Shown: positions 1-64,000 of the stretch, piece by piece | Layout: each line of letters begins with the position of its first letter | Position numbering within the stretch: position 1 is the first letter of the stretch | Made by a program: the position numbers and the translations under genes | The notes under the pieces: generated by a model | The model's database searches: none | Told to the model about the DNA's origin: nothing | What the model saw: the letters and a program-made list of their open reading frames with translations, nothing else | DNA from: Hyphomicrobiales bacterium | GTDB taxonomy: Bacteria; Pseudomonadota; Alphaproteobacteria; Rhizobiales; Rhizobiaceae | Length of the DNA stretch: 64,000 nt | Direction of reading: 5' to 3' | NCBI GenBank assembly: GCA_900466575.1 | Contig: UBMP01000020.1 | Coordinates: 248,001-312,000 of the forward strand

Positions 1-801
1 GCGCTCGGCTTTGTCCTGACCGGAATCTTCGTCCTGGCCGGGCTCATCTCCTTCGTCTGGACGCCCTATGATGCGACGGCGCTTGCTGTTGCTGACAAGC
101 TGAAGAGCCCGTCCAGCCTGCACTGGTTCGGGACGGACCATTTCGGGCGCGACATCTTCTCCATGATCATGGTAGGGGCGCGGACTTCTATTGCAGTCGC
201 TTTTGTCGCCGTGGGGATCGGCATCGCGGCGGGCGTTCCGCTGGGCCTCTGGGCGGCCGCCAGGCAGGCATCGATAGTGGACGAGATCATCATGCGCGCC
301 AACGATCTCGTCTTCGCATTCCCGGCGCTCCTGATTGCGATATTGATTACCGCCGTGTTCGGTCCCAGCGCGATCAACGCGATCATCGCCATCGGCGTCT
401 TCAACATTCCCGTTTTCGCCCGCCTGGCGCGGGGTGCGGCTCTGACGCTCTGGACACGGGAATATATCCTTGCCGCGCGTGTCGCGGGGAAGGGGGCTTT
501 CCGGATCTCCGGCGAGCACATCCTTCCCAACATCATGAACCTGCTGATCGTTCAGGGAACGATCCAGTTTTCGCTCGGCATTCTGGCCGATGCTGCTCTT
601 TCTTACGTTGGCCTTGGCGCACAGCCGCCAACGCCGAGCTGGGGCCGCATGCTGGCTGACGCACAAACGATGATCAGTCTCGCGCCGCATATGGCCCTGT
701 TTCCCGGGGCCGCCATCGTGCTGACCGTGCTCGGACTGAATCTCATGGGGGACGGCCTGCGCGATCTCTTCGATCCGAAGCTGAGGAGAAGCCGCTCATG
801 A
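1..801 (+). CDS. ABC transporter permease, DppC/OppC type (5' end outside window)
   Basis: The reading frame is open from base 1, so the N-terminus lies outside the window. The visible 266 residues contain the typical linker GTDHFGRDIFS followed by about five hydrophobic segments and the EAA-like cytoplasmic loop (ARVAGKGAFRISGEHILPNI) of the BPD_transp_1 permease fold. This is the second permease of peptide/opine/nickel importers and forms the membrane channel with a DppB-like partner, presumably just upstream. The TGA stop overlaps the ATG of the following ATPase gene (ATGA), so the two are translationally coupled. The substrate cannot be read from the sequence; the downstream aldehyde and acyl-CoA enzymes suggest a catabolic import system. 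Confidence 0.93.
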   Translation, partial: ALGFVLTGIFVLAGLISFVWTPYDATALAVADKLKSPSSLHWFGTDHFGRDIFSMIMVGARTSIAVAFVAVGIGIAAGVPLGLWAAARQASIVDEIIMRANDLVFAFPALLIAILITAVFGPSAINAIIAIGVFNIPVFARLARGAALTLWTREYILAARVAGKGAFRISGEHILPNIMNLLIVQGTIQFSLGILADAALSYVGLGAQPPTPSWGRMLADAQTMISLAPHMALFPGAAIVLTVLGLNLMGDGLRDLFDPKLRRSRS

Positions 802-2420
802 CGCTTCTCCAGATCCAGAATCTTGACCTTTCCATCCTCGGACTGAAAATCCTGTCAGATGTCAGGTTTGAGGTGGACCGGGGAGAGGTCGTTGCTGTTA
901 TTGGCGAGAGCGGGTCCGGAAAGTCGATGACCGCGCTGGCCGTGATGCAGCTTCTGCCGCATGGCACGGACGTTAATGGCTCTATTCGGCTGGATGGTGA
1001 AGAGCTGCTGACCAAGACCGAAAAACAGATGTGTGGTGTCCGCGGCGTGGATGTCGGGATGGTGTTTCAGGAGCCGATGACGGCACTAAATCCTGTCAAG
1101 ACAATCGGCGAGCAGGTTGCCGAAACGGTGATGATCCATACGGGCGCAAGTCGGGCGGAAGCCCTGTCAGTTGCCAGGGAGACGCTGAGCCGCGTCGGTC
1201 TTCCGGAAGATAGGTTTCCGCTCACGCGTTATCCGCATGAGCTTTCCGGGGGGCAGCGCCAGCGGGTGGTCATCGCAATGGCCATTGCGCTTCGACCCAA
1301 GCTGTTGATCGCCGATGAGCCGACCACGGCGCTTGACGTGACAACGCAGGCCCAGATCATGGCGCTGCTGAAGCGTCTGGTCGACGAGGACGGAATGGGT
1401 CTTATGCTGATCACCCACGACCTCGCCGTCGTTGCAGATATTGCAGATCGTATCGTCATCATGAAGTCGGGAGAGGTGGTCGAGGCCGGACCAGCCGTTC
1501 AACTCTTCCGCTCGATGCAGCATCCCTATTCCAAGGCGCTGATGGCTGCGACCAGCCACCATCCGGTTCGCAAGTCGCCGGAGGTCGCGTTACACGCCGT
1601 GCCTGTCCTGGAGGTGCGTTCGGTGGTTCGCGAATATGCGCTACCACGCACATCGCTCTTTGCTAAGCCGGGGGCTTTTCGTGCTGTCGACGAAGTCAGC
1701 TTGAAGATTCACAAGGGGGAAAATGTCGGTCTTGTCGGCGAAAGTGGTTGCGGTAAGTCCACCCTGACAAGAGCGATCCTCGCACTCGAAGGCACTCAAG
1801 CGGGCGAGATCCGTGTCGGTGGTGAACTGGTCACCACGAAAGCCGGAGCCAGCGCTGCGGCCCGCCGCAAGATGCAGGTCGTGTTTCAGGACCCCTATGG
1901 TTCCTTCAATCCGCGCCACAAGGTGCGCCGGCTTGTGACCGAGCCCTTCTATCTGATGGGTCGGGAGGCGCCGACAGGCGATGCGCTTGAATTGCGGATT
2001 GCCGAGGCGCTTGAAAATGTTGGTTTGTCATCGCGCGACGCCGACAAATATATCCATGAGTTTTCCGGCGGTCAGCGTCAGCGTGTCGCGATCGCGCGTG
2101 CGTTGATCACGCATCCGTCACTGATCATCCTGGATGAAGCGGTATCTGCCCTCGACGTCTCGATCCGAGCTCAGATTCTGGATCTTCTCGCTGATCTGTC
2201 CGACCGTCTCGATCTCTCCTACCTCTTCATATCGCACGATCTTTCCGTGGTGCGCGCGATCACCGACCGCGTCATGGTGATGAAGGCGGGCAAGATCGTG
2301 GAAACCGGAGAGACCGAAGCCGTCTTCTCCAACCCTCAACACGAATATACGCGGCAACTGCTTGCCGCGACGCCAGATCTTGAGGCGGCGCTGAAGCGTC
2401 GAGAGATCGCCGCCGCCTGA
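798..2420 (+). CDS. Double ABC ATPase (DppD-DppF fusion, GsiA-like)
   Basis: 540 residues with two complete ABC ATPase domains. Domain 1 has Walker A GESGSGKS at residues 36-43, signature LSGGQRQR and Walker B LLIADEPT. Domain 2 starts near residue 270 with Walker A GESGCGKST, FSGGQRQR and LIILDEA. This is the fused form of the two ATPases powering peptide-type importers. The start overlaps the permease stop by four bases. The aldehyde dehydrogenase begins 21 bases after the stop, so importer and enzymes probably form one operon. The function as importer ATPase is firm; the substrate is unknown. Confidence 0.95.
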   Translation: MTLLQIQNLDLSILGLKILSDVRFEVDRGEVVAVIGESGSGKSMTALAVMQLLPHGTDVNGSIRLDGEELLTKTEKQMCGVRGVDVGMVFQEPMTALNPVKTIGEQVAETVMIHTGASRAEALSVARETLSRVGLPEDRFPLTRYPHELSGGQRQRVVIAMAIALRPKLLIADEPTTALDVTTQAQIMALLKRLVDEDGMGLMLITHDLAVVADIADRIVIMKSGEVVEAGPAVQLFRSMQHPYSKALMAATSHHPVRKSPEVALHAVPVLEVRSVVREYALPRTSLFAKPGAFRAVDEVSLKIHKGENVGLVGESGCGKSTLTRAILALEGTQAGEIRVGGELVTTKAGASAAARRKMQVVFQDPYGSFNPRHKVRRLVTEPFYLMGREAPTGDALELRIAEALENVGLSSRDADKYIHEFSGGQRQRVAIARALITHPSLIILDEAVSALDVSIRAQILDLLADLSDRLDLSYLFISHDLSVVRAITDRVMVMKAGKIVETGETEAVFSNPQHEYTRQLLAATPDLEAALKRREIAAA

Positions 2421-2441
2421 TTGCATCGAGGAGAGTTCTCT

Positions 2442-3890
2442 ATGATTTCGCCGTGGTTCCCAACGGATAAATGCTTCATCGACGGTGCTTGGGTCGCGCC
2501 CGAGAGCCGGGACACATTACCGCTCGAAGACCCCTCCCATGGTTCCGTTATCGGCGCGATTGCCCGCGGGGGCGTTGCCGATATCGATCTGGCTGTCGCC
2601 GCCGCGCAGCGTTCGCTCGTCGGCGAATGGGGAAGAATGCCGGCTTTTGAACGCGGCAGAATTTTGGCGAAGGTTGGCAGGGCTGTGCTTGAGAAAGTCG
2701 AAGAGCTTGCCAGGCTTGAAGCAGCCGATGTCGGCAAGCCGCTGAAGCAGGCGCGCGCGGATGCAGTGGCGCTAGCGCGCTATCTGGAGTTCTACGGCGG
2801 TGCGTGTGATAAATTCCATGGGGAAACAATTCCGTATTTAAATGGTTACACTGTCTACACTTTGCGCGAGCCGCATGGCGTAACCGGACATATCATTCCG
2901 TGGAACTATCCGATGCAGATCCTGGGCCGCTCGGTCGGCGCCGCTCTTGCCATGGGCAATGCTGCGGTCTTGAAGCCGGCCGAGGAGGCCTGCCTTACGG
3001 CGCTCGCGTTTGCGGACATCTGCCATGAGTCGGGATTGCCGAAGGGCGCGCTGAATGTCGTGCCAGGGCTTGGCGAGGAGGCGGGGGCTGCGCTCTCCGG
3101 CCATTCCGGGATCAACCATATTTCCTTCACCGGTTCCGTCGGTGTGGGCGTCAAGATCCAGGCAGCGGCTTCGCGGAACGTCGTTCCGGTGACCTTAGAG
3201 CTCGGGGGCAAGTCGCCGCAGCTCGTGTTTTCAGATGCTGATCTTGATGCTGCGCTGCCGTTTCTGGTCAATGCCGGTATCCAGAATGCCGGCCAGACCT
3301 GCTCTGCGGCGTCGAGGATACTGGTGCAGAAGGATGTCTACAAGGATGTCGTGAGCCGAATGGCCGAGCGCTATCGTGGGCTCAGAGTCGGGCCGGCTAT
3401 TGCCGATCTCGACGTTGGTCCGCTGATTTCGGCGCGCCAGAAGGCGATCGTTGAAGGCTTTATCGCCTTGGCCGACGAGGCGAGCGTGGCGGCCAGCGGT
3501 GTGATGGTGGCTGATGCTCCGAAGGGCGGAAACTATGTCGCGCCGCGCCTTATTGCGGGGCTCGATCCCTCACACAGGCTGGCGCAGGAGGAGATCTTCG
3601 GACCTGTGCAGGTCGTCATTCCTTTCGATACGGAAGAAGACGCGGTGCGTATGGCCAACGGCACCGATTACGGGCTGGTTGCCGGCGTCTGGACGCGCGA
3701 GGGCGCGCGGCAGATGCGGCTGGCCAAGGCGCTGCGCGCCGGTCAGGTCTTCATCAACAACTACGGCGCCGGTGGAGGTGTCGAACTGCCTTTCGGGGGC
3801 ACGGGGAAATCGGGCCACGGCAGGGAAAAGGGTTTCGAGGCGCTGTATGGCTTTTCGGTTTTGAAGACCGTTGCGGCACTGCATGGGTAA
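2442..3890 (+). CDS. Aldehyde dehydrogenase family protein (NAD(P)-dependent)
   Basis: 482 residues from ATG 2442, preceded by GAGGAG; an in-frame TTG at 2421 is less likely because it precedes that ribosome site. Hallmarks are the Rossmann segment around VLKPAEEA, the catalytic glutamate in LELGGKSPQ, the catalytic cysteine in NAGQTCSAASR, and EEIFGPV with PFGGTGKSGHGRE near the C-terminus. The length is normal for ALDH (about 480-500). It oxidises an aldehyde to a carboxylate in the cytoplasm. It lies between the importer ATPase and an SDR dehydrogenase, which suggests consecutive alcohol/aldehyde oxidations of the imported compound. The natural substrate cannot be assigned. Confidence 0.94.
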   Translation: MISPWFPTDKCFIDGAWVAPESRDTLPLEDPSHGSVIGAIARGGVADIDLAVAAAQRSLVGEWGRMPAFERGRILAKVGRAVLEKVEELARLEAADVGKPLKQARADAVALARYLEFYGGACDKFHGETIPYLNGYTVYTLREPHGVTGHIIPWNYPMQILGRSVGAALAMGNAAVLKPAEEACLTALAFADICHESGLPKGALNVVPGLGEEAGAALSGHSGINHISFTGSVGVGVKIQAAASRNVVPVTLELGGKSPQLVFSDADLDAALPFLVNAGIQNAGQTCSAASRILVQKDVYKDVVSRMAERYRGLRVGPAIADLDVGPLISARQKAIVEGFIALADEASVAASGVMVADAPKGGNYVAPRLIAGLDPSHRLAQEEIFGPVQVVIPFDTEEDAVRMANGTDYGLVAGVWTREGARQMRLAKALRAGQVFINNYGAGGGVELPFGGTGKSGHGREKGFEALYGFSVLKTVAALHG

Positions 3891-3900
3891 GGAGACAATC

Positions 3901-4647
3901 ATGCGTTTGGAAGGTAAGGCGGCAATCGTTACGGGGGGAGCATCGGGTTTCGGTGCTGGCATTGTGCGCAAGTTCATCGCCGAAGGGGCGCGGGTCATGA
4001 TTGCCGATATCAATGGTCAGGCGGCCACGGCGTTGGCGCGTGAATTCGGTGACGCCGCCCTTGGCTGGCGGGTCGACGTGTCGAAGGATGAGAGTGTCTC
4101 GGCCATGGCGAAGGCTGCTCTCGAGACTTTCGGGGCAGTCGACATTCTCGTCAACAATGCGGGTGTTACGCATCTGCCGTCTGCGATGGAAGACGTCTCG
4201 GAGGCCGACTTCGATCGCGTTATTTCGGTGAATGTAAAATCTGTTTATCTGACGGCGAAGCACCTCGTGCCGCAGATGAAGGCCAGAGGAAAGGGCGCGA
4301 TCCTCAACGTTGCTTCCACCGGTGGCGTCAGTCCGCGTCCGCGACTTTCCTGGTATAACGCTTCCAAGGGTTGGATGATCACGGCGACGCGCGGAATGGC
4401 GATCGAGCTCGCTCCCGCCGGCGTCCGGGTGAATGCCATCAATCCGGTTGCCGGCGAGACGCCTCTGCTGAAGAGCTTCATGGGCGAAGATACGCCGGAG
4501 GTGCGGGCCAGGTTCCTTGCCTCCATTCCAATTGGCCGTTTTTCGACACCTGAGGACATGGGCAACGCAGCCTGCTTCCTTTGCTCCGATGAAGCGTCGA
4601 TGATCACCGGTGTCGCGATGGAAGTGGATGGCGGGCGTTGCATCTGA
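3901..4647 (+). CDS. SDR family NAD(P)-dependent oxidoreductase
   Basis: 248 residues from ATG 3901, with AAGGAGA eight bases upstream; a longer frame from 3871 overlaps the ALDH gene and is unlikely. The cofactor motif TGGASGFGAG is at the N-terminus, NNAG in the core, the catalytic YNASK motif is present, and the C-terminus MEVDGGRCI is typical of classical SDRs. The gene begins ten bases after the ALDH stop, so it is co-transcribed. Probable 3-oxoacyl/alcohol-type dehydrogenase; the reaction is not determinable from sequence alone. Confidence 0.93.
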   Translation: MRLEGKAAIVTGGASGFGAGIVRKFIAEGARVMIADINGQAATALAREFGDAALGWRVDVSKDESVSAMAKAALETFGAVDILVNNAGVTHLPSAMEDVSEADFDRVISVNVKSVYLTAKHLVPQMKARGKGAILNVASTGGVSPRPRLSWYNASKGWMITATRGMAIELAPAGVRVNAINPVAGETPLLKSFMGEDTPEVRARFLASIPIGRFSTPEDMGNAACFLCSDEASMITGVAMEVDGGRCI

Positions 4648-4721
4648 CTTTGGGATGACTTTGCGGCGCAAAACGGGCGTGCTAGCACTGTTCAAACATG
4701 AACTGAATTGGAGGATTGCCG

Positions 4722-5495
4722 ATGAGTGACACTGTTCTCATGGAACGCAAGGGCCGCGTGGCCCTTTTGACGCTAAATCGACCGCAGGCGCTGAATGCGC
4801 TGAATTCCGAGCTTCTGACGACGCTTTGCGCTCATCTCGACGCCCTGAGCGAGGATGAGAGCATCGGCTGCGTCGTCATCACTGGTTCGGAGAAAGCCTT
4901 CGCGGCCGGAGCCGACATCAAGGAAATGTCGGGCAAGAGCTATATCGAGATGAAGAATCTGGATTTCTTCGGTCGCCGTTTCAGTGCGCTCGCCGGCGCC
5001 AAGCTGCCGATGATCGCTGCCGTGTCCGGCTTTGCACTCGGGGGAGGCTGCGAGCTGGCAATGATCTGCGATTTCATCATCGCGTCTGAAACAGCCAAGT
5101 TCGGACAGCCGGAAATCAAACTCGGCGTCATCCCCGGCATGGGCGGAACGCAACGGCTGACGCGCGCCGTGGGCAAAGCCAAGGCGATGGATCTGGTGCT
5201 GACGGGTCGTATGATGGATGCGCAGGAAGCCGAGCGCTCCGGTCTGGTTGCCCGCGTCGTGCCGGCCGATAAGCTTCTTGAAACGGCGCTTGCGGCGGCC
5301 GAGGCTATCGCATCCTATTCGCGTCCCACCGTTGTGACGGCGAAGGAGGCGGTCAACCGTGCCTTCGAGACGACGTTGAATGAAGGTCTGCATTACGAGC
5401 AGCGTGTTTTCTATGCTCTCTTTGCGACGGAAGACCAGAAGGAGGGCATGGCTGCCTTCACGGAAAAGCGTGCGCCTGACTTCAAACATCGTTGA
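4722..5495 (+). CDS. Enoyl-CoA hydratase/isomerase (crotonase family)
   Basis: 257 residues from ATG 4722, chosen because GGAGGA lies six bases upstream. Crotonase signatures are visible: the oxyanion-hole loop [26 protein letters not shown], and the catalytic-glutamate region [19 protein letters not shown], with glutamates at both expected positions. It hydrates trans-2-enoyl-CoA to 3-hydroxyacyl-CoA. It closes the first + strand operon, separated from the SDR by 74 bases. Together with the ALDH and SDR it suggests a short CoA-linked degradation route, although no acyl-CoA ligase or dehydrogenase is in view. Confidence 0.94.
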
Positions 5496-5638
5496 GACCC
5501 GCTTTCCGGCGGGAACGCTGTGAGCGGGATGTGGACTTGACGTCCCGATCCGCTCGCACCTGTCGCTCCGGCGAGGTTGAAAGAGGAGCATTTCGATCGG
5601 CGTCCGCCGCCGTGTGGGCTATGGTCTTCCCAAGTTGG

Positions 5639-5663
5639 GGAACACGGTTCACCTGCAACGGTT
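5639..5663 (+). promoter_or_regulatory. EcfG-type stress promoter for the SdhD-like/NDH-2 operon
   Basis: GGAAC at 5639-5643, 16-base spacer, GGTT at 5660-5663. This fits the general-stress sigma (EcfG/SigT/RpoE2) pattern GGAAC-N16/17-cGTT. It lies about 120 bases before the SdhD-like gene, leaving a leader of roughly 115 bases that contains a short ORF. Confidence 0.6.
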
Positions 5664-5688
5664 AGAGCCCCATAATCGGGGTTCAATC

Positions 5689-5787
5689 ATGCACTCATAT
5701 AACCCGAACGTGTCTTCCATGCCGGGTGGCGCCGCCGTCCGGCATCCTCTGCATCTGCATCCTCCCATCTCGCCGGTGTTCCGATGA
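5689..5787 (+). CDS. Possible 32-residue leader peptide upstream of the SdhD-like gene
   Basis: A 33-codon frame (MHSYNPNVSSMPGGAAV...) starts at ATG 5689, about 25 bases after the predicted stress promoter. Its TGA overlaps the ATG of the SdhD-like gene (ATGA at 5784-5787). The coupling geometry suggests a translated leader, but there is only a weak G-rich ribosome site and no recognised family, so it may be incidental. It is histidine- and proline-rich towards its C-terminus. Confidence 0.3.
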   Translation: MHSYNPNVSSMPGGAAVRHPLHLHPPISPVFR

Positions 5788-6164
5788 GAACGCCATTGGC
5801 GCGTGTGCTGGGACTTGGCTCGGCAAAATCCGGTACCGAAGATTTTTTTGTCGACCGGGTGAGGGCGGTCATTCTTGCAATCCTGACGCCCTACATGATC
5901 GGGGTCGGCGTTTATCTCTTCGGACGATCGAGGGAAGTCGTGATCGAAACTCTGTCACGGGTTTGGATCGGACCGGCGGTTTTGGTTTTCGTCATCGTCA
6001 GCCTTCTTCACATGCGTCTCGGCATGCAGGTCATTATCGAGGACTATATCCACCACAAAGGGTGGAAGCTGACGCTGATCTTTGCAAACTGGGTGGCGAC
6101 AATCGCGCTGGGTGCCGCAATCATCTTCGCGCTGCTTGTCATCGTCTTCAGGCCAATGGCATGA
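5784..6164 (+). CDS. Orphan SdhD-like succinate dehydrogenase membrane anchor
   Basis: 126 residues with three hydrophobic segments (about 27-47, 60-78 and 93-121). The N-terminal MRTPLARVLGLGSAKSGTEDFF and the block HMRLGMQVIIEDYIH closely match alphaproteobacterial SdhD, the hydrophobic anchor of complex II. His76, Asp87 and Tyr88 have the same spacing as the haem-ligand His and the quinone-site Asp-Tyr of E. coli SdhD (H71, D82, Y83), so the functional residues appear retained. No sdhC, sdhA or sdhB is adjacent. The stop overlaps the start of an NADH dehydrogenase gene (ATGA) and a stress promoter lies upstream. I infer a paralogue recruited to work with, or to anchor, the NDH-2. Confidence 0.8.
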   Translation: MRTPLARVLGLGSAKSGTEDFFVDRVRAVILAILTPYMIGVGVYLFGRSREVVIETLSRVWIGPAVLVFVIVSLLHMRLGMQVIIEDYIHHKGWKLTLIFANWVATIALGAAIIFALLVIVFRPMA

Positions 6165-7441
6165 GCGGCTCAATTGAGCGGAGCGGCAACGTCGCGCGAC
6201 GACGTCGTGTGGTGGTCGTTGGAGGCGGTTTTGGTGGGCTCGCCTGTGCTTCGGCGCTCGGCAATGCGGAGGTCGGTGTAACCCTCATCGACCGGCGGAA
6301 CCACAACCTTTTCCAGCCGCTTCTCTACCAGGTCGCGACCGCAATCCTGTCGCCGGCCGATATCTCGGAGCCTCTCAGGCGTACACTCGGCAGGTATCGC
6401 AACATTGCCATTGTGCTTGCGGAAGTCTCGGGCGTGGATGTGCAACATAAGGCGGTCGTGACCTCGGAGGGCATGCGGATCGAATATGATGTCCTCGTGC
6501 TCGCGACAGGCTCGGTCTACAATTATTTCGGACATGATGAGTGGCAGCCCGATGCTCCGGGTCTGAAGACCAATCGCGAAGCCCGCTGTATCCGGGAACG
6601 CCTGCTTCTGGGCTTCGAGCGTGCGGAAATCACGCTGGACCCCGTCGAACGCAAACGCAACCTTACAGCCGTCGTGGTCGGTGGTGGACCGACCGGCGTG
6701 GAAATGGCCGGCGCGATGGCCGAGCTTGGCGCATTTCTCATCCAGCGGGATTTTCGAAATCTCGCACGGGACGATTTTCGCATTATTCTCCTGGAAGCGT
6801 CGTCCGGAATCCTGGCGGGGTTCGACCCGGAATTGGCGCGATACGCGCTGGAGCGCCTGCAGACAATTGGCGTCGAGGTCCGCACGAAGACGTCTGTCGA
6901 GGCCATCGAGGATGGCGTCGTTACTGCCGGCGGCGAGCGGATCGAGGCTGCCACCATCGTCTGGGGTGCGGGTGTCCGGGCCTCGCCCGTGGCGCAATGG
7001 CTGGGCATTGCCCCGGGTGCCAGCGGGCGCGTGCCCGTCGAGCCGGATCTGAGCGTGGCGGGTCTGCCGGACATCTATCTCATCGGTGATGCGGCGGCAG
7101 CCAGAGACGAGAATGGCAAGGTACTGCCTGCGCTGGCGCAGGTCGCAAAACAGCAGGGCACTTATCTCGGAAAGGCATTGCGCGCGGGACTGGAAGGACA
7201 CGCGACAGTGAAGCCTTTTAAGTTCCGCAATCGTGGTGCAACGGCTGTGATCGGGCGCAATGCCGCGATCTTCCAGTCCAGCCGCTTCCGGCTCAGGGGT
7301 CGCGTTGCGTGGTTCCTGTGGGCGCTCATCCACGTTTATCTTCTCGTCAACTTCGAGAAAAGATTGCTGGTTAGCGTTCAGTGGCTCTGGACGTATCTGA
7401 CCCGTCAGCGCAACGCCCGCGTCATTGACGACAAATTCTGA
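6161..7441 (+). CDS. ndh: Type-2 NADH:quinone oxidoreductase (NDH-2)
   Basis: 426 residues from ATG 6161, overlapping the SdhD-like stop. FAD-binding motif VVVVGGGFGG near the N-terminus, NADH-binding motif VVVGGGPTGVEMAG in the middle, and YLIGDAAAA for the flavin. The C-terminal segment (VAWFLWALIHVYLLVNFEKRLL) is the membrane-anchoring region usual for bacterial NDH-2. It transfers electrons from NADH to quinone at the inner face of the cytoplasmic membrane without pumping protons. An upstream extension of the frame to 5726 is rejected because it overlaps the SdhD-like gene. The EcfG-type promoter and coupled SdhD-like anchor suggest a stress-specific respiratory branch. Confidence 0.93.
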   Translation: MSGSIERSGNVARRRRVVVVGGGFGGLACASALGNAEVGVTLIDRRNHNLFQPLLYQVATAILSPADISEPLRRTLGRYRNIAIVLAEVSGVDVQHKAVVTSEGMRIEYDVLVLATGSVYNYFGHDEWQPDAPGLKTNREARCIRERLLLGFERAEITLDPVERKRNLTAVVVGGGPTGVEMAGAMAELGAFLIQRDFRNLARDDFRIILLEASSGILAGFDPELARYALERLQTIGVEVRTKTSVEAIEDGVVTAGGERIEAATIVWGAGVRASPVAQWLGIAPGASGRVPVEPDLSVAGLPDIYLIGDAAAARDENGKVLPALAQVAKQQGTYLGKALRAGLEGHATVKPFKFRNRGATAVIGRNAAIFQSSRFRLRGRVAWFLWALIHVYLLVNFEKRLLVSVQWLWTYLTRQRNARVIDDKF

Positions 7442-7495
7442 ATGACAGGATCGGCGGCCGCAAAGTTTTATGCGCCCGCGCTTCGGATCAATCGA

Positions 7496-7633
7496 TTACG
7501 GTTGGGTCTTCTGGGTTTCCGCAGGGGGAGGCTGGATTGAGCGGTTGAGGTTCCGGACGGTGCCGAAATAGGCGACTGCGGCAACGATGAGGATGACGAG
7601 CACGATCCCCCAGACGATACGTTTTCCGTTCAT
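7496..7633 (-). CDS. 45-residue single-span membrane protein
   Basis: Start at 7633 (minus strand) with AAGGAG eight bases upstream, stop TAA at 7498-7496. The peptide begins MNGKRIVWGIVLVILIVAAVAYFGTV, giving one transmembrane helix (about 7-24), followed by a short proline-rich tail ending KTQP. There is no recognised family. It has its own stress-type promoter, divergent from the next gene. Confidence 0.65.
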   Translation of the reverse strand: MNGKRIVWGIVLVILIVAAVAYFGTVRNLNRSIQPPPAETQKTQP

Positions 7634-7658
7634 GTCTTTCTCCTTCGTACCGGCCCCG

Positions 7659-7683
7659 AACCTTTTGGCTGCCTAAAGGTTCC
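7659..7683 (-). promoter_or_regulatory. EcfG-type stress promoter (minus) for the 45-residue protein
   Basis: On the minus strand GGAAC (7683-7679), 16 bases, GGTT (7662-7659). It is 26 bases upstream of the start codon at 7633 and back-to-back with the plus-strand site at 7698-7723. Confidence 0.6.
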
Positions 7684-7697
7684 GATTGTCCCGCCGT

Positions 7698-7723
7698 GGA
7701 ACCTTCGCGTGTTCTCGCCCGTT
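7698..7723 (+). promoter_or_regulatory. EcfG-type stress promoter for the 91-residue protein
   Basis: GGAAC at 7698-7702, 17 bases, CGTT at 7720-7723. This is a full match to the general-stress consensus, 31 bases upstream of ATG 7755. Confidence 0.65.
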
Positions 7724-7754
7724 CCGACGCTGAAGACAGACAAGGAGTGGTTCC

Positions 7755-8030
7755 ATGGATGAAAGCGATGTCAACAAGCTGAGGGGACGGCTCAACGCTC
7801 ACCGGGAACTCCTGATTGAATTGACGTCACTTATGATGAGTGACCACGGTCGGGTGCCTGCAGGCGCGCAAGGGGGTCCGGGTGAGGACCTGGCTGTCTA
7901 TGATCAGGAGGAGGATCCAGGCGTCATTCCCACCGAGGGATACGCCGAGCAGGCGGAATTTGCAGCCGAGGTTCGCGCCATCTTCGAAGCCGCGCAGGCG
8001 CGCATGAAAGCCCGCGTGAAGAAATCTTGA
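7755..8030 (+). CDS. Small acidic hypothetical protein (91 aa)
   Basis: 91 residues, ATG 7755 preceded by AAGGAG. The sequence is charged and probably helical, with no signal peptide or membrane segment; the middle is rich in Gly, Asp and Glu and the C-terminus in Arg and Lys (ARMKARVKKS). No family recognised. Stress-type promoter directly upstream. Confidence 0.7.
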   Translation: MDESDVNKLRGRLNAHRELLIELTSLMMSDHGRVPAGAQGGPGEDLAVYDQEEDPGVIPTEGYAEQAEFAAEVRAIFEAAQARMKARVKKS

Positions 8031-8037
8031 GTTTGCC

Positions 8038-8062
8038 GGAACCTAATTCGGCAACGCGTGTT
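8038..8062 (+). promoter_or_regulatory. Possible EcfG-type promoter for the BON gene at 8295
   Basis: GGAAC at 8038-8042, 16 bases, TGTT at 8059-8062 (three of four in the -10 element). The predicted transcript would start at about 8069, within a few bases of the small frame at 8071 and about 225 bases before the BON gene. Confidence 0.45.
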
Positions 8063-8070
8063 TCCAACAT

Positions 8071-8262
8071 ATGGAACAGAAAACCGGCACGACGAACATA
8101 CGCGTGAAAACCGAAGACGAAGCCCGTCAAGAACCGATTGTCGCGGCTGTTGAAGAGGCGTGCCCGCCTTTCAATCTTCCACCCTTGCCCAAGTCGCGCC
8201 GCGCGGAAATCCGCGTCCCGGCGTCGGTCAACGGGCGGGATCTTTCCCAGGGACAGCCCTGA
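8071..8262 (+). CDS. Doubtful 63-residue hypothetical protein
   Basis: Open frame from ATG 8071 with no clear ribosome site; it would be almost leaderless from the promoter at 8038-8062. The sequence is hydrophilic with a proline-rich middle (CPPFNLPPLPKSRRAEIRVP). No family recognised. It may be a small stress peptide or merely the leader of the BON gene downstream. Confidence 0.35.
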   Translation: MEQKTGTTNIRVKTEDEARQEPIVAAVEEACPPFNLPPLPKSRRAEIRVPASVNGRDLSQGQP

Positions 8263-8294
8263 GCCCGAAGCGACTTCCAACCTGAGGAACAACG

Positions 8295-8792
8295 ATGGCC
8301 GAGCGCAAGACTACACCGCCGGAGACGGCCCGCGAAGAAGACTATCGCGACTACGACAAACGCAATATTGGCGATGGATGGCCCTATGCCGATGAGGATG
8401 GGTTGCCCGCGGATCGCAATGCTCCCTATGGGACAACTGGCTCAAATCTGGACGAATCCGGACAGGTTGGCGTTGAGATCGCCACCCGGCCGGAGATTAG
8501 CAGTCATGGCGGCCCCGCATTTTCTCCCGCTGCCGAGGCTGACGTCATTCAGGACGATACGCTCGAGGAACGGATTACCGATCTGCTCTCCGAGAACGAA
8601 AATTTCGATCCACAACTCATCACCGTCACGGTCCACGAGGGGGTGGCGACGCTTTCCGGCGAAGTGGAAACGGCTGAAGCGAAGGCGCTAGCCACCACCT
8701 TGGCGCTGTCGGTCGGCGGCATCCGGCGCTGCAGGAACGAGCTGGTGCTGATCGGCGTCGATAGCCATATCCCCTCGGATTCGGATGTCTGA
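8295..8792 (+). CDS. BON-domain protein (165 aa)
   Basis: 165 residues, ATG 8295 preceded by GAGGAAC. The N-terminal half is hydrophilic and Asp/Tyr/Pro-rich. Residues about 88-160 form one BON domain (VTVHEGVATLSGEVETAEAKALATTLALSVGGIRRCRNEL), a putative phospholipid- or envelope-binding module found in osmotic-stress proteins. No export signal is visible, so it may act in the cytoplasm or at the inner membrane face. It is one of four BON proteins in this window. Confidence 0.88.
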   Translation: MAERKTTPPETAREEDYRDYDKRNIGDGWPYADEDGLPADRNAPYGTTGSNLDESGQVGVEIATRPEISSHGGPAFSPAAEADVIQDDTLEERITDLLSENENFDPQLITVTVHEGVATLSGEVETAEAKALATTLALSVGGIRRCRNELVLIGVDSHIPSDSDV

Positions 8793-8823
8793 ACGGCCGA
8801 ACTGTCGGCCATTCCCCAGCCCA

Positions 8824-8845
8824 CCCACCCGTTGTCACGGGTGGG
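8824..8845. terminator. Hairpin downstream of the BON gene
   Basis: Nine-base inverted repeat CCCACCCGT / ACGGGTGGG with loop TGTC, 32 bases after the BON stop. There is no T-run, so it is a processing or weak termination structure rather than a classical terminator. Confidence 0.4.
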
Positions 8846-8888
8846 CACAACCATCAATTCCCGCGAACACCGACCTGAAAGGGTTCCC

Positions 8889-9056
8889 ATGCCCAATGCC
8901 ATGAACTCTCCCGAAGCTCCGGAAAACGGCAAGCCGCGGCCCCACCCCCTGCCGGAACATTCCCGGCGCAGGCTTTTCCGGAGCCGCGAATGGTTTGTGG
9001 CACTTCTGGTATTGATGGCCGTCATCATCCTCGTGTGGATATTCGTCCCGTATTAA
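8889..9056 (+). CDS. 55-residue single-span membrane protein
   Basis: ATG 8889 with GAAAGGG upstream. A polar N-terminus rich in Pro and Arg is followed by a C-terminal hydrophobic helix (EWFVALLVLMAVIILVWIFVPY), so it resembles a tail-anchored micro-protein. No family recognised. It lies in the run of small stress genes and may be read from the upstream BON promoter. Confidence 0.6.
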   Translation: MPNAMNSPEAPENGKPRPHPLPEHSRRRLFRSREWFVALLVLMAVIILVWIFVPY

Positions 9057-9058
9057 GC

Positions 9059-9083
9059 GGAACAAGCGCCGTCGACGGGGGTT
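9059..9083 (+). promoter_or_regulatory. EcfG-type stress promoter for the 65-residue membrane protein
   Basis: GGAAC at 9059-9063, 16 bases, GGTT at 9080-9083, 35 bases before ATG 9119. Confidence 0.58.
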
Positions 9084-9118
9084 TCGGCCTTGAAGCAAAC
9101 AAGGAAGACGAGGTCGAG

Positions 9119-9316
9119 ATGGTGAAGGAAATTCCCCCGGAAGAAGCACGGCAGGGTAGAAACTCTCCCCGGATGGTGATCGTTCTCGTCGTTTCGCTGT
9201 TCCTTGCGTTCGGTGTGCTGACCCTGCTTTATCTTTATGTCTTTACAGGGTCTTATCCTGAGCATCCGCTCGACAATCAGAACAAGCCGCAAGCGACGTC
9301 TCAGCAGCAACCTTGA
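9119..9316 (+). CDS. 65-residue single-span membrane protein
   Basis: ATG 9119, with a purine-rich ribosome site. A short charged N-terminus (MVKEIPPEEARQGRNSPR), one transmembrane helix (about 19-41, MVIVLVVSLFLAFGVLTLLYLYV) and a short polar tail ending in glutamines. No family recognised. It has its own stress-type promoter and ends just before a strong bidirectional hairpin. Confidence 0.65.
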   Translation: MVKEIPPEEARQGRNSPRMVIVLVVSLFLAFGVLTLLYLYVFTGSYPEHPLDNQNKPQATSQQQP

Positions 9317-9322
9317 AGCAAG

Positions 9323-9348
9323 GCGCCGGATCACATCTGATCCGGCGC
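9323..9348. terminator. Bidirectional terminator between convergent small genes
   Basis: Eleven-base perfect inverted repeat (GCGCCGGATCA / TGATCCGGCGC) with loop CATC, followed on the plus strand by TTCTTC. It sits between the convergent genes ending at 9316 (+) and 9331 (-); the stop codon of the minus gene lies within it. Confidence 0.7.
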
Positions 9349-9624
9349 TTCTTCACTGTGCTGCAGCCCGATGTCATTTTCCACGGCCTCCACGCCGTTC
9401 AGGGAAAGCGCGATTTCCGTGCAGCGTTCAATCTCTTCCAGACTATGCACATAGCCCGCCAGATGGATGCGGCGACCCTGAGATGTCACGGTCACTCCGG
9501 AGGCATCCACCGATCCGCTTGTCGCGAGGAGGTTCGCGACGAGTGTCTCGAGGCCAGCCTCTACGGGATGCAGAACTTCGCTCTCAGACAAGGTGTCGTG
9601 GTTTCGTCTGGGCTTGTGAACCAT
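9331..9624 (-). CDS. Small BON-domain protein (97 aa)
   Basis: 97 residues, start 9624 preceded by AGGAG. Nearly the whole protein after residue 25 is one BON-like domain (VEAGLETLVANLLATSGSVDASGVTVTSQGRRIHLAGYVHSLEEIERCTEIALSLNGVEAVENDI, a betaalphabetabetaalpha-type pattern). There is no signal peptide. It is 14 bases downstream of the DUF3008 gene, so probably co-transcribed with it. Confidence 0.82.
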   Translation of the reverse strand: MVHKPRRNHDTLSESEVLHPVEAGLETLVANLLATSGSVDASGVTVTSQGRRIHLAGYVHSLEEIERCTEIALSLNGVEAVENDIGLQHSEEAPDQM

Positions 9625-9638
9625 GGTGTCTGCTCCTC

Positions 9639-9824
9639 TTAATCCGCCTTGTGCTCGGGCTTGCCCTTGCGTTTCGTCGAAGCAAGCTCCTCGAGCTCCT
9701 TTTTTGACATGGATTTCTCCATGCTGCGGGAGGCGCCCTGAAGATCGCCCTTTTTTATGTCGCCGCGCTTTGCAGCCAGAGCTGCGCCTGCCGCCTTCTG
9801 CTGCGCCTGAGATTTGGCCGGCAT
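9639..9824 (-). CDS. DUF3008 small basic protein
   Basis: 61 residues. ATG 9824 is chosen over the in-frame ATG at 9830 because AGGAG directly abuts the latter and is correctly spaced from the former. MPAKSQAQQKAAGAALAAKRG and the C-terminal KKELEELASTKRKGKPEHK are the diagnostic ends of the DUF3008 family, small lysine-rich proteins widespread in Proteobacteria and of unknown function. It neighbours BON-domain stress genes. Confidence 0.85.
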   Translation of the reverse strand: MPAKSQAQQKAAGAALAAKRGDIKKGDLQGASRSMEKSMSKKELEELASTKRKGKPEHKAD

Positions 9825-9854
9825 GTTCATCTCCTGTCGTTCAAGTTAAGGAAA

Positions 9855-9876
9855 AGCCCCGGCTTGCACCGGGGCT
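9855..9876 (-). terminator. Rho-independent terminator for the SWFGD/BON gene
   Basis: Stem AGCCCCGG / CCGGGGCT with loop TGCAAG, followed on the minus strand by TTTTCCTT. It lies 18 bases after the stop of the BON gene at 9894. Confidence 0.72.
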
Positions 9877-9893
9877 GGAGGGCTTGATCCTGG

Positions 9894-10520
9894 TTACAGC
9901 GTGTCTTGCTGTTCCTTAACGCGAAGATTGTTTTGCACATTCTTCACGCCGGTGACCGAGTCCGCGCAATCTTCTGCCACTCGCTTGTCGCCGCGCCGGC
10001 GAACGAAGCCACTGAGTGTCACCTCGCCGTCCTGAACAGTGACGCTGATGTCACTCGCATCCAGGCGGGGATGATCGGTAAGACGGTCGTGGACGTCCTC
10101 GTTAATACGATCGTCCGAGCGGAGGTAGCCTTTCGGGCCGCGTCCGCGATGGCTTTCGTCGCGACGGGCATCCATTTCGCGGCGGCGCTCGGCGTCCTCA
10201 TCCCCAAACCAGGATGCGATTTCGTCGCCGGCACGGTCCCACATGTCCCGGTCGTCTCGGCGGTCGTAATCGCGATACGCGCGGTCGTAATCGCCGGAGG
10301 AACGATAGCGGTCGGAGGGGCCAAAGGGCACGTAACCCGAATAGAGGCCGGCTGGATACTCACCGGCCGGAGCACCGCCGCGGCTATACCGCGCGCCGTA
10401 GCCTTCCTCGCCGTAGCCGAGATCATCCGTCGTCCAATCATCGCGGTTGGGCCTGCGCGCGCTCCGACGACCGTCGTTCATCATGTCGCGCTCATTGCGT
10501 CCGTAATTTCCATAAGCCAT
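9894..10520 (-). CDS. SWFGD/BON-domain protein (208 aa)
   Basis: 208 residues. Residues 1-100 are low-complexity, rich in Gly, Tyr, Arg and Asp. An SWFGD motif is at 103-107 within a charged helix (DEDAERRREMDARRDES). A BON domain spans about 136-202 and ends in VQNNLRVKEQQDTL. There is no export signal. The BON part is close to that of the gene at 33068-33712 (shared LDASDI and VQNNLR), so they are paralogues. Such SWFGD-BON proteins are common in rhizobial stress regulons; a biochemical role is not established. Confidence 0.88.
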   Translation of the reverse strand: MAYGNYGRNERDMMNDGRRSARRPNRDDWTTDDLGYGEEGYGARYSRGGAPAGEYPAGLYSGYVPFGPSDRYRSSGDYDRAYRDYDRRDDRDMWDRAGDEIASWFGDEDAERRREMDARRDESHRGRGPKGYLRSDDRINEDVHDRLTDHPRLDASDISVTVQDGEVTLSGFVRRRGDKRVAEDCADSVTGVKNVQNNLRVKEQQDTL

Positions 10521-10557
10521 TGGGTTTCTCCTTTGGTCGTTTCTTGTTGTCTGGACT

Positions 10558-10578
10558 GGAAGGCGCGGAGCGCCTTCC
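10558..10578. terminator. Hairpin between lipoprotein and SWFGD/BON genes
   Basis: Nine-base inverted repeat GGAAGGCGC / GCGCCTTCC with a three-base loop. There is no T-run on either side; it may attenuate read-through from the lipoprotein gene. Confidence 0.4.
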
Positions 10579-10614
10579 TACCGGGCGATCATGCGCCGCC
10601 CTCTGCCTGCCGGA

Positions 10615-10887
10615 TCAGTAACGGCGCCAGCGGTAGTCGCCGGGGCAATCGTCAACGACGCGACGTCCGTAGCGATCCCTGTAGTAGCAACGTCCCGGCT
10701 CACTGGCGGAGCCGATCAAAGCGCCGGCCACGGCACCAACTGCGCCGCCCACCGCAGCGCCACCCACGTCACCGGTGACTGCGCCGCCCACGATGGCGCC
10801 TCCAGCGCCGCCAATGGCCGCGCCTCTTTCTGTGGCTGTGCACGATGCCAGCGCCATGAGTGGAACAATAACGAGCAGGTATTTCAT
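10615..10887 (-). CDS. Glycine-zipper lipoprotein (90 aa)
   Basis: Start 10887, with GGAGAAGG upstream; an earlier ATG at 10959 lacks this. The N-terminus MKYLLVIVPLMALASC is a lipoprotein signal with lipobox L-A-S-C, so the mature protein is lipidated at Cys16. Residues about 25-62 are Gly/Ala/Val repeats (GGAGGAIVGGAVTG...) typical of glycine-zipper membrane-inserting segments, as in Slp/OsmB-like envelope proteins. The C-terminus has Cys-Tyr-Tyr and Arg-rich parts. Predicted outer-membrane or periplasmic anchored stress protein. Confidence 0.82.
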   Translation of the reverse strand: MKYLLVIVPLMALASCTATERGAAIGGAGGAIVGGAVTGDVGGAAVGGAVGAVAGALIGSASEPGRCYYRDRYGRRVVDDCPGDYRWRRY

Positions 10888-10930
10888 GACCTTCTCCAAG
10901 CTTTTGCGAAAAGTGAAGTTACAGAAAACT

Positions 10931-10955
10931 AACTCTCGACCACGGTCGTTGTTCC
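10931..10955 (-). promoter_or_regulatory. EcfG-type promoter for the glycine-zipper lipoprotein
   Basis: Minus strand GGAAC (10955-10951), 16 bases, AGTT (10934-10931), 44 bases upstream of the lipoprotein start. Confidence 0.5.
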
Positions 10956-10996
10956 ACATCCCGCAAGGTGTCTGCCGTGTGCGAGCGCGCTGTGGC

Positions 10997-11022
10997 GAAA
11001 CAATCTGTGCTGCTCGTGCGTT
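10997..11022 (+). promoter_or_regulatory. Possible EcfG-type promoter with one -35 mismatch
   Basis: GAAAC (one change from GGAAC) at 10997-11001, 17 bases, CGTT at 11019-11022, 39 bases before ATG 11062. The placement is right but the mismatch lowers confidence. Confidence 0.35.
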
Positions 11023-11061
11023 GGGACTTCGGGATGCACTCAGTCAACCAGGAGAAAAACC

Positions 11062-11370
11062 ATGCCTGACAGCCGCTTCGATCAGCGCCGGAAACATGAG
11101 AAACCGGATGTCGTCAACGCCCCGGTCGGCTCGGAAGAGGACGTCGCCAGCCTCGCACTGAACGTCGACTCGCGTGAGATCAATGCGATTGCAATGGCGG
11201 GCGAACCTTTCGGCGAGCGCCGCCAACGTCTTATTGAAATGATCGGCGAAATCGAAGCGCGAATGGACGCCAGCTCCCGCGGCAAGGATCTGGAGCCGTT
11301 GCTTGAAGAGGCCAAGACAGCTCTGCGGATCGTGGAGGAGCGGGAACGCGAGGGTACAGACCGGCGATAA
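11062..11370 (+). CDS. Hypothetical protein, coiled-coil-like (102 aa)
   Basis: 102 residues, ATG 11062 with AGGAG upstream. Charged and helical throughout (IEMIGEIEARMDASSRGKDLEPLLEEAKTALRIVEERER), predicted soluble, no signal peptide. No family recognised. It lies divergent from the lipoprotein gene. Confidence 0.68.
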   Translation: MPDSRFDQRRKHEKPDVVNAPVGSEEDVASLALNVDSREINAIAMAGEPFGERRQRLIEMIGEIEARMDASSRGKDLEPLLEEAKTALRIVEEREREGTDRR

Positions 11371-11407
11371 TGGCCGGCCGGAATTTGTTCTAAGGCCCGA
11401 CGGCAGT

Positions 11408-11608
11408 CTATACGCTCTGGGGCGGATTGTCGTTCTCGTCAGGATTGGGCACGGGGGCCTCATCCGGTAGGCGATCGGGATCCGGCTCGCCAATTGGGGC
11501 GGGTGGCGTCATCGGAGGCGGAACCGGGTCCGGTTGTCCAGGCGTTTCCGGGAGAAGGATGGTCCCCGAACCTGCGGAAAAACGCGCGTCATGCTGCCAA
11601 AAAGTCAT
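11408..11608 (-). CDS. Possible proline-rich 66-residue protein
   Basis: Frame with repeated Pro-Asp/Pro-Glu units (GEPDPDRLPDEAPVPNPDENDNPP). The ribosome site is weak. Short acidic proline-rich proteins of this look occur in rhizobia, but composition alone could produce it; an antisense plus-strand frame of similar length also exists. Confidence 0.4.
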   Translation of the reverse strand: MTFWQHDARFSAGSGTILLPETPGQPDPVPPPMTPPAPIGEPDPDRLPDEAPVPNPDENDNPPQSV

Positions 11609-11627
11609 CGAGAAATCCCGTATTTGA

Positions 11628-11650
11628 GACGCGGCGCATTCTGCCGCGTC
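11628..11650 (+). terminator. Rho-independent terminator (plus strand)
   Basis: Stem GACGCGGC / GCCGCGTC with loop GCATTCT, followed by TTTGCTTT. It could end transcription from the 102-residue gene at 11062 or of an unannotated plus-strand transcript. Confidence 0.55.
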
Positions 11651-11689
11651 TTTGCTTTCCGTTAGTGTCCAGACGAGGGACGCGAGGGT

Positions 11690-12304
11690 TTACTTGGCGA
11701 GGCCCTGCGCCATTTTCAGATGCTCTTCCAATGCGGGAAGCGTATCGCCCGCCCATTTCTTCAGGGCCTCATTGTCCCCGGTGTTGGAATAGGCACGGAA
11801 GAGGTCGACGGCCTTTTCGTGTGCGGCCACCTGCTCCTTGCGGTACTCCGCCGCCAGAGCGTCGCCCTTCAGACCCTTGAGCTTTTTCAGCATCTGCTGC
11901 TGCTGTTTGGACATGGACTTCGGCGCAGCCGCTTCCGCACTGGCCGGTTGAAGCAGCTGCTTCAGTTCCTTGGTCGTCTTGGTATGATCCTCGATCATGT
12001 GCTGCGCGAACCTTTTTGTCGCGCCATCCTTGATATTGCTCCGGCTGACGAGCTGGCTCGACTGCACTTCGAACATATCCGACTGTGCCGCTTTCGTAAC
12101 GAAATCCTTCGTCGACACAACGGAAGCTCCCTGACCCGGCTTCGCGGGATTGGCCGTGTTCGGCGTCGCGGTCGAGTTCGTGCCCGGGCTGGTCGTCTGG
12201 GTGTCGGACTTCATCGTCCCATCGTTGCTGGGGGCTGTGGAGGACTGAGCGAAAACGGGGCTTGCAATCAGCAAGGCCGCACATGTCAGGGCGAGAGGTT
12301 TCAT
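11690..12304 (-). CDS. DUF4142 domain protein, exported (204 aa)
   Basis: Start 12304 with AAAGGAG upstream; the in-frame start at 12349 is rejected. Signal peptide MKPLALTCAALLIASPVFAQ, then a Ser/Thr/Pro linker. Residues about 60-200 form a helical, ferritin-like DUF4142 domain (VTKAAQSDMFEVQSSQLVSRSN, KRFAQHMIEDHTKTTKELKQLL, with C-terminal LPALEEHLKMAQGL). DUF4142 proteins are periplasmic and often stress-linked; their biochemistry is unknown. A second copy is at 23318. Confidence 0.88.
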   Translation of the reverse strand: MKPLALTCAALLIASPVFAQSSTAPSNDGTMKSDTQTTSPGTNSTATPNTANPAKPGQGASVVSTKDFVTKAAQSDMFEVQSSQLVSRSNIKDGATKRFAQHMIEDHTKTTKELKQLLQPASAEAAAPKSMSKQQQQMLKKLKGLKGDALAAEYRKEQVAAHEKAVDLFRAYSNTGDNEALKKWAGDTLPALEEHLKMAQGLAK

Positions 12305-12330
12305 GAGGTTTCTCCTTTTTGCGTCCTCCC

Positions 12331-12355
12331 AACACCTCACGCTCTCCAAGGTTCC
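12331..12355 (-). promoter_or_regulatory. EcfG-type promoter for the DUF4142 gene
   Basis: Minus strand GGAAC (12355-12351), 16 bases, TGTT (12334-12331), 27 bases before the start at 12304. Confidence 0.5.
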
Positions 12356-12838
12356 CTAATCCTCGACGGCTTCGCCCAGCTCCTCCCTGAGCCGCTGGCG
12401 AGCCCGGTTGAGCCTGCTCTTCACCGTTCCAACCGCACAGTCGCATATGACAGCCGCGTCCTCGTAGCTTTCGCCCTGAATGACAATCAGCACCAGGATC
12501 TCGCGATATTGATCGGGGAGCCGCATGAGTGCGGAGTAGACTTCCTTCGCGCGCGCCGACCATTCCTGATCGGGCTGTGTAACCAGTGTATTCGTGCTGT
12601 CCGGGGGAAGTCCGATGACCTCGCGCTCTCGCTTCCGGTAGCGTGTGTTGAACGTGTTTCGCATGATGGTGAAGAGCCACGACTTAAGACGTGTACCTTC
12701 GGTATACTGATTGAGGTTTGCTATCGCCTTGATGAGCGTTTCCTGCACGAGATCGTCCGCATTTTCCGGCTGGGGGCACAGAATTCTCGCAAACGCTCTG
12801 AGTGCAGGGATGAGCTCGACAACTTGTTCACGGCTCAT
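12356..12838 (-). CDS. ECF RNA polymerase sigma factor, EcfG-like
   Basis: 160 residues from ATG 12838; the longer frame begins at a TTG without ribosome site. Sigma region 2 is ALRAFARILC...ADDLVQETLIKAIANLNQ...KSWLFTIMRNTFNTRYRKRERE; region 4 is LPDQYREILVLIVIQGESYEDAAVICDCAVGTVKSRLNRARQRLRE. The region 2 pattern LVQETL...SWLFTIMRN resembles the EcfG (ECF15) general-stress group. No NepR anti-sigma or PhyR gene is adjacent, which is unusual for the primary EcfG, so this may be an additional paralogue. It lies in the middle of an island carrying many EcfG-type promoters and might read them. Confidence 0.88.
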   Translation of the reverse strand: MSREQVVELIPALRAFARILCPQPENADDLVQETLIKAIANLNQYTEGTRLKSWLFTIMRNTFNTRYRKREREVIGLPPDSTNTLVTQPDQEWSARAKEVYSALMRLPDQYREILVLIVIQGESYEDAAVICDCAVGTVKSRLNRARQRLREELGEAVED

Positions 12839-13232
12839 GTCGATTTCCACGCCTGGTATTGATCGGATGTTGACAAGAACGACCAGTGCCAACCGTTAGA
12901 GCTTCGGCTTTTCATCTGCCGGCTACGCGGGGCAGGCTTGAACTGCAGGTGAATGTGATGTCTCGTTCTCCCGCTGTGGTTGATCTCTGGAAAACGAAAT
13001 GGGGGGACAACTCGCACATGGACGCTTTGACTCCTCATGCTGCCATGATGATGAATGTCGAACTCGCTCTGGTAATGTTTCTGCGAGCGCGATTGTTCCT
13101 GCCGAAGACCCAAAAATTAGAGGGTTCTAAAATTTTTTATGCAAATTTAGTGGCTCGATTGATCTGCCGCATGAAACCCGCCGTAAAACGATGAGTTAGT
13201 GACCAAACGAGACTTTTAGGCGCGAGGTTGAA
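12839..13232. other. Intergenic stretch without a supported gene
   Basis: About 390 bases between the sigma gene and the 58-residue gene, AT-rich around 13110-13150. A plus-strand frame (12959-13194) has no good ribosome site or family. No EcfG-type site was seen. Confidence 0.5.
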
Positions 13233-13409
13233 ATGGCTCACTTTTTGGACCGGCATGTCGATCGCGCCGAAGCTGCGGAAGTTGAACGGCTCGTCAATGA
13301 GCTTGTTGCGGAGATCGGTGGCCGGGAAGTGCGGGCTGAAATTCACTCGCTCGCCTTGAAACTTCAGGCCTTGCTTGATGAGCGGGAGGCCAAGGACGAG
13401 CGGGTCTAG
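13233..13409 (+). CDS. Small hypothetical protein (58 aa)
   Basis: ATG 13233, with GCGAGGTTG upstream; the peptide MAHFLDRHVDRAEAAEVERLVNELVAEIG... is charged and helical, compatible with a short coiled coil. No family recognised. It ends 14 bases before the convergent methyltransferase gene. Confidence 0.55.
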   Translation: MAHFLDRHVDRAEAAEVERLVNELVAEIGGREVRAEIHSLALKLQALLDEREAKDERV

Positions 13410-13423
13410 TGAACCTCAAGTCC

Positions 13424-14170
13424 TCAACAAGGCGGCACATCGACGCCATAGGGGCGACGTCCGCGCCGGCAAAGATAGACCTCGCGTTCAGGATTTGACT
13501 CGATATCGAAGCCGGAGCTTCTCAGCATGGCTTCGACTGCTCCCTTGTTTGGAAAGAACCAGTTCGTCAGATCGCCTGCATAGGCTTTTTCGATGAAGAA
13601 GAGCCTGGGAAATGCGGGCCGGTCGAAAACGCTCCATTCCGCGAAATCGTAATCGGGTGCCAGTTCCGGCGTGCGCTCGTCGCCGCGCTGCAGGCACTGA
13701 AAAAGCAGCTCGTCTCCCACTACATGTTCGTGGAGCAGGTCAAGGGCCAGCAGAGGGTGGCGCAGGTGATAGAGCACACCCATGAAAATGACGAGATCGA
13801 AGCGCTGTCCAAGCTTTGCCACGTCATAAACCGACATCTGGATAAACTCGATATCCAACCCGGCATGGTTCGCCGCGAAGCGCGCCTGCGCCAGATAGCG
13901 GGGGTCGTTGTCAATTCCGACCACCCGCCCGGCGTTTCGCCGCTTCATTTCCATCGCGTAGAAGCCGGCGTTGCAGCCGATATCCAGCACCGATTTCCCC
14001 TGAAGATCGTCCGGAACGACATGCTGGAACCCCGCCCATTTGAAGGCGGGATAGTCCCCGAGAAAGTGGTCTTCTGCCGTCTGCAGTTCCCCGATCCTGA
14101 GATTCTGGAACCACGGCCCCAGTTCTTCGATCCGCTTCTTCAGTGCCGTCTCTTTCGTCGAGGAAAACAT
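13424..14170 (-). CDS. SAM-dependent methyltransferase (TIGR04290-like)
   Basis: 248 residues. SAM-binding motif VLDIGCNAGFYAMEMKRR begins at residue 61, the post-I acidic residue is in VGIDNDPRYL, and motif IV is FDLVIFMGVLYHLRHPLLALD. The overall shape matches the TIGR04290 methyltransferase family, usually found beside glycosyltransferases. The start lies two bases after the stop of the sugar-nucleotide enzyme gene, so it is the last gene of the glycan operon. It likely methylates a sugar or lipid intermediate; the acceptor is unknown. Confidence 0.85.
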   Translation of the reverse strand: MFSSTKETALKKRIEELGPWFQNLRIGELQTAEDHFLGDYPAFKWAGFQHVVPDDLQGKSVLDIGCNAGFYAMEMKRRNAGRVVGIDNDPRYLAQARFAANHAGLDIEFIQMSVYDVAKLGQRFDLVIFMGVLYHLRHPLLALDLLHEHVVGDELLFQCLQRGDERTPELAPDYDFAEWSVFDRPAFPRLFFIEKAYAGDLTNWFFPNKGAVEAMLRSSGFDIESNPEREVYLCRRGRRPYGVDVPPC

Positions 14171-14172
14171 GT

Positions 14173-15219
14173 TCAGGTGGCACCCTGCGCGGTAACCGTG
14201 GCAGTCGGGACGACAAGATGCGGCGGGCGGGCGCGGTCGACCTTCGTCATCTCGCCGAGCACTTGGCGGAACCATTGGATCGTGGGCTTCAATCCCTCCT
14301 CCAGGGGAACCACCGGAGCCCAGTCCAGCAATTGTTCGGCCCTGACGATATGGGGCCGCCGGCGGCGAGGATCGTCGAGCGGGAGGGGCAGGTGCCGCAC
14401 CGGCCGTGATACGCCTATCTGACGCAGCACCAGACTTGCCAGCCGGTTGACGGTGAACTCGCCTGGATTCCCGAGGTTGACCGGACCATCCGGTGTTTCC
14501 TCGACATCCATCAGTGCGACCAGACCGCGCACAAGGTCGGACACGTAGCAGAAGGAACGCGTCTGCTCGCCCGAGCCATAGATCGTCAGCGCCTCTCCGC
14601 TCAGCGATTGAACGATGAGATTGGAGACAATCCGGCCGTCGTCCGGCCGCATGCGCGGGCCGTAGGTGTTGAAAATGCGCGCCACGCGCACATCGACACG
14701 GTGCGCCCGCAGCATGTCGTAGCAAAGGGCTTCAGCCGCTCGTTTTCCTTCGTCATAACAGGCGCGAGGACCCGTGCAGTTGACGTTGCCGAGATAGTCC
14801 TCGCGTTGTGGATGCTCTTCCGGATCGCCGTAGATTTCGCTGGTGGAAGCCTGCAGAAAGCGTGCGCCGTGACGCTCGGCCAGTTGCAGGAGATTGAGTG
14901 TCCCGGCGACGCAGGTCATCATGGTGTGAACCGGATCGGCTTGATAGCTCGGGGGAGAAGCCGCGCAGGCGAGATTGTAGACCTCGTCAACCGGCTCCTC
15001 GATTTCCAGAGGATCGCAGATATCCGCATCGACGAAACGAAACCTCTCTGCGCCGATATGCGCCCGAATGTTCTCTTTGCGTCCGGTCTGAAGATTGTCG
15101 ATACAGACCACCTTGTGGCCCATCGCCATGAGATGATCGCACAGATGCGAACCTATGAAGCCTGCGCCTCCGGCGACGAGGATACGCTTTGAGGCCGTCG
15201 TCAAACGTCGTTCCTGCAT
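14173..15219 (-). CDS. NAD-dependent epimerase/dehydratase, UDP-glucuronate decarboxylase-like
   Basis: 348 residues. Rossmann motif GGAGFIGSH at 17-25, TSEIYGDP at 126-133, catalytic Tyr155 and Lys159 in CYDEGKR. The string GPRACYDEGKRAAE is characteristic of UDP-xylose synthase-type (UXS) decarboxylases, which make UDP-xylose from UDP-glucuronate. The start has GGGAGAAG upstream and is 82 bases after the preceding glycosyltransferase, the only large gap in the operon. It probably supplies a pentose donor for the glycan made here. Confidence 0.85.
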   Translation of the reverse strand: MQERRLTTASKRILVAGGAGFIGSHLCDHLMAMGHKVVCIDNLQTGRKENIRAHIGAERFRFVDADICDPLEIEEPVDEVYNLACAASPPSYQADPVHTMMTCVAGTLNLLQLAERHGARFLQASTSEIYGDPEEHPQREDYLGNVNCTGPRACYDEGKRAAEALCYDMLRAHRVDVRVARIFNTYGPRMRPDDGRIVSNLIVQSLSGEALTIYGSGEQTRSFCYVSDLVRGLVALMDVEETPDGPVNLGNPGEFTVNRLASLVLRQIGVSRPVRHLPLPLDDPRRRRPHIVRAEQLLDWAPVVPLEEGLKPTIQWFRQVLGEMTKVDRARPPHLVVPTATVTAQGAT

Positions 15220-15301
15220 GGTCTTCTCCCTTTTGGCTTCAGATGTGCGTTATGCGCATTTCAGGACGGAACGGCGTTTTCGGTCGCTCCTGGATTTGCT
15301 C

Positions 15302-16414
15302 TCAGGCAGTCCCGGTTTTCAGCGCCGGCGCGGACTGATTTTTCGTCGTTTCGATTGCCCGGATGAGTTCGGCAGCGCGGGCATTGCCGGTGTGCTGAGC
15401 CAGGACGCGCCGGCGAGCTTCGCCGGCGATGGCATGCCTTCGTTCATCGAACACGCCGCTTAGAGCCGCGATGACGTCATCGGCGTTGTCCGCAATGACG
15501 ATGGCCTCTTCGTCGGGAAACAGTTCCTCAAGCCCCGGCCATCTGTCGCTGATGATCGGCACACCGCAGGCAGCCGCCTCGAAGAGCCTGACGCTGGGGG
15601 ACCAGCCGGCCGCAATCATGTCCGCCCGTGTAACGTTCAGGGTGAAGCGCTGGCGACTGTAGAACGAGGCGTGTTCGGAGGGCGGAAGGTGCTCGATGCG
15701 ATCGACGTTTTCGGGCCAGACGATGTCATCCGGATATTGCGGACCGGCGACGACAAAGCGTTTCTGCGGCAGTCGTCGTGCCGGTTCGATCAGCAGGCGC
15801 TCCAGCGTGGGCTGGCGGTCCGGACTGTAAGTACCGAGATAGCCGAGATCCCAGGCGAGGGGCTCTCCGGTGTTGCAATAGAGATCGCTATCGACGGAGC
15901 AGTAGAGCGCTTCGGCGCGACGCGCGCCGTAAGTCTTTTCGATGTGCCGGAGCAAGAGGCCTCCCGAGAAGGAAAAATAGAAATCGAAAAGCGGAATCTG
16001 CGTGGCCGCAATGTAGTCCTTATCGCCATCGCGGCGCGCGAGATGGTTGAGGGTAACCGGCGTGTCGATGTCATAGAAGGCAAGACAACGCGGTTGCAGC
16101 CCCCTGACCGCCTCGATGACATCCACGCCTTCAGGAACGTAGGAACCGATGATCACAGCGTGCGCATTGCGGATGCGCGCACCGTATGTGGCGATCATGT
16201 CGACGATTTCGCTGTAATAGGCGAGTTCGCAGAATTCGGGGGCAGGCATGTCGCGATGCGCCGCATACCAGGGCACATCACGCTCGAGAAAAAGAACCTT
16301 ATGTCCGAGCGCGTGCAGGCCTTTGATCAGCGCCCGGAATGTCGTGGCATGTCCATTGCCCCAGGAGGATGAAAGCGAGAGACCGAGGATCACGATCTTG
16401 AGAGAATGGGTCAT
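15302..16414 (-). CDS. CgeB-type glycosyltransferase 1
   Basis: 370 residues. N-terminal GT-B half with LGLSLSSSWGNGHATTFRALIKGLHALGHKV; the C-terminal half has LNVTRADMIAAGWSPSVRLFEAAACGVPIISDRWPGLEELF, the nucleotide-sugar site of CgeB/Glyco_trans_1_2 enzymes. No membrane segment. It overlaps the stop of the upstream glycosyltransferase (ATGA). Third of three tandem paralogues; donor and acceptor unknown. Confidence 0.86.
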   Translation of the reverse strand: MTHSLKIVILGLSLSSSWGNGHATTFRALIKGLHALGHKVLFLERDVPWYAAHRDMPAPEFCELAYYSEIVDMIATYGARIRNAHAVIIGSYVPEGVDVIEAVRGLQPRCLAFYDIDTPVTLNHLARRDGDKDYIAATQIPLFDFYFSFSGGLLLRHIEKTYGARRAEALYCSVDSDLYCNTGEPLAWDLGYLGTYSPDRQPTLERLLIEPARRLPQKRFVVAGPQYPDDIVWPENVDRIEHLPPSEHASFYSRQRFTLNVTRADMIAAGWSPSVRLFEAAACGVPIISDRWPGLEELFPDEEAIVIADNADDVIAALSGVFDERRHAIAGEARRRVLAQHTGNARAAELIRAIETTKNQSAPALKTGTA

Positions 16415-17496
16415 GCCGCACGTCCTCTCCTGAAATGTCGCCGGAAAATCTGATCCACGATGATTGCGCGGTGATCATAGGTGTGTTCGGACAACACGCG
16501 CGCCATAGCGCGATCACCAATCGCGCGGGCAGCCGCCCGGTCGAGCGTAGAAACGATGTCGACGACGTCTTGCCCGTCCCGGGCAACGAGGATTTCTTCA
16601 TCGGGCTTCAGGAAGAGTTCGATCCCCTCCCATGCATCGGTAATGATACAAGCTGCGGCGCCCGCTGCCTCGAAGATTCGTGTCGCGGGGGAAAAGCCGA
16701 TGCGCGCCATATCTTCGCGCGAGATGTTGAGGACAGCGGTGGGCGTGGCGTTGAACGCGTTGTGGTCCTTTGTCGGGACATGGCTCGCGTAGCGGAGGTT
16801 CCCGGGTCTTGGCTTGTCGTCCCAGCCCGAGCCGCCCAGCAGAAAGGTGCGATCTGTCAAGCGGCGCGCCGGTTCGAGGAAAAACCGCTCCACGCGCGCC
16901 TCACGATCCGGCAGGCGGTTGCCGAGAAAGCCGAGATCGGCTTCGAACCGAGGTTCGGGCTGGGTGGGGAAATGTGTATCGGGATCGAGCGCGTTATAGA
17001 CCGGGATGCAGTCGCGCGCGCCCAGCGCACGGTAGGCGTTGGCGACCCGATCGCCGCCGCCATAGGTCAGCACGAGATCAAGTTCCGGCAGGCTCCGTCG
17101 CAACGGGTGGTCCGGGCTCGCGGAGATTTCCGCCAGTGTGGCCGGCGCATCGACATCCCAGAAGATTTTAAGCGCATCCGGACGAGCGGCGGCCAGAGCT
17201 TCCGTCAGCAGAAGATCGTCCTCGAAGCCGACTCCACTTGCCTTGATCACAATATCGGCCTGAGAGGCGAGGGTGGTGACATGCTTGAGCGCGGGGAGGC
17301 TTCCTTCATATACGACGACTGTGCACCAATCGGGCGAGCCGATATCGCGATGCTTTTGTCGATCGTAAATGTCAGGCTCGAAGAATGTGATGTCGTAGCC
17401 GTGCCGCGCCAGCGACCGTAGCAGACCTCGATAATAGGTGGCGGCACCATTCCAGTAGGCTGACACGATACTCGACCCGTAAAACGCAATCTTCAT
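16411..17496 (-). CDS. CgeB-type glycosyltransferase 2
   Basis: 361 residues. N-terminus MKIAFYGSSIVSAYWNGAATYYRGLLRSLARHGYDITFFEPD and C-terminal VLNISREDMARIGFSPATRIFEAAGAAACIITDAWEGIELFL mark it as a paralogue of its neighbours. It overlaps both: ATGA with the gene before and with the gene after. Cytoplasmic GT-B fold expected. Confidence 0.86.
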   Translation of the reverse strand: MKIAFYGSSIVSAYWNGAATYYRGLLRSLARHGYDITFFEPDIYDRQKHRDIGSPDWCTVVVYEGSLPALKHVTTLASQADIVIKASGVGFEDDLLLTEALAAARPDALKIFWDVDAPATLAEISASPDHPLRRSLPELDLVLTYGGGDRVANAYRALGARDCIPVYNALDPDTHFPTQPEPRFEADLGFLGNRLPDREARVERFFLEPARRLTDRTFLLGGSGWDDKPRPGNLRYASHVPTKDHNAFNATPTAVLNISREDMARIGFSPATRIFEAAGAAACIITDAWEGIELFLKPDEEILVARDGQDVVDIVSTLDRAAARAIGDRAMARVLSEHTYDHRAIIVDQIFRRHFRRGRAA

Positions 17497-18623
17497 TCCG
17501 CTGCCTCCGCCGTCTCTGTTTTTTCTTGATCCGCGCCGGCTCCCAGCCCTTTCAGGATGCCAAGCAATTCGTCGACGCGGTGGGTGCAGGTGTGGCGCGC
17601 AAGGATCGTTTCCAACCCGCTGCGCACCATTTCGCCAGCCATGTCGCGGTCCTCAAGAACAGCGCGCAGGGCGTGACACATGGCGTCTCCGTCGTTTGCG
17701 ATGAGGTAGTCCCGGCCCGCGCGGAAGAGGCTCTCCGTGTCGCGCCAAGGCGCAGAAATCAACGGTATGCCGCAGGCCAACGCCTCGAAGACACGGATGG
17801 TGGGGATGCCGGGCAACGCCTTTACATAGGGGCGCCGCGGTATGTGGACGGTGACGCGCCTTCGGGCGAAGGCCGCCGGAACTTTCGCGTTGGCGAGCCA
17901 GCCCCCATAGCCGATGCCCGCGTCTTCCAGCGCTTTCAGCGCTTCGGCGGGGTAACGCACACCGCGCACGGTGGTTGTCAGGCGGAGTTGCCGGGCGGGA
18001 TCTATGAGAAACTGCCGGATCTCGGCAGAGCGCTCGTCGTCGCCCCAGTTGCCAACCCAGATAAGATCGCTGGTCTTCTCGATCTCCGGCATGGGGTGGA
18101 AGAGGCTGATATCCGCCGCTTCGTGCCAGGTGAAAACATGCCGACCCCATCCCGCGTGGAGATAGCGTTCCTTGAGAGTTTCGCCAAAGACGAGAACGCC
18201 GTCGTAGTCTTCCAGATCGAAGGCCGCGATGTCTTCATACGCCGAGACCGCGCGATGATGCGTGTCGTGAAAGAGGAGCGTGAAGCGTCCTCCGTCAACG
18301 CGTGCTTGACCGATGCGTGCGACGAGTGCCGGGTCGGTCCACTCATGCACGATGACAACATCGGCCTGCTGCAGACGCTCTTCATGGGGGAAGTCCGGGC
18401 CGTAGGTGATCGAGCGCAACTCCGGAAAGGCGGCTTTGAACATATCGACGGCGCCCGCGCCCTGCTCACGGAAAAGGTTGAGGCGGCTCCAGGAGTCAGC
18501 GGGCTCCAGGGCAACCGCTTCGTGGCCCCGCCGTATGAGGTCGCGCATGACGCCGCGCAGGAAATGCGCATTACCATGGTTCCAGTCGGAAACGAGCGAG
18601 TGGGTATAAAACAGAAAACGCAT
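17493..18623 (-). CDS. CgeB-type glycosyltransferase 3
   Basis: 376 residues. The N-terminus MRFLFYTHSLVSDWNHGNAHFLRGVMRDLIRRGHEAVALEP and the C-terminal VTVHIPRRPYVKALPGIPTIRVFEALACGIPLISAPWRDTESLF resemble CgeB/glyco_trans_1_2 enzymes. It starts three bases after the stop of the GT4 gene and overlaps glycosyltransferase 2. The most diverged of the three paralogues. Confidence 0.85.
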   Translation of the reverse strand: MRFLFYTHSLVSDWNHGNAHFLRGVMRDLIRRGHEAVALEPADSWSRLNLFREQGAGAVDMFKAAFPELRSITYGPDFPHEERLQQADVVIVHEWTDPALVARIGQARVDGGRFTLLFHDTHHRAVSAYEDIAAFDLEDYDGVLVFGETLKERYLHAGWGRHVFTWHEAADISLFHPMPEIEKTSDLIWVGNWGDDERSAEIRQFLIDPARQLRLTTTVRGVRYPAEALKALEDAGIGYGGWLANAKVPAAFARRRVTVHIPRRPYVKALPGIPTIRVFEALACGIPLISAPWRDTESLFRAGRDYLIANDGDAMCHALRAVLEDRDMAGEMVRSGLETILARHTCTHRVDELLGILKGLGAGADQEKTETAEAAE

Positions 18624-18626
18624 CGG

Positions 18627-19751
18627 TTACCCCGCATTCATGCTCATGGCCGGCAGGGCCAGGCTGTCATAGACTGCGCGCATCGCCGCTGCCTGCCTGA
18701 CGGGCGTGAAGCGGGTGGCGCGGTTGCTGGCGAGCTGGGCGAGAATTTCGCGCAGCTGACGTTCGCTGAGGAGCCTCTCGATCGCCTCGGCATAGGCCGC
18801 GGGATCGTTTGGCGGCACGAAAAGGGCGGCACTATCCCAGACTTCGCGATAGGTCGGGATGTCGGCCAGCACGAGCGGAGTTCGGCAGGCCGCAGCCTCA
18901 AGGGCCGCGAGACCAAAGGGCTCGTAAAGCGAAGGTGAAACGAAGACTTCGGCCTGGCCCATCCGTTCCAGCGTCTCGGCGTGGGAGAGAGAGCCGGCTT
19001 CAAGAGCGTTCCGAATATTGAATTTCTCTCCGTTCGGTCCGTTTGTGCTTCCTATCAAGGTAAGGCGAGAGGTCGTCCTCAGGGCGACGGCATCCAGCAC
19101 GGCGCCGTTCTTCGCCTCGTCCCACCAGCGGCCAACGGCAATCACGCCTTCTCGCGGGCCTCGGTGGGCGATGTTTGGTGCGGCGCCCGTCGCGTTGTGG
19201 ACAACGCGCAGGTTGCGGATGGCGCCATAGGTAGCAACCATCAAGTCTGCGTGACTTCGGCTGGGCGCCAGAACCACGTCCGCGCGGGAAATGCCGCGAC
19301 GGTTCAGGCCCGTGTGCCACTGCCACCCCTCCGGGGGCGCAGTTTTCCGGACAGCCTGAAACCAGGTCGGCACGCAGGAATGGGACATCACGACGACCGG
19401 TCTTGCGGTTTCCAGACCGGCGGCCTGCGTCGGCGCGTTGAGGTGGATCAGATCCACCTCGTATCTGTCTGCGATATCCGCGAGGCGCGCGGGGATATGG
19501 GCGAGTTCGCCTTCCGCCTGCGCCAGCCAATCCAAGGGCTCCGCGAGATGAATGACCTCACCAAGCGCTTCGGCCTCCTGTTGCTGCTCGTCTGCGGGCG
19601 GCGGCCCGACGATCGCAAAGACGAAGGTGACGTTTCGCGGTGCAAGCGCGCGCGCCAAATCCATCCCGAAGCGCCAGACACCGCCGACGGCGTCGAGCGT
19701 CATCAGTACGCGCAGAGGCGCAAGCGCCTTGTCCGTCCGCCGCCGCCTCAT
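18627..19751 (-). CDS. GT4-family glycosyltransferase
   Basis: 374 residues from ATG 19751, which overlaps the preceding stop (ATGA); a longer frame to 19814 is an overlap artefact. The N-terminal LMTLDAVGGVWRFGMDLARALAPRNV is a GT-B Rossmann start; the C-terminal half has VFVSPSLYEPFGLAALEAAACRTPLVLADIPTYREVW, the E-x7-E nucleotide-sugar motif of GT4. Probably adds a hexose to the growing glycan. Confidence 0.88.
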   Translation of the reverse strand: MRRRRTDKALAPLRVLMTLDAVGGVWRFGMDLARALAPRNVTFVFAIVGPPPADEQQQEAEALGEVIHLAEPLDWLAQAEGELAHIPARLADIADRYEVDLIHLNAPTQAAGLETARPVVVMSHSCVPTWFQAVRKTAPPEGWQWHTGLNRRGISRADVVLAPSRSHADLMVATYGAIRNLRVVHNATGAAPNIAHRGPREGVIAVGRWWDEAKNGAVLDAVALRTTSRLTLIGSTNGPNGEKFNIRNALEAGSLSHAETLERMGQAEVFVSPSLYEPFGLAALEAAACRTPLVLADIPTYREVWDSAALFVPPNDPAAYAEAIERLLSERQLREILAQLASNRATRFTPVRQAAAMRAVYDSLALPAMSMNAG

Positions 19752-21784
19752 GCAGGAACCCGCCGCCGCGCGGTGGCGAGGCCTCTGCCTCCGAAACGCT
19801 CGTTGGAAAGCCATTGGGCCAGATGCAGTACGCCGGCCTGCCAGGAGACGCCAGCGCGCCAGCCCAGCTGCTTTTCCAGTTTCGAGGTATCGGCGACGAA
19901 ATAGCGCTGGTCGCCGGTTCGCCAGTCAGCCTTCTCAACGTTGATCGCCCGGCCGGTCAGGCTTTCGATCTCGCTCAACAACTGCAGCAGGCTCACCGCA
20001 TTCCGCGGTCCGCCACCTAGATTGAAGAGCTTGCCGACCGCGTGCGCGTCATTCCGGGCGATTGCGCGATGGACGGTGCGATAGGCGGCAACGGCATCAT
20101 CGACATGCAGGATGTCGCGCACCTGTTTGCCATCTCCGTAGAGCATGATGGGGTCACCTGCCAGCGCGCGGATCAGGAAATGGGCCACCCAGCCCTGATC
20201 CTCGGTTCCAAGCTGTCGCGGCCCGTAGATGCAACTCATCCGTAAAACCGCCGAACGCAGTCCGAAGGACTTCGCGTAATCGAGCACATATTGGTCAGCA
20301 ACGCCCTTGGAGCAGCCATAAGGCGTGCTGAAATCCAACGGCCGGGCTTCCGAAACGCCGAATTCCTTGATCCTTCCATCCATCGGCCAGTAACGGTCTC
20401 CCGTCTCGATCAGAGCGATGTCGTCCAGCCCGCCATAGACCTTGTTGGTGCTGGAGAAGATGACGGGGGCGGAGCGACGAGCCTTGCGCACTGCCTCGAG
20501 GACATTGAGCGTGCCACGTGCATTCGTCTCGAAGTCCTCGACCGGGTCGACAAGGCTCGTGGTCACCGCCGTCTGGGCGGCGAGGTGGAAGACGGCGTCT
20601 GCATCCTTGAGAGCCTCTTCCAGTTTCGGGCGGTCGCGGATGTCGATCAGTGCCAGATGCACCCTGTCACCGTGGCGTGACTTCAACCATTCGAGGTTGC
20701 GCTCGACGCCGTTGCGCGCAAGGTTGTCGATGATGAGGACGTCGCGCCCTTCGGCAAGGAAGCTTTCGGCGAGATTTGAACCGATAAAGCCGCTCCCGCC
20801 GGTAATCGCTATGTGCGGGGCGTCCTTTGCCACATGTGGCGTGGCCAGACGTGCGACCTCCGCGACCCGCGCTACGCCGCCTTCGCGGAGCAACCGAGCG
20901 AGAAGCTTCGGCTGTCCGTCATGGCGCACTGCGCCCAGATGATAATGGCGCGGGTCGAACCAGAGGCCTTCCTGCACTGCTATGTCCGGAGGCACGTCCC
21001 GCCAGGAGTACCAGTAGATGCGATCAGCTGGCACTTGGAGCGCCTTCGAGAAGCGGGAAACCTGCTCGATCTCGTCGTTGCGCCAGGTCGAATAGCCGGT
21101 CTCGGTCACCCATATCTCAGCCTCAGGATTATACCGGTCGAGAATCCTGCGCATCTCGCCGAGATGCATGTCCCAGCCGCGCCACGGGCCTTCCTCACTA
21201 TCCCATGTGCCGGGGAAGGCATGGAAGCCAACAGCATCGATGACTTCAAGCACGCCTCGCTGGCCCATGAGATCCACCCAGGAGGGGTCGAAGGGGCAGG
21301 GTCCGCCAAGGACGGGCTTGAAGCCACGCTTCTTCGCCCAATAGGCTGCCCCTCCGACCATTTCGGAAAAGAGCGCAAACTCACCGTCCTCGCGCCAGTC
21401 CCAGTCGAGAAGGTTGTTCGGCTCATTCCAGAGTTCGAGATGCGTGAAATAGCGTCCGTACCGATCAAGGATGTGATCAATGAAATCAGCATAGGATTTC
21501 AGGTCGCGGGGAGCCCCGGAACTTTTGCCGGTCCGCGACATTGAAGGCGGTGTGTAGTGAACACAGGGAAGGAGTTCGAAATTGGCGGAGAGTTTCGGCA
21601 AAAGCCAGTCGAACCAGGCCTGACCCTGGGGCGTAAGATATTCTGCCCAGGAGAGGTGGGTTCTCAGAAACGCGGCGCCGGAGCCGGAGAGCTCAGTGAT
21701 GATGGCTTCTGCCCTGTCATAGTCACCGGTTCGAAACCATTCGACGAGGCCATAGCCCTGCTGGATGTCTCGGGCTCTTGTCAT
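19748..21784 (-). CDS. Fusion: clan GH-A-like glycosidase domain plus NAD-dependent sugar epimerase
   Basis: 678 residues with two modules. Residues 1-310 look like a GH-A (beta/alpha)8 glycosidase (GH39-like): acid/base Glu121 in LELWNEPNN, nucleophile candidate Glu228 in IWVTETGY, and a final strand region WYSWRDVPP. No signal peptide. Residues 323-670 are an extended SDR epimerase: GGSGFIGSN 329-337, SSTNKVYGG about 444-452, Tyr489 and Lys493 in YGCSK; TNKVYG recalls CDP-paratose 2-epimerases. The frame is uninterrupted, so the fusion is genuine, and it overlaps genes on both sides (ATGA). A cytoplasmic glycosidase joined to a nucleotide-sugar enzyme is unusual; the glycosidase may act on a lipid-linked or nucleotide-linked intermediate. 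Confidence 0.85.
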   Translation of the reverse strand: MTRARDIQQGYGLVEWFRTGDYDRAEAIITELSGSGAAFLRTHLSWAEYLTPQGQAWFDWLLPKLSANFELLPCVHYTPPSMSRTGKSSGAPRDLKSYADFIDHILDRYGRYFTHLELWNEPNNLLDWDWREDGEFALFSEMVGGAAYWAKKRGFKPVLGGPCPFDPSWVDLMGQRGVLEVIDAVGFHAFPGTWDSEEGPWRGWDMHLGEMRRILDRYNPEAEIWVTETGYSTWRNDEIEQVSRFSKALQVPADRIYWYSWRDVPPDIAVQEGLWFDPRHYHLGAVRHDGQPKLLARLLREGGVARVAEVARLATPHVAKDAPHIAITGGSGFIGSNLAESFLAEGRDVLIIDNLARNGVERNLEWLKSRHGDRVHLALIDIRDRPKLEEALKDADAVFHLAAQTAVTTSLVDPVEDFETNARGTLNVLEAVRKARRSAPVIFSSTNKVYGGLDDIALIETGDRYWPMDGRIKEFGVSEARPLDFSTPYGCSKGVADQYVLDYAKSFGLRSAVLRMSCIYGPRQLGTEDQGWVAHFLIRALAGDPIMLYGDGKQVRDILHVDDAVAAYRTVHRAIARNDAHAVGKLFNLGGGPRNAVSLLQLLSEIESLTGRAINVEKADWRTGDQRYFVADTSKLEKQLGWRAGVSWQAGVLHLAQWLSNERFGGRGLATARRRVPA

Positions 21785-22890
21785 CGCACAAGCCCCCGCA
21801 TTTCCAGTTGTCGTTTCATCTCACTGCTCATGTCGATGGCAAGGCTGCCGCGCACCCAGCTGGCGAATTCATCGAGCGAATTGTCGAGATGATGGTGCGG
21901 TTCGAAACCGAGGACTTCCCGGGCTTTCGAAATATCCGCGTAGCAATTGCGGATATCGCCGGCGCGCGCCTTGAAGAGGATTTGCGGCTGAATGTCGGGC
22001 ACGCCCATGGCGTCGGCGACAGACATCGCCACATCCTGAATAGAATATGCCCGGCCGCTGCCTATATTGATGACCTGCCCCGTAGCACGCGGGCTTTCCA
22101 GCGCCAGCCGGAATGCGCGGGCAACATCGCGAACGTGGACAAAATCGCGTTGCTGGGCGCCGTCCTCAAAGATCATCGGCGGCTGGTTGTTCAGGAGCCG
22201 TGACGCGAAATTTGCGAGTACGCCAGTATAGGGGTTGGAAAGCGCCTGACCGGCCCCGAAGACGTTGAAGAGCCGCAGGGCGACTGCCTCGATGCCATAG
22301 GCGCCGGCATGGATCAAAACCTGTTTTTCCTGTGAGTATTTGCTCAAGGCATAGATCGAGGCGAGATCGACAGGCTTTTCCTCATCCGTTGGCGCGGGCT
22401 TCAGCCTCTGCCCCTTCGGACCAAGCGGGTCCCAGTTTCCCAGGCTCAGGTCTTCGGGGTTGCGGCGGATCGCGCCAAAGGTCCGCCCGTCCTCGCCGAC
22501 ATAGAGACCTTCCCCATAGACGCTCATGGAGGAGGCAACGACGATCCTCTGGATAGGCAGGTCGATCATCGATTCCAGAAGCACGGCCGTGCCGAGATCG
22601 TTCGCCCCGATATAGCGGGCAATTTCATACATCGACTGGCCGACACCCACTTCCGCTGCCAGGTGAATGACGCCGTCGACACCCCGGAGCGCCTCCTTCA
22701 CCGCATCCATGTCGCGGATATCGGCCTCTATCAGTTCTGTCCCGGTCGGAATGGTGACCGAGGAGTCGCCATGAACCTGATCAATCAGAGCGTCGAGGAT
22801 ACGGACATTGTAGTTGGCGGAAAGCAGTTCCTGCACAACATAGCGGCCGATAAAGCCACAGCCTCCCGTTACGAGTATCCGTCGAACCAT
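21781..22890 (-). CDS. NAD-dependent sugar-nucleotide epimerase (GalE-like)
   Basis: 369 residues from ATG 22890 (GAGGTGA upstream). Rossmann motif VTGGCGFIGRYVV at 7-19, VVASSMSVYGEG, catalytic YALSK, and the sugar-binding FNVFGAGQ. Extended SDR, closest in look to UDP-glucose 4-epimerase or dTDP-rhamnose 4-epimerase types. It is the first gene of the eight-gene glycan operon and lies directly downstream of an EcfG-type promoter. Confidence 0.87.
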   Translation of the reverse strand: MVRRILVTGGCGFIGRYVVQELLSANYNVRILDALIDQVHGDSSVTIPTGTELIEADIRDMDAVKEALRGVDGVIHLAAEVGVGQSMYEIARYIGANDLGTAVLLESMIDLPIQRIVVASSMSVYGEGLYVGEDGRTFGAIRRNPEDLSLGNWDPLGPKGQRLKPAPTDEEKPVDLASIYALSKYSQEKQVLIHAGAYGIEAVALRLFNVFGAGQALSNPYTGVLANFASRLLNNQPPMIFEDGAQQRDFVHVRDVARAFRLALESPRATGQVINIGSGRAYSIQDVAMSVADAMGVPDIQPQILFKARAGDIRNCYADISKAREVLGFEPHHHLDNSLDEFASWVRGSLAIDMSSEMKRQLEMRGLVR

Positions 22891-22941
22891 GATGTCACCT
22901 CGGCTTGGATTTATTGGGGGTTGATGATGTTGACGCCCCCG

Positions 22942-22966
22942 AACCGAAGTTCTCTCCAATTGTTCC
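22942..22966 (-). promoter_or_regulatory. EcfG-type promoter for the glycan operon
   Basis: Minus strand GGAAC (22966-22962), 16 bases, GGTT (22945-22942), 52 bases upstream of the epimerase start. It is divergent from the plus-strand site at 22994. Confidence 0.6.
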
Positions 22967-22993
22967 AGTGCGTCATTCGTGCGCTGAAAGGAG

Positions 22994-23018
22994 GGAACAA
23001 GGCGTCTTTCGTGCGGTT
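22994..23018 (+). promoter_or_regulatory. EcfG-type promoter for the 64-residue protein and DUF4142 gene
   Basis: GGAAC at 22994-22998, 16 bases, GGTT at 23015-23018, 55 bases before ATG 23074. Confidence 0.6.
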
Positions 23019-23073
23019 CTACCGACGTGTGCCACGCCGTGCACATCGCAGCACGAGAGATGGGAGGACGGGC

Positions 23074-23268
23074 ATGCCCGAGGGTTCGGAACGAAAGATA
23101 CGCCAGGCGCTCGACAGGCTGGCGCGCAAGGAACGGGAGGAATTCCTCCGCCGATCTTCAATGCAGTATCTGGAATGCGCCATTCACCTCTGCGCGACGC
23201 ACATGCCCCTCGCAGACGTGGCGGATTTGCTGGAGGAAGAGGCGAGGCTGCTGCGGATCTATCGGTAG
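23074..23268 (+). CDS. Small helical hypothetical protein (64 aa)
   Basis: ATG 23074 with GGGAGGA upstream. MPEGSERKIRQALDRLARKEREEFLRRSSMQYLECAIHLCATH... is amphipathic and rich in Arg, Glu and Leu, with two cysteines. No family recognised. Co-transcribed with the DUF4142 gene 49 bases downstream. Confidence 0.65.
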   Translation: MPEGSERKIRQALDRLARKEREEFLRRSSMQYLECAIHLCATHMPLADVADLLEEEARLLRIYR

Positions 23269-23317
23269 GCGACGTCTGCCGCGTCCGTCCGCGCTTTCCA
23301 TTAAAGAGGTTTGAGAC

Positions 23318-23869
23318 ATGAGAATTGCTCTATTTACGGCGCTTTCGATGCTTTCCATGCCGCTGGTTGCTTCGGCGCAGCAGTCAATGCCGGCAACCGA
23401 GATGCCTGAGGCAGCCACACCGGCGAAGCCGCCGGAGGGACAGCCGCCAGGCGCCGATCTTTTCGTTGACCAGATGGCGGCATCCAATCTTTTCGGCATC
23501 GAGTTGGCGCGCCTGGCGCAGAAGCAGTCGAGCGCACCCCGTATCAGAACCCTGGCCGAGAAGATCATCCAGAATGATCAGAAGGCCCAGGATGAGTTGC
23601 ACGCTGCCGCCAACGAGCAGGGCGTCCGGTTCCAGCCAAACCTTTCGGCTGAACAGGCGGAGAAATTGAAAGCCCTGAAGGAGGCTCCAAGCGATCAGGT
23701 CGATGCGGTGTTTCTTTCCGCGCGGATGGCGGCTGCACAAACCCAGATGTCGTTGCTGTCGCTCTACGGCAGCAAGGGCGGCGCAGGTGCGCTCAAGCGC
23801 TACGCGCTTTCGCAATTTCAACAGGTTCGCGCCAATTTTCTGGAAGCAAACGAATTGTCGGGAAAATAA
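23318..23869 (+). CDS. DUF4142 domain protein, exported (183 aa)
   Basis: Signal peptide MRIALFTALSMLSMPLVASAQQ, then a Pro-rich linker. DUF4142 domain from about residue 45: FVDQMAASNLFGIELARLAQKQSS...IRTLAEKIIQNDQKAQDELHAAA, ending with LKRYALSQFQQVRANFLEAN. Helical, ferritin-like and periplasmic. Paralogue of the protein at 11690-12304. Probable member of the stress regulon through the promoter at 22994. Confidence 0.87.
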   Translation: MRIALFTALSMLSMPLVASAQQSMPATEMPEAATPAKPPEGQPPGADLFVDQMAASNLFGIELARLAQKQSSAPRIRTLAEKIIQNDQKAQDELHAAANEQGVRFQPNLSAEQAEKLKALKEAPSDQVDAVFLSARMAAAQTQMSLLSLYGSKGGAGALKRYALSQFQQVRANFLEANELSGK

Positions 23870-23914
23870 CGAGGCGACGGCGCTGACGCCGCCGGATGCG
23901 AGTTGGCTCAGAAC

Positions 23915-24139
23915 TCAAAATACGCGGTTGGATCCGGAGATCAACCGCAAACGGTTGCGCATGACGTTCAAGTCACTCAGCCCGTTCTGGTACATCTTGA
24001 TGGCTTGTCCAGCGATCACGCTCGAATGAGAGCCGTCACGATCGTCAACATCAAGGCACACGTCCTTGACGATCTTGGAGATGGCTGAGAGTTCCGAGGG
24101 AGAAAAATAGCCGGAATAGCGTGCTGTTTTAGTGGACAT
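23915..24139 (-). CDS. Hypothetical protein (74 aa)
   Basis: Start 24139 with AAGGAGG eight bases upstream. MSTKTARYSGYFSPSELSAISKIVKDVCLDVDDRDGSHSSVIAGQAIKMYQNGLSDLNVMRNRL: soluble and probably helical; similar short proteins with this pattern are seen in rhizobia, but I assign no function. It converges on the DUF4142 gene. Confidence 0.68.
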   Translation of the reverse strand: MSTKTARYSGYFSPSELSAISKIVKDVCLDVDDRDGSHSSVIAGQAIKMYQNGLSDLNVMRNRLRLISGSNRVF

Positions 24140-24303
24140 TTACGCCTCCTTTCAGTGAGAGGCTTATTGAGTCATTCTTGACTTCCACACACACAGACTA
24201 ACGCAAAATACCGCCCCCGGCAACCTCTGGCCCTCAATTTAACCAGCAGGGTCTCCGATTGGTTGCGGCTTGCGATCTTCGGAAGCAACCGAGTTGGTGC
24301 GAG

Positions 24304-24522
24304 TTATTCGTCGTCTTTTGTCGAATCCTGCCGTGTCTTTCCGGCATCTGACACGGTTTTGCGTCGCGGATCGCGGAGATTTTCTCCGGCGGCGTCGCGA
24401 TCCTTTTCCGGATCGTCCTTGGCTTTCATGTAGCCACGCGGCGTGTTCTCCTGCGGGCCTTCCCACCGCGGCGACTGTTCCGTGGTGCCCGGTGCGCCGT
24501 CCTTAGGTTTTTCGAGTGCCAT
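24304..24522 (-). CDS. Very hydrophilic small protein (72 aa)
   Basis: Start 24522, AGAGAG upstream. Almost no hydrophobic residues (KDGAPGTTEQSPRWEGPQENTPRG...RDPRRKTVSDAGKTRQDSTKDDE), probably intrinsically disordered like desiccation hydrophilins. A stress-type promoter overlaps the end of the upstream antiporter gene. Confidence 0.6.
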   Translation of the reverse strand: MALEKPKDGAPGTTEQSPRWEGPQENTPRGYMKAKDDPEKDRDAAGENLRDPRRKTVSDAGKTRQDSTKDDE

Positions 24523-24562
24523 CGATCAATCTCTCTTTTTTCGAGGTTATACCAGTTAGCCT

Positions 24563-24587
24563 AACCCACCGGTCATGGCTCTGTTCC
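24563..24587 (-). promoter_or_regulatory. EcfG-type promoter for the 72-residue hydrophilic protein
   Basis: Minus strand GGAAC (24587-24583), 16 bases, GGTT (24566-24563), 41 bases before the start at 24522. It overlaps the 3' end of the antiporter gene. Confidence 0.55.
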
Positions 24588-25835
24588 CTTGGATCGAGAT
24601 GCGGCATAGCGTTCGACGAGGCGCGGTAGGGTGAGTGTCTGCACGACCATCGAGAATACGATCACTGCATAGGCACCCGCCAGGATGAAAGGTCGTGCGT
24701 CGCTTGCCGGAAGGGCAAGCGCCAGCGCTGCAGAAAACGCTCCGCGAATTGCGCTCCAGGTTAAGATGACCGAAGCGCCGGGGCCGAAGTCCAGCCATTT
24801 TCCGACCGAAAGCATGGAGAAGCGCACGGCGATGTAACGGACGGCCAGGACGATCGGGATGGCGATGAGGCCATTCAGGATGACCGTCAGGTGAAGGTTC
24901 AGGATCAGGACCTCGAGACCCAGAAGTGTGAAGAGGATGCCGTTCAGCATGTAATCGATCAATCGCCAGAAACCGAAGAAATAGGATCTGGTCTGCGAAC
25001 TCATTGCCAGCGGAGCTCCGCGATTACCGATAAAGATGCCGGCAATCACGACCGAGATGGGCCCGCTGAAGTTCAGTGCATGCGCGAGCGCATAGGTTCC
25101 CATGACAAGCGCCAGCGAAAAAAGCACCTCGTCCGAGTAATCGTTAACGGACCGAATGGCATGGAAGGCAAGGTAGCCGGTTGTCAGCCCGAGAAATACG
25201 CCCCCAATGGTTTGCTGAAAGAGACTGATGGCAATATCCACCGGGGCAGGGTTTTCCGGTCCGGTCATCGCAAATTGCAGCGCGACCGTGAAGAGCACGA
25301 TGGAAACGCCGTCGTTGAAGAGGGACTCTCCCGAGATCTCGGTTTCCAATGCTTCGGGCAAGTCGACGGTCTTTAGCGCCGCCAGCGCGGCGACGGGGTC
25401 TGTCGGAGCGATCAGGGCACCGAAGACGAGACACCAGGCAAAGCTGACTGGAACACTCAAAAGCTGCGCGACCAGCCAGCAGATTCCTGCCACCAGAAAG
25501 GCGGAGATGATGACGCCCAGCGTTGCCAGAAGCGAAACCATTGGCGCGCGTGAGCGAAGTTTATCCCACTCCACCGTGACCGCGGCAGCAAAGAGCAGGA
25601 AGGCGAGCATGCCATTCATGACGGTCGTGTAGAAGTCGATTTCGCCGAGCGCCCGCTTCAGCCGTTGCGGGATGGTTTCCTGCGGGAACAGGAACTCGAT
25701 GCCCAGCAGCATGAAGGCGGCACCCAGTCCCATTATCAGAAGCGCGACATTGCTCGGGAGCTTGAGCAGCCGCTGATTGAACCAGCTGAAGAAAGCCGTG
25801 GCGACGACGAGGGCCGATATGGTCTGGAAGAGCAA
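24573..25835 (-). CDS. Cation:proton antiporter, CPA1 (NhaP-like)
   Basis: 420 residues with about twelve hydrophobic segments. Family signatures are GALIAPTDPVAALAAL and ESLFNDGVSIVLFTV (with the conserved Asp), plus SGPISVVIAGIFIGNRG. It exchanges Na+ or K+ for H+ across the cytoplasmic membrane and so supports pH and salt tolerance. There is no long cytoplasmic C-terminal regulatory domain. The stress-type promoter upstream ties it to the osmotic/general stress island. Confidence 0.9.
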   Translation of the reverse strand: MLFQTISALVVATAFFSWFNQRLLKLPSNVALLIMGLGAAFMLLGIEFLFPQETIPQRLKRALGEIDFYTTVMNGMLAFLLFAAAVTVEWDKLRSRAPMVSLLATLGVIISAFLVAGICWLVAQLLSVPVSFAWCLVFGALIAPTDPVAALAALKTVDLPEALETEISGESLFNDGVSIVLFTVALQFAMTGPENPAPVDIAISLFQQTIGGVFLGLTTGYLAFHAIRSVNDYSDEVLFSLALVMGTYALAHALNFSGPISVVIAGIFIGNRGAPLAMSSQTRSYFFGFWRLIDYMLNGILFTLLGLEVLILNLHLTVILNGLIAIPIVLAVRYIAVRFSMLSVGKWLDFGPGASVILTWSAIRGAFSAALALALPASDARPFILAGAYAVIVFSMVVQTLTLPRLVERYAASRSKGTEP

Positions 25836-25870
25836 GGATCATCTCCGCTTGCAAGAGGCGGTGGTCTAGC

Positions 25871-25895
25871 AACTTCTGAAAGGTGATTTGGTTCC
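25871..25895 (-). promoter_or_regulatory. EcfG-type promoter for the antiporter
   Basis: Minus strand GGAAC (25895-25891), 16 bases, AGTT (25874-25871), 36 bases upstream of the start at 25835. Confidence 0.52.
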
Positions 25896-25934
25896 GAAGT
25901 TTCAGATTGTCAGCTGGAGGTTACACCAGCATCC

Positions 25935-25959
25935 GGAACCAATCGGCGTGGTGATGGTT
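25935..25959 (+). promoter_or_regulatory. EcfG-type promoter for the exported 106-residue protein
   Basis: GGAAC at 25935-25939, 16 bases, GGTT at 25956-25959. It is divergent from the antiporter promoter, 93 bases before ATG 26053. Confidence 0.55.
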
Positions 25960-26052
25960 CTGCACGACATGATGGGCGGAATTTCCGACCAGGCGGCGTT
26001 GGCGGAATATCTTCCGTGGTACGCGAGGTCCGAGCAAACCCGGAGATATACC

Positions 26053-26373
26053 ATGCAAAAGAAGCTCCAGCAGCTATCGCTGGCCTTGGCATCCACGCTG
26101 CCGGTCTTTCTCAGTCAGCCGGCGAGCGCCGGGTCTCAGGACGCGCCAACGCAGACCTGCAAGGCACTGCCCGACGATCAGAAACCGCAGAATGGAAAGT
26201 CCTCTGACAACAGCCGGTTGGGAGACTGCAAGGGCGTACTCCACCCGCCGGCGGTCGGCGATCCGGAACTGGTCAAGCCTGCTCCTGACGTCGGGACGAT
26301 GCCTGTCATCCCGCCGGGGTCAGTACCCCCGAATGGCGGCAACGGCAGCGAGGGGCAGGGCGGGACCAAATGA
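26053..26373 (+). CDS. Exported hypothetical protein (106 aa)
   Basis: ATG 26053 with CGGAGATATACC upstream. Signal peptide MQKKLQQLSLALASTLPVFLSQPASAG, mature part with two cysteines (QTCKAL, LGDCKG) that could pair, and a Pro/Gly-rich tail. Periplasmic or secreted; no family recognised. Stress-type promoter upstream. Confidence 0.7.
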   Translation: MQKKLQQLSLALASTLPVFLSQPASAGSQDAPTQTCKALPDDQKPQNGKSSDNSRLGDCKGVLHPPAVGDPELVKPAPDVGTMPVIPPGSVPPNGGNGSEGQGGTK

Positions 26374-26411
26374 GATGTTCAGACCACTGTCCCGCAATGT
26401 GACCGCTCCGG

Positions 26412-27398
26412 TTAGAAGGTGATGACCGCCTTCACGAACCCCTCCGGGCGATCCCGGGTCATGTCGAGCGCGGTTCCGAGTTCCTCGAGCGGAAAACGGT
26501 GGGTGAGATAGGGAAATGCGTCCACCCGCCGGCCCAGAGTAGCTTCCACCGCGTCGCGCATGCCTTGCATGTAGATCGCCGGATCGCGTTCGTGGGCGTT
26601 CACAACATCGATCCCGCGCCAGTTCCAGAGCTGCATGTTGACCTGCCTTGGACCATCCTGATGGTAGCCGGCGATCACCAGCGTGCCGCGCTCCCGCACC
26701 AGCTCTGCGGAAAGATCGAGCGGCCATTGCAAGCCGACAGCTTCGATGACGACGTCGCAGAAGCGCCCGCCGGTCAGAGCCTCTACGCGACGGATGATTT
26801 CATGATGGTCTTCCATGGGAACAAGATGAGCTGCACCGGCATCGCGTGCCAGCTGAAGCGCGAAATCGCGGCGCGAGATCGCGATCACTTCCGCTCCGGC
26901 GGCCGAGCAGAGCTGGACGAGAAGCAGGCCGATAAACCCGGTCCCGACGATCGCGACGAGATCGCCAGGCTCGATGCGGCTTCGCTTGAAGATGTTCATT
27001 GCACAGCCGAGCGGTTCACCGGGAAAGGGCTGTGGATCGAGCGTCGATGGCAGCTTGATCACCTGCGCTTCCGGTGCGACGTCATATTCTGCGTATGCGT
27101 GACCTGAAAGAATGGCCACCCGATTACCAACCCTGATATCTTCGACCTCCTCGCCCACGGCATCGACCTTGCCCCAGCCTTCGTGCCCCAAGCTGCCTGG
27201 CTCCGACGGAAAATGCATCCAATCAGGTCCAGACCAAGGTCCGAGATTGGAGGCGCAGACCCCGCAGCCTTCGAGCCTGACCCGCACCTCGCGTGGGCCG
27301 GGCGAAGGGATTGGAGCATCGCGAATCTCCATTTTCCCCGGCCCGGTCTGCACGGCGGCCTTCATGGTTTTTTCCCTGGCGGTGTTGGGCTCACGCAT
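26412..27398 (-). CDS. Zinc-type alcohol dehydrogenase family oxidoreductase (MDR)
   Basis: 328 residues; start 27398 preferred because CCAGGAG precedes it, though ATG 27365 (MKAAVQ) is the usual family start. The catalytic-zinc region GCGVCASNLG...GSLGHEGWG, the long AIVGTGFIGLLLVQLCSAAG cofactor motif and FPLEELGTAL are visible. The four-cysteine structural-zinc lobe is missing, as in shorter MDR members. Likely NAD(P)-dependent oxidation of a polyol or sugar. It is divergent from Ku and carries a stress-type promoter. Confidence 0.87.
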   Translation of the reverse strand: MREPNTAREKTMKAAVQTGPGKMEIRDAPIPSPGPREVRVRLEGCGVCASNLGPWSGPDWMHFPSEPGSLGHEGWGKVDAVGEEVEDIRVGNRVAILSGHAYAEYDVAPEAQVIKLPSTLDPQPFPGEPLGCAMNIFKRSRIEPGDLVAIVGTGFIGLLLVQLCSAAGAEVIAISRRDFALQLARDAGAAHLVPMEDHHEIIRRVEALTGGRFCDVVIEAVGLQWPLDLSAELVRERGTLVIAGYHQDGPRQVNMQLWNWRGIDVVNAHERDPAIYMQGMRDAVEATLGRRVDAFPYLTHRFPLEELGTALDMTRDRPEGFVKAVITF

Positions 27399-27432
27399 GC
27401 GGTTTCTCCTGGCAACAGATACGTCTCAGCCT

Positions 27433-27457
27433 AACCGCTCGTGTCCGCATCGGTTCC
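27433..27457 (-). promoter_or_regulatory. EcfG-type promoter for the alcohol dehydrogenase
   Basis: Minus strand GGAAC (27457-27453), 16 bases, GGTT (27436-27433), 35 bases upstream of the start at 27398. Confidence 0.6.
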
Positions 27458-27480
27458 GGAAGAAGCTGCTCACCGCTTTT

Positions 27481-27505
27481 GGAACATTTATCCACGAGTT
27501 TCGTT
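27481..27505 (+). promoter_or_regulatory. EcfG-type promoter for the first Ku gene
   Basis: GGAAC at 27481-27485, 16 bases, CGTT at 27502-27505: a full consensus match, 38 bases before ATG 27543. Confidence 0.65.
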
Positions 27506-27542
27506 CGACCGGCTCTGGCAGCCCTTCGAGATCGGACATTAC

Positions 27543-28334
27543 ATGGCACGAACACGAGACTGGAAAGGCCATCTCAAGCTTTCGCTTGTGACGGCGCGGG
27601 TGTCGCTGACGGCGGCAACGACGCAATCCCGGAAAATCCGTTTCCACCTGATCAATCGCGATACCGGCAACCGCGTCGAGGCGCGCTATTTTGACAGCAA
27701 GACGCATCGGCCCGTTTCCGACCGCAATCAGGTAAAGGGCTTCCCCAAGAACGATGACGAAGAGGATTTCGTCCTTCTGGACGATGACGAAATTGATGCA
27801 GTCGCGCTCGAGAGCACGCGGACCATCAATATCGAGGCTTTCGTTCCCGAAGGGTCGGTGGCCTGGATCTGGTACGAAAAGGCCCATTTCCTGAGGCCGG
27901 AAGACGAGTTGAGCGAAGAAGCCTATGGGGTCATTCTTCAGTCGATGCGTGAGCACAAGGTGCTGGGCGTCGCGCGACTGGTGCTTTATGGGCGCGAGCG
28001 GGCTGTGCTGCTGGAACCCGTGCGCAATGGCATCATCCTGTGGACACTACGCTATGGTGAGACTGTCAGAGGTCCGGTTGTCGATCTGCACAAGCTTCCG
28101 AAGCCGGATGCGGCCGTCTTGAGCCGGCTTGAAAAGACCATCGAGAAGAAATGCGGGAAGTGGCGCCCGTCACTCGTAAAGGACCCGATGCAGAAGCGAA
28201 TGGCGGAAATCATCGAGGAACGGAAAGACGATCTGAAACCGAGCAAAGCCGCCGCGAAAACGTCTCCTGCGGCTCAAAAGGGCCGGATCATCGACATCAC
28301 GGAAGCGCTCAGGAACAGTCTGCGCAACTCTTGA
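27543..28334 (+). CDS. ku: Non-homologous end-joining protein Ku (copy 1)
   Basis: 263 residues from ATG 27543, giving the typical Ku start MARTRDWKGHLKLSLVTARVSL; the frame is open further upstream but overlaps the promoter. Core motifs RKIRFHLINRDTGNRVEARYFDS and GVARLVLYGRERAVLLEPVRNGIILWTLRY match the bacterial Ku DNA-ring domain; the C-terminus is Lys-rich. Ku binds double-strand DNA ends and recruits LigD. It converges on ligD, with nine bases between them, and has its own full-consensus stress promoter. Confidence 0.93.
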   Translation: MARTRDWKGHLKLSLVTARVSLTAATTQSRKIRFHLINRDTGNRVEARYFDSKTHRPVSDRNQVKGFPKNDDEEDFVLLDDDEIDAVALESTRTINIEAFVPEGSVAWIWYEKAHFLRPEDELSEEAYGVILQSMREHKVLGVARLVLYGRERAVLLEPVRNGIILWTLRYGETVRGPVVDLHKLPKPDAAVLSRLEKTIEKKCGKWRPSLVKDPMQKRMAEIIEERKDDLKPSKAAAKTSPAAQKGRIIDITEALRNSLRNS

Positions 28335-28343
28335 GAAGTGCAA

Positions 28344-30818
28344 TCACGGCAGCGGGCGGGCAGCCTCGAAGAAGTCCGCCCAAGGATCTGTATGCAGATT
28401 TTCCAACCGGCTGCGTACATTGCTCACGGTGAAATGGGCCGGGCCGATATCCGGGGTCAGTTCTGACCATTCCAAGGGCGTAGAAATGGCAGCGCCCGGC
28501 CGGGCGCGGGTCGAGTAGGCAGCGACTGCGGTGCTACCCCGTCCGTTGCGCAGGTAGTCGATGAAGATTCGACCGCGTCGTTTTGCTTTGGTGGCCACCG
28601 CGATGTAGCGCGACGGGTCATCCTTGGCCATGTCCGTCGCCAGCCGCTTCGCATAGGCCTTGACCTTCGCCCAGCGGGCCTGTGGCTTGAGCGGGATGAC
28701 GACATGCAAGCCCTTGCCGCCCGAGGTTTTCACGAAGGCGGCCAGACCATCCTTTTCGATGCGATCCTTCAATGCCTCGGCGGCTTCGATGACGGCGGGC
28801 CACTCCACGTCTTCAGCTGGGTCCAGGTCCATTGTGATCATGTCCGGCTGTTCCCAGTTTCGTGTCGTGGTGCCCCACGGATGGATCTCCAGGCAGCCGG
28901 ACTGCGCGAGGGCGACCAGTCCATCAAAGTCCAAGATCCTGAGCGCCGGCTTGCCCTTCTTGTCTTTCGGATCGACGATCTCGCCGATGTGTCTGTTCAT
29001 ACCGCGCCAGCCGTGCTTCTGGAAGAAATGCGGCCCGTCTATGCCGTCGGGGCAACGGACGAGGGCGAGGGGACGATCAACGACAAAAGGCGCGATAAGC
29101 CGCCAGACTTCGGCGTAATAATCGACAAGTCCCTGCTTGGTGACACCGTCGCTCGGCCAATAAATCCGATCCGGATGGGTCAGTTTGACCTCGGACCGGG
29201 GTGCTTTTGCGACCGTTTCCATTTTGCCCTCCTGCACGATGTCTCGCGCCGGTTTGTCTTCGCGCAAACCGCGGAATGATGCATGACGCAAATTACCATC
29301 GGCGGACCATGCGCGGAACTCGACTTCCGCTACAAATTCAGGCTTCACATAGACAAGCTGACGCCGCGCGAGCGCATCAAGTTCATTGTCGAAGGGGCTT
29401 TTGGCGGTAACGAGCGGCTGCAGTCGATCGAACAGCGTCTCCGCGACATCGCGGCTGAATCCGGTTCCGACGCGACCCACATGGCGAAGCTTGTCTCCCT
29501 CATAAACTCCGAGCGCCAGCGATCCTATGGCTGTTCTTGAGGTCGACGACGGCGCGTAGCCCCCGATGACGAATTCCTGGCGTTCCGAACATTTCGACTT
29601 GACCCACTGCCCATTGCGGCCGGAGCGGTATTTACCATCGGCTCGTTTCGAGACGACACCTTCGAGGCTCAGGCGGCACGCGTGGTCCAGAACCAGTCCA
29701 CCGGCCTCATCAAAGTGGGCACTAAAGCGGAGCCGGGAATCTGCATTCTTGAGAAGCGCCTCGAGCAGAGCCTTGCGATCCTTCAACGCCGCATTGCGCA
29801 GGTCGTGACCGTCCAGGTGGAGAAGGTCAAAGGCGTAATAGATGAAGCGGTCGCTTCGATCTTCGCTCAGATCCTTTTGCAGAGCCGAGAAATCCGAAAC
29901 GCCATTCGCCCGCTCCACCACGATCTCGCCGTCGATTACAGCGGTTTCGGCGGGGAGGTCGCGTAACGCTTCTGCGAGGCCTTTGCCGAATTTCTCCGTC
30001 CAGTCGAGGCCGCTGCGCGTCAGCAGGGCGACTTCCCCGTGGTCGAGCCGGGTCTGGATCCGGTAGCCGTCAAATTTGATCTCGTGCAGCCAGGTCGCAC
30101 CTTTGGGCGGTGCCGGTTTCAACGTTGCCAGCTGTGGCTCGACGAAGCCAGGCACACGTGCGGTTCGGGCGCCCTTCGGCCATTCCTGCACGGGTGTCTG
30201 TTCCTTTGGCGCCGGCTCCTTGATCGACCTGCCGCCGCTCCAGCGCGCGACCGGAGCCTTGGCCATGTCCTCAATCCGCTTCTTCGACTTGACCGAAAGC
30301 GGCTTCTCCTCCAACAACGCGTCGCCATGATCGGGGCGGGCGAATTCGTCCTCTCCCTTGATCAGCAGCCAATTGTTGCGTTTCTCGCCGTTGCGCGGTT
30401 TCATGCGCACGAGATGCCAGCGCCCGGAGAGCTTTTCCCCCTCCAGCGAAAATTCAAGATGACCTTTCTTCAAGCCCTTGTGCGGGTCGCCGATGGGGTG
30501 CCAGATCCCGCGATCCCAGAGGATGACCGCGCCGGCGCCATACTGCCCCTTCGGTATCGCGCCCTCGAAATCGCCATAGGCCAGCGGATGGTCCTCCACT
30601 TCGACCGCGAGGCGCTTGTCCTCTGGATCGAGGCTTGGCCCCCGCGTCACGGCCCAGCTTTTCAGCACGCCATCCAATTCCAGGCGAAAGTCATAATGGA
30701 GGCGGCGCGCGGCGTGTTTCTGGACGACAAAGCTCGAGCCCCCGGGGTTCGCATCGGTGCCTTCCGGCTCGGGCGTTTTGTCGAAACGGCGGCGGGCATT
30801 GTAGGTCTGAAGGCTCAT
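28344..30818 (-). CDS. ligD: Multifunctional DNA ligase D
   Basis: 824 residues from ATG 30818; a TTG at 30824 overlaps the Ku stop and is less likely. Module order: 3'-phosphoesterase (about 1-165, with SFVVQKHAARRLHYDFRLELDG), ATP-dependent ligase (about 230-520, nucleotidyl Lys248 in HEIKFDGYR) and primase/polymerase (about 550-824, with DRIYWPSDGVTKQGLVDYY and the metal-binding DLDPAED). It processes and seals double-strand breaks with Ku. It begins two bases after the stop of the second Ku gene, so these two are one operon. Confidence 0.95.
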   Translation of the reverse strand: MSLQTYNARRRFDKTPEPEGTDANPGGSSFVVQKHAARRLHYDFRLELDGVLKSWAVTRGPSLDPEDKRLAVEVEDHPLAYGDFEGAIPKGQYGAGAVILWDRGIWHPIGDPHKGLKKGHLEFSLEGEKLSGRWHLVRMKPRNGEKRNNWLLIKGEDEFARPDHGDALLEEKPLSVKSKKRIEDMAKAPVARWSGGRSIKEPAPKEQTPVQEWPKGARTARVPGFVEPQLATLKPAPPKGATWLHEIKFDGYRIQTRLDHGEVALLTRSGLDWTEKFGKGLAEALRDLPAETAVIDGEIVVERANGVSDFSALQKDLSEDRSDRFIYYAFDLLHLDGHDLRNAALKDRKALLEALLKNADSRLRFSAHFDEAGGLVLDHACRLSLEGVVSKRADGKYRSGRNGQWVKSKCSERQEFVIGGYAPSSTSRTAIGSLALGVYEGDKLRHVGRVGTGFSRDVAETLFDRLQPLVTAKSPFDNELDALARRQLVYVKPEFVAEVEFRAWSADGNLRHASFRGLREDKPARDIVQEGKMETVAKAPRSEVKLTHPDRIYWPSDGVTKQGLVDYYAEVWRLIAPFVVDRPLALVRCPDGIDGPHFFQKHGWRGMNRHIGEIVDPKDKKGKPALRILDFDGLVALAQSGCLEIHPWGTTTRNWEQPDMITMDLDPAEDVEWPAVIEAAEALKDRIEKDGLAAFVKTSGGKGLHVVIPLKPQARWAKVKAYAKRLATDMAKDDPSRYIAVATKAKRRGRIFIDYLRNGRGSTAVAAYSTRARPGAAISTPLEWSELTPDIGPAHFTVSNVRSRLENLHTDPWADFFEAARPLP

Positions 30819-30820
30819 GA

Positions 30821-31651
30821 TCAACCAGCCTTTCTCGTCTTGCCACGGGAGCCGACCGCACGCTTGCCGCGTCCTTCGACGTCCTTGGCGCTGAGACGCA
30901 ATGCTTCGCGAAGATTGATGACCTTATCCTCGGGCTCCCGCTTTGCTTCCGGCAGTTTGCGTCCTTCCATCTTGGCCTGCACCAGCTCCATCAGCGCCGC
31001 ATTGTAGCGATCGTGATACGCGGTGGGGTCGAAGCGGCTCATCTTCGTCTGGATGAGATGTCCCGCCAGATCCAGCAGTTCCTGATCGTAATTCGGCTCC
31101 GAGAGGCCGCGGAAGGCATTGCGGGCAGAGCGAACCTCGTAATCATAGTTGAGGGTGGATGCGAGTAACGTCCCTTCATGCACCCGCACAATGAGGGCGC
31201 GGTTCCGCCGGAAGAGGACCGCTTCAGCGAAGGCGACTGTGGACGTCTCCTCGAGTGCGTCGCCGAAAGCCCGAAATGCTTCCTCGTCGTTTTTTTCCGC
31301 CGGCGCTAGATAATAGGGCTTGTCGAAATAGAGCTTGTCTACCGCATCGCAAGGCAGGAAATGTCGGACAGCGATGGTTTTATCGCTGTGCGGGACGAGG
31401 TTGCTCAGGACATCCGGCTCGATCAGGACATAGTTGCCATCATCGAGCTGATAGCCCCGGACCTGTTCATCGCGCTCGACAGGCTCTTCAGTTTCGCTAT
31501 CGACGAAGCGGCGCTCCACGCGATTGCCGGTCTTTCGATTGACGATGTGGAATGAAACCTTTTCGGCGGAAGAGAGCGCCGAATAGAGTCCGACTGTGCA
31601 TTCGATACCGAAACCCTTCAGGCGGCCTTTCCATAGAGCTCTGGGCGTCAT
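30821..31651 (-). CDS. ku: Non-homologous end-joining protein Ku (copy 2)
   Basis: 276 residues. N-terminus MTPRALWKGRLKGFGIECTVGLYSALSSAEKVSFHIVNRKTGNRVERRFVDSET and TVAFAEAVLFRRNRALIVRVHEGTLLASTLNYDYEVR are Ku-domain signatures; C-terminal tail rich in Lys and Arg (GKRAVGSRGKTRKAG). Clearly diverged from copy 1. It overlaps the small gene upstream by four bases and leads into ligD. Sinorhizobium meliloti is known to carry several Ku paralogues with specialised roles. Confidence 0.93.
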   Translation of the reverse strand: MTPRALWKGRLKGFGIECTVGLYSALSSAEKVSFHIVNRKTGNRVERRFVDSETEEPVERDEQVRGYQLDDGNYVLIEPDVLSNLVPHSDKTIAVRHFLPCDAVDKLYFDKPYYLAPAEKNDEEAFRAFGDALEETSTVAFAEAVLFRRNRALIVRVHEGTLLASTLNYDYEVRSARNAFRGLSEPNYDQELLDLAGHLIQTKMSRFDPTAYHDRYNAALMELVQAKMEGRKLPEAKREPEDKVINLREALRLSAKDVEGRGKRAVGSRGKTRKAG

Positions 31652-31908
31652 GGGACGCGCCTCCCAGTGGTTGTCTCAGTGGACAGTGCTGTCTCGATCT
31701 GGGCGATGTCGTCGCTCGTCACGACGGGCACGGGGTCCGACACGATGGCGGAGAGAACCTCTCGCGACACCACACCATTTCGGATCGCGTCTTCCAGGGC
31801 TTCACGTGTCGCCCGCTCGGCCTTGAGTTCGGCGTAAAGCGCCATGATAAGCCGGTCCCTGGGGTCAGGCTCGGACGGGTTCTGTCGCTGGATCGATTCT
31901 ATCGTCAT
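31648..31908 (-). CDS. Small protein upstream of ku-ligD (86 aa)
   Basis: ATG 31908 chosen; a TTG start at 31944 is possible. MTIESIQRQNPSEPDPRDRLIMALYAELKAERATREALEDAIRNGVVSREVLSAIVSDPV...: soluble, with a central helix. No family recognised. It overlaps the Ku start (ATGA), so the order small gene-ku-ligD suggests an accessory role in repair. Confidence 0.62.
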   Translation of the reverse strand: MTIESIQRQNPSEPDPRDRLIMALYAELKAERATREALEDAIRNGVVSREVLSAIVSDPVPVVTSDDIAQIETALSTETTTGRRVP

Positions 31909-31950
31909 GAAATCCAAATCGCCTACAGGCGCGATTTGTTCCAAGCTGCA

Positions 31951-32976
31951 TCAAGGGCTCTCCAGAAACGCCAGCAGTCGTTGTTCGTCCGCTCGTAATC
32001 CATCCCTGCGCGGGAGCGGATCGCTTGCCCGACGTTTGAGATTTTCGCCCACAGACGGGTCCGTAGCAATTTCGAGGACACGCGGATGGATGTAGCTTTT
32101 GCGGCTGATGGCAGGCGTATTCGAAAGTTCCTCGGCAGCAGCCTCGGCCATGATCTTGATCGTCGGGCGTTCGTCCTTGACCAGTCGTGCCATTGCTGCG
32201 GAAAAGGCCGCCAATGTACCGCCCCAGGTGCGGAACGTCTTGGCAGAAGCGGGAGCGTCGCTGATCTCGCTGATATAGCGGTTGAGCTGGCTGGAGTCGA
32301 TGGAGTGAACTGCGCCGGTGCCGTCCTGCCAGACGAAAAGCTCGCGGCCGGGGAGGTCGGCAATGCTTTCCAGAATGCGCTGCAGACGCGGCGCACGCAG
32401 GTGCCGGCGTACCTTTTTTCCGCCCTTGGCGAGGAATTGCAATTCCAGACCCTCGCCGAAACGCACGTGTCGCTTGAGCAGGGTCGTTGCGCCATATGTG
32501 CCGTTTTCCGCGACATATTGCCGATTGCCGACGCGCAGATGCGCGGCGTCCAGCAACAGGACAAGAGCCGCAAGCGTCGCGCGCTCCGGATTTTCGATAC
32601 GCTGAGCATCGGTCAATACCCGACGGCGCAAAGCCGGCAAGGCTTCCCCGAAAGGGATCAACTGCTCGAACTTGTGTTCGTCACGCAAAATCTGCCAACG
32701 TTCGTGATAGCGGTATTGCTTGCGACCGCGGTCATCGTAACCCGTCGCCTGCAGATGTCCGTCCGCAAGCGCGCAGATCCAGACACTGTGATAGGCCGGT
32801 GGGATCGCAAGCCGGGCGACCCTCTCCTTGTCGGAAGGATCGGTTAAGGGCCCGCCGCCGGCAATATGATAACTGAATCCGCGGCCGCGCTTGCGCCGTG
32901 TGATCCCAGGTTCGCGATCACTGACATAGACTAGGCCTGCCTGTCGCAAAAGCTTCGGATCGAAAGGGTCAACCAT
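31951..32976 (-). CDS. DNA topoisomerase IB (poxvirus type)
   Basis: 341 residues. Family motifs: RYHERWQILRDEHKFEQLIPFGEALPALR near 90-118, the catalytic-core RVGNRQYVAENGTYGATTLLKRHV, FRTWGGTLAA, and the active-site Tyr295 in SRKSYIHP. It relaxes supercoils through a 3'-phosphotyrosyl intermediate. Bacterial type IB enzymes of this kind are frequent in rhizobia. It precedes the ku-ligD operon on the same strand with a short gap. Confidence 0.92.
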   Translation of the reverse strand: MVDPFDPKLLRQAGLVYVSDREPGITRRKRGRGFSYHIAGGGPLTDPSDKERVARLAIPPAYHSVWICALADGHLQATGYDDRGRKQYRYHERWQILRDEHKFEQLIPFGEALPALRRRVLTDAQRIENPERATLAALVLLLDAAHLRVGNRQYVAENGTYGATTLLKRHVRFGEGLELQFLAKGGKKVRRHLRAPRLQRILESIADLPGRELFVWQDGTGAVHSIDSSQLNRYISEISDAPASAKTFRTWGGTLAAFSAAMARLVKDERPTIKIMAEAAAEELSNTPAISRKSYIHPRVLEIATDPSVGENLKRRASDPLPRRDGLRADEQRLLAFLESP

Positions 32977-33067
32977 TTGGGGTGTTCAGGTCATGATGGG
33001 TGAGAGTGTTGCATCGCCGCAGCCGCAACCGCGGCGATCATTTTTCACTCGGGGGGAGGGGAAGGGG

Positions 33068-33712
33068 TCAGGCCTGCGTCAGAGTGGACGAGCGGTCGGG
33101 CTCGGGCCGCTGGCGAATACGCAGGTTGTTCTGCACATTCGTCACACCGGAAACCTTTTCGACACAGTCCTCGGCGCGCCGCTTGTCTGCACGGGTCGCC
33201 ACCTCGCCGTTCAAGGTGACTTCGCTCGCCTTCACGGAAACCTCGATGTCGGACGCATCCAGATGCGGATCCTCGCTGAGACGGTCGTTCACGTCGTCCT
33301 GTATTCTTTCGTCAGCGCGTTGATATCCGCGCGGGCCCTTGCCGCGAAACTGACCCTCATTCCGACGTTCACCGTAGTAGCCCTGTCCGCTCCGCTCTTC
33401 GCTTCCTCGGAAAGATCGCTGGTAAGGGTAGGCGGTGCGGGCATAGCCACCGCGCTCAAGGGGATGGTCTGAGGGATAAAAGCCGCTGGCGGCGTAACGG
33501 GCATAGCCACTGCCGGTCGGACCGTCATCCCCGTAACCCTGGTCGAAGTGGTCGTTGGAGCCGTATTGCCGACCATAGCGCGGGACATTGCTTCCATAGG
33601 TACTACCGTCATAGGTTCCGCCATGGCTGGCGTAACCGCCGGGCTCCCGATCGGGGTGACCCGCAACGATCGGTCCGCGCCGGCGGCCGCGTTCATAATC
33701 GCGATCATCCAT
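33068..33712 (-). CDS. BON-domain protein, Gly/Tyr-rich N-terminus (214 aa)
   Basis: Start 33712, with AAGGAG upstream; an upstream extension to 33760 lacks this. Residues 1-125 are low-complexity and rich in Gly, Tyr, Arg and Ser. The BON domain spans about 132-200 (DERIQDDVNDRLSEDPHLDASDIEVSVKASEVTLNGEV...VQNNLRIRQRP). Paralogue of the SWFGD/BON protein at 9894 but without the SWFGD motif. A full-consensus stress promoter lies upstream. Confidence 0.87.
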   Translation of the reverse strand: MDDRDYERGRRRGPIVAGHPDREPGGYASHGGTYDGSTYGSNVPRYGRQYGSNDHFDQGYGDDGPTGSGYARYAASGFYPSDHPLERGGYARTAYPYQRSFRGSEERSGQGYYGERRNEGQFRGKGPRGYQRADERIQDDVNDRLSEDPHLDASDIEVSVKASEVTLNGEVATRADKRRAEDCVEKVSGVTNVQNNLRIRQRPEPDRSSTLTQA

Positions 33713-33747
33713 TTTTGATCTCCTTGATATGATATCTTCTGCAGTCG

Positions 33748-33772
33748 AACGCCGCGCCAATGTGATTGTTCC
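33748..33772 (-). promoter_or_regulatory. EcfG-type promoter for the BON protein at 33068
   Basis: Minus strand GGAAC (33772-33768), 16 bases, CGTT (33751-33748), 36 bases before the start at 33712. Confidence 0.65.
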
Positions 33773-33820
33773 TGCAGCTTTGGCGGCGGGAGCCGGGAAA
33801 AATTGACAGATCTGACCAAT

Positions 33821-34009
33821 CTAGTCCGACTTTGAATCCCGTTCGGGCGGTCGGTTATGGATTGTTGCGTCCTCGGAAGAGTTGATCACCCGGGGCTTGG
33901 CGTCGGCGACACCGTTGTTCTTCCCACCTGCTTGCGTCGGGGCAAACTGACCCTGAGCATCCCGTTCGACTTCCCGAGACTGATCGGATTTCTTCATGTT
34001 CTTGGGCAT
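33821..34009 (-). CDS. Very hydrophilic small protein (62 aa)
   Basis: Start 34009 with GGAGGAAC upstream. MPKNMKKSDQSREVERDAQGQFAPTQAGGKNNGVADAKPRVINSSEDATIHNRPPERDSKSD: no hydrophobic core, probably disordered. No family recognised. It lies 49 bases after the 87-residue gene, so likely in the same transcript. Confidence 0.6.
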   Translation of the reverse strand: MPKNMKKSDQSREVERDAQGQFAPTQAGGKNNGVADAKPRVINSSEDATIHNRPPERDSKSD

Positions 34010-34058
34010 TGGCGTTCCTCCGGTGTCTCGCTCTCAAGGCTGGCGGTTGCAGCTCTGA

Positions 34059-34322
34059 CTACCCACGCTCGATAAACTTGTTGAAACGGCTCTTCTCGCC
34101 GCTTGCCGTTTCCTCCTGGTAGAGGAACGCGAGTTTGGACTCTTCGAAGATTCGGAAGAAATCGTTCCAATCGACTTCCGTCAGATCCTCGTCCTTCTCA
34201 CGGAAATCGATGCGCAAGATGCCGCTTTTTCCATTGCCCGCGACCGTGGAGGGGCGACCTTTGCGAGCCTCTATCCAGGCCCTGATCTTTTCGTGGTCCG
34301 TCGTCTGTTGAGCTTTCGCCAT
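34059..34322 (-). CDS. Conserved small protein (87 aa)
   Basis: Start 34322 with AAGGAGG upstream. MAKAQQTTDHEKIRAWIEARKGRPSTVAGNGKSGILRIDF...LTEVDWNDFFRIFEESKLAFLYQEETASGEKSRFNKFIERG. Similar short proteins (pattern AFLYQ-E/D-ET....SRFNK) are widespread and sometimes labelled as glucan-branching-enzyme-like without evidence; function unknown. It is divergent from the DUF892 gene and carries a stress-type promoter. Confidence 0.8.
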   Translation of the reverse strand: MAKAQQTTDHEKIRAWIEARKGRPSTVAGNGKSGILRIDFREKDEDLTEVDWNDFFRIFEESKLAFLYQEETASGEKSRFNKFIERG

Positions 34323-34455
34323 TATATTCCTCCTTTTCTCATGGCCGATTTGACGCCGCGTGCAGGGGGCAAAATTTCGCCAAGCGGGCGGCTTGAAGGG
34401 CTGCCTGCACGCTCGTCCATTCGGTCCGCTCTTGCTCGCATTGTTCAAACGCTCA

Positions 34456-34480
34456 AACTCGACAGGCGGTACAAGGTTCC
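34456..34480 (-). promoter_or_regulatory. EcfG-type promoter for the 87-residue gene
   Basis: Minus strand GGAAC (34480-34476), 16 bases, AGTT (34459-34456), 134 bases before the start at 34322, implying a long leader. Confidence 0.42.
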
Positions 34481-34580
34481 GGGAAATGCCGAAGATCAAC
34501 CCGTTGAACCGCTTTACGAAGTCCATTGCCCGGGGCTTATGTTTGCAGATGCTCGACGCGTGCGGAGCGGCATGCAGACT

Positions 34581-34605
34581 GGAACATTTTGGCAGCGGGC
34601 AGGTT
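34581..34605 (+). promoter_or_regulatory. EcfG-type promoter for the DUF892 gene
   Basis: GGAAC at 34581-34585, 16 bases, GGTT at 34602-34605, 40 bases before ATG 34645. Confidence 0.6.
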
Positions 34606-34644
34606 CGACGGGGGCAACGAATATGACCCAAAGGAGAGTTTGCA

Positions 34645-35145
34645 ATGGCCGACAAGACCCTCAACGACCTGTTTTATGACACCCTTCGCGACATCTATTA
34701 CGCGGAGCGAAAGATCCTGAAATCATTGCCCAAGATGGCTCGTAACGCGCAGAGCGAGAAGCTCAAGAGCGCATTCCAGAAACATCGTGACGAGACTGAA
34801 GGGCAGGTTGAACGTCTTCAGCAGATTTTCGAAATCATCGGCAAGAACGCGCGCGCCAAGACATGCCCGGCGATCGATGGAATCGTAGAAGAAGCAGAAG
34901 AGATCATGGACGAGTTCAAGGGATCGCCGGCGCTCGACGCGGGCCTTCTCGCGGCAGCCCAGGCTGTGGAGCATTATGAGATCAGCCGCTATGGGACGCT
35001 CGCAACCTGGGCGCGTGAGATGGGCCTGAAGGACGCCGTCACGCTGCTGGAGCAGACGCTTGCCGAGGAATCGAAGACTGACGAAACACTGACCAAGATC
35101 GCCGAGACGGCGGTTAACCAGGCAGCTCAGAAAAAGGCAGCCTGA
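34645..35145 (+). CDS. Ferritin-like DUF892 protein (YciE/YciF family)
   Basis: 166 residues, ATG 34645 with AAAGGAG upstream. The start KTLNDLFYDTLRDIYYAERKILKSLPKMA, the metal-ligand helices (RDETEGQVERLQQIFE, EHYEISRYGTLATWA) and the end LLEQTLAEESKTDETLTKIAE are diagnostic of DUF892 four-helix ferritin-like proteins, which are induced by stress in many bacteria. Cytoplasmic; iron or oxidative role suspected but unproven. Confidence 0.93.
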   Translation: MADKTLNDLFYDTLRDIYYAERKILKSLPKMARNAQSEKLKSAFQKHRDETEGQVERLQQIFEIIGKNARAKTCPAIDGIVEEAEEIMDEFKGSPALDAGLLAAAQAVEHYEISRYGTLATWAREMGLKDAVTLLEQTLAEESKTDETLTKIAETAVNQAAQKKAA

Positions 35146-35178
35146 TCGCTGTCCTCAGATCGACCGATATGCACCAAA

Positions 35179-35206
35179 AAACCCGGCGGAGTTATCCGCC
35201 GGGTTT
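35179..35206 (+). terminator. Rho-independent terminator of the DUF892 gene
   Basis: Twelve-base perfect stem (AAACCCGGCGGA / TCCGCCGGGTTT), loop GTTA, then CTCTGTTTC. It is 33 bases after the stop and bidirectional in form. Confidence 0.82.
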
Positions 35207-35240
35207 CTCTGTTTCATCGTTGGATGCGTGGGACACTTTC

Positions 35241-35606
35241 CTATTTTTCCCCGATCGCGCGTTTGGGAAGCGTCGATGTCACGACCGTGGCCACCGGGTC
35301 ACTTGCAGGAAAAGAATCCTCCAGGCCTTTGTTGAGCTGATCCTCCAGTTCCTCCGCGTTCTGCGCGCTTCGGGCACTGGGTGCACCCTTGTCGCGATTT
35401 CGCAGGGCTCTTTCTTCTTCTGCGGCGACTGCCAGGGCGGACAGGGCGGAAAGCGCCCGATCGATAGGGTCTGACTCAGCCTCGGCGGCTGAAAGCGGCA
35501 GATTGACAACCAACGTCATGTGATCGGCGCTGGTAAACTCCACGATCGGGCCATGCCAGGTGTCCCCGGGATCAGCGAGGCGGCTCGTTGCGATCTTCAT
35601 GGTCAT
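35241..35606 (-). CDS. Hypothetical protein (121 aa)
   Basis: Start 35606 with AGGAGGAGA upstream (ATG 35600 is an alternative). The C-terminal LEDQLNKGLEDSFPASDPVATVVTSTLPK is a short conserved tail (L-x-K-G-L-E-D-S-F-P-A-S-D-P) shared by many small rhizobial proteins. The N-terminal part has beta-strand character (HGPIVEFTSADHMTLVVNLPL). Soluble; function unknown. Full-consensus stress promoter upstream. Confidence 0.78.
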   Translation of the reverse strand: MTMKIATSRLADPGDTWHGPIVEFTSADHMTLVVNLPLSAAEAESDPIDRALSALSALAVAAEEERALRNRDKGAPSARSAQNAEELEDQLNKGLEDSFPASDPVATVVTSTLPKRAIGEK

Positions 35607-35669
35607 GAATCTTCTCCTCCTAAAATGGGGGCAATGCGCAGACGTTCCGATGCCTATGCGCTAACAAGA

Positions 35670-35694
35670 AACGCGTCGCTCACCGTTCAGTTCC
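35670..35694 (-). promoter_or_regulatory. EcfG-type promoter for the 121-residue protein
   Basis: Minus strand GGAAC (35694-35690), 16 bases, CGTT (35673-35670), 64 bases upstream of the start at 35606; divergent from the site at 35722. Confidence 0.62.
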
Positions 35695-35721
35695 ACGAAC
35701 CGCGCTGGAAGAACCGCTGTG

Positions 35722-35747
35722 GGAACAAGACCCGCCGGCAGGTGGTT
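35722..35747 (+). promoter_or_regulatory. EcfG-type promoter for the 108-residue protein
   Basis: GGAAC at 35722-35726, 17 bases, GGTT at 35744-35747, 41 bases before ATG 35789. Confidence 0.58.
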
Positions 35748-35788
35748 CTTCTTGCAGCTGCAACCTACTGCCGAGGAGCTGGAAAACC

Positions 35789-36115
35789 ATGCGCATTTAC
35801 AGGTTGATTCCCGTCGCGGGTCCCGAGGATCCGCGTTGGACCTTGTCGCCATGCCAGGGCGAGGTCGTCGTCCGGGCCAAAAGCAGCGGCGATGCACGGA
35901 TCGTCGCCACGACGGCAGAGGCTGACTTTCCGGAGAATGACGCGAAGCCGGGCGAGGGGATCTCGACGGCCAGCGCGTCAGCCTTCCGCAATGAGAAGCT
36001 TTACACCGTCATCGAAGACATCAGCGGGCGATATTCGAGCGAGGGACCTCGAGCGATTCTTTTCGGCTCTTTCAATCGGAGCGTCATTTTACCGCTCGTG
36101 GCCCGTGATCAGTGA
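35789..36115 (+). CDS. Hypothetical protein (108 aa)
   Basis: ATG 35789 with GAGGAGC upstream. MRIYRLIPVAGPEDPRWTLSPCQGEVVVRAKSSGDARIVATTAEADFPEND...: soluble, beta-rich; resembles small rhizobial proteins with an RAxS..AR.VA..AEADF core. No function assigned. Stress-type promoter upstream. Confidence 0.72.
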   Translation: MRIYRLIPVAGPEDPRWTLSPCQGEVVVRAKSSGDARIVATTAEADFPENDAKPGEGISTASASAFRNEKLYTVIEDISGRYSSEGPRAILFGSFNRSVILPLVARDQ

Positions 36116-36143
36116 ACCCGGAGATTAAACATCAAGAACATGA

Positions 36144-36168
36144 GGAACCTTTTTGGTCGGCTGGAGTT
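36144..36168 (+). promoter_or_regulatory. EcfG-type promoter for the DUF982 gene
   Basis: GGAAC at 36144-36148, 16 bases, AGTT at 36165-36168. The start site would fall just before the GGAGG ribosome site of ATG 36191. Confidence 0.52.
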
Positions 36169-36190
36169 CTGTCGGCTGGAGGTAGCACAC

Positions 36191-36520
36191 ATGCTCAAAT
36201 TTGATATCAAGTGGATCGCACCCATCCGAGTTGGTGTTTTCGACAATGAAGCGACCGTCGTCGAGGGCCCCATGCAGGCCTTGGCGCTCTTGCATGAAGA
36301 TTGGCCAGCACCGGGCGGCAAGCACCACCAGCTGGCCATGCAGGAATGCAAACTTGCCTGCCATGAACTGGGCAGGTCAGAAAAGGCCCGCGAAGCGTTC
36401 ATGGCGGCCGCGCTCGAGGCAGGCATTCTTGTCTTTGCGCAGGGCAAGAACCTCAATCGCAAGCGCGCCGTTTTGCGAGGAGGCTTGCTCCCTGGCCAAG
36501 GTCAGGCGCTTCCAGTCTGA
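36191..36520 (+). CDS. DUF982 domain protein (109 aa)
   Basis: ATG 36191 chosen because CTGGAGG lies about nine bases upstream; an earlier ATG at 36140 lies within the promoter. The core IRVGVFDNEATVVEGPMQALALLHEDWPAPGGKHHQLAMQECKLACHELGRSEKAREAFMAAALEAGI is a DUF982 domain, a family nearly confined to Rhizobiales. Soluble; function unknown. A hairpin follows the gene. Confidence 0.86.
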   Translation: MLKFDIKWIAPIRVGVFDNEATVVEGPMQALALLHEDWPAPGGKHHQLAMQECKLACHELGRSEKAREAFMAAALEAGILVFAQGKNLNRKRAVLRGGLLPGQGQALPV

Positions 36521-36547
36521 CGGACGAAAAAGCGACAACACCCCTTG

Positions 36548-36574
36548 TTCGGCCCGCTCGATGAGCGGGCCGAA
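36548..36574. terminator. Hairpin after the DUF982 gene
   Basis: Eleven-base perfect inverted repeat TTCGGCCCGCT / AGCGGGCCGAA with loop CGATG. No T-run; it separates the DUF982 gene from the promoter of the next gene. Confidence 0.55.
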
Positions 36575-36587
36575 ATGCGTTGAAAGT

Positions 36588-36612
36588 GGAACATTTCTCC
36601 CGAGCACCGGTT
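36588..36612 (+). promoter_or_regulatory. EcfG-type promoter for the SDR gene
   Basis: GGAAC at 36588-36592, 16 bases, GGTT at 36609-36612, 31 bases before ATG 36643. Confidence 0.6.
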
Positions 36613-36642
36613 CTGTTGCGACATGAATGAAGGAGAGATCTG

Positions 36643-37503
36643 ATGAACGAGCACTTCCCCCGTCCTCCGTTTCCCAAACAGCAGCAATCCGTTCCTGGCG
36701 AGACGCGCGAGATGGATCCACGGCCGGACCATGGCGAAGAAAGCTATGTCGGCTCAGGCCGTCTGCAGGGCAAGCGAGCACTGATCACCGGCGGTGATTC
36801 CGGCATCGGTCGCGCCGTTTCGATCGCCTTTGCCCGCGAAGGAGCCGATGTCGCCATCTGCTATCTCAATGAAGACGAAGATGCCGAAAGCACGCGCAAG
36901 CTGGTTGAAGCAGAAGGCCGCAAGTGCGAGGCGATTAGGATTGATGTGTCCAAACCCGAGAACTGCCGTTCATTGATCAATCATGTCGTCGAGCACTTGG
37001 GTGGGCTGGACATTCTCGTCAACAATGCAGCTCACCAAATGACGTTCGAATCGTTGGAGGATATTTCCGACGAAGAATGGGACCTAACGCTGGCGACGAA
37101 CATATCGTCGATGTTCTATCTGTCGAAAGCGGCCTTGCCGCATCTGGGCGAGGGGAGCGCGATCATTAACACGGCTTCGATCAATTCGGACAATCCGAAG
37201 CCGACGCTTCTGCCTTACGCCACCACCAAGGGCGCAGTGCAGAACTTTACGGCCGGCCTGGCTCAGCTCCTCGGCAAGAAGAACATCAGAGTGAATTGCG
37301 TGGCGCCAGGCCCCGTCTGGACACCATTGATCCCGTCGACCATGCCGGAAGAGACCGTGGCGCATTTCGGCGAAAACACGCCCATGGGAAGACCAGCCCA
37401 GCCTCGCGAAATCGCGCCGCTTTATGTGATGCTGGCAAGCGATGAGGCAAGCTACGTGTCAGGAGCCACCCTGGCGGCTACAGGCGGCAAGCCGATGTTG
37501 TGA
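36643..37503 (+). CDS. SDR family oxidoreductase (YghA-like)
   Basis: 286 residues, ATG 36643 with AAGGAGAG upstream. The N-terminal FPRPPFPKQQQSVPGETREMDPRPDHGEESYVGSGRL extension is typical of YghA-type SDRs; then TGGDSGIGRA, NNAAHQMTFE, catalytic YATTK and C-terminal VSGATLAATGGKPML. NADP-dependent; many homologues are stress-induced. Followed by a terminator and preceded by a stress-type promoter. Confidence 0.92.
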   Translation: MNEHFPRPPFPKQQQSVPGETREMDPRPDHGEESYVGSGRLQGKRALITGGDSGIGRAVSIAFAREGADVAICYLNEDEDAESTRKLVEAEGRKCEAIRIDVSKPENCRSLINHVVEHLGGLDILVNNAAHQMTFESLEDISDEEWDLTLATNISSMFYLSKAALPHLGEGSAIINTASINSDNPKPTLLPYATTKGAVQNFTAGLAQLLGKKNIRVNCVAPGPVWTPLIPSTMPEETVAHFGENTPMGRPAQPREIAPLYVMLASDEASYVSGATLAATGGKPML

Positions 37504-37565
37504 AGGCTCCACGGTCTCGCATCAGTCCCACTGCGTCCGGACAGAAGTATGTCTGGCTCCAATCT

Positions 37566-37596
37566 GCGGCTCGCCGGCTTCGCGAGCCGCGTTTTT
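37566..37596 (+). terminator. Rho-independent terminator of the SDR gene
   Basis: Stem GCGGCTCGC / GCGAGCCGC (9 bp), loop CGGCTTC, then GTTTTT. 62 bases after the SDR stop. It marks the right end of the stress island. Confidence 0.82.
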
Positions 37597-38099
37597 GTGA
37601 ACGGTGGCGTCCAGTCGCCCAGCGATCTCCGCCGTGCTCATCTTCACCAATCGCCAGCGGTCTGACGTCTGCCGGCAAGGGTGAGGTGGCTGTATCGGGT
37701 CTTCATTCAGGATGTCCTTTCGCTCTTCAACATCCTGCCACACTTCAAAAGTCGCAGTTCGGTATACCGCGCACCCACGCAACTAACTAAGTCTGATAAT
37801 ACATCTTATGGAACATAGTGTGCACAGATTCGCGACGCGCATTTCGCAATGATGGTCCTGACTTCTCACTGTCAGCCCCGCAATTTCGCCTATGGACTGG
37901 ACGTCAGAGAAGAATCGTGGCCTATCTGATAGCTGTGTCTTTAGGCACGAGCAGGATGAAGGTGCATCAAGCCCATGACTGGGTCCGGGAGAAAATCTGG
38001 CAAAATCGCGACGACCGTTCATCTGGAACCGGCCGCGCAAGGCCGTATGCATTTTCGCCATCCATTTGGCATCGCCGAACGAACAGTGCGGGTTTCGCC
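37597..38099. other. Region upstream of repB without repA
   Basis: About 500 bases between the SDR terminator and repB 1. The repB frame is open upstream to 37818, but that part resembles no partition protein. No RepA C-terminal motif and no clear ribosome site were seen, and short minus-strand frames are unconvincing. Confidence 0.5.
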
Positions 38100-39074
38100 A
38101 TGAGCCGTCGAAAGCTCGCGGGTTCGGCTTTCACCCTTGTCCCGAACTCGGACTCTGAGGTGAAGGACACGACCAAGCCGAAGAAGGCTGTGGCGGTTGA
38201 GTCAGCGTCTGACGCCCAGCCGGGTCTGTCCGAACTGGTCAAGCTGGACCCTTCGCTGATTGAAGCCTCTCCGTTCGCGGATCGACTGGCGGATGAGGAC
38301 CACGAGCGCTTCGCCGGCTTCGTGAAAAGCATAGCGGATCATGGCCAGCAAGTGCCCATTCGGGTTCGCCCGCATCCACAAAAAAATGGCCTTTACCAAG
38401 TCGTCTATGGCCATCGACGGCTGGCCGCCCTAAGGCAATTGAACCTGCCCGTCACGGCTCATATCGTGGACATCAACGATCGCGATCTGGCCGTTGCGCA
38501 AGGCATCGAGAATAGTGCCCGGCAGGATCTTTCCTGGATTGAACGGGCCCTCTTCGCTCGGCGAATGGATGACGCCCATTTTCGCCCTCGCGACATCTAT
38601 ACCGCACTTTCGATTGATGACGCTGAACTTGCTCGTATGCGGGGTGTGTGCCGGCAGGTACCCATCGATATTATCGAGGCAATTGGACGGGCACCAAAGA
38701 TCGGACGACCCAGATGGGTCGCGCTGGCGAAATCCTTTGCAAAAAATACAAATGCAGTTCAAAACATTCGCGAAATGCTGCAGTCCGAGCGGATTCGCAA
38801 GATGGCTTCAGATGCCCGCTTTTCGTGGGTACATGAATTGATTGCTGAATCCCGGGCGTTGGGGACGGGCAACTTGCCGCTACGTGAGACCGATGGGTTT
38901 GGTCTCGGCGAGATTCGATATACGAGTAAAGAGTTGCGTATTGTAGCAGCCAATGAACGTGGGCAAGCATTTGCCGACTTTGTTCGAGCTGAATTGCCGA
39001 GACTGATCGAAGAATTCAGCGCGCTGGATATCGTGACACCGAAGACTCTGTCATCTGACAGGAACGATACATAA
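38100..39074 (+). CDS. repB: Plasmid partitioning protein RepB (locus 1)
   Basis: 324 residues from ATG 38100 (MSRRKLAGSAFTLVPNS). ParB-fold signatures: VPIRVRPHPQKNGLYQVVYGHRRLAALRQL and ENSARQDLSWIERALFARRM, followed by a helix-turn-helix region around RDIYTALSIDDAELARMRGVCR. It binds centromere-like parS sites. It is followed by an antisense-RNA locus and repC, as in repABC plasmids, but no repA precedes it. It is clearly diverged from RepB 2 at 49362, despite equal length. Confidence 0.9.
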   Translation: MSRRKLAGSAFTLVPNSDSEVKDTTKPKKAVAVESASDAQPGLSELVKLDPSLIEASPFADRLADEDHERFAGFVKSIADHGQQVPIRVRPHPQKNGLYQVVYGHRRLAALRQLNLPVTAHIVDINDRDLAVAQGIENSARQDLSWIERALFARRMDDAHFRPRDIYTALSIDDAELARMRGVCRQVPIDIIEAIGRAPKIGRPRWVALAKSFAKNTNAVQNIREMLQSERIRKMASDARFSWVHELIAESRALGTGNLPLRETDGFGLGEIRYTSKELRIVAANERGQAFADFVRAELPRLIEEFSALDIVTPKTLSSDRNDT

Positions 39075-39132
39075 GACCAGATCTGCCGATCTTGGTCACA
39101 GACGAAAATACCGAAAGGAATTCAATCCGGTA

Positions 39133-39192
39133 AAAGAAAAGCTCCCAGAACGTCGCCGTCGTGGAAGCCTCTCTCTAAGTGTCGCAGCTTGA
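39133..39192 (-). ncRNA. repABC-type antisense RNA (ctRNA/incA), copy 1
   Basis: In the repB-repC gap, minus strand. A TTGACT -35-like box lies at 39220-39215. The transcript would end at a hairpin (GCTTCCA pairing with TGGGAGC around a GACG-x4-CGTT inner stem) followed by a U-rich run at 39140-39131. Its core 39151-39190 differs by one base in 40 from the copy at 50355-50394. In repABC plasmids this RNA represses repC and determines incompatibility. Confidence 0.72.
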
Positions 39193-39278
39193 GAATCGCA
39201 TTTCCCCGAATCACAGTCAAGAGTTTTTGGCGCCATTCATGGCGGGTGGCTTCTTTTACCTTGTGGAGAGGTAGAAAG

Positions 39279-40595
39279 ATGATCACGGGAAATGTGACGA
39301 CGCCCTTTGGGCGGCGGCCGATGACCTATGGCATGCTGGTAGATCAGCTTGCCATCCAGGACATCGACCAAAATGCATCTGTTGATAAATGGAAGCTCTA
39401 TCGCTGGCTTTGCGAGGCAAGGCCACGACTAGGCATTTCAGACCGGGCACTTTCCCTTCTGAATGCGCTGCTGAGCTTTTATCCGAAGTCAGAGTTGGTA
39501 GGCTCTGACAGCCTCATCGTATTTCCCTCAAATGCACAACTCTCTCTCAGAGCTCATGGGATGGCGGAGGCCACGATCCGCCGGCATATCGCAGCGCTGG
39601 TCGAAGCTGGTTTGCTCATCCGTCGGGACAGCGCCAATGGAAAGCGTTTCGCCAGACGCGATAGTGAGGGCGATCTCGGGCAGGCTTTTGGCTTTTCCCT
39701 GGCCCCTCTCCTTCAGCGCGCGGCGGAAATCGAAAGCTTGGCCGCCTCAGTCGTCGCAGAGCGGATCCATTACCAGGGACTGAAAGAGAGGCTGACGATC
39801 TGCCGACGCGATATCGTCAAATTGCTTCAGACGGCAATAGAGGAAAACGGAGGAGAGGAAGATGGCGACCTTGCCCACATGTCCGCTCTCTACAGGGACG
39901 TGGTGTCAAGGCTTCCTCGCCAGCCCGAGGCATTCGAACTCGATGCAATCCTTATTGTTCTCGACGCTCTCCGCGAAAACCTTGTCAAGTTGCTGACCGA
40001 ATGGTGTAAATCTGAGAAAAAGAACGGCAATGACGCTCAGTTTGAGCGCCACATACAGAATTCAAATACAAACGCTCAATATGAACTTGAACCTCGCTTT
40101 GAAAAAAAGCAGGGGCAAGGTCGCGATCCCGATAATGGAACTCCGCAGTCAGGTGCGGACACAGGCAGCTCTGTCCGGAGAGACCTAGGCCACATTCCGC
40201 AGCGGCCTGACACCTACCCGGGCTCGGGGCCGTCCGGCGATATTGTCATGAAGCCCTTCCCGCTCGGGATGGTGTTGTCCGCCTGCCCGGAAATACGCAA
40301 CTACGGGCCAGGCGGTGCGATCGGGACCTGGAGAGATTTCTTAGGGGCGGCGGTGATTGTAAGATCCATGCTCGGCGTGTCCCCGAGCGCCTTCGAGGAG
40401 GCATGTGCCGTGATGGGGCCTGAAAACGCGGCGACCGCGATTGCCTGCATCTTGGAACGCGCAGGTCATGTCAATTCCGCTGGCGGCTATCTGCGTGATC
40501 TGACGCGGCGGGCCGAGCGCGGCGAGTTTTCGCTGGGTCCGATGCTCATGGCGCAGTTGAGGGCGAATGGCGAGATTGGGGTGAAGCGGGCGTAA
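39279..40595 (+). CDS. repC: Replication initiator RepC
   Basis: 438 residues from ATG 39279 (GGAGAGG upstream). The start MITGNVTTPFGRRPMTYGML is the canonical RepC N-terminus; RWLCEARPRLGISDRALSLLNALLSFYPKSEL and HGMAEATIRRHIAALVEAGLLIRRDSANGKRFARRD are the conserved initiator domain; the C-terminal SPSAFEEACAVMGPENAATAIACILERA...AGGYLRDLTRRAERGEFSLGPM is also intact. Length is normal, so it looks functional. It binds the origin expected inside its own coding sequence. Its partner repA is 8 kb away beside another repB. Confidence 0.95.
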   Translation: MITGNVTTPFGRRPMTYGMLVDQLAIQDIDQNASVDKWKLYRWLCEARPRLGISDRALSLLNALLSFYPKSELVGSDSLIVFPSNAQLSLRAHGMAEATIRRHIAALVEAGLLIRRDSANGKRFARRDSEGDLGQAFGFSLAPLLQRAAEIESLAASVVAERIHYQGLKERLTICRRDIVKLLQTAIEENGGEEDGDLAHMSALYRDVVSRLPRQPEAFELDAILIVLDALRENLVKLLTEWCKSEKKNGNDAQFERHIQNSNTNAQYELEPRFEKKQGQGRDPDNGTPQSGADTGSSVRRDLGHIPQRPDTYPGSGPSGDIVMKPFPLGMVLSACPEIRNYGPGGAIGTWRDFLGAAVIVRSMLGVSPSAFEEACAVMGPENAATAIACILERAGHVNSAGGYLRDLTRRAERGEFSLGPMLMAQLRANGEIGVKRA

Positions 40596-40596
40596 G

Positions 40597-40621
40597 AAGC
40601 CGCGATCGAGGACCGCGGCTT
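40597..40621. terminator. Hairpin between repC and the convergent hydrolase gene
   Basis: Eight-base inverted repeat AAGCCGCG / CGCGGCTT with a nine-base loop, immediately after the repC stop. Only a short T stretch; a modest bidirectional terminator. Confidence 0.45.
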
Positions 40622-40655
40622 TGCAAGATCGAGATTCTTCTCGAGCGTGGAAGTG

Positions 40656-41507
40656 TCAGGCAATGACTCGCTGCGTTTGAACACCAAGGCGTTCGATCCC
40701 GAGCGACATGACTTCGCCGCCCTTGAGGAATTTCGGCGGCTTCTGACCCATCCCGACGCCGGGGGGCGTTCCTGTCGAGATGACATCACCAGGTTGGAGG
40801 CTCATGAAGCGGCTCAGATAGGAAATCAGGAAGGGGACTTTGTAGACCATCGTTTTCGTGGAGCCGTCCTGATAGCGGTGGCCGTCTACATCGAGCCACA
40901 TCTTGAGATCATCGAAGTCGCCGACTTCATCGGGGGTGACCAGCCAAGGTCCAAGGGGACCGAACGTGTCGCACCCCTTCCCCTTGTCCCAGGTCCCTGC
41001 CCGCTCCAGCTGATATTCGCGTTCCGATACATCGTTGATGAGGCAGAAGCCGGCTACATGCGAAAGGGCGTCCGCCTCCTCGATATAGCTGCCGCCTTTG
41101 CCGATCACGACACCCAGTTCGACTTCCCAATCCGTCTTGACCGATCCGCGCGGAATGCGGACGTCGTCATCGGGACCAATAATTGCAGAAGTCCACTTGT
41201 TGAAAACAACCGGTTCTGGCGGAACAGCGGCGCCGGTCTCGGCTGCGTGGTCGGCATAGTTCAGGCCAATGCAGATGAACTTGCCAACCTGCCCGACGCA
41301 AGGACCGACGCGAACTTCCTTCTGTGGCGTGCCGGCGACCTTAGGAAGTGAACTGACATCAAGCGACTTCAGGCGATCCAAGTTGTCAGGCAGGAGCGAC
41401 GATCCGGCAAGGTCGGGTATGACAGCTGACAGGTCACGAATGCAGCCGTCGTCATCCAACAAGCCCGGCTTCTCTTGCCCTGAGGGGCCATAGCGCAGCA
41501 ACTTCAT
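40656..41507 (-). CDS. Fumarylacetoacetate hydrolase family protein (2,4-diketo-3-deoxy-L-fuconate hydrolase-like)
   Basis: 283 residues. FAH-fold signatures: GKFICIGLNYADHAAETGA, VFNKWTSAIIGPDD, the metal-binding DWEVELGVVIGK, FCLINDVSEREYQLERAGTWDKGKGCDTFGPLGPWLVTPDEV and ISTGTPPGVG. This subfamily often occurs in L-fucose clusters, where it cleaves 2,4-diketo-3-deoxy-L-fuconate to pyruvate and L-lactate. Here it keeps company, across a decayed gap, with an SDR, a UxaA-type dehydratase and fucU, which supports that reading; the exact substrate is inferred. Confidence 0.85.
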   Translation of the reverse strand: MKLLRYGPSGQEKPGLLDDDGCIRDLSAVIPDLAGSSLLPDNLDRLKSLDVSSLPKVAGTPQKEVRVGPCVGQVGKFICIGLNYADHAAETGAAVPPEPVVFNKWTSAIIGPDDDVRIPRGSVKTDWEVELGVVIGKGGSYIEEADALSHVAGFCLINDVSEREYQLERAGTWDKGKGCDTFGPLGPWLVTPDEVGDFDDLKMWLDVDGHRYQDGSTKTMVYKVPFLISYLSRFMSLQPGDVISTGTPPGVGMGQKPPKFLKGGEVMSLGIERLGVQTQRVIA

Positions 41508-43277
41508 TTCATCATTCTCCTGTTTCCAGCGAATAGGCCGGGTCGGGTCTGGTTAACTTCGATCACTTGGTTCTGGACGGGCCGGTCAATCGTCAAGCCG
41601 GCCGACTACATCGTGGGACTGCTGACGTTGGGTTTATCCTATCGGTAAATGCGGTGTCGATATGCTTCTGAAGCGTTTGTCCCCTCGGGTAGCAAGAGGG
41701 TTTTTACGCGGTTGATCCGGTGACTGTATATTTCGGCTTCTTGTGTTCCTCCCAGGCTGCTGGAGCCCAGCTGTCGTTTCGCTTAAGCCGGTGCCGGCCA
41801 CCCCATCTATTGTGCCCCTTTACCGATAAGACGGCAGTAACAATTTCATGATGAACAGGCCCATGATGATTTTGAGACTGCTACCGCTTCACTCCGGCGA
41901 CCTGCTGTGGCGGTGATCAGGTCGGCCGGGGCAGGTGCAGTGTTTATCTACGGTAGGGAGCTGGTCGCGCGGACTGCGCCAGGGGATATTCGGCGTCCAG
42001 AGTCTGCACCAGTCGTTCGATTGCGACAACCATTCAGAGGTTATCGATATCTACGCGCGAGAGTCACGCGGCACATGGATCGGGCTTCTATAAGTTCGGG
42101 GCGAAGAGCTAGCGCACTGGCTTAGTAGCACGAAGATGAAGATACTGATGGGGAACGAAGGACCGCGACTCTGCGCAGCATCAGATCTCTAGTGCGGGCC
42201 CTGGGAGATGATGGAAAAGAATGCGTCGAAATGTTTCGTTCCTGAAATCGACATCGAGAGAGTTCTTTGAGCGGGTATCTCATCTGTGACCGCGGAGGCC
42301 TGGATTTTCCTTATTTGGAATGATGGTCTTTGTGTCGCCGGAAAACGTCAGCATAATGCCAAATGGCATCGAGAGTTCTCCCATATTTCATGGATGCGCG
42401 AACTGTTTATCCTGGGGAGATCGGGGAGGCTTGATCCCCGGCGATTTCACCGGTTTTAACGACCGCACCGTCACCGGCAATTGTTGAAGTTGCTCGCATG
42501 GAAAGTGTGGGATCTTCTTGGCATTCATAACACTCCCTACGACCATGCCGAAGCCTTGACCTCTGGCTGATGAGCATGACTCAATTGTCAGCAGCTTCTT
42601 CTGGGGAGGGTCGGTCGTGGTTCCCCTGCCCTCTCCTCTGCGTTTTGTCTCGCCCTAAGTCTTCACGTTCGGCTGAGCGCTGCGGGCAAGTTTTCGATCC
42701 TTCAGCTCCGTCCCATGCCGGCGTCCGGCCAGCCGCCATTGGAAGATAGCGGTTTTCATCAGGCTCCCGCGGTCTAGAAGCTGATAGCCCAGGTTCCCAG
42801 GTGTGATGAAATAAGCCTCCTGCCAGACGTTCTTGGCGACTATTCTGTCGAACTTTCATATATTTGCTTTGGCAACATCATAGGGGACTTAAGCAAGGAC
42901 GCGCGCTAGTTTTGCGCACATCCAGGCGGTGCCGGGCAGATGTCCCTACGGCCTTTGGCTGTCCACGAACCCTCCCGATGACGAGGAAGGCGGACGGAAT
43001 GGTTTGCGCATTCCCGGCCGGATGGCCCGAGCAGAAATTTGGTGCGCAAGTTCAGTGACGCGACGCAGCAGATCAGGGCAGCAAGCCCGGGGATCGATCA
43101 CTTTCCCTGCAAGATAGTCGACAGCGACGTAAAGTCTCTCGCTACGTCGGGCGAATGTGCTCAGCGCCCAGGAACAGGGCTCACTTCAGCGTTGGCTGTG
43201 AACCCTCCTTCTGATCCCGTCAGGCGATGAATGTTCTTCATTCTGCAATGCTCACAAGCCAAGTCGGCGTTGCGAGG
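41508..43277. other. Decayed region without intact genes
   Basis: About 1.8 kb inside the fucose-type cluster. Short frames only. On the minus strand around 43150-42946 a start-less open frame reads ...LYVAVDYLAGKVIDPRA...DLLRRVTELAHQI..., which looks like a gene remnant I cannot name. A ten-base inverted repeat (TATCGGTAAA 41640-41649, TTTACCGATA 41819-41828) flanks about 170 bases. An intact version of such a cluster would be expected to carry a lactonase or transporter here. Confidence 0.55.
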
Positions 43278-44027
43278 CTAGATGGTAACGCCACCATCCA
43301 CCAACATGGCCTGCCCGCTGACGAAGCGGCTTTCTGGTGAAAGAAGATAGATCACCATCGGCGTGATGTCGTCAACAGTTGCCAAACGCCCCATGGGCTG
43401 GCGCGCAATGAAGTCCTTCTCGGCCTGTATCGGGTCTGCAGAGGCCGCAATGCGCCCTCTCAGCGACGGTGTATCGACCGTTCCCGGGCAAATCGCATTA
43501 CAGCGGATCCCCTGCTTTACGAAATCGGCAGCGATGGATTTCGTCAGGCCGATAACCGCGGCTTTGGACGCTCCATAAGATGCCCGGTTGGCGAAACCCT
43601 TGATGGATGATGCCATGGACGCCATGTTCAGCAATGAGGCCGTTCCGGTCTCCCCTGCCCGCACGAGCATGCCCGGCAAGAAAGCACGGCACATCCGCAT
43701 CATGGCGGTGACGTTGAGGTCAAACGCAAAGGTCCAGTCGGAGTCGGCGATATCCAGGACCGTTCCGTTGTGAACCACGCCGGCACAATTGAACAACCCG
43801 TCGAGTTTCGGCAATTTTGCTGCCAGAGCGTCTATTTCATCCTGTTTCATAACATCAAGGCGCGACGTCCTAATGCTTGAATTCTCTGCAGAAAGTGAGG
43901 CTAAGGCCTCACTATTGATATCTGTCGCGTAGACGGTGGCGCCTTCCGTAGCGGCAGCCAGCGCCGATGCCCGACCTATCCCCTGCCCCGCAGCAGTTAT
44001 GAGTATATTCAGGCCCTTAAGACGCAT
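43278..44027 (-). CDS. SDR dehydrogenase (2-keto-3-deoxy-L-fuconate dehydrogenase-like)
   Basis: 249 residues. TAAGQGIGRA cofactor motif, FNCAGVVHNGTVLD, catalytic YGASK, CPGTVDTPSL and the C-terminal FVSGQAMLVDGGVTI. The unusual TAAGQGIGRA and NCAGVVHNG strings match the DHRS6/BDH2-type SDRs that include bacterial 2-keto-3-deoxy-L-fuconate 4-dehydrogenases. The dehydratase gene is 69 bases upstream on the same strand. Role in the pathway inferred from context. Confidence 0.86.
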   Translation of the reverse strand: MRLKGLNILITAAGQGIGRASALAAATEGATVYATDINSEALASLSAENSSIRTSRLDVMKQDEIDALAAKLPKLDGLFNCAGVVHNGTVLDIADSDWTFAFDLNVTAMMRMCRAFLPGMLVRAGETGTASLLNMASMASSIKGFANRASYGASKAAVIGLTKSIAADFVKQGIRCNAICPGTVDTPSLRGRIAASADPIQAEKDFIARQPMGRLATVDDITPMVIYLLSPESRFVSGQAMLVDGGVTI

Positions 44028-44080
44028 AGTTAAACCTTCACACGAGCTGTACTTAAGCTAGTGCATCAAATTAAAGTAAT

Positions 44081-44094
44081 CTCTCACGTGAGAG
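44081..44094. promoter_or_regulatory. 14-bp perfect palindrome between dehydratase and SDR genes
   Basis: CTCTCACGTGAGAG, directly after the dehydratase stop and 54 bases upstream of the SDR start. It could be an operator or a short termination structure; it is unlike the palindrome near the GntR gene. Confidence 0.4.
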
Positions 44095-44096
44095 TG

Positions 44097-45620
44097 TTAC
44101 ATTACGGCACCAATTTGCCAGGGAACGAACTCCGCTCCTCCAAAGCCTAGTTCTTCGCTCTTAGTCCGCTCACCCGATGCGACTCGGATAATCAGCTCGA
44201 AAAGTTCCGTGCCCTTCTCCTCGATGCTCACGCCTTCGGTGACTATATCGCCACAGTTGAGATCCATATCTTCGGACAACTTTGCGTACATTTCGGAGTT
44301 GGTGGCGAGCTTGATGCATGGCGTCGGTTTGTAGCCCGAGACCGAACCTCGACCTGTGGTGAAGACGATCAGGTTGGCGCCGGAGGCGACCTGGCCTGTC
44401 ACGGAGCAGGGATCGAAACCCGGACTATCCATGAAGACAAAACCCTTTGTGTCGATTTTCTCACCGAATTTGTAAACACCGCTAAGGGGCGCCGTACCCC
44501 CCTTGGCGACAGCACCAAGCGACTTTTCGAGAATCGTTGTGAGACCGCCGCGCTTGTTGCCGGGCGACGGATTATTGTCCATCTCTCCGCCATTGCGGGC
44601 TGTGTAATCCTCCCACCAGCGAATGCGCTCAACAAGCTTTTCACCGACCTCGATCGTCTCCGCACGGCGCGTCAGCAGGTGCTCTGCGCCGTAGATTTCG
44701 GAGGTTTCAGACAGGATTGTGGTGCCGCCATGGCGCACCAGCAGGTCGGAAGCATGGCCGAGCGCAGGGTTGGCCGTAATGCCCGAATAGCCATCAGAAC
44801 CGCCGCATTGCAGCCCTATTGTGATTTCAGAAACAGAAATAGGCTCACGGACGGCCTTGTTCGCGTGCTCTGCGACGCCTCTGAGGGCCTCCAGGCCGCG
44901 TTCAATGGTGCGGCGTGTTCCACCCTCCTGCTGGATCGTCATGTACTGCAGGGCGCCGTCTGCGCGGATTTTACGCCCTCCCACGAGCTCCGGGATCTGC
45001 ATGACTTCGCAGCCGAGGCCGAGCAGCAGAATGCCGCCAAAGTTGGGGTTCTGGGCATAACCAGACAGGGTCCGGAAGAGCGTTGCATAGCCTTCGCCCT
45101 CCCCGGACATGCCGCATCCGGTCGAATGAACGATCGGAACGATGCCGTCGATGTTCGCGTACTGGTTGAGGAAACCCGCCTTCTCTGCTGCTTCAGCAAT
45201 GAATTTTGCGACCGAGCCGGAACAGTTTACCGTGGTCAGAATGCCGATGTAATTGCGCGTGCCTGCCTTGCCGTCGGCTCGGCGGTAACCCTGAAAGGTG
45301 CGAAGTTGATCGGCCGGAGCGAGCGGCTCGTTCTGCGTCGCGTGGCCGTAATCCTGGTGGTGCTCGCCCATACCGAGATTATGAACGTGCACATGTTCGC
45401 CGGCGTGAATGTCTGCCTTCGCCTGACCGATGATCTGTCCGTATCGATAAACGTTTCCGCCCGCCGGAATGTGACGGGTCGCTACTTTATGGCCGCGCGG
45501 AACTGCAAGCTTGAGGGGCATGGAAATCTCGTCGAGGCGTTCGCCCGCGGCCAGATCGCGCAAGGCGATGACCACGTTGTCATTTGAATGCAGACGAATC
45601 AATTTAGCGCCTCGGTCCAT
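44097..45620 (-). CDS. UxaA-family sugar-acid dehydratase (altronate/fuconate type)
   Basis: 507 residues. N-terminal SAF-like domain (KLIRLHSNDNVVIALRDLAAGERLD...HIPAGGNVYRYGQIIG...HVHNLGM, about 5-88), then the UxaA catalytic domain with RADGKAGTRNYIGILTTVNCSGSVAKFI, HSTGCGMSGEGEG, GLQCGGSDGYSGITANPALG and DNNPSPGNKRGGLTTILEKSLGAVAKGG. Fe-dependent dehydration of an aldonate to a 2-keto-3-deoxy acid. With fucU and the SDR nearby, L-fuconate is the likeliest substrate, but altronate cannot be excluded. Divergent from the GntR regulator. Confidence 0.88.
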   Translation of the reverse strand: MDRGAKLIRLHSNDNVVIALRDLAAGERLDEISMPLKLAVPRGHKVATRHIPAGGNVYRYGQIIGQAKADIHAGEHVHVHNLGMGEHHQDYGHATQNEPLAPADQLRTFQGYRRADGKAGTRNYIGILTTVNCSGSVAKFIAEAAEKAGFLNQYANIDGIVPIVHSTGCGMSGEGEGYATLFRTLSGYAQNPNFGGILLLGLGCEVMQIPELVGGRKIRADGALQYMTIQQEGGTRRTIERGLEALRGVAEHANKAVREPISVSEITIGLQCGGSDGYSGITANPALGHASDLLVRHGGTTILSETSEIYGAEHLLTRRAETIEVGEKLVERIRWWEDYTARNGGEMDNNPSPGNKRGGLTTILEKSLGAVAKGGTAPLSGVYKFGEKIDTKGFVFMDSPGFDPCSVTGQVASGANLIVFTTGRGSVSGYKPTPCIKLATNSEMYAKLSEDMDLNCGDIVTEGVSIEEKGTELFELIIRVASGERTKSEELGFGGAEFVPWQIGAVM

Positions 45621-45723
45621 TCCTGTACATCCTCCCCCGTTAATTCTTGGTTTTTTGGGCCTCTGGCGCCAACTATTATCAGGTGTTAAATAGTGTTCTA
45701 TCTTGACTAGTACGCAATGTCAA

Positions 45724-45735
45724 CTAACATGTTAG
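45724..45735. promoter_or_regulatory. Palindrome CTAACATGTTAG, candidate GntR operator
   Basis: Perfect 12-bp palindrome in the 141-base divergent space between the dehydratase and the FadR-type regulator, 27 bases before the regulator start. Its size and position suit an operator of a dimeric GntR protein. Confidence 0.5.
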
Positions 45736-45761
45736 ACATTCATTGAGGGGATTCGTTAAGT

Positions 45762-46478
45762 ATGACGCAGGCTTTGAACGCGCGAGCATTGACCGCAATT
45801 GACGATTTGCCGGGGTCGCTGGCGCAGCGCGTGTATCAATCGTTGCAGGAAGCGATCATGTCGCTGACGTTTCCCCCGGGCAGCTTAATCCGAAAGGGCG
45901 CCATCTGCGATGAACTCGGTGTATCGCGGTCGCCCGTCTCGGAAGCGATTACACGGTTGGCATCTGAGGGTCTTGTCGATGTAATCCCGCAAAGTGGCAC
46001 GCGCGTGGCGCGCTTCTCGATCGAGGAAATCCGGGAGGCCGCCTTTATGCGCGAAGCATTGGAAGTGGCCGCAGTGGAAAAGGTCGCGCGCACGCATACG
46101 GCCGACCAATATGCCAAACTGGCTCGCAATGTTCGGTTGCAGGCCATGCTGGTGGAGGACCACGACACGGCCGGCTTTTATCAGGCCGACGAGGAGTTTC
46201 ATGCCCTTCTGATGGAGTTCACGGGATTCCCCGGCGTGGCGGCCACTGTGGCCACGATTGCGTTGAAGCTGAAGCGACCGAGAATGCTTCTGCTTCCCGA
46301 AGCTGGCCGCAATGACGACGCGGTGCGCGAGCATCTGGCGATTGTCGAGGCTATTCGGGATCGTAATCCCGATGAGGCGCGCTCCGCTATGCGCTACCAC
46401 CTTGCGCAACTGGTCAGCCGTTTCGATCCGCTGGAGCAGGAGCATCCGGAGTTTTTCCGCTCCAGGCAGTCCCATTGA
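45762..46478 (+). CDS. GntR/FadR-family transcriptional regulator
   Basis: 238 residues. N-terminal winged helix (SLAQRVYQSLQEAIMSLTFPPGSLIRKGAICDELGVSRSPVSEAITRLASEGLVDVIPQSGTRV) and a C-terminal FCD ligand domain with the metal-binding pattern Asp...EEFHALL...REHLAIVEAI...MRYHLAQL. FCD regulators usually sense an organic acid. It is divergent from the dehydratase, so it most likely represses this catabolic cluster. Confidence 0.92.
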   Translation: MTQALNARALTAIDDLPGSLAQRVYQSLQEAIMSLTFPPGSLIRKGAICDELGVSRSPVSEAITRLASEGLVDVIPQSGTRVARFSIEEIREAAFMREALEVAAVEKVARTHTADQYAKLARNVRLQAMLVEDHDTAGFYQADEEFHALLMEFTGFPGVAATVATIALKLKRPRMLLLPEAGRNDDAVREHLAIVEAIRDRNPDEARSAMRYHLAQLVSRFDPLEQEHPEFFRSRQSH

Positions 46479-46990
46479 AACTCCCCTCGCCTGCGGACCA
46501 GTTTCCTGTACGCGTGACTGAGTAATTTCTGCTGACCGGGCGAAAAAGTCTTTCTGATCACCACCCGCGTTTGGGGTGGCGGTGCTCTGTTGCGTGGTCT
46601 GTATAGACGGCGGGGATAGAGAGGCTTGGGACGCGCTCCGCTTGGGCTTATCGAGTAGCTGTTATATTCCCGCGTCGCTGTACATCTGGGCGGTGCGAAG
46701 AGCGCGTTGGTCGGGTCGTTGGTGACCTGAATCCGGCACCTGTGATTCCCGACCAGGGCAACCGGGCGCATCCGGGATTGTGAGCGGAATCAGGTGATGC
46801 GGATTTGTGGAGCGAGCAAGACGCGCCGGGAAGCTGATGATCAAGCTACTCTGCTTGACCGTGAAGTCTGTGCGCTCTCGCGAAACTCGAATCGTGCCTG
46901 GGAATCGTGGGCGCCAACTATTCAACTGAAGTCGAGATAGCGCGCTGGGCGACCGATTTGGCGTCGGCGATATATTGAGGCTAGGTGCCG
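46479..46990. other. Region with probable decayed start of the aldo-keto reductase
   Basis: About 500 bases with no credible intact frame between the regulator and the recognisable part of the reductase pseudogene. A short plus-strand segment near 46680-46730 faintly recalls an aldo-keto reductase N-terminus (LGGAKSALVGSL), too weak to annotate. Confidence 0.4.
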
Positions 46991-47472
46991 GGCACAAGAG
47001 CTGCGAGGCTGCGAAAGGCTTCTTGGTATCGGTTGCTTCACTGTTTTGTACCCGCCGCCACTAGCACATGCGGGAAGCAGGTGGCGCCCTACTCTTCTCT
47101 CTCTGGGGTGAAGGTCGCCGCGCTTTCCATCATCCTGGGCGAGCCCTGCAGTTCGGCGATTCTCGGGACCGCAACGATCCGGTGCGCGCGCTGTATTGCC
47201 CCCTACCCCTTCGGAGGTTCTGAAGCGGTTTGCATGGATCGAATCAGTGCGTAGACCTCACATCGTTTCCCTGGCCGCCGCAACGCTGCAATGCCTGTTG
47301 GGCACTTGGGTGTGAGGACCGCGCTCGTCGCGCGGTGATTCGCATGAAATTGATGGCCGCCGCGAGACTCTTGCAAGTGGAAATCCCTGCGGGCCTCTGG
47401 ACGGACGTGAAGCGAGAGGGTCATATCCCCGCCGACGTATCTATTCCCGAGGAGAGCAGAGATGCTTCGTAA
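46991..47472 (+). pseudogene. Frameshifted aldo-keto reductase (L-fucose dehydrogenase-like) remnant
   Basis: Three successive reading-frame pieces match the C-terminal half of L-fucose/D-threo-aldose 1-dehydrogenases: GVKVAALSIILGEPCSSAILG (about 47110-47175), then PSEVLKRFAWIESVRR and SLAAATLQCLLG (47208-47310), then VEIPAGLWTDVKREGHIP (about 47380-47435). Frame changes and a premature stop separate them, and no N-terminal half is clear. The remnant ends overlapping fucU, the usual order in L-fucose operons. An intact enzyme would oxidise L-fucose to the lactone. Confidence 0.72.
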
Positions 47473-47890
47473 CATCCCACCGATTCTTTCGCCTGATCTT
47501 CTCCACGCCTTGGCTGCGATGGGCCATGGAGACGACATCGTGATTGCTGATGCCAATTTTCCAGCCGAAAGCTCCGGCGTGCCATGCATCCGCCTCGACG
47601 GCATCTCTGCAACCGAGGCGCTGGAGGCGATTCTGTCGCTCCTCCCGCTTGATAGCTTTGTGCCGGATCCTGCGCTGGTGATGCAGGTCGTTGGCGATCC
47701 AGACGCTGTTCCGGAGGTCGTCGGCGAGTTCCAGTCCATCATCGATCGGGTCGCTGATAACCCGGCTAAGATTCAGAGCCTGGAGCGGTTTGCATTTTAT
47801 GATCGCGCTAGCGATGCCTTTGCCGTCGTCCAAACTGGAGAGCGGCGGCTCTATGGAAACATTATCCTCAAGAAGGGCGTCATCAAGTAA
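47462..47890 (+). CDS. fucU: L-fucose mutarotase FucU (RbsD/FucU family)
   Basis: 142 residues, ATG 47462 with GAGGAGAG upstream. MLRNIPPILSPDLLHALAAMGHGDDIVIADANFP, IRLDGISATEALEAILSLLPLD and the end ERFAFYDRASDAFAVVQTGERRLYGNIILKKGVI are diagnostic of FucU, which interconverts the anomers of L-fucose. Catalytic His in MGHGD and Tyr in LYGNI are present. It lies right after the reductase pseudogene and still looks intact. Confidence 0.93.
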   Translation: MLRNIPPILSPDLLHALAAMGHGDDIVIADANFPAESSGVPCIRLDGISATEALEAILSLLPLDSFVPDPALVMQVVGDPDAVPEVVGEFQSIIDRVADNPAKIQSLERFAFYDRASDAFAVVQTGERRLYGNIILKKGVIK

Positions 47891-47901
47891 CTGATGACGC
47901 C
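47876..47901 (+). terminator. Hairpin containing the fucU stop codon
   Basis: Perfect ten-base stem GGCGTCATCA / TGATGACGCC with loop AGTAAC, in which the TAA stop lies. No T-run follows. Confidence 0.5.
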
Positions 47902-48030
47902 GACCGGTTTCGGCGAGGCGGCGTGCCTCTCTCGAGCGAGCGATGCTTAGCAGGCTCAGGAAACGGCCCGGCGGCGGGCTGTTTCCATTCGTTAACCCTG
48001 TTGCCTTGCGCAATCTTACGAATCTGCGAT

Positions 48031-48071
48031 AATAACGATTATTCAAACTGCCTCGCCCGAAAATCGTTATT
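48031..48071. promoter_or_regulatory. Inverted repeat upstream of repA, probable RepA operator
   Basis: AATAACGATT at 48031-48040 is exactly inverted as AATCGTTATT at 48062-48071, 15 bases before the repA start. RepA proteins autorepress through sites in this position; the match to a specific operator is inferred. Confidence 0.55.
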
Positions 48072-48086
48072 TGGAATTCAGACTCG

Positions 48087-49298
48087 ATGAACGCCGTCAC
48101 CTCAGCCGCGACAAGCCGCGAAGCCTTTCACTTTGAGGACGAGATTCTCGAACAGGGCGACCTGATTTCGAAGAAGCTGCATCTGCTCAGCCTTCAGCGA
48201 TTCCCGCCGACGGCGCACAAGACGCTCCGCACATTTTCGCTGGCCGAGGTAGCACATTTTCTGGGTGTCTCACAGAGCACGCTGAAGAAGCTTCATCTGG
48301 AGGGCAAGGGTCCTCTGCCCCAGACGTCTCCCTCCGGTCGACGCTCCTATTCGGCGCAGCAGATGGCGGAACTGCGCGACTATCTCAGCCAACATGGCCG
48401 TGCCGACGTGAAGGATTACTCGCCGCGTCGCCGTCCGGCCGATAGACTACAGGTGATCGCGGTCGTCAATTTTAAAGGCGGATCGGCGAAGACAACGACT
48501 GCAGCGCACCTGGCGCAGCATCTTGCGCTCACCGGGCATCGCGTGCTTGCTATTGACCTGGATCCGCAGGCCTCGCTCACCTCGCTGCATGGGTTCCAGC
48601 CGGAGCTGGACCAAACGCAGTCGCTCTACGAGGCGCTCCGTTATGATGAAGAGCGGAAGCCGATCAGGGACGTGATCCGACAGACCAACTTCCCCGGCCT
48701 CGACATCGTGCCTGCCAATCTCGAACTGCAGGAATTCGAATACGACACGCCGCTCGCCATGGCGAACCGAAACTCGAATGAAGGCAAGACCTTCTTCACG
48801 CGCATTTCGCGCGCTCTCGCCGAAGTGGATGATCAATACGACGTGGTGGTGATCGATTGCCCGCCTCAGCTGGGTTATCTGACGATTACGGCCCTTGTTG
48901 CGGCCACGAGCGTGCTGATTACCATTCACCCGCAGATGCTGGACGTCATGTCCATGGGGCAGTTCCTGCTCATGCTGGGTGGTATTCTGAAGCCGATCCG
49001 ACAGGCGGGCGCCGAGGTAAACCTCTCCTGGTATCGCTACCTCGTGACGCGCTATGAGCCGACCGATGGGCCCCAAGCGCAGATGGTTGGATTCATGCAG
49101 ACCCTGTTCAACGAGTTCATGCTGAAGAACCAGATGCTGAAATCGACGGCCATTTCCGACGCGGGCATCACAAAGCAGACGCTGTACGAAGTCGAGCGGA
49201 CCCAGATGACGCGCACGACGTACGATCGGGCGATGGAGGCTCTCGAAGCTGTGAACGCTGAAATTACCGAGCTGGTTCACGCGGCATGGGGCCGGTGA
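48087..49298 (+). CDS. repA: Plasmid partitioning ATPase RepA
   Basis: 403 residues. N-terminal helix-turn-helix (RTFSLAEVAHFLGVSQSTLKKLHLEGKGPLPQTSPSGRRSYSAQQMAELR, 48-97), deviant Walker A KGGSAKTT at 130-137, Walker B region YDVVVIDCPPQLG and the C-terminal ISDAGITKQTLYEVERTQMTRTTYDRAMEALEAVNAEITELVHAAWGR typical of RepA. ParA-type ATPase for segregation and autorepressor of the operon. repB follows 63 bases later, but no repC follows. Confidence 0.96.
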   Translation: MNAVTSAATSREAFHFEDEILEQGDLISKKLHLLSLQRFPPTAHKTLRTFSLAEVAHFLGVSQSTLKKLHLEGKGPLPQTSPSGRRSYSAQQMAELRDYLSQHGRADVKDYSPRRRPADRLQVIAVVNFKGGSAKTTTAAHLAQHLALTGHRVLAIDLDPQASLTSLHGFQPELDQTQSLYEALRYDEERKPIRDVIRQTNFPGLDIVPANLELQEFEYDTPLAMANRNSNEGKTFFTRISRALAEVDDQYDVVVIDCPPQLGYLTITALVAATSVLITIHPQMLDVMSMGQFLLMLGGILKPIRQAGAEVNLSWYRYLVTRYEPTDGPQAQMVGFMQTLFNEFMLKNQMLKSTAISDAGITKQTLYEVERTQMTRTTYDRAMEALEAVNAEITELVHAAWGR

Positions 49299-49299
49299 A

Positions 49300-49315
49300 G
49301 TTGTCGGCTGACAAA
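49300..49315. other. Candidate parS centromere site between repA and repB
   Basis: GTTGTCGGCTGACAAA matches the repABC parS pattern GTTnnCnGCnGnnAAC in all fixed positions but the last, with arms TTGTC/GACAA. It is in the repA-repB gap, a known location for parS. Confidence 0.5.
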
Positions 49316-49361
49316 AATGGGGAAATATTGAATATTTCCAGTGGTATAGGGGTGACAAAAA

Positions 49362-50336
49362 ATGGCGCGCAAGAATCTTCTTGCTGGATTGGCTGATTCC
49401 GAGGAAGCAGCGCCCGCTTCCGCTGCTGCATATCCCATGCGCGGCGCCTCCAAGACCATGATTCGGTCTCTGGACGAATTGGCGCGGCAAGCGGACAAGT
49501 TCCTTGAGGGTGAAGCAGTCATCGATATCGAACCCTCTGAGATTGACGGTTCCTTCGTCTCCGATCGGTTGGAAGATGATGCGGAGCAGTTCGAGGCGCT
49601 AAAAGCGGCAATTGCGGAACGCGGTCAGGATTCACCTGTGCTGCTGCGGCCCCATCCAGACCGAGCGGGACGCTATCAGATTGTCTTCGGCCATCGGCGT
49701 GTCCGTGCCGCGCGTGAACTGGGTCGCCCCGTTCGTGCGGTCGTCAAGGCAATCGACGATCGTTCCCATGTCATCGCGCAGGGTCAGGAAAACTCGGCCC
49801 GTGCCAACTTGAGCTTCATCGAGCGCGCACTGTTTGCCAAGCGTCTCGAAGACCTCGGCTATGGCCGGGACGTCATCGGCTCTGCATTGGCAGCCAATGC
49901 AGCAGCGCTGTCGAAGATGGTTTCAGTGACCTCGCGGATTAGCGAAGACGTCCTGTCTGCGATTGGACCGGCGCGCGGCGTAGGTCGTGAACGGTGGGTT
50001 GAGCTGTCATTGTTAGCCGGCAAGGAATCGAATGCAGATCGGATCGATGACATCGTTTCCGACCCGTCGTTCAGGGCTCAGTCGAGCGACGAGCGCTTTA
50101 ATGGTCTCTATCTCGCTCTCAAGCAGGGCGGCAAGCCGGTCAAGAAGAGCAAGCCGGCGGCGAAGCTCGAGGGGTGGCAGGCAAAGGACAAGCTTGTCGC
50201 TGCGCAGTTCTCTCAAGGTGCCCAGGCGTTTTCACTGACCTTGAAGGCGAAGGCAGCGCCGGAGTTCGGCCGTTTCATCGCGGACAATCTGGACCGGCTC
50301 TATTCGGAATATGTGTCAGGGAAACGGGGCCGGTAA
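49362..50336 (+). CDS. repB: Plasmid partitioning protein RepB (locus 2)
   Basis: 324 residues. N-terminal MARKNLLAGLADSEEAAPASAAAYPMRGASKTMIRSLDELARQ is the usual RepB interaction region; ParB core SPVLLRPHPDRAGRYQIVFGHRRVRAARELGR and ENSARANLSFIERALFAKRLEDLGYGRDVIGSALAANAAALSKMVSV; C-terminal RepB domain to the end. It binds parS and works with the RepA encoded upstream. It is followed by an antisense-RNA locus and a terminator-like hairpin, then no repC. Confidence 0.95.
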   Translation: MARKNLLAGLADSEEAAPASAAAYPMRGASKTMIRSLDELARQADKFLEGEAVIDIEPSEIDGSFVSDRLEDDAEQFEALKAAIAERGQDSPVLLRPHPDRAGRYQIVFGHRRVRAARELGRPVRAVVKAIDDRSHVIAQGQENSARANLSFIERALFAKRLEDLGYGRDVIGSALAANAAALSKMVSVTSRISEDVLSAIGPARGVGRERWVELSLLAGKESNADRIDDIVSDPSFRAQSSDERFNGLYLALKQGGKPVKKSKPAAKLEGWQAKDKLVAAQFSQGAQAFSLTLKAKAAPEFGRFIADNLDRLYSEYVSGKRGR

Positions 50337-50396
50337 AAAAGAAAGGCCCCCAGACGTCGCCGTCGTGGAAGCCCCTCTCTAAGTGTCGCAGCTTAT
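50336..50396 (-). ncRNA. repABC-type antisense RNA (ctRNA/incA), copy 2
   Basis: Minus strand, downstream of repB. TTGACG -35-like box at 50424-50419; the RNA would end in a hairpin (GGCTTCCA with TGGGGGCC and inner GACG/CGTC) and a U-rich run at 50344-50335. The core 50355-50394 is nearly identical to copy 1. There is no repC here to regulate. Confidence 0.72.
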
Positions 50397-50425
50397 GGGT
50401 CGCACGTCCTCGAATGGCCGTCAAG

Positions 50426-50462
50426 AGTCCGCATCGGTTTTCATGCCGATGCGGACTATTTT
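50426..50462 (+). terminator. Attenuator/terminator hairpin in place of repC leader
   Basis: Perfect 12-bp stem AGTCCGCATCGG / CCGATGCGGACT with loop TTTTCATG, followed by ATTTTTTG. In repABC loci a hairpin here attenuates transcription into repC when the antisense RNA binds. Here it ends the repAB transcript. Confidence 0.8.
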
Positions 50463-51632
50463 TTGTGCCTGAGTGCCGCTAGCCGCCGCGACATTGCCGG
50501 AACTCGGCGCTCTTGTTCCTGCAACTGGTCGAGAAGTGACCGGCCGGGGAAGGGCGGGCGTTAGGGTGGTCTTTGCTTCAGGCATGGACTATTGGGTGCC
50601 CGGCATTTACCCCGGACGCACGCGCCTTGAACTAGACGCGTGTTTCGCAAGGCGAAATGGTGAATGATTTCTTGATGGCGGAAAGCGCTTCCTTCGGCCC
50701 AGTTAGGCGACTGATGAGCAATAGGGCTCGCCGTCGATCTGTTCCGGCTTAGGTCTTTCGGTTCTCAGCGCGCTGCTGGCGCGCGAGGGCAGGGCGGAAT
50801 GGGGTGCGGGCGTGAGCTTGCCTCCGTCTCCTTGACCCGGAGCAAGGTTAGAAGAGGCCTCTGTATGAGCGGACCCACCCTCGGTTCGGGTCTCGGCTCG
50901 TTCTCTCACCATCGCTTCATTGCCTGCAGGGCGAGGCCGGCTGCAGTGGGGCGAGGACCGGCAAACGTCTGGCCGGTTATGGCCAACTCATCATTTTCCC
51001 TCTGATGTTGTCCATAGAGGTGAATGGGGGGCTGCCAGCGTCGTCGCCGAAGGCGGGCGTTGACGATCCACCTTCAGGCATTGGTGCGGCCTTCATCTAG
51101 GCTTGATTCTAGAGGTTCCAAGACACGCTCGGAGGAGGGGCTTCTCGTGAAGAGTCAGTCGGCTGGGCGCTGAAAGGCTGGTGAGCCCGTTGGTGTGTGA
51201 TTGCCTGGAAGGGGCGGCTCCGGGCTGGACGCTCCATTCAACGCCAAAAAGTGCGGGTGCGGGGCGGAATTTCACGTGCAGTAGAGCGCCTGCAGCGTTT
51301 TAGTTGGCTTGCATGCCCGGCTGGTGCTGATTTTTCACATCCGGGAAGCGGAATTCAATCCTCATCAAACGTATGGCGTCGTCCGACAAACGAAAGTTAT
51401 TGTCTATTTGATTTTGCTTTAGGCTTTTTCGGTTTTAGTCTCATAAGGGTAGTCCGCATGTTCATATCGGGCGGCCGCGGAAACGCGAGAGTAGAGCAGC
51501 ATCGATTTGGCCCTGTACCGAGAAAACTTCAGCAGGGCGGGGCACGCGAGATTGACGCACGTGCGACCTCTCCCGAACGGTCACGATCGTGAGGCTCCGG
51601 TGGCGATGAGGCTTGGCGGATCCCCGGTTCGC
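50463..51632. other. Non-coding stretch where repC would be expected
   Basis: About 1.2 kb with no recognisable gene. No trace of the RepC N-terminal motif (TPFGRRPM) or other RepC segments was seen on the plus strand. Short frames lack ribosome sites and families. Confidence 0.55.
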
Positions 51633-53660
51633 CTATGAGGCTGCCTGTTGTCGCGAGCGCATCAGGAGGCCGGTGATGTTCGGCTTCGACAGGGGCCGCG
51701 CGAACGCGAAGCCCTGGAGGGCATCGCATCCCAATTTTTGCAGAAGTGCTGCCTGCTCCATCGTTTCAACCCCTTCTGCAATGACTTCGATGTTCAGGGT
51801 TCTGCCGATTTCGATGATGGATTCGACCAGCTTGGCGTTTTCCCGGGAGCGCAGGATCGGTTCGACAAATTGGCGGTCGATCTTGAGCCGTTTGGGATTG
51901 AGCTTCAGCAGGCTGACGATCGATGCATGTCCGGTGCCGAAATCGTCGATTTCGATGTCGATGCCCATGTCCTTGATCTGCCGGATGTTATTTTCCAGAT
52001 TGGCATCCGTTTCATCCAGGAAGATCGATTCCACCAGTTCGAACGTGATCAGGCCTTTCGGGAGGTTCATGGCCGCGAGATTGTGAATGAGATCGTTATC
52101 AGAGATGCGTTTGGCGGAGACGTTCACCGCAATTTTGGGAATGACGAAGCCCTTGCCCGCCCAATCTTTCAGATCGGCAACTGCGCAATCAAGCACGGCC
52201 ATGTCGATGAGGTCTACTGCACCCAGTTCTTCCGCCACCTGAAGGAACTCGCCTGGCGCAAGCACGCCGCGGTCCGGATGGCTCCAGCGCACCAATGCCT
52301 CGAGCCCGACAATCTCACGCGTGCGCGCATCGAACTGTGGTTGGTAATAGGGAATGAATTCCTTGTTTTCGATCCCGCGCAGCAGGTCCTCCGACAGGCG
52401 GGTGCGGGCTTCCAGATAACCCCTGAGCTCCTCATTGAAGAATTCATATCTGTTTCGGCCGCGCGACTTGGCGCGATAAAGGGCGGCGTCCGAATTGATC
52501 AGAAGGTTCTCGGCCCGAACGGAATGCCCGCTTTCGACGACAATGCCCACGCAAGCACCGAAGCGGCACAGTTTTCCGCCGTAAGGTACAGGCTGGCAAA
52601 TGTCCTCTATGAGGGCGGCTGCGAAAGCTGCCAGACTTTCATTATCTGTGTCGACAGTGCGGACGATGATGAACTCGTCACCGCCGACGCGGGCGACGAA
52701 ATCGTCCGCATTGGCGCTATCGTTCAGCAGCTTCGCGACGTGCATCAGCATTGCATCACCTGCCACATGACCCATGCTGTCGTTGATCTGCTTGAAGAGG
52801 TCGAGGTCGATGTGGAGAACCGCGATGGAACCGCCGTTTTCTCCAAGATGCGAGCAGTACTGGGCCAGGATGTCATCCAGATAGCGGCGGTTGGGAAGGC
52901 CGGTCAACCAGTCGTGCAGGGCGGTAATTTCCAATCGGCTCTTGGCTTCCACTAGCTCCGCATTACGTGCTTCGGCCAGTTCCGTGGCGCTTTCAGCCTC
53001 ATCCTTTGCCGCGACGAGCTGGTGCAATGTTTCCTTGTGTCTGTCGATTTCCCGAATGAGTTCAGATTGATTGTCGACAATCGCCGAGTAGTAGCTCGCC
53101 ATGATGAATGCATAGGTGGTTGAACAGAAGGCCGACAGAAGACCGGCGATCATCATGCCATGAACAGGGATGTGTTGCGGTAGATTGTCTCCGCTGATGA
53201 GTGAAGCCAGGCTGAAGCTTCCGAGACCAAGGACGATCTGGGCAAAAACCTGCAGCTGCGCCTTCAGTCCACCTCCCAGATAGAAAAATGCCAGAAGCGG
53301 GATCAGCATATACCAGAGCAGGAAAGGGGAACTCACGGCTCCGTAGTTATAGGCGCCCCAAAGAACCGCAAAGTTCAGGTTGAGGATCGAGACGAAACAG
53401 AACGCGACATAGTGCTGTGGCCAGTGACGGAGAAGGAACGGGAACAACCAGAACGCCAGCACCGACACCGCAAGGATGTGGACATGTGGAAACGGCTGAG
53501 GATCAACAAACATCAGCAAAAGCGGGATGGGCAGGCCCAGCACCGGACCGAATATGTGGCTGAGCACGAAAATGCGGACGCGTTTCCGCGTCTCGAGTTC
53601 GGGCCATTGCTGCGGCGGTGCGAAAATGTCAATCAAATCATCGAGCATCTTGATCGCCAT
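51633..53660 (-). CDS. GGDEF/EAL cyclic-di-GMP signalling protein with membrane sensor
   Basis: 675 residues. About six transmembrane helices (30-190, MASE-like), a coiled-coil linker (195-243), GGDEF domain with intact GGDEF at 326-330, and EAL domain starting about 425 with EALVRW at 454, NVSAKRI, FELVESIFLD, DDFGTGHASIVSLL, KIDRQFV and EGVET. Both catalytic motif sets look intact, so it may make and degrade c-di-GMP. It probably senses a membrane cue and affects biofilm or motility. Isolated gene, no partner visible. Confidence 0.94.
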   Translation of the reverse strand: MAIKMLDDLIDIFAPPQQWPELETRKRVRIFVLSHIFGPVLGLPIPLLLMFVDPQPFPHVHILAVSVLAFWLFPFLLRHWPQHYVAFCFVSILNLNFAVLWGAYNYGAVSSPFLLWYMLIPLLAFFYLGGGLKAQLQVFAQIVLGLGSFSLASLISGDNLPQHIPVHGMMIAGLLSAFCSTTYAFIMASYYSAIVDNQSELIREIDRHKETLHQLVAAKDEAESATELAEARNAELVEAKSRLEITALHDWLTGLPNRRYLDDILAQYCSHLGENGGSIAVLHIDLDLFKQINDSMGHVAGDAMLMHVAKLLNDSANADDFVARVGGDEFIIVRTVDTDNESLAAFAAALIEDICQPVPYGGKLCRFGACVGIVVESGHSVRAENLLINSDAALYRAKSRGRNRYEFFNEELRGYLEARTRLSEDLLRGIENKEFIPYYQPQFDARTREIVGLEALVRWSHPDRGVLAPGEFLQVAEELGAVDLIDMAVLDCAVADLKDWAGKGFVIPKIAVNVSAKRISDNDLIHNLAAMNLPKGLITFELVESIFLDETDANLENNIRQIKDMGIDIEIDDFGTGHASIVSLLKLNPKRLKIDRQFVEPILRSRENAKLVESIIEIGRTLNIEVIAEGVETMEQAALLQKLGCDALQGFAFARPLSKPNITGLLMRSRQQAAS

Positions 53661-53740
53661 GACGAAGTTCCCTTTTCGTGTTCATTTGTTTTCTGGCCCA
53701 GCCTTCTTCGTCCTGGGGCGTCGCATCTTTTGACCGTGCT

Positions 53741-55090
53741 TCATGCTGCGCTGGAGCGGCGGTTTTTCACTTTGATATTGGATGCAATCTGATTTCGTTG
53801 GCGGGGCATGGCCGTCATATCCATGCAGGTGCGGAAGGCATTTACGATGGTCTCGATGTCACTGTCGGTGTGTTGCGCCATGACCTGCAGCCGGAACCGC
53901 GACTGGCCCAGCGGGACTGCCGGATATTCGACCAGATTGGCGATTGCGCCGACCGCCGACATCTCTCTTGAGATGATGCGGCCTCTTGCCTCATCACCGA
54001 CGTGAACGGGCACGATGGGAGAGGCCACTCCGAGTACTTCCTGTCCGGCACGTGACAAATCGGTGCGCAGCTTGAGAATATTCGACAGGAGCGCGCGGCG
54101 CAGTTTCTTGCCTTCCTGCGAGCGAATGATTTCCAGGGCAGCGAGGACGGCTGCGGCCTGGGCGGGTGACATCGCATTGGAAAATGTGGTGGTCGCGCTG
54201 TAATAGCGTAGATATTCTGCGGCAGCCCGGGTCTTGACGGCGACAAGACCGCCATTGGAAGCGAAGGATTTCGAAAAACTACCGATAATGATGTCGGCGC
54301 CGTCGAGCATTTCCTGCGTTTCAAGTTGGCCCAGCCCGTTTTCACCCATGCAACCGAGGTCATGAGCGCAATCGATGAGCAACATCGCCGCGTAGCGGTC
54401 ACAGAGCTCTCTCAAGGCCTTCAGGTCCGGTGTGTTGGAATGCATGGAAAAAAGCGATTCCGTGACGAGAAGAATGGCGTTCTTGCTATCCTGTTGCCGG
54501 ATGCGCTGGAGCTTTCCCTTGACCGATTGCAAATCGAGGTGCCTGTTGAAATGCACATTGCCGGTCGCAGCCTTTGCACCTTCCTGCAGGCAGGAATGCG
54601 CAAGGATATCCATGACGATATGATCCTTCGGTCTGACCAGACCCTGGATCGCACCATAGCCTGCCGCCCAGCCGGTCGGATAAAGAACGATTTCGCGCCC
54701 GCCCATGAACTGGCTGAGGTTCTGCTCAAGTTCACGCGAAAGTGACGTGTTGCCAAGAAGCGCTGCGGAGCCTGCGCTGTGGACGCCGAAACGGTCGATC
54801 GCATCGATGGCCGCCTGCTTCACCTTGGGATGTGACGAGAGCGACAGGTAATCTTGCGAACCGAAATTCACCCCTGACAGGATGTCGTTTGAATCTGAAG
54901 TCGCTTCGCAGTTCGCGCCGGGTGGGCTGGAAATCGTGCGAGCATAAGGCCAGACCGACTGCAGGCGGCGCTCTTCCTGCCAACCAAAGAATGCTTCCGT
55001 TCGGGCGATGAGATCCATCCCATATGGCACCCTGTAATCTTTCAGACTGCCCGCAAGTGCTCCATTGGTCCCATCGGTATCGTTCGCCAT
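53741..55090 (-). CDS. Alpha-oxoamine synthase family aminotransferase (AONS/KBL/CqsA-like)
   Basis: 449 residues. Fold-type I PLP enzyme: NFGSQDYLSLSSHPKVKQAAIDAIDRFGVHSAGSAALLGNTSLSRELEQNLSQFMG, DCAHDLGCMGENG (Asp240, His243) and the PLP lysine Lys274 in GSFSKSFASNGG. The family condenses an acyl-CoA with an amino acid (glycine, serine, alanine) with CO2 loss. The N-terminal 50 residues are longer than in biotin-pathway AONS and recall serine palmitoyltransferase or CqsA forms. No biotin genes nearby; product unknown (sphingoid base or alpha-hydroxyketone signal are possibilities). Confidence 0.87.
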   Translation of the reverse strand: MANDTDGTNGALAGSLKDYRVPYGMDLIARTEAFFGWQEERRLQSVWPYARTISSPPGANCEATSDSNDILSGVNFGSQDYLSLSSHPKVKQAAIDAIDRFGVHSAGSAALLGNTSLSRELEQNLSQFMGGREIVLYPTGWAAGYGAIQGLVRPKDHIVMDILAHSCLQEGAKAATGNVHFNRHLDLQSVKGKLQRIRQQDSKNAILLVTESLFSMHSNTPDLKALRELCDRYAAMLLIDCAHDLGCMGENGLGQLETQEMLDGADIIIGSFSKSFASNGGLVAVKTRAAAEYLRYYSATTTFSNAMSPAQAAAVLAALEIIRSQEGKKLRRALLSNILKLRTDLSRAGQEVLGVASPIVPVHVGDEARGRIISREMSAVGAIANLVEYPAVPLGQSRFRLQVMAQHTDSDIETIVNAFRTCMDMTAMPRQRNQIASNIKVKNRRSSAA

Positions 55091-55685
55091 GATAAATCTC
55101 CTCGCATTACCTTACTTTTGCAAGGGTTCATAAATATACATGTAAGCTAACTGGTTTAATAAGTTACATGGAAGATAGTTAATCTTCCATTTGTCAATTT
55201 GCAACTACAGGTTAAATGCCATCGAAACCTTGTCTTCCAGGATTTTATATTCGGATGCGATTGTGCAACTTTAAATACATTACGTATCGCCGTGTATCTT
55301 TCAAATCGCTCGCGTCATGCGTGGCGAGCTATACTCTCAGTTGTATCCCCGGAGCCGATGGCTATCTCGTCGCTCATCATGCTTCCGAAATGCCGGCAGG
55401 AACGGCATCCGGATTCCGTCCCGTTACGAGACACGTTCGCCGGCGGCAGAACGGGGAGGCTCATCTGGAGCAGTATAATGTCTGCCGCACGGACGGTGGC
55501 CCCGGTAGATCTCTGGAAGACACCGGTTCCCCGCCGCCTCTCGCGCGTCCGAGGATTATCAAGACAGCAGTTCCTCATAGCCACCGGCTACAATGTCGAG
55601 GCTTCGCATGTCTAAACGAGATCATGATCGACCTTCAGGAGCAGCTCCATATCCTGCACGCAACTCATCGGCTCCAAACGATCCA
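55091..55685. other. AT-rich regulatory region upstream of the alpha-oxoamine synthase
   Basis: The 55110-55290 part is AT-rich. It has the perfect inverted repeat ATGGAAGAT / ATCTTCCAT (55168-55176, 55182-55190; loop AGTTA), 78 bases upstream of the synthase start, a candidate operator. The rest shows only unsupported frames on both strands. Confidence 0.5.
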
Positions 55686-56303
55686 CTATTGCTCTTCAGC
55701 GGGGTATTGCGCTGACTTCAGCAGCCCGGCGAGATGCGCAGTATTGCGCGCGAGCATTTCTACCATCGTCTGAACTACTTCAGGCGTTTCGGGCAAGTCG
55801 ACATAATTGGTTGATCCCATCGCTTCGCCTACCCAGTATGCGACCGCGTTTGCGGGAATGGTGAAGCCGACGTCGTTCAACGCCTGGTAAACTTCTGCTG
55901 AGACATGATGGGCTCCATCTTCGTTCCCGACGACCGCCAATGCTGCGACCTTTCCATAGGAAACCATACGTCCCTGATCGTCCGTTTCCTCAAGAAAAGC
56001 GTCCATTCTTTCCAGCGCGCGCTTGCAAATGCTCGACGGCTGTCCGAGCCAGATGGGAGTGCCGATCAACACAATGTCTGCGGCAAGAACTTTCTTGCGG
56101 ATGTCCGGCCACGCGTCACCTTCGCCTTCGTCTGATGTTACCCCCGGTTTGATATCATGATCGGCGAGGCGGATGATCTCGGTCTCCACCCCTTGCTTCT
56201 TAAATTCCGTGGCGATGAGTTGAAGCAGCTTTCCCGTCGACGATGCCTCTGACGAAGCCGACGATTTCAGGGTGCTGTTGAGGGCAAGAGCTTTGAGCGG
56301 CAT
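55686..56303 (-). CDS. Flavodoxin-fold NAD(P)H-dependent oxidoreductase
   Basis: 205 residues from ATG 56303 (AAAGGATA upstream). The N-terminal ALALNSTLKSSASSEASSTGKLLQLIATEFKKQGVETEIIRLADHDI and the FMN-loop IVLIGTPIWLGQPSSICKRALERMDAF identify the flavodoxin_2/FMN_red fold. GNEDGAHHVSAEVYQALNDVGF forms the second flavin loop. Cytosolic quinone or nitro/azo-type reductase; substrate unknown. Confidence 0.88.
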   Translation of the reverse strand: MPLKALALNSTLKSSASSEASSTGKLLQLIATEFKKQGVETEIIRLADHDIKPGVTSDEGEGDAWPDIRKKVLAADIVLIGTPIWLGQPSSICKRALERMDAFLEETDDQGRMVSYGKVAALAVVGNEDGAHHVSAEVYQALNDVGFTIPANAVAYWVGEAMGSTNYVDLPETPEVVQTMVEMLARNTAHLAGLLKSAQYPAEEQ

Positions 56304-56390
56304 CAGTATATCCTTTCTGACAGACAGTTGAAAATGAGCAGCCCCTCTGCCGCGCCCGTTCGGCAGGCACACGCTGGCGGTATTTGTTTC

Positions 56391-56977
56391 TCAGTTGCTG
56401 ACAACCGAGTGGAATTCTTCTGTCCTGATCAGCGCGAGCTGCGCCGAGAAGCGCTTTCCGAGAAGGTCAACGGCAGCGTCATGTGTTTCGTCTGTGCCGC
56501 TACAAACTGCGTCGCTGAGAACAAAGACCTTAAACCCGAGGTCAATGGCGCCGAGGACTGTTGCAAGCACGCAGACATCGGTCTCGCCACCGCTCACCAC
56601 GAGCGTGCCTACCTGTTCATTCCGAAAGATTGCCGCCAGCCTGCCGTCTGCCCAGGGAGAGTATGTCATCTTGTCGAAGACAAGGGCGGGAGGGACCAGA
56701 ACCTGCAAAGACGGATGAAGTCCGATCAGTTCTTCATGCAGATGCTCCCCGGTCATCATCCACCATTTTTCATAATAGTCTTTCCAGCCACCGATCGCTT
56801 CACCGGCATGTCGGGGCGGCACGAAACGCGTGAAGATGGTTCGCTCTGGGTAACGTTGCGAGAATTCCTCAAGCTGGGGTAGCACGCCTCCATCCAGGGC
56901 ACGTGCCACGGCGTATCTTCTGCAAACATGCGTTGAGCATCCACACAGATATGGCGCCAGTTTCCAATTTTCTTCAT
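56391..56977 (-). pseudogene. Frameshifted isochorismatase-like cysteine hydrolase
   Basis: The N-terminus lies in one frame (MKKIGNWRHICVDAQRMFAEDTPWHVPWME, start 56977, containing the catalytic Asp of VDAQ) and continues in another after about 56895-56880 (VLPQLEEFSQRYPERTIFTRFVPPRHAGEA...), with the catalytic Cys in GGETDVCVLATVLGAIDLGF. The family pattern joins across the break if one base is restored near GAGGCGTGC. It is either a recent pseudogene or a sequencing error. A stress-type promoter lies at 57000-57024. Confidence 0.7.
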
Positions 56978-56999
56978 CCCTCTCTCCATTGGATGAACG

Positions 57000-57024
57000 A
57001 ACCAGCATAGATGGGAGAAGTTCC
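57000..57024 (-). promoter_or_regulatory. EcfG-type promoter for the cysteine hydrolase gene
   Basis: Minus strand GGAAC (57024-57020), 16 bases, GGTT (57003-57000), 23 bases before the start at 56977. The only such site noticed outside the 5.6-36.6 kb island. Confidence 0.5.
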
Positions 57025-57414
57025 AGAGAGGTCGATACCTCTCGATCGCGTCATGGAAACCGGTGATGAAGATCCGAGGACCTTGCCAGACACTTCCGGT
57101 GCAAGCCGTGGGACGCGGGCCAGACGATGTACCTAGCTCTCGTTACCGCTCGCGTCCATTTTGCGGCCTTCACACATAGGGGAGCTATCGCTACCGAGAG
57201 GAGGGTGCTTCGCGGCAGGCCGGCCACTTTATCAGTTTCTCCGTCTCCTGCAGTCAGGACCAAGGACCGACGTGCTGAAGAACAGCCGCCTGGTCATCAA
57301 CGCGCCTGTATCGTCGCCGTTGATGGAAGCCTCCTTCGCCCACGCGGTGAGATGCGCTATAACCGCCTCATCCGCTGGGCTGCCTTGCGGTCTTCGCGGC
57401 ATTGCCGGAGAGGG
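57025..57414. other. Intergenic stretch with no supported gene
   Basis: About 390 bases between the cysteine hydrolase promoter and the RidA gene end. Short plus-strand frames have no family or ribosome site. Confidence 0.5.
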
Positions 57415-57804
57415 TCAGTCTGACTTCAGCGCAGTAACCTCGACCTCTACCTTGAACTCAGGTCGCGTGAAGCCGCTGACGATCAGCAAGGTGGAGACAG
57501 GTCGAGGTTCCAGTGTGTACTGATCGCGTACGGCCATGTAGGGCGCAAAATCTTCCCGGCGGGTGACGAAGCCGGCGATGCGGAGGACGTCGGCGAAGCT
57601 CATGCCGGCTTCTGCCAGAATTGCACCAATGGCCTCGAAGCAGATGACTGCCTGATCTTCTATGCTGTCGGGAATGGTTTCGTCGGGCCGGATGCCCAAC
57701 TGGCCGGAGGTGACGAGGAACTCGCCCTGAGCTGGCAGAACAAGCCCGTGATTGTAGTGTCCAAAGGGCCTGCGGACGGAGGCTGGGTTGAGAGGTCGCT
57801 TCAT
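57415..57804 (-). CDS. RidA/YjgF-family protein
   Basis: 129 residues. MKRPLNPASVRRPFGHYNHGLVLPAQGEFLVTSGQLGIRPDETIPDSIEDQAVICFEAIGAILAEAGMSFADVLRIAGFV and the C-terminal EPRPVSTLLIVSGFTRPEFKVEVEVTAL are the RidA trimer fold. The arginine that binds carboxylates in imine-deaminating RidA is not in its usual context (here RPVSTLL), so it may be another RidA subfamily with a hydrolase or scavenging role. Last gene of the run 63853 to 57415, nearest the quinone reductase. Confidence 0.87.
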   Translation of the reverse strand: MKRPLNPASVRRPFGHYNHGLVLPAQGEFLVTSGQLGIRPDETIPDSIEDQAVICFEAIGAILAEAGMSFADVLRIAGFVTRREDFAPYMAVRDQYTLEPRPVSTLLIVSGFTRPEFKVEVEVTALKSD

Positions 57805-57814
57805 CGGTCTCGCC

Positions 57815-58396
57815 TCAGAATGTCGCGAATTCGCGCTTCACCTTCTCCAGGAAGCGCTTGCGGGTCTCTTCCGTCGCCCGGTTCATGTCGTAATGGGCGA
57901 GGAACCGCACCTTGGCGAGAGGGTCGATCTGCGCGCGGATCACCCGCTTGACGATCTTCTTGGGCGGATTGCCGGCGACGAAGGCGCGGAAGGGATCGGC
58001 CCCATAGGTCAGCACCGCGCCGAGCTTCTTGATGTGCCGAAGCGTCGATTGCACCTTGCCATCGACCAGTTCGAAGGTGACGCCCGGCAGCCAGACCCGG
58101 TCGAAATAGCCCTTCAGCATGGCCGGAAAGCCGAAATTCCAGACTGGTGTGCAGATCACCAGCGCTTCCGCCTTCTTTAGCCGCTCGACATAGCCGGACA
58201 CCAACGCCGTATTTTCGGGATAGGTGTGATAGATCAGTCTGTCGTGGCGCGACAGAACAGGGTCGAAGCCTTCGGCATAGAGATCGCAGTCGTCGACCTC
58301 ATGGCCGGCGGCCTTGAGGCTCTCGACCGTCTGGGCGTGAAGGGCAGCCCCGAAACTGTCTTCTACCGGATGCGAAAAGAGGACGAGAACCCGCAT
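57815..58396 (-). CDS. NAD(P)H-dependent oxidoreductase (MdaB/KefF-like)
   Basis: 193 residues. Flavodoxin-like N-terminus MRVLVLFSHPVEDSFGAALHAQTVESLKAAGHEVDDCDLYAEGFDPVLSRHDR, and CTPVWNFGFPAMLKGYFDRVWLPGVTFEL, YGADPFRAF are typical of the NQO1-like quinone reductase family. It starts one base before the stop side of the FAD-oxidase gene. Probably handles a quinone or flavin-type electron step in the same pathway. Confidence 0.88.
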   Translation of the reverse strand: MRVLVLFSHPVEDSFGAALHAQTVESLKAAGHEVDDCDLYAEGFDPVLSRHDRLIYHTYPENTALVSGYVERLKKAEALVICTPVWNFGFPAMLKGYFDRVWLPGVTFELVDGKVQSTLRHIKKLGAVLTYGADPFRAFVAGNPPKKIVKRVIRAQIDPLAKVRFLAHYDMNRATEETRKRFLEKVKREFATF

Positions 58397-59803
58397 TCAC
58401 GCCTCCATGAAGGCGGCAAGGCCCTGAAAGAGGTAGTTCTTTCCGGCCTTGAAGTCGAAATCCGGATTGTCCCAGGCGATCATCTTGCCCGGGTTGAGCA
58501 GGCCCTTGGGGTCCGTCTCCTTCTTGAATGCGAGCTGCACGGTGTCCGTCTGCTTCATGCCGCCCTCTTCGAGCGTGTAGCGATGCGGATTGAAGATCGG
58601 GCAACCCAGATCTTCATGGATGCGGATGATTTCCTCCAGCCGTTCGGCTGTCGTGTAGCGCACCATGGGCAGTCCGGAGCACTGGACGGTGCCGTCAAAG
58701 CGCATGAATTCCAGATGGCCGATCACCTCGCCATGGAAGGTCTCGACGGTCTTGCGCACTTTGGCGACATGGTCGGGCGCCGGATACTGGACTTGAAGAT
58801 AGGTGATGCTCGGGTCGATCTTCAGCGCCCTGAGCGTCGTGTGGTTCCAGGCCAGTTCATAGGCATGCGGGATGCCCTTCATGCTTTCCACCTTGTCGGA
58901 GCGGAAGCGGATATCGCCCTTGTAGCGCGACACCAGCGCCTCGAACGGCCCCATGGAATGGGGCGCGACCATGATCACGACGACCGACTGCCCCTCCTTC
59001 AGATAGGGCTTGTGGCGGGTGAAATAATCGAAGGGCGCCGGCGCCGCGATGGGCGCGATTTCCTTCACCAGAAGCCCGTTGGAATGCGCCAGCGCATCGG
59101 CAAAACCCACGGCATCCATGAAATCATCATAGCCGACGATCACATCCACCCAGTCATAGGCGGGCGCCAGCGGCATCTCGACTTGCGTGATGATGCCGTT
59201 GGTCCCATAGGCGTGGCTGACCTTCTGCAGGTCCCAGCCGGTGAGATCGAGAATGCGGGGTTCCGCCTCCATGGTGATGACGCGCAGCCGCAGGATATTG
59301 CCGAGATCGCGCAGGCCGCCCCAGGTGATCGAGCCGACGCCGCCTGAGCCGCCGGCGATGAAGCCGCCGATGGTCGCGGTCTGCGCGGTGGAGGGATGGA
59401 AGCGCAGTTCCTGACCGGAATGCGCCTTCGTCTGCTTGTCGAGCTCGGAAATGATGACGCCTGTTTCGGCAATGACGCGGCCGGGCAGGATCTGCTTGAC
59501 CTTGTTCATGTTCGCCATATTGAGGATGATGCCACCCGAAAGCGGCATGGCCTGCCCGTAATTGCCCGTGCCGCCGCCGCGCGGCGTGATCGGCGCACCA
59601 TGGGCATAGGCGACTTTCAGCGTGCGGATGACCTCTTCTTCCGTCACCGGCGAGACGACGAGGTCCGCCGTCACATTATCCAGCTGGCTCTTGAGGATCG
59701 GCGAATACCAGTAGAAGTCCCGGCTCTTCTGCTTGACGAGCGCCGGGTGGTCCTCGACCGCAATCCCCTCGAGGTCCTTCTTGATCAATGCGTAATCTAC
59801 CAT
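58397..59803 (-). CDS. FAD-linked oxidase (FAD_binding_4 / VAO family)
   Basis: 468 residues; ATG 59803 preferred over 59809 because GGAG lies seven bases from it. FAD-domain signatures: LVVSPVTEEEVIRTLKVAYAHGAPITPRGGGTGNYGQAMPLSGGIILNM and STAQTATIGGFIAGGSGGVGSITWGGL. C-terminal cap domain with LEFMRFDGT and the terminal KKETDPKGLLNPGKM motif. It oxidises a hydroxy acid or aromatic/heteroaromatic compound, substrate unknown. Within the operon it follows the amidohydrolase. Confidence 0.9.
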   Translation of the reverse strand: MVDYALIKKDLEGIAVEDHPALVKQKSRDFYWYSPILKSQLDNVTADLVVSPVTEEEVIRTLKVAYAHGAPITPRGGGTGNYGQAMPLSGGIILNMANMNKVKQILPGRVIAETGVIISELDKQTKAHSGQELRFHPSTAQTATIGGFIAGGSGGVGSITWGGLRDLGNILRLRVITMEAEPRILDLTGWDLQKVSHAYGTNGIITQVEMPLAPAYDWVDVIVGYDDFMDAVGFADALAHSNGLLVKEIAPIAAPAPFDYFTRHKPYLKEGQSVVVIMVAPHSMGPFEALVSRYKGDIRFRSDKVESMKGIPHAYELAWNHTTLRALKIDPSITYLQVQYPAPDHVAKVRKTVETFHGEVIGHLEFMRFDGTVQCSGLPMVRYTTAERLEEIIRIHEDLGCPIFNPHRYTLEEGGMKQTDTVQLAFKKETDPKGLLNPGKMIAWDNPDFDFKAGKNYLFQGLAAFMEA

Positions 59804-59805
59804 GG

Positions 59806-61116
59806 TCATGCTCCGTGTAGGGTATCGAGTTCGGCATAGTCGGGAATGACGCGCTCGATAACGCGACCGGCCCGGATGATGGTGCGATCCGATTGGGGGC
59901 GGGACAGGAATTCGCTCCAGCGTCTGGCTTTGAAGACGATGAGATCGGCGGACGCGCCGACGGCGATGCGGCTTTTGTCTTTCCGTCCGAGGATGTCGGC
60001 CGGTGTTTTCGTCACCACTGACGCCGCATCGGTCAGTGGATGATCGAGATGCAGGATGCGCACGGCCTCCCGGAAGACTTCCGCCGGGTCGAGATCGCCA
60101 TAGGCGTAGAACGGGTCGCGCGTGTTGTCCGAGGACACGGCGGTGCGGACACCGGCTGCGCGCAGCTCGTTGAAGAGGGTAACGCCGCGCCAGCGGGGCG
60201 TGACGCCCGCATGCCGGTCCTGCAGATACATGTTGCACATGGGAAGCGACACGACGGCGAGATTGGCTCTCGCGACCAGATCGACGGTTCGCTTCGCCGT
60301 CTCCTCGTCCTGCCGCGCCAGCGAGCAGCAATGACCGACCGTGACGGTGCCTTCGAAGCGATTGCGGATCACGGCTTCGGCAATCGAGGCCAGCGTCAGA
60401 ACTTCGCGGTCGGCGGTCTCGTCAACGTGGAGATCGACGTCGACGCCGATGTCGGCGGCGGTGCGCAGCAACTGATCGAGTTCCTGATCAAGGTTCGGGC
60501 CGACCTGCGTCAGTCCGCCGAACAGTCCGCCGGCCTCCTGGATCACAGCGGTGAGATCGCGGAAGAACATCTCGTCGGCGATGGCATAAAGCGGAAATAG
60601 CGCAGCCGCCTGAAGGTCGATCTTGCCCTTCCAGCGTTGGCGCATGTCCTGGAAGACGGGAAAGGAAATGCGGTGCTGTGGGTCCAGCGAATCGATATGT
60701 GTGCGGATCAGTGACGTGCCGTGGGCATAGGCGCAGCGCAGCGAGAAATCCATGCGGGCCGCCACATCGTCCGCCGACCAGTTCGCCTCGCGGTCGGCGC
60801 GGACGGCATCGAGCGCGCCGGGAAAGCTGCCGTCCGGGTTGGGGTTGCGCTCCCAGATATGGCCCTTGTCGAGATGGGTATGCATGTCGGTGAAGCATGG
60901 CCAGACCATCCGCCCACCGAGCGCCACTGCGGGTAGATCGCCGCTCGCCGCGCCCGCCGGCAGAATCTCGGCAATGACACCATCGCGTACAACGATATCG
61001 GCAGCGGCGAGACCTTCCTTCGACCCCGGCAGCGTTGCATTGGTTGCCGCGAGCGGCACGGTCGCGCCGGCCAGCACGTAAGTGGTTGATGAAGGCAATT
61101 GCAGATCCGGCGTCAC
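59806..61116 (-). CDS. Amidohydrolase, cytosine-deaminase-like
   Basis: 436 residues from GTG 61116 (GGGAGAA upstream). Metal-dependent hydrolase motifs: DMHTHLDKGH, DLHVDETADRE, VGHCCSLARQ and SSDNTRDPFYAYGD, matching the cytosine deaminase/CodA class. The length is near CodA (about 425). It likely deaminates or dechlorinates an amino-substituted heterocycle. It follows the transporter permease by a few bases. Confidence 0.9.
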   Translation of the reverse strand: MTPDLQLPSSTTYVLAGATVPLAATNATLPGSKEGLAAADIVVRDGVIAEILPAGAASGDLPAVALGGRMVWPCFTDMHTHLDKGHIWERNPNPDGSFPGALDAVRADREANWSADDVAARMDFSLRCAYAHGTSLIRTHIDSLDPQHRISFPVFQDMRQRWKGKIDLQAAALFPLYAIADEMFFRDLTAVIQEAGGLFGGLTQVGPNLDQELDQLLRTAADIGVDVDLHVDETADREVLTLASIAEAVIRNRFEGTVTVGHCCSLARQDEETAKRTVDLVARANLAVVSLPMCNMYLQDRHAGVTPRWRGVTLFNELRAAGVRTAVSSDNTRDPFYAYGDLDPAEVFREAVRILHLDHPLTDAASVVTKTPADILGRKDKSRIAVGASADLIVFKARRWSEFLSRPQSDRTIIRAGRVIERVIPDYAELDTLHGA

Positions 61117-61119
61117 GTC

Positions 61120-61950
61120 TCAGTTCTCCCGCTTGAGGTTGCTCTCGTGCCAGCGATGCAGCGCCAGCCAGGAGATGAAGGAGGTCGCCGCAAAGATCGC
61201 CACACCCAGCGCGGAGAGCATGAGGAGTGCGGCGAAGAGGCGGGGAATGTTCATGCGGAACTGCGATTCCAGCAGGCGGAAGGCAAGGCCGGACGAGGCT
61301 CCCGCCGAGCCTGCCGCAAATTCCGCAACCACGGCCGCAATCAGCGCCAGCCCGCCGCCGATCCGCAGGCCTGTCATGAAATAGGGCTGAGCTGCGGGGA
61401 TCTTCAGATAGATCAACGTTTGCCAGCGCGAGGCACCATAGAGATCGAAGAGGTTCAGCAGATTGTGATCGACGCTCTTCAGGCCTTGAACCATGTTGGA
61501 GAGGATCGGGAAGAAGGCGACCAGGAAGGCGCAGATCAGCAGCGCCACCTGTGTCGTTGGCGCATAGATGAGAATGAGCGGCGAAATCGCCACGATCGGC
61601 GTCACCTGCAGGATGACGGCGATGGGGTAAAAGGCGATCTCGATCCAGCGCGACTGCACGAGAAAGATCGCAAAGCCCACGCCACCGATCAGCGCCAGCG
61701 CGAGAGACATCAGCGTGATTTTCGTCGTGACGAGAAGCGCCGGAAAGAGAAGACTCCAGTCACCGATCAGAGCGCCGATCACCGCGCCAGGGCTTGGCAG
61801 GATATAGGGCGGAACGCCGGAGAGCATCACGCCGAAATGCCAGATCAGGACCAGCACGGCGACCATCGCAAGCGGTACGGCGATGCGCAGCGCGATCTCC
61901 TTGCGGCGCTCCGATACGGCAGTGCTCTGTCCGGGAACGGTGTCTGTCAT
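61120..61950 (-). CDS. ABC transporter permease (SsuC/ThiX-like)
   Basis: 276 residues from ATG 61950, whose A overlaps the ATPase stop (TAATG), with GGAGGG upstream; an extension to 62010 is rejected. About six transmembrane segments and the permease loop around NLFDLYGASRWQTLIYLKIPAAQPYFMTGLRIG (the EAA motif). Membrane channel of an NMT1-type importer. Confidence 0.92.
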   Translation of the reverse strand: MTDTVPGQSTAVSERRKEIALRIAVPLAMVAVLVLIWHFGVMLSGVPPYILPSPGAVIGALIGDWSLLFPALLVTTKITLMSLALALIGGVGFAIFLVQSRWIEIAFYPIAVILQVTPIVAISPLILIYAPTTQVALLICAFLVAFFPILSNMVQGLKSVDHNLLNLFDLYGASRWQTLIYLKIPAAQPYFMTGLRIGGGLALIAAVVAEFAAGSAGASSGLAFRLLESQFRMNIPRLFAALLMLSALGVAIFAATSFISWLALHRWHESNLKREN

Positions 61951-62777
61951 TAATGACCCTCCGGCGTATCGCCGATGGCTTCCAGCAACATGGCGGAGAC
62001 TTTCTCGCAAGCCTGACGATAATCTTCAGAGCTGCGATAAAGCGCATCGCGCTCGCTGGCCGTCACCAGCGGAAAATCGGCATGGACGCGGCCGGGGCGC
62101 GCCTTCATGACCACGATCCGGTTGGACAGATAGGCGGATTCGAAAACGGAATGAGTGACGAAGATCACCGTGATGCCGGTCCTGCGCCAGAGATCGAGGA
62201 CATCGTCATTGAGCTTCTGCCGGGTGATCTCGTCAAGCGCGGCAAAGGGCTCGTCCATCAGGAGCAGGCGCGGCTTGGTGACCATGGCACGGGCAATGGA
62301 AACGCGCATCTTCATGCCGCCGGAAAGCTCGCGCGGATAGGCCTTGGCAAAATCGCCGAGACCGACGGCGGTCAGCGCTTCCATGATCGGTACCTCTGCC
62401 GCCTTCCTGCTCACGCCGCGTAAGCGAAGCGGCAGATAGACATTGCCGAACACCGTCTGCCAGGGCATCAGCGTCGGCTCTTGGAAGACGAAGCTGATAT
62501 CGCCTTCTGGCAAGCCCTTCGAATTGATGCGCGAACTCGGCCAGTCGATCGATCCGCTGCTGACGCCTCCAAGTCCTGCGATGATGCGTAGCGCTGTCGA
62601 TTTACCGCAGCCGGAGGGTCCAAGCAGGCTGAGAAACTCGCCGCTACGTACCGTTAGCGACATATTCTGAAGCGCGAGCGTTCCATTGGAAAAGACTTTC
62701 GACACCTGATCCATCGCCACGAGCGGGCGGATATATGCCGTTGTCGCGACTGGTTTGTCGGTCGCCTGATCGCTCAT
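61950..62777 (-). CDS. ABC transporter ATPase (SsuB/TauB family)
   Basis: 275 residues. Walker A LGPSGCGKST about 53-62, Q-loop FQEPTLMPW, signature LSGGMKMRVSIARAM, Walker B LLLMDEPFAALD and H-loop THSVFES. Family of nitrate/taurine/sulfonate/pyrimidine-precursor importers. Stop overlaps permease start. Confidence 0.94.
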   Translation of the reverse strand: MSDQATDKPVATTAYIRPLVAMDQVSKVFSNGTLALQNMSLTVRSGEFLSLLGPSGCGKSTALRIIAGLGGVSSGSIDWPSSRINSKGLPEGDISFVFQEPTLMPWQTVFGNVYLPLRLRGVSRKAAEVPIMEALTAVGLGDFAKAYPRELSGGMKMRVSIARAMVTKPRLLLMDEPFAALDEITRQKLNDDVLDLWRRTGITVIFVTHSVFESAYLSNRIVVMKARPGRVHADFPLVTASERDALYRSSEDYRQACEKVSAMLLEAIGDTPEGH

Positions 62778-62807
62778 GCTATCAACTCTATGCGTGATAC
62801 GGGTGGT

Positions 62808-62831
62808 CCGTTCCCGAGCGAGCGGGAACGG
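62808..62831 (-). terminator. Stem-loop between binding-protein and ATPase genes
   Basis: Nine-base inverted repeat CCGTTCCCG / CGGGAACGG with a six-base loop. It lies in the intergenic gap just after the binding-protein stop, the common position of an attenuating hairpin that keeps binding-protein mRNA more abundant. Confidence 0.6.
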
Positions 62832-62848
62832 AGATTTCGCAGCGGCTT

Positions 62849-63853
62849 TTACTTCTTGAGCGACATGCCGACGCCCTTGCAGACGAACTGCGTGGTGAAG
62901 GCCTTCTTGTAGTCCATGCCGGCGTCGAAGAGCTTGATCTTGACCATTTCATCGAAGAACGCCTTGTACTTTTCATCCGTCATGCAGCCGATGCCCTTGG
63001 TCAGGGCCTCGCCGGACTCCAGGATCCCATGCTCCTTCATCTGTGTGATGGAGAAGGCGATCTGCTCATCCGTCATCTCCGGATTTTCTTTCTTGATCAG
63101 ATCATTGGCGGCCTTGTTGTCGCCGTAGAGATAGTTGTACCAACCTTCGATCGAGGCATCGACAAAGCGCTGGATGAGATCCGGATTGGACTTGATCAGG
63201 TCCGCTTTAACCGCGACCGTGGTCGAATAGGGGCTGTAGCCGTTGTCGGCGAGAAGGAAGACCTTCGGCTTCCAGCCTGCCTCTTTCTCCACCGCGAACG
63301 GTTCCGAGGTCAGATAGCCCTGCTGAGCGGACTTCTTGTCGGCGATGAAGGGGCCCGGATTGAAGTTGTAGGGCTTATACTGCTCGTCCTTGAAGCCCTT
63401 GAAGTTGACCTTCATCCATTCGAAATAGGTCAGATAGCCGTCCTTGCCCATGAAGATAGCATCGGATTTAGCAAGATCCTCGAACTTCTCGATACCTTGG
63501 TCAGGATGAGCCATGAGGATCTGCGGGTCCTTCTGGAACATGGCGGCCACATCGACCAACGGAATGCCCTGCTTGACGGCGTTGAGCTCGCCCATTTCGC
63601 CGCCCATGTAGAATTCGATCTTGCCGGAGATCAGAAGTGCGCTGTTGGCGGCATTAGGGCCACCCTGAACGATGGTTACGTCCAGCCCGTGCTTCTTGTA
63701 GGTGCCATCTACGACCGCCTGATAGTAGCCGCCGTGTTCAGCCTGAGCCAGCCAGTTGGTTCCGAACGAGACCTTATCGAGCGCGTGAGCGGGGAGGGCC
63801 GCCGAGAGGCAAGCCGCGGCTGAAATGGCGAGACATTTGAAAAACTGCGACAT
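62849..63853 (-). CDS. ABC substrate-binding protein (NMT1/ThiY-like)
   Basis: 334 residues from ATG 63853 (a TTG at 63856 is adjacent). Signal peptide MSQFFKCLAISAAACLSAALPAHAL. The mature N-terminus DKVSFGTNWLAQAEHGGYYQAVVDGTYKKHGLDVTIVQGGPNAAN and LLISGKIEFYMGGEMGELNAV are the NMT1/SsuA-type periplasmic binding fold. Substrate may resemble a thiamine-pyrimidine precursor, or another amino-heterocycle given the adjacent deaminase; this is inference. Confidence 0.92.
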   Translation of the reverse strand: MSQFFKCLAISAAACLSAALPAHALDKVSFGTNWLAQAEHGGYYQAVVDGTYKKHGLDVTIVQGGPNAANSALLISGKIEFYMGGEMGELNAVKQGIPLVDVAAMFQKDPQILMAHPDQGIEKFEDLAKSDAIFMGKDGYLTYFEWMKVNFKGFKDEQYKPYNFNPGPFIADKKSAQQGYLTSEPFAVEKEAGWKPKVFLLADNGYSPYSTTVAVKADLIKSNPDLIQRFVDASIEGWYNYLYGDNKAANDLIKKENPEMTDEQIAFSITQMKEHGILESGEALTKGIGCMTDEKYKAFFDEMVKIKLFDAGMDYKKAFTTQFVCKGVGMSLKK

Positions 63854-63931
63854 CAAGACTGTTCCCTGCTGATCTGGAAGGCGCTTTTGCGCTGCAGCAG
63901 AATAGTGCGCCGGGCTTTCGCTCTTTGAAAA

Positions 63932-63957
63932 GCATCAAAATTCGTTCGCATTGATGC
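63932..63957. promoter_or_regulatory. Inverted repeat upstream of the NMT1-type operon
   Basis: GCATCAA (63932-63938) and TTGATGC (63951-63957), 12 bases apart, 79 bases upstream of the binding-protein start; a candidate operator. T-run on the plus strand after it means a terminator of an upstream gene is also possible. Confidence 0.4.
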
Positions 63958-64000
63958 CTTTTTGCGCTATGTCTGAAGGTGTCGACGCAGGTTTTCCAGA

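Follow-up and report, generated by a model that had tools for sequence, protein, structure and literature searches.

Within the 64,000-nucleotide stretch analysed here (the window), a repABC-type replicon has its replication and partition genes divided between two units: repB1-ctRNA1-repC (unit 1, 38100-40595) and repA-repB2-ctRNA2 (unit 2, 48087-50378). From comparative sequence analysis, it appears probable that they constitute a functioning replicon module in two parts, the complementary remains of two former repABC operons, with unit 1 serving replication and unit 2 partition. The replication and partition genes of large repABC plasmids normally form a single operon. Here, the RepA, RepB (twice) and RepC families are all present above their cut-offs (TIGR03453, TIGR03454 and NF040974), and repC is separated from repA by 7.5 kb and five other genes (Table 1), close to the spacing of about 8 kb claimed, together with the split itself, in the initial annotation. 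We regard the module as a working one because the same order is found in five of the six genomes of the genus, its genes are under purifying selection and no other repABC lies on the same contig (C28) or on the corresponding contig G001:C2. Further grounds are that each unit carries a parS-like site typical of its lineage, that unit 2 is closed by a terminator beyond which conservation stops abruptly, that the promoter island of unit 1 looks like a RepB1-lineage repA promoter, and that the ctRNA1 arm is predicted to pair with the unit 2 target.

Table 1. Features of the two units and of the interval between them (positions in the window)
Feature	Position	Strand	Evidence or remark
Promoter island, unit 1	37889..37948	+	CTGGAC 37897-37902; AATCGTGGCCTATCTGATAG 37913-37932
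repB1, orphan RepB, 324 aa	38100..39074	+	TIGR03454, 285.6 bits, cut-off 201.5
parS1-like palindrome CTGTCATCTGACAG	39048..39061		within repB1 3' end
ctRNA1, repC antisense RNA	39130..39174	-	RF00489 (ctRNA_p42d), 54.3 bits, gathering score 50
ctRNA1 promoter, TTGACT-N17-GATTCT	39192..39220	-	motif match
S-element, repC leader	39215..39281	+	RF00490, 46.5 bits, slightly below gathering score 47
repC, replication initiator, 438 aa	39279..40595	+	NF040974, 517.7 bits, cut-off 150
Intervening genes	40656..47890		FAH-family hydrolase (-), SDR (-), altronate/galactarate dehydratase (-), GntR regulator (+), FucU/RbsD (+); Pfam
repA operator/promoter region, inverted repeats AATAACGATT and AATCGTTATT	48028..48072	+	conserved, 5 genomes
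repA, partition ATPase, 403 aa	48087..49298	+	TIGR03453, 612.8 bits, cut-off 348.45
parS2-like site GTTGTCGGCTGACAAA	49300..49315		repA-repB2 gap; one mismatch to published repABC consensus
Second palindrome GGAAATATTGAATATTTCC	49321..49339		repA-repB2 gap; arms conserved (5 genomes), centre variable
repB2, RepB adjoining repA, 324 aa	49362..50336	+	TIGR03454, 351.5 bits, cut-off 201.5
ctRNA2 core, 58 bases	50341..50398		RF00489 match 50333-50378 (-), 56.2 bits, threshold 50
Altered antisense promoter	50396..50424	-	-35 TTGACG kept; -10 GATTCT changed to GACCCA
Intrinsic terminator ending unit 2	50426..50465	+	13-pair stem (50426-50457) and T tail

The order repB1-repC-[FAH-SDR-UxaA-GntR-FucU]-repA-repB2, with the five intervening genes arranged identically, recurs in G001:C2, G002:C45, G003:C16 and G005:C10, and is thus not peculiar to one strain. 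It was not found in the sixth genome, G004, whose assembly is broken at some rep genes. Its markers occur in none of 388 other sampled genomes of the family. The relatives compared were chosen from best matches, not randomly, and one scoring step took at most five candidates per genome. The split layout is old, common to related species and under selection.

Remnant searches upheld the absence of an adjoining repA from unit 1 and of an adjoining repC from unit 2. No convincing repA remnant was detected within up to 3 kb 5' of repB1 in the five genomes (27 RepA queries, best E 0.031; just 327 bases were searchable on the G005 contig), nor any convincing repC remnant in the 3.5 kb 3' of repB2 (39 RepC queries, best E 0.009). 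A single reverse-strand stretch in G003 drew weak matches from five of these RepC queries. The genome itself encodes four RepB proteins above the cut-off and three each of RepA and RepC, with contiguous repABC genes on C7 and C17 and the split genes alone on C28. Another complete repABC on the same replicon, named in the initial annotation as evidence against the split, was found neither on C28 (398 kb) nor on G001:C2 (580 kb), the initiator search covering the repABC families; the ends of G001:C2 do not overlap in a circularity check. Initiator and partition genes are likely expressed from separate transcripts, since unit 1 has its own promoter island and unit 2 its own operator and terminator.

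Unit 2 retains a repA operator and a parS-like site alongside its repA and repB2. Repeats related to those of the operator also precede repA in pNGR234a, p42f, R. daejeonense, ACO-34A and Ciceribacter. The parS2-like site is invariant in the five genomes and has a single exact copy genome-wide. The same 16-mer occupies the repA-repB gap of R. daejeonense and ACO-34A, is one base off in Ciceribacter and p42f, and is absent from this gap in pSinB and pNGR234a. Both units carry parS-like matches, none of which, within the window, is exact to the published consensus; an exact-consensus site 5' of repB1 was seen in G001 only. For the most part, RepA and RepB2 have the same plasmid records as their best matches, an indication that RepB2 is the partner of RepA. 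Neither a repC nor an S-element match was found in unit 2; where they would come there is the terminator, of which 37 of 42 columns are invariant, and the following 200 bases are unrelated between genomes. Position 50462, at which the initial annotation ended, falls within the terminator's T tail.

The initial annotation also stated that each half retains an antisense-RNA locus. This holds for unit 1, which has a ctRNA between repB and repC with 31 of 32 columns of its promoter region invariant in the five genomes. Unit 2 retains an invariant RNA core (58 of 58 columns, against an average identity of 50.8% at repB2 third codon positions) but has lost the antisense -10 box in all five genomes, where it reads GACCCA or CACCCA; among the other ctRNA genes, 34 of 35 retain the box. 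The motif TTGAC-N16-19-GATTCT, which ctRNA2 lacks, is present in 34 of the 40 ctRNA genes compared, and is a description drawn from these genes rather than a curated criterion. The 5' end of a ctRNA sets incompatibility. The recognition arms of ctRNA1 and ctRNA2 are identical at 17 of 18 bases, the next best match being 13 of 18, and the ctRNA1 arm is predicted to pair with the unit 2 target about as well as with its own (-36.8 and -37.3 kcal/mol); pairing with the targets of the genome's other two replicons is weak (-10.8 and -10.1 kcal/mol). Arm matches of 17 or 18 occur in 14 of 496 ctRNA pairs, mostly between close relatives and also between G002:C16 and R. daejeonense, in a comparison in which CB3090, Afipia and CB3060 yielded no ctRNA core and the genus ctRNAs G001:C3, G005:C41 and G002:C49 were left out. 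Since the match is not unique, shared ancestry or recombination could account for it without function. A unique ctRNA tail was considered and rejected, GCGACAC being found in the pAtS4b group as well; the part that stands out is the 18-base arm. The 3' half of ctRNA2 differs from that of ctRNA1 and does not track it.

Because the ctRNA2 core bears the ctRNA1 recognition arm, RNA from either strand should affect repC control in trans. ctRNA2 may thus link partition to replication, either as an mRNA decoy or as an antisense RNA. In the former case, the 3' end of the repA-repB2 mRNA would be a copy of the ctRNA target absorbing ctRNA1, so that more partition mRNA would mean less repression of repC. 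Loss of the antisense -10 box alongside an invariant core, the near-identity of the arms and the terminator, which turns the core into a short 3' UTR, are consistent with this, as is the sequence GTCGCA, complementary to the ctRNA tail, which is predicted to remain for the most part unpaired in the sense strand of each of the five genomes (0.80-1.00 per base). However, the stretch opposite the ctRNA 3' half is invariant but unlike ctRNA1, a conserved sense fold is not supported (z -0.96; 30 of 200 shuffles as good), and three of ten consensus leader pairs are broken in ctRNA2, although the working leaders of p42b and S. alkalisoli also have just seven of ten. We hold this reading to be possible, short of probable.

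The other reading has ctRNA2 transcribed from its changed promoter and repressing repC in trans alongside ctRNA1. The entire core and hairpin are invariant, like those of the working ctRNAs of C17-type operons in the same five genomes; the predicted minus-strand fold surpasses that of most shuffled sequences (z -2.1, with 7 shuffles in 200 as good); the -35 TTGACG is kept, and cross-pairing with the unit 1 target is predicted at -30.1 to -36.8 kcal/mol. What speaks against it is the -10 box, altered in every ctRNA2. A simple promoter scan likewise found no antisense promoter at ctRNA2, but it overlooked that of ctRNA1 too. This second reading is also a tentative one.

In unit 1, repC has no repA alongside and is directly preceded by the conserved repB1. 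The promoter island, 174-192 bases 5' of repB1 in the five genomes, has 37 of 60 columns invariant amid diverged flanks and resembles the repA promoter of operons of the RepB1 lineage (pRM41A-type). Its alignment score was matched by at most 10 of 300 shuffles for seven of eight members of this lineage, as against 70-287 of 300 for eight other operons. In p42d, the origin is located within repC and RepC drives replication, according to PMC3155836; by analogy, oriV may lie inside the repC described here.

RepB1 matches the TIGR03454 profile only from profile position 62. The N-terminal segment is absent from all five RepB1 proteins and present in the 40 others of the 45 RepBs compared; the ParB core and the initial residues MSRRKLAGS are retained. 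An AlphaFold model of RepB1 (pLDDT 47.9) was not used in the analysis. At the parS1-like site, CTGTCANNTGACAG has no mismatch in four of the five split genomes and one in G005. It is exact in five of nine RepB1-lineage loci, has two mismatches in three and is missing from Shinella. Exact parS1-like sites number two genome-wide, both on C28; two one-mismatch matches lie at distant positions in the window, 852 and 1164. The most likely remaining role of RepB1 is the control of repC or ctRNA1 expression at the parS-like site, rather than segregation. RepA acting in trans may still serve RepB1. One reading takes RepB1 and its site as a second centromere, giving two segregation sites about 10 kb apart. 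The ParB core, the lineage-typical site and the retained first residues would suit such a function. A second centromere is unlikely, however, given that the five RepB1 proteins are the only RepBs without the N-terminal segment and that RepA shares its best plasmid matches largely with RepB2.

The two RepBs are, as first annotated, equal in length (324 aa) and strongly diverged, with cross-type matches to related genomes at 35-41% identity. RepB1 groups with RepB of pRM41A, Shinella, CB3090 and Afipia, and RepB2 with that of pNGR234a, pSinB and Ciceribacter; a recent duplication, doubted from the start, is ruled out by these different lineages. The proposal of a composite of two repABC operons less one repA and one repC agrees with the RepB lineages and with the repA-type promoter before repB1, but not with RepC, which groups with neither lineage. 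In a tree from which Afipia and G004:C3 were omitted, RepC clusters with plasmids of the genus and with p42b (support 94/96.7 when p42b is included, 99/98 when it is left out). Consequently, a third source or a replacement of repC would be needed. Tests of the RepC clade gave p 2e-49 against joining the RepC of the RepB1 lineage and 8e-4 against joining that of pNGR234a/pSinB/p42f, values that overstate the case because the forced grouping joins rows that are apart in the best tree and the groups were named after the first tree.

Purifying selection acts on all four Rep proteins, at synonymous distances (dS) close to saturation, with dN/dS of 0.016-0.032 for repA, 0.03-0.06 for repB2, 0.07-0.11 for repB1 (eight of ten pairs, those not saturated) and 0.09-0.15 for repC. 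A relict cointegrate, the partly decaying remains of two operons, would have precedent in the partial operons beside complete ones mentioned in PMC2783167 and PMC8554961, but is hardly credible: each of the four genes is under selection and the RNA core is invariant among five diverged genomes, which speaks against decay, and neither C28 nor G001:C2 has another repABC. The assembly is a draft of 44 contigs, but an artefact fusing two replicons is for practical purposes ruled out by the identical order in four further assemblies, one of just six contigs.

With repABC operons of the p42d, pNGR234a, pRM41A and p42b types, the module shares its protein families, ctRNA, S-element, parS-like sites and repA operator; it differs in that its genes lie in two units, RepB occurs twice, and the second ctRNA core is followed by a terminator, not by repC. 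The repC-family replicons, which carry repC with a ctRNA but without repAB according to PMC10194956, likewise have an initiator unit without an adjoining repA; here, a repB with its parS-like site and a promoter of the repA type lie ahead of repC, and no further repABC-type initiator was found on the contig. Operons short of one rep gene are known: PMC2783167 lists six faulty ones (five repAB, one repAC), four of which coexist with a complete operon, and PMC8554961 describes a truncated repABC on pTiAB2/73, a plasmid of cointegrate origin, beside a complete operon. Unlike these, the two halves here are complementary and kept across the genus, and the contig that carries them lacks a complete copy. 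pAMI4 also has parts of a repABC system far apart, remote parS repeats lying 11.5 kb away, but its operon is intact; the same source (PMC9040568) discusses a parS by the ctRNA gene as regulatory. No split, conserved repABC layout of this kind was found among the best matches in the open-licence literature.

In the favoured model of two complementary units, the former repA promoter would drive repB1 and then, past ctRNA1 and the S-element, repC, and unit 1 would replicate the replicon. Controlled by the usual repA operator, RepA and RepB2 would segregate it through the parS2-like site, transcription of unit 2 halting at the strong terminator without read-through into repC. RepB1 would have lost its cognate RepA and its N-terminal segment while keeping a parS-like site near ctRNA1. 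It is a rather doubtful extension that coupling in cis has turned into coupling in trans, with the invariant target copy and terminator of the repA-repB2 mRNA titrating ctRNA1, the partition mRNA level setting RepC, and a RepA-free RepB1 regulating repC at its own parS-like site.

In repABC replicons, the standard example, replication and partition genes are bound together in a single operon, and a lineage in which the two functions are unlinked is natural test material for the purpose of that linkage. Similarly, a RepB without its own RepA offers material for testing whether RepB does anything beyond segregation, and a ctRNA core without repC for testing whether a second locus can tune the antisense control of replication.

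Protein and RNA family searches placed all four Rep proteins and both ctRNA matches at the positions reported in the initial annotation, and the RNA family search found no S-element match at unit 2 (repA-repB2-ctRNA2 core-terminator). The genome (5.14 Mb, 44 contigs) has three RepC loci. The complete repABC elsewhere for which that annotation had advised a search is present on contigs C7 and C17, each contiguous; the third locus, on C28 (398,414 bases), the contig to which the window belongs, consists of the split genes.

Coordinates of features (window numbering unless a contig is named)
Feature	Position	Remark
Unit 1 (repB1-ctRNA1-S-element-repC)	38100-40595	
parS1-like site	39048-39061	
FAH-SDR gap	41508-43277	
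Aldo/keto reductase remnant	46770-47457	degraded
Unit 2	48087-50465	
parS2-like site	49300-49315	
Palindrome GGAAATATTGAATATTTCC	49321-49339	adjoins parS2-like site; arms conserved, centre variable
Second exact parS1-like site	C28:150821-150834	L140:822-835
One-mismatch copy of parS2-like site, TTTGTCGGCTGACAAA	C38:107039-107054	locus L116; form found in p42f

The order and orientation of repB1-repC, the sugar-acid genes and repA-repB2 are identical in five of six genomes of the genus (the window's, G001, G002, G003 and G005). The split layout was not found in the sixth, G004, which has a contiguous repABC on its contig C9 and two repA-repB pairs truncated by contig ends, one of pRM41A type on C6 and a further one on C4. 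Two of its contigs C4, C5 and C6 (L090, L091, L092) stop soon after repB and the third is interrupted within repC, so that repABC operons in G004 are broken by the assembly. Among 394 family genomes, evenly sampled out of a larger group and with up to five candidates scored in each, proteins at least 79% identical to RepB1 are restricted to the five split-layout genomes, as is the unit 2 RNA element; the best RepB1 match outside them is 52% (G004, C6). A GTDB contig scan recovered three of the five (Rhizobium sp. C4, Rhizobium sp. C1 and Rhizobiales bacterium AFS022961) and three further, distant matches (29-32%). Composite replicons and repABC operons lacking a gene have been described before (PMC2783167, PMC8554961; see also PMC5613091); among the open-licence papers listed in the literature searches, none reported a conserved two-unit complementary split with an orphan RepB and a repC-less ctRNA core under selection.

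Among the five genomes, synonymous differences per site are 0.45-0.76. Protein identities are 94.5-97.0% for RepA (dN/dS 0.016-0.032), 85.8-95.7% for RepB2 (0.03-0.06), 74.6-79.9% for RepC (0.09-0.15) and 75.8-82.1% for RepB1 (0.07-0.11 over 8 of 10 pairs, the other two being saturated). Between the units, the gap separating the FAH-family hydrolase and SDR genes is about 3.7 kb in G002, G003 and G005, and about 1.8 kb in the window and G001. That of G005 holds genes for the binding protein, permease and ATPase of a sugar ABC transporter; none of the three has left a tblastn remnant in the gap of the window or of G001. The aldo/keto reductase gene has an open copy in G005, which G001 matches over 346 amino acids (81%).

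Judging from its sequence, unit 2 contains the parts required of a repAB partition unit, with operator repeats resembling those of its lineage, repA, a parS-like site in the gap between repA and repB2, and repB. RepB2 has affinity to the RepB of pNGR234a, pSinB, Ciceribacter and R. daejeonense. The nearest inspected repA-repB2 relatives (Ciceribacter, R. daejeonense, pSinB, ACO-34A) are ordinary contiguous repABC operons. In G003 (L089, L056), a reverse-strand stretch some 0.7-1.0 kb 3' of repB2 is weakly matched by five RepC queries (best E 0.009).

Unit 1 carries repC, the gene reported to be required for p42d to replicate (PMC3155836), together with its antisense control. In the tree, RepC falls among plasmids of the genus and Hoeflea (support 99/98); its link to p42b is less firm (94/96.7). 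RepB1 has affinity to the RepB of pRM41A, Shinella, CB3090, CB3060 and Afipia; for both RepB proteins the lineage sets comprised ten rows each. RepB1 is without an N-terminal segment, filling 4-8 of 23 columns, of which all 40 other RepBs fill at least 16. A conserved stretch 174-192 bases 5' of the repB1 start aligns to the region directly upstream of repA in RepB1-lineage operons, from which we infer a loss of repA from the interval separating the promoter and repB1; the alignment to pRM41A, one of the eight operons and truncated at the record end, is not significant (score matched by 42 of 300 shuffles).

Seven of nine RepB1-lineage loci carry a parS-like palindrome at the 3' end of repB or close to it (four with the exact pattern, three in a two-mismatch form). 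In pRM41A it sits 3' of repC, and in Shinella no site passed the threshold used. Unit 1 retains it at the 3' end of repB1, about 70 bases from ctRNA1. For a parS adjoining a ctRNA gene, RepB-dependent control of ctRNA transcription has been proposed (PMC9040568, in its discussion). The second exact copy, the sole other in the genome, is 136 kb off on the same contig, within a 332-amino acid open frame putatively encoding an ABC ATPase.

The ctRNA2 core is conserved in 58 of 58 columns across the five genomes (ctRNA1, 56/58) and its terminator hairpin in 37 of 42. Conservation ends there: across the 200 bases that follow it is down to 8 of 269 aligned columns; identity at repB2 third codon positions averages 50.8%. 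The promoter TTGAC-N16-19-GATTCT is found in 34 of 40 ctRNA genes compared, the exceptions being the five ctRNA2 (GACCCA or CACCCA in place of GATTCT) and Ciceribacter. Loss of the -10 box speaks for the sense strand of the core acting as a decoy for ctRNA1, and the invariant hairpin for an antisense strand serving as a second repressor of repC; we hold both readings tentatively, with equal weight and each at less than even odds. Folding predictions for ctRNA2 favour neither.

The ctRNA1 and ctRNA2 arms are identical at 17 of 18 bases; either reaches at best 13 of 18 with any other lineage, and 6-9 of 18 with the other two replicons of the window's genome. Matches of 17 or 18 occur in 14 of 496 pairs of all ctRNAs compared, mostly close relatives, and a pair formed by G002 contig C16 and R. 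daejeonense likewise attains this level. Predicted pairing energies within and between ctRNA1 and ctRNA2 are -30.1 to -38.9 kcal/mol in the five genomes, and -8.9 to -23.1 kcal/mol with other ctRNAs (one to three per genome compared). Together, the arm match and the strong predicted cross-pairing suggest that an RNA made from the ctRNA2 core, on either strand reading, should recognise the other copy.
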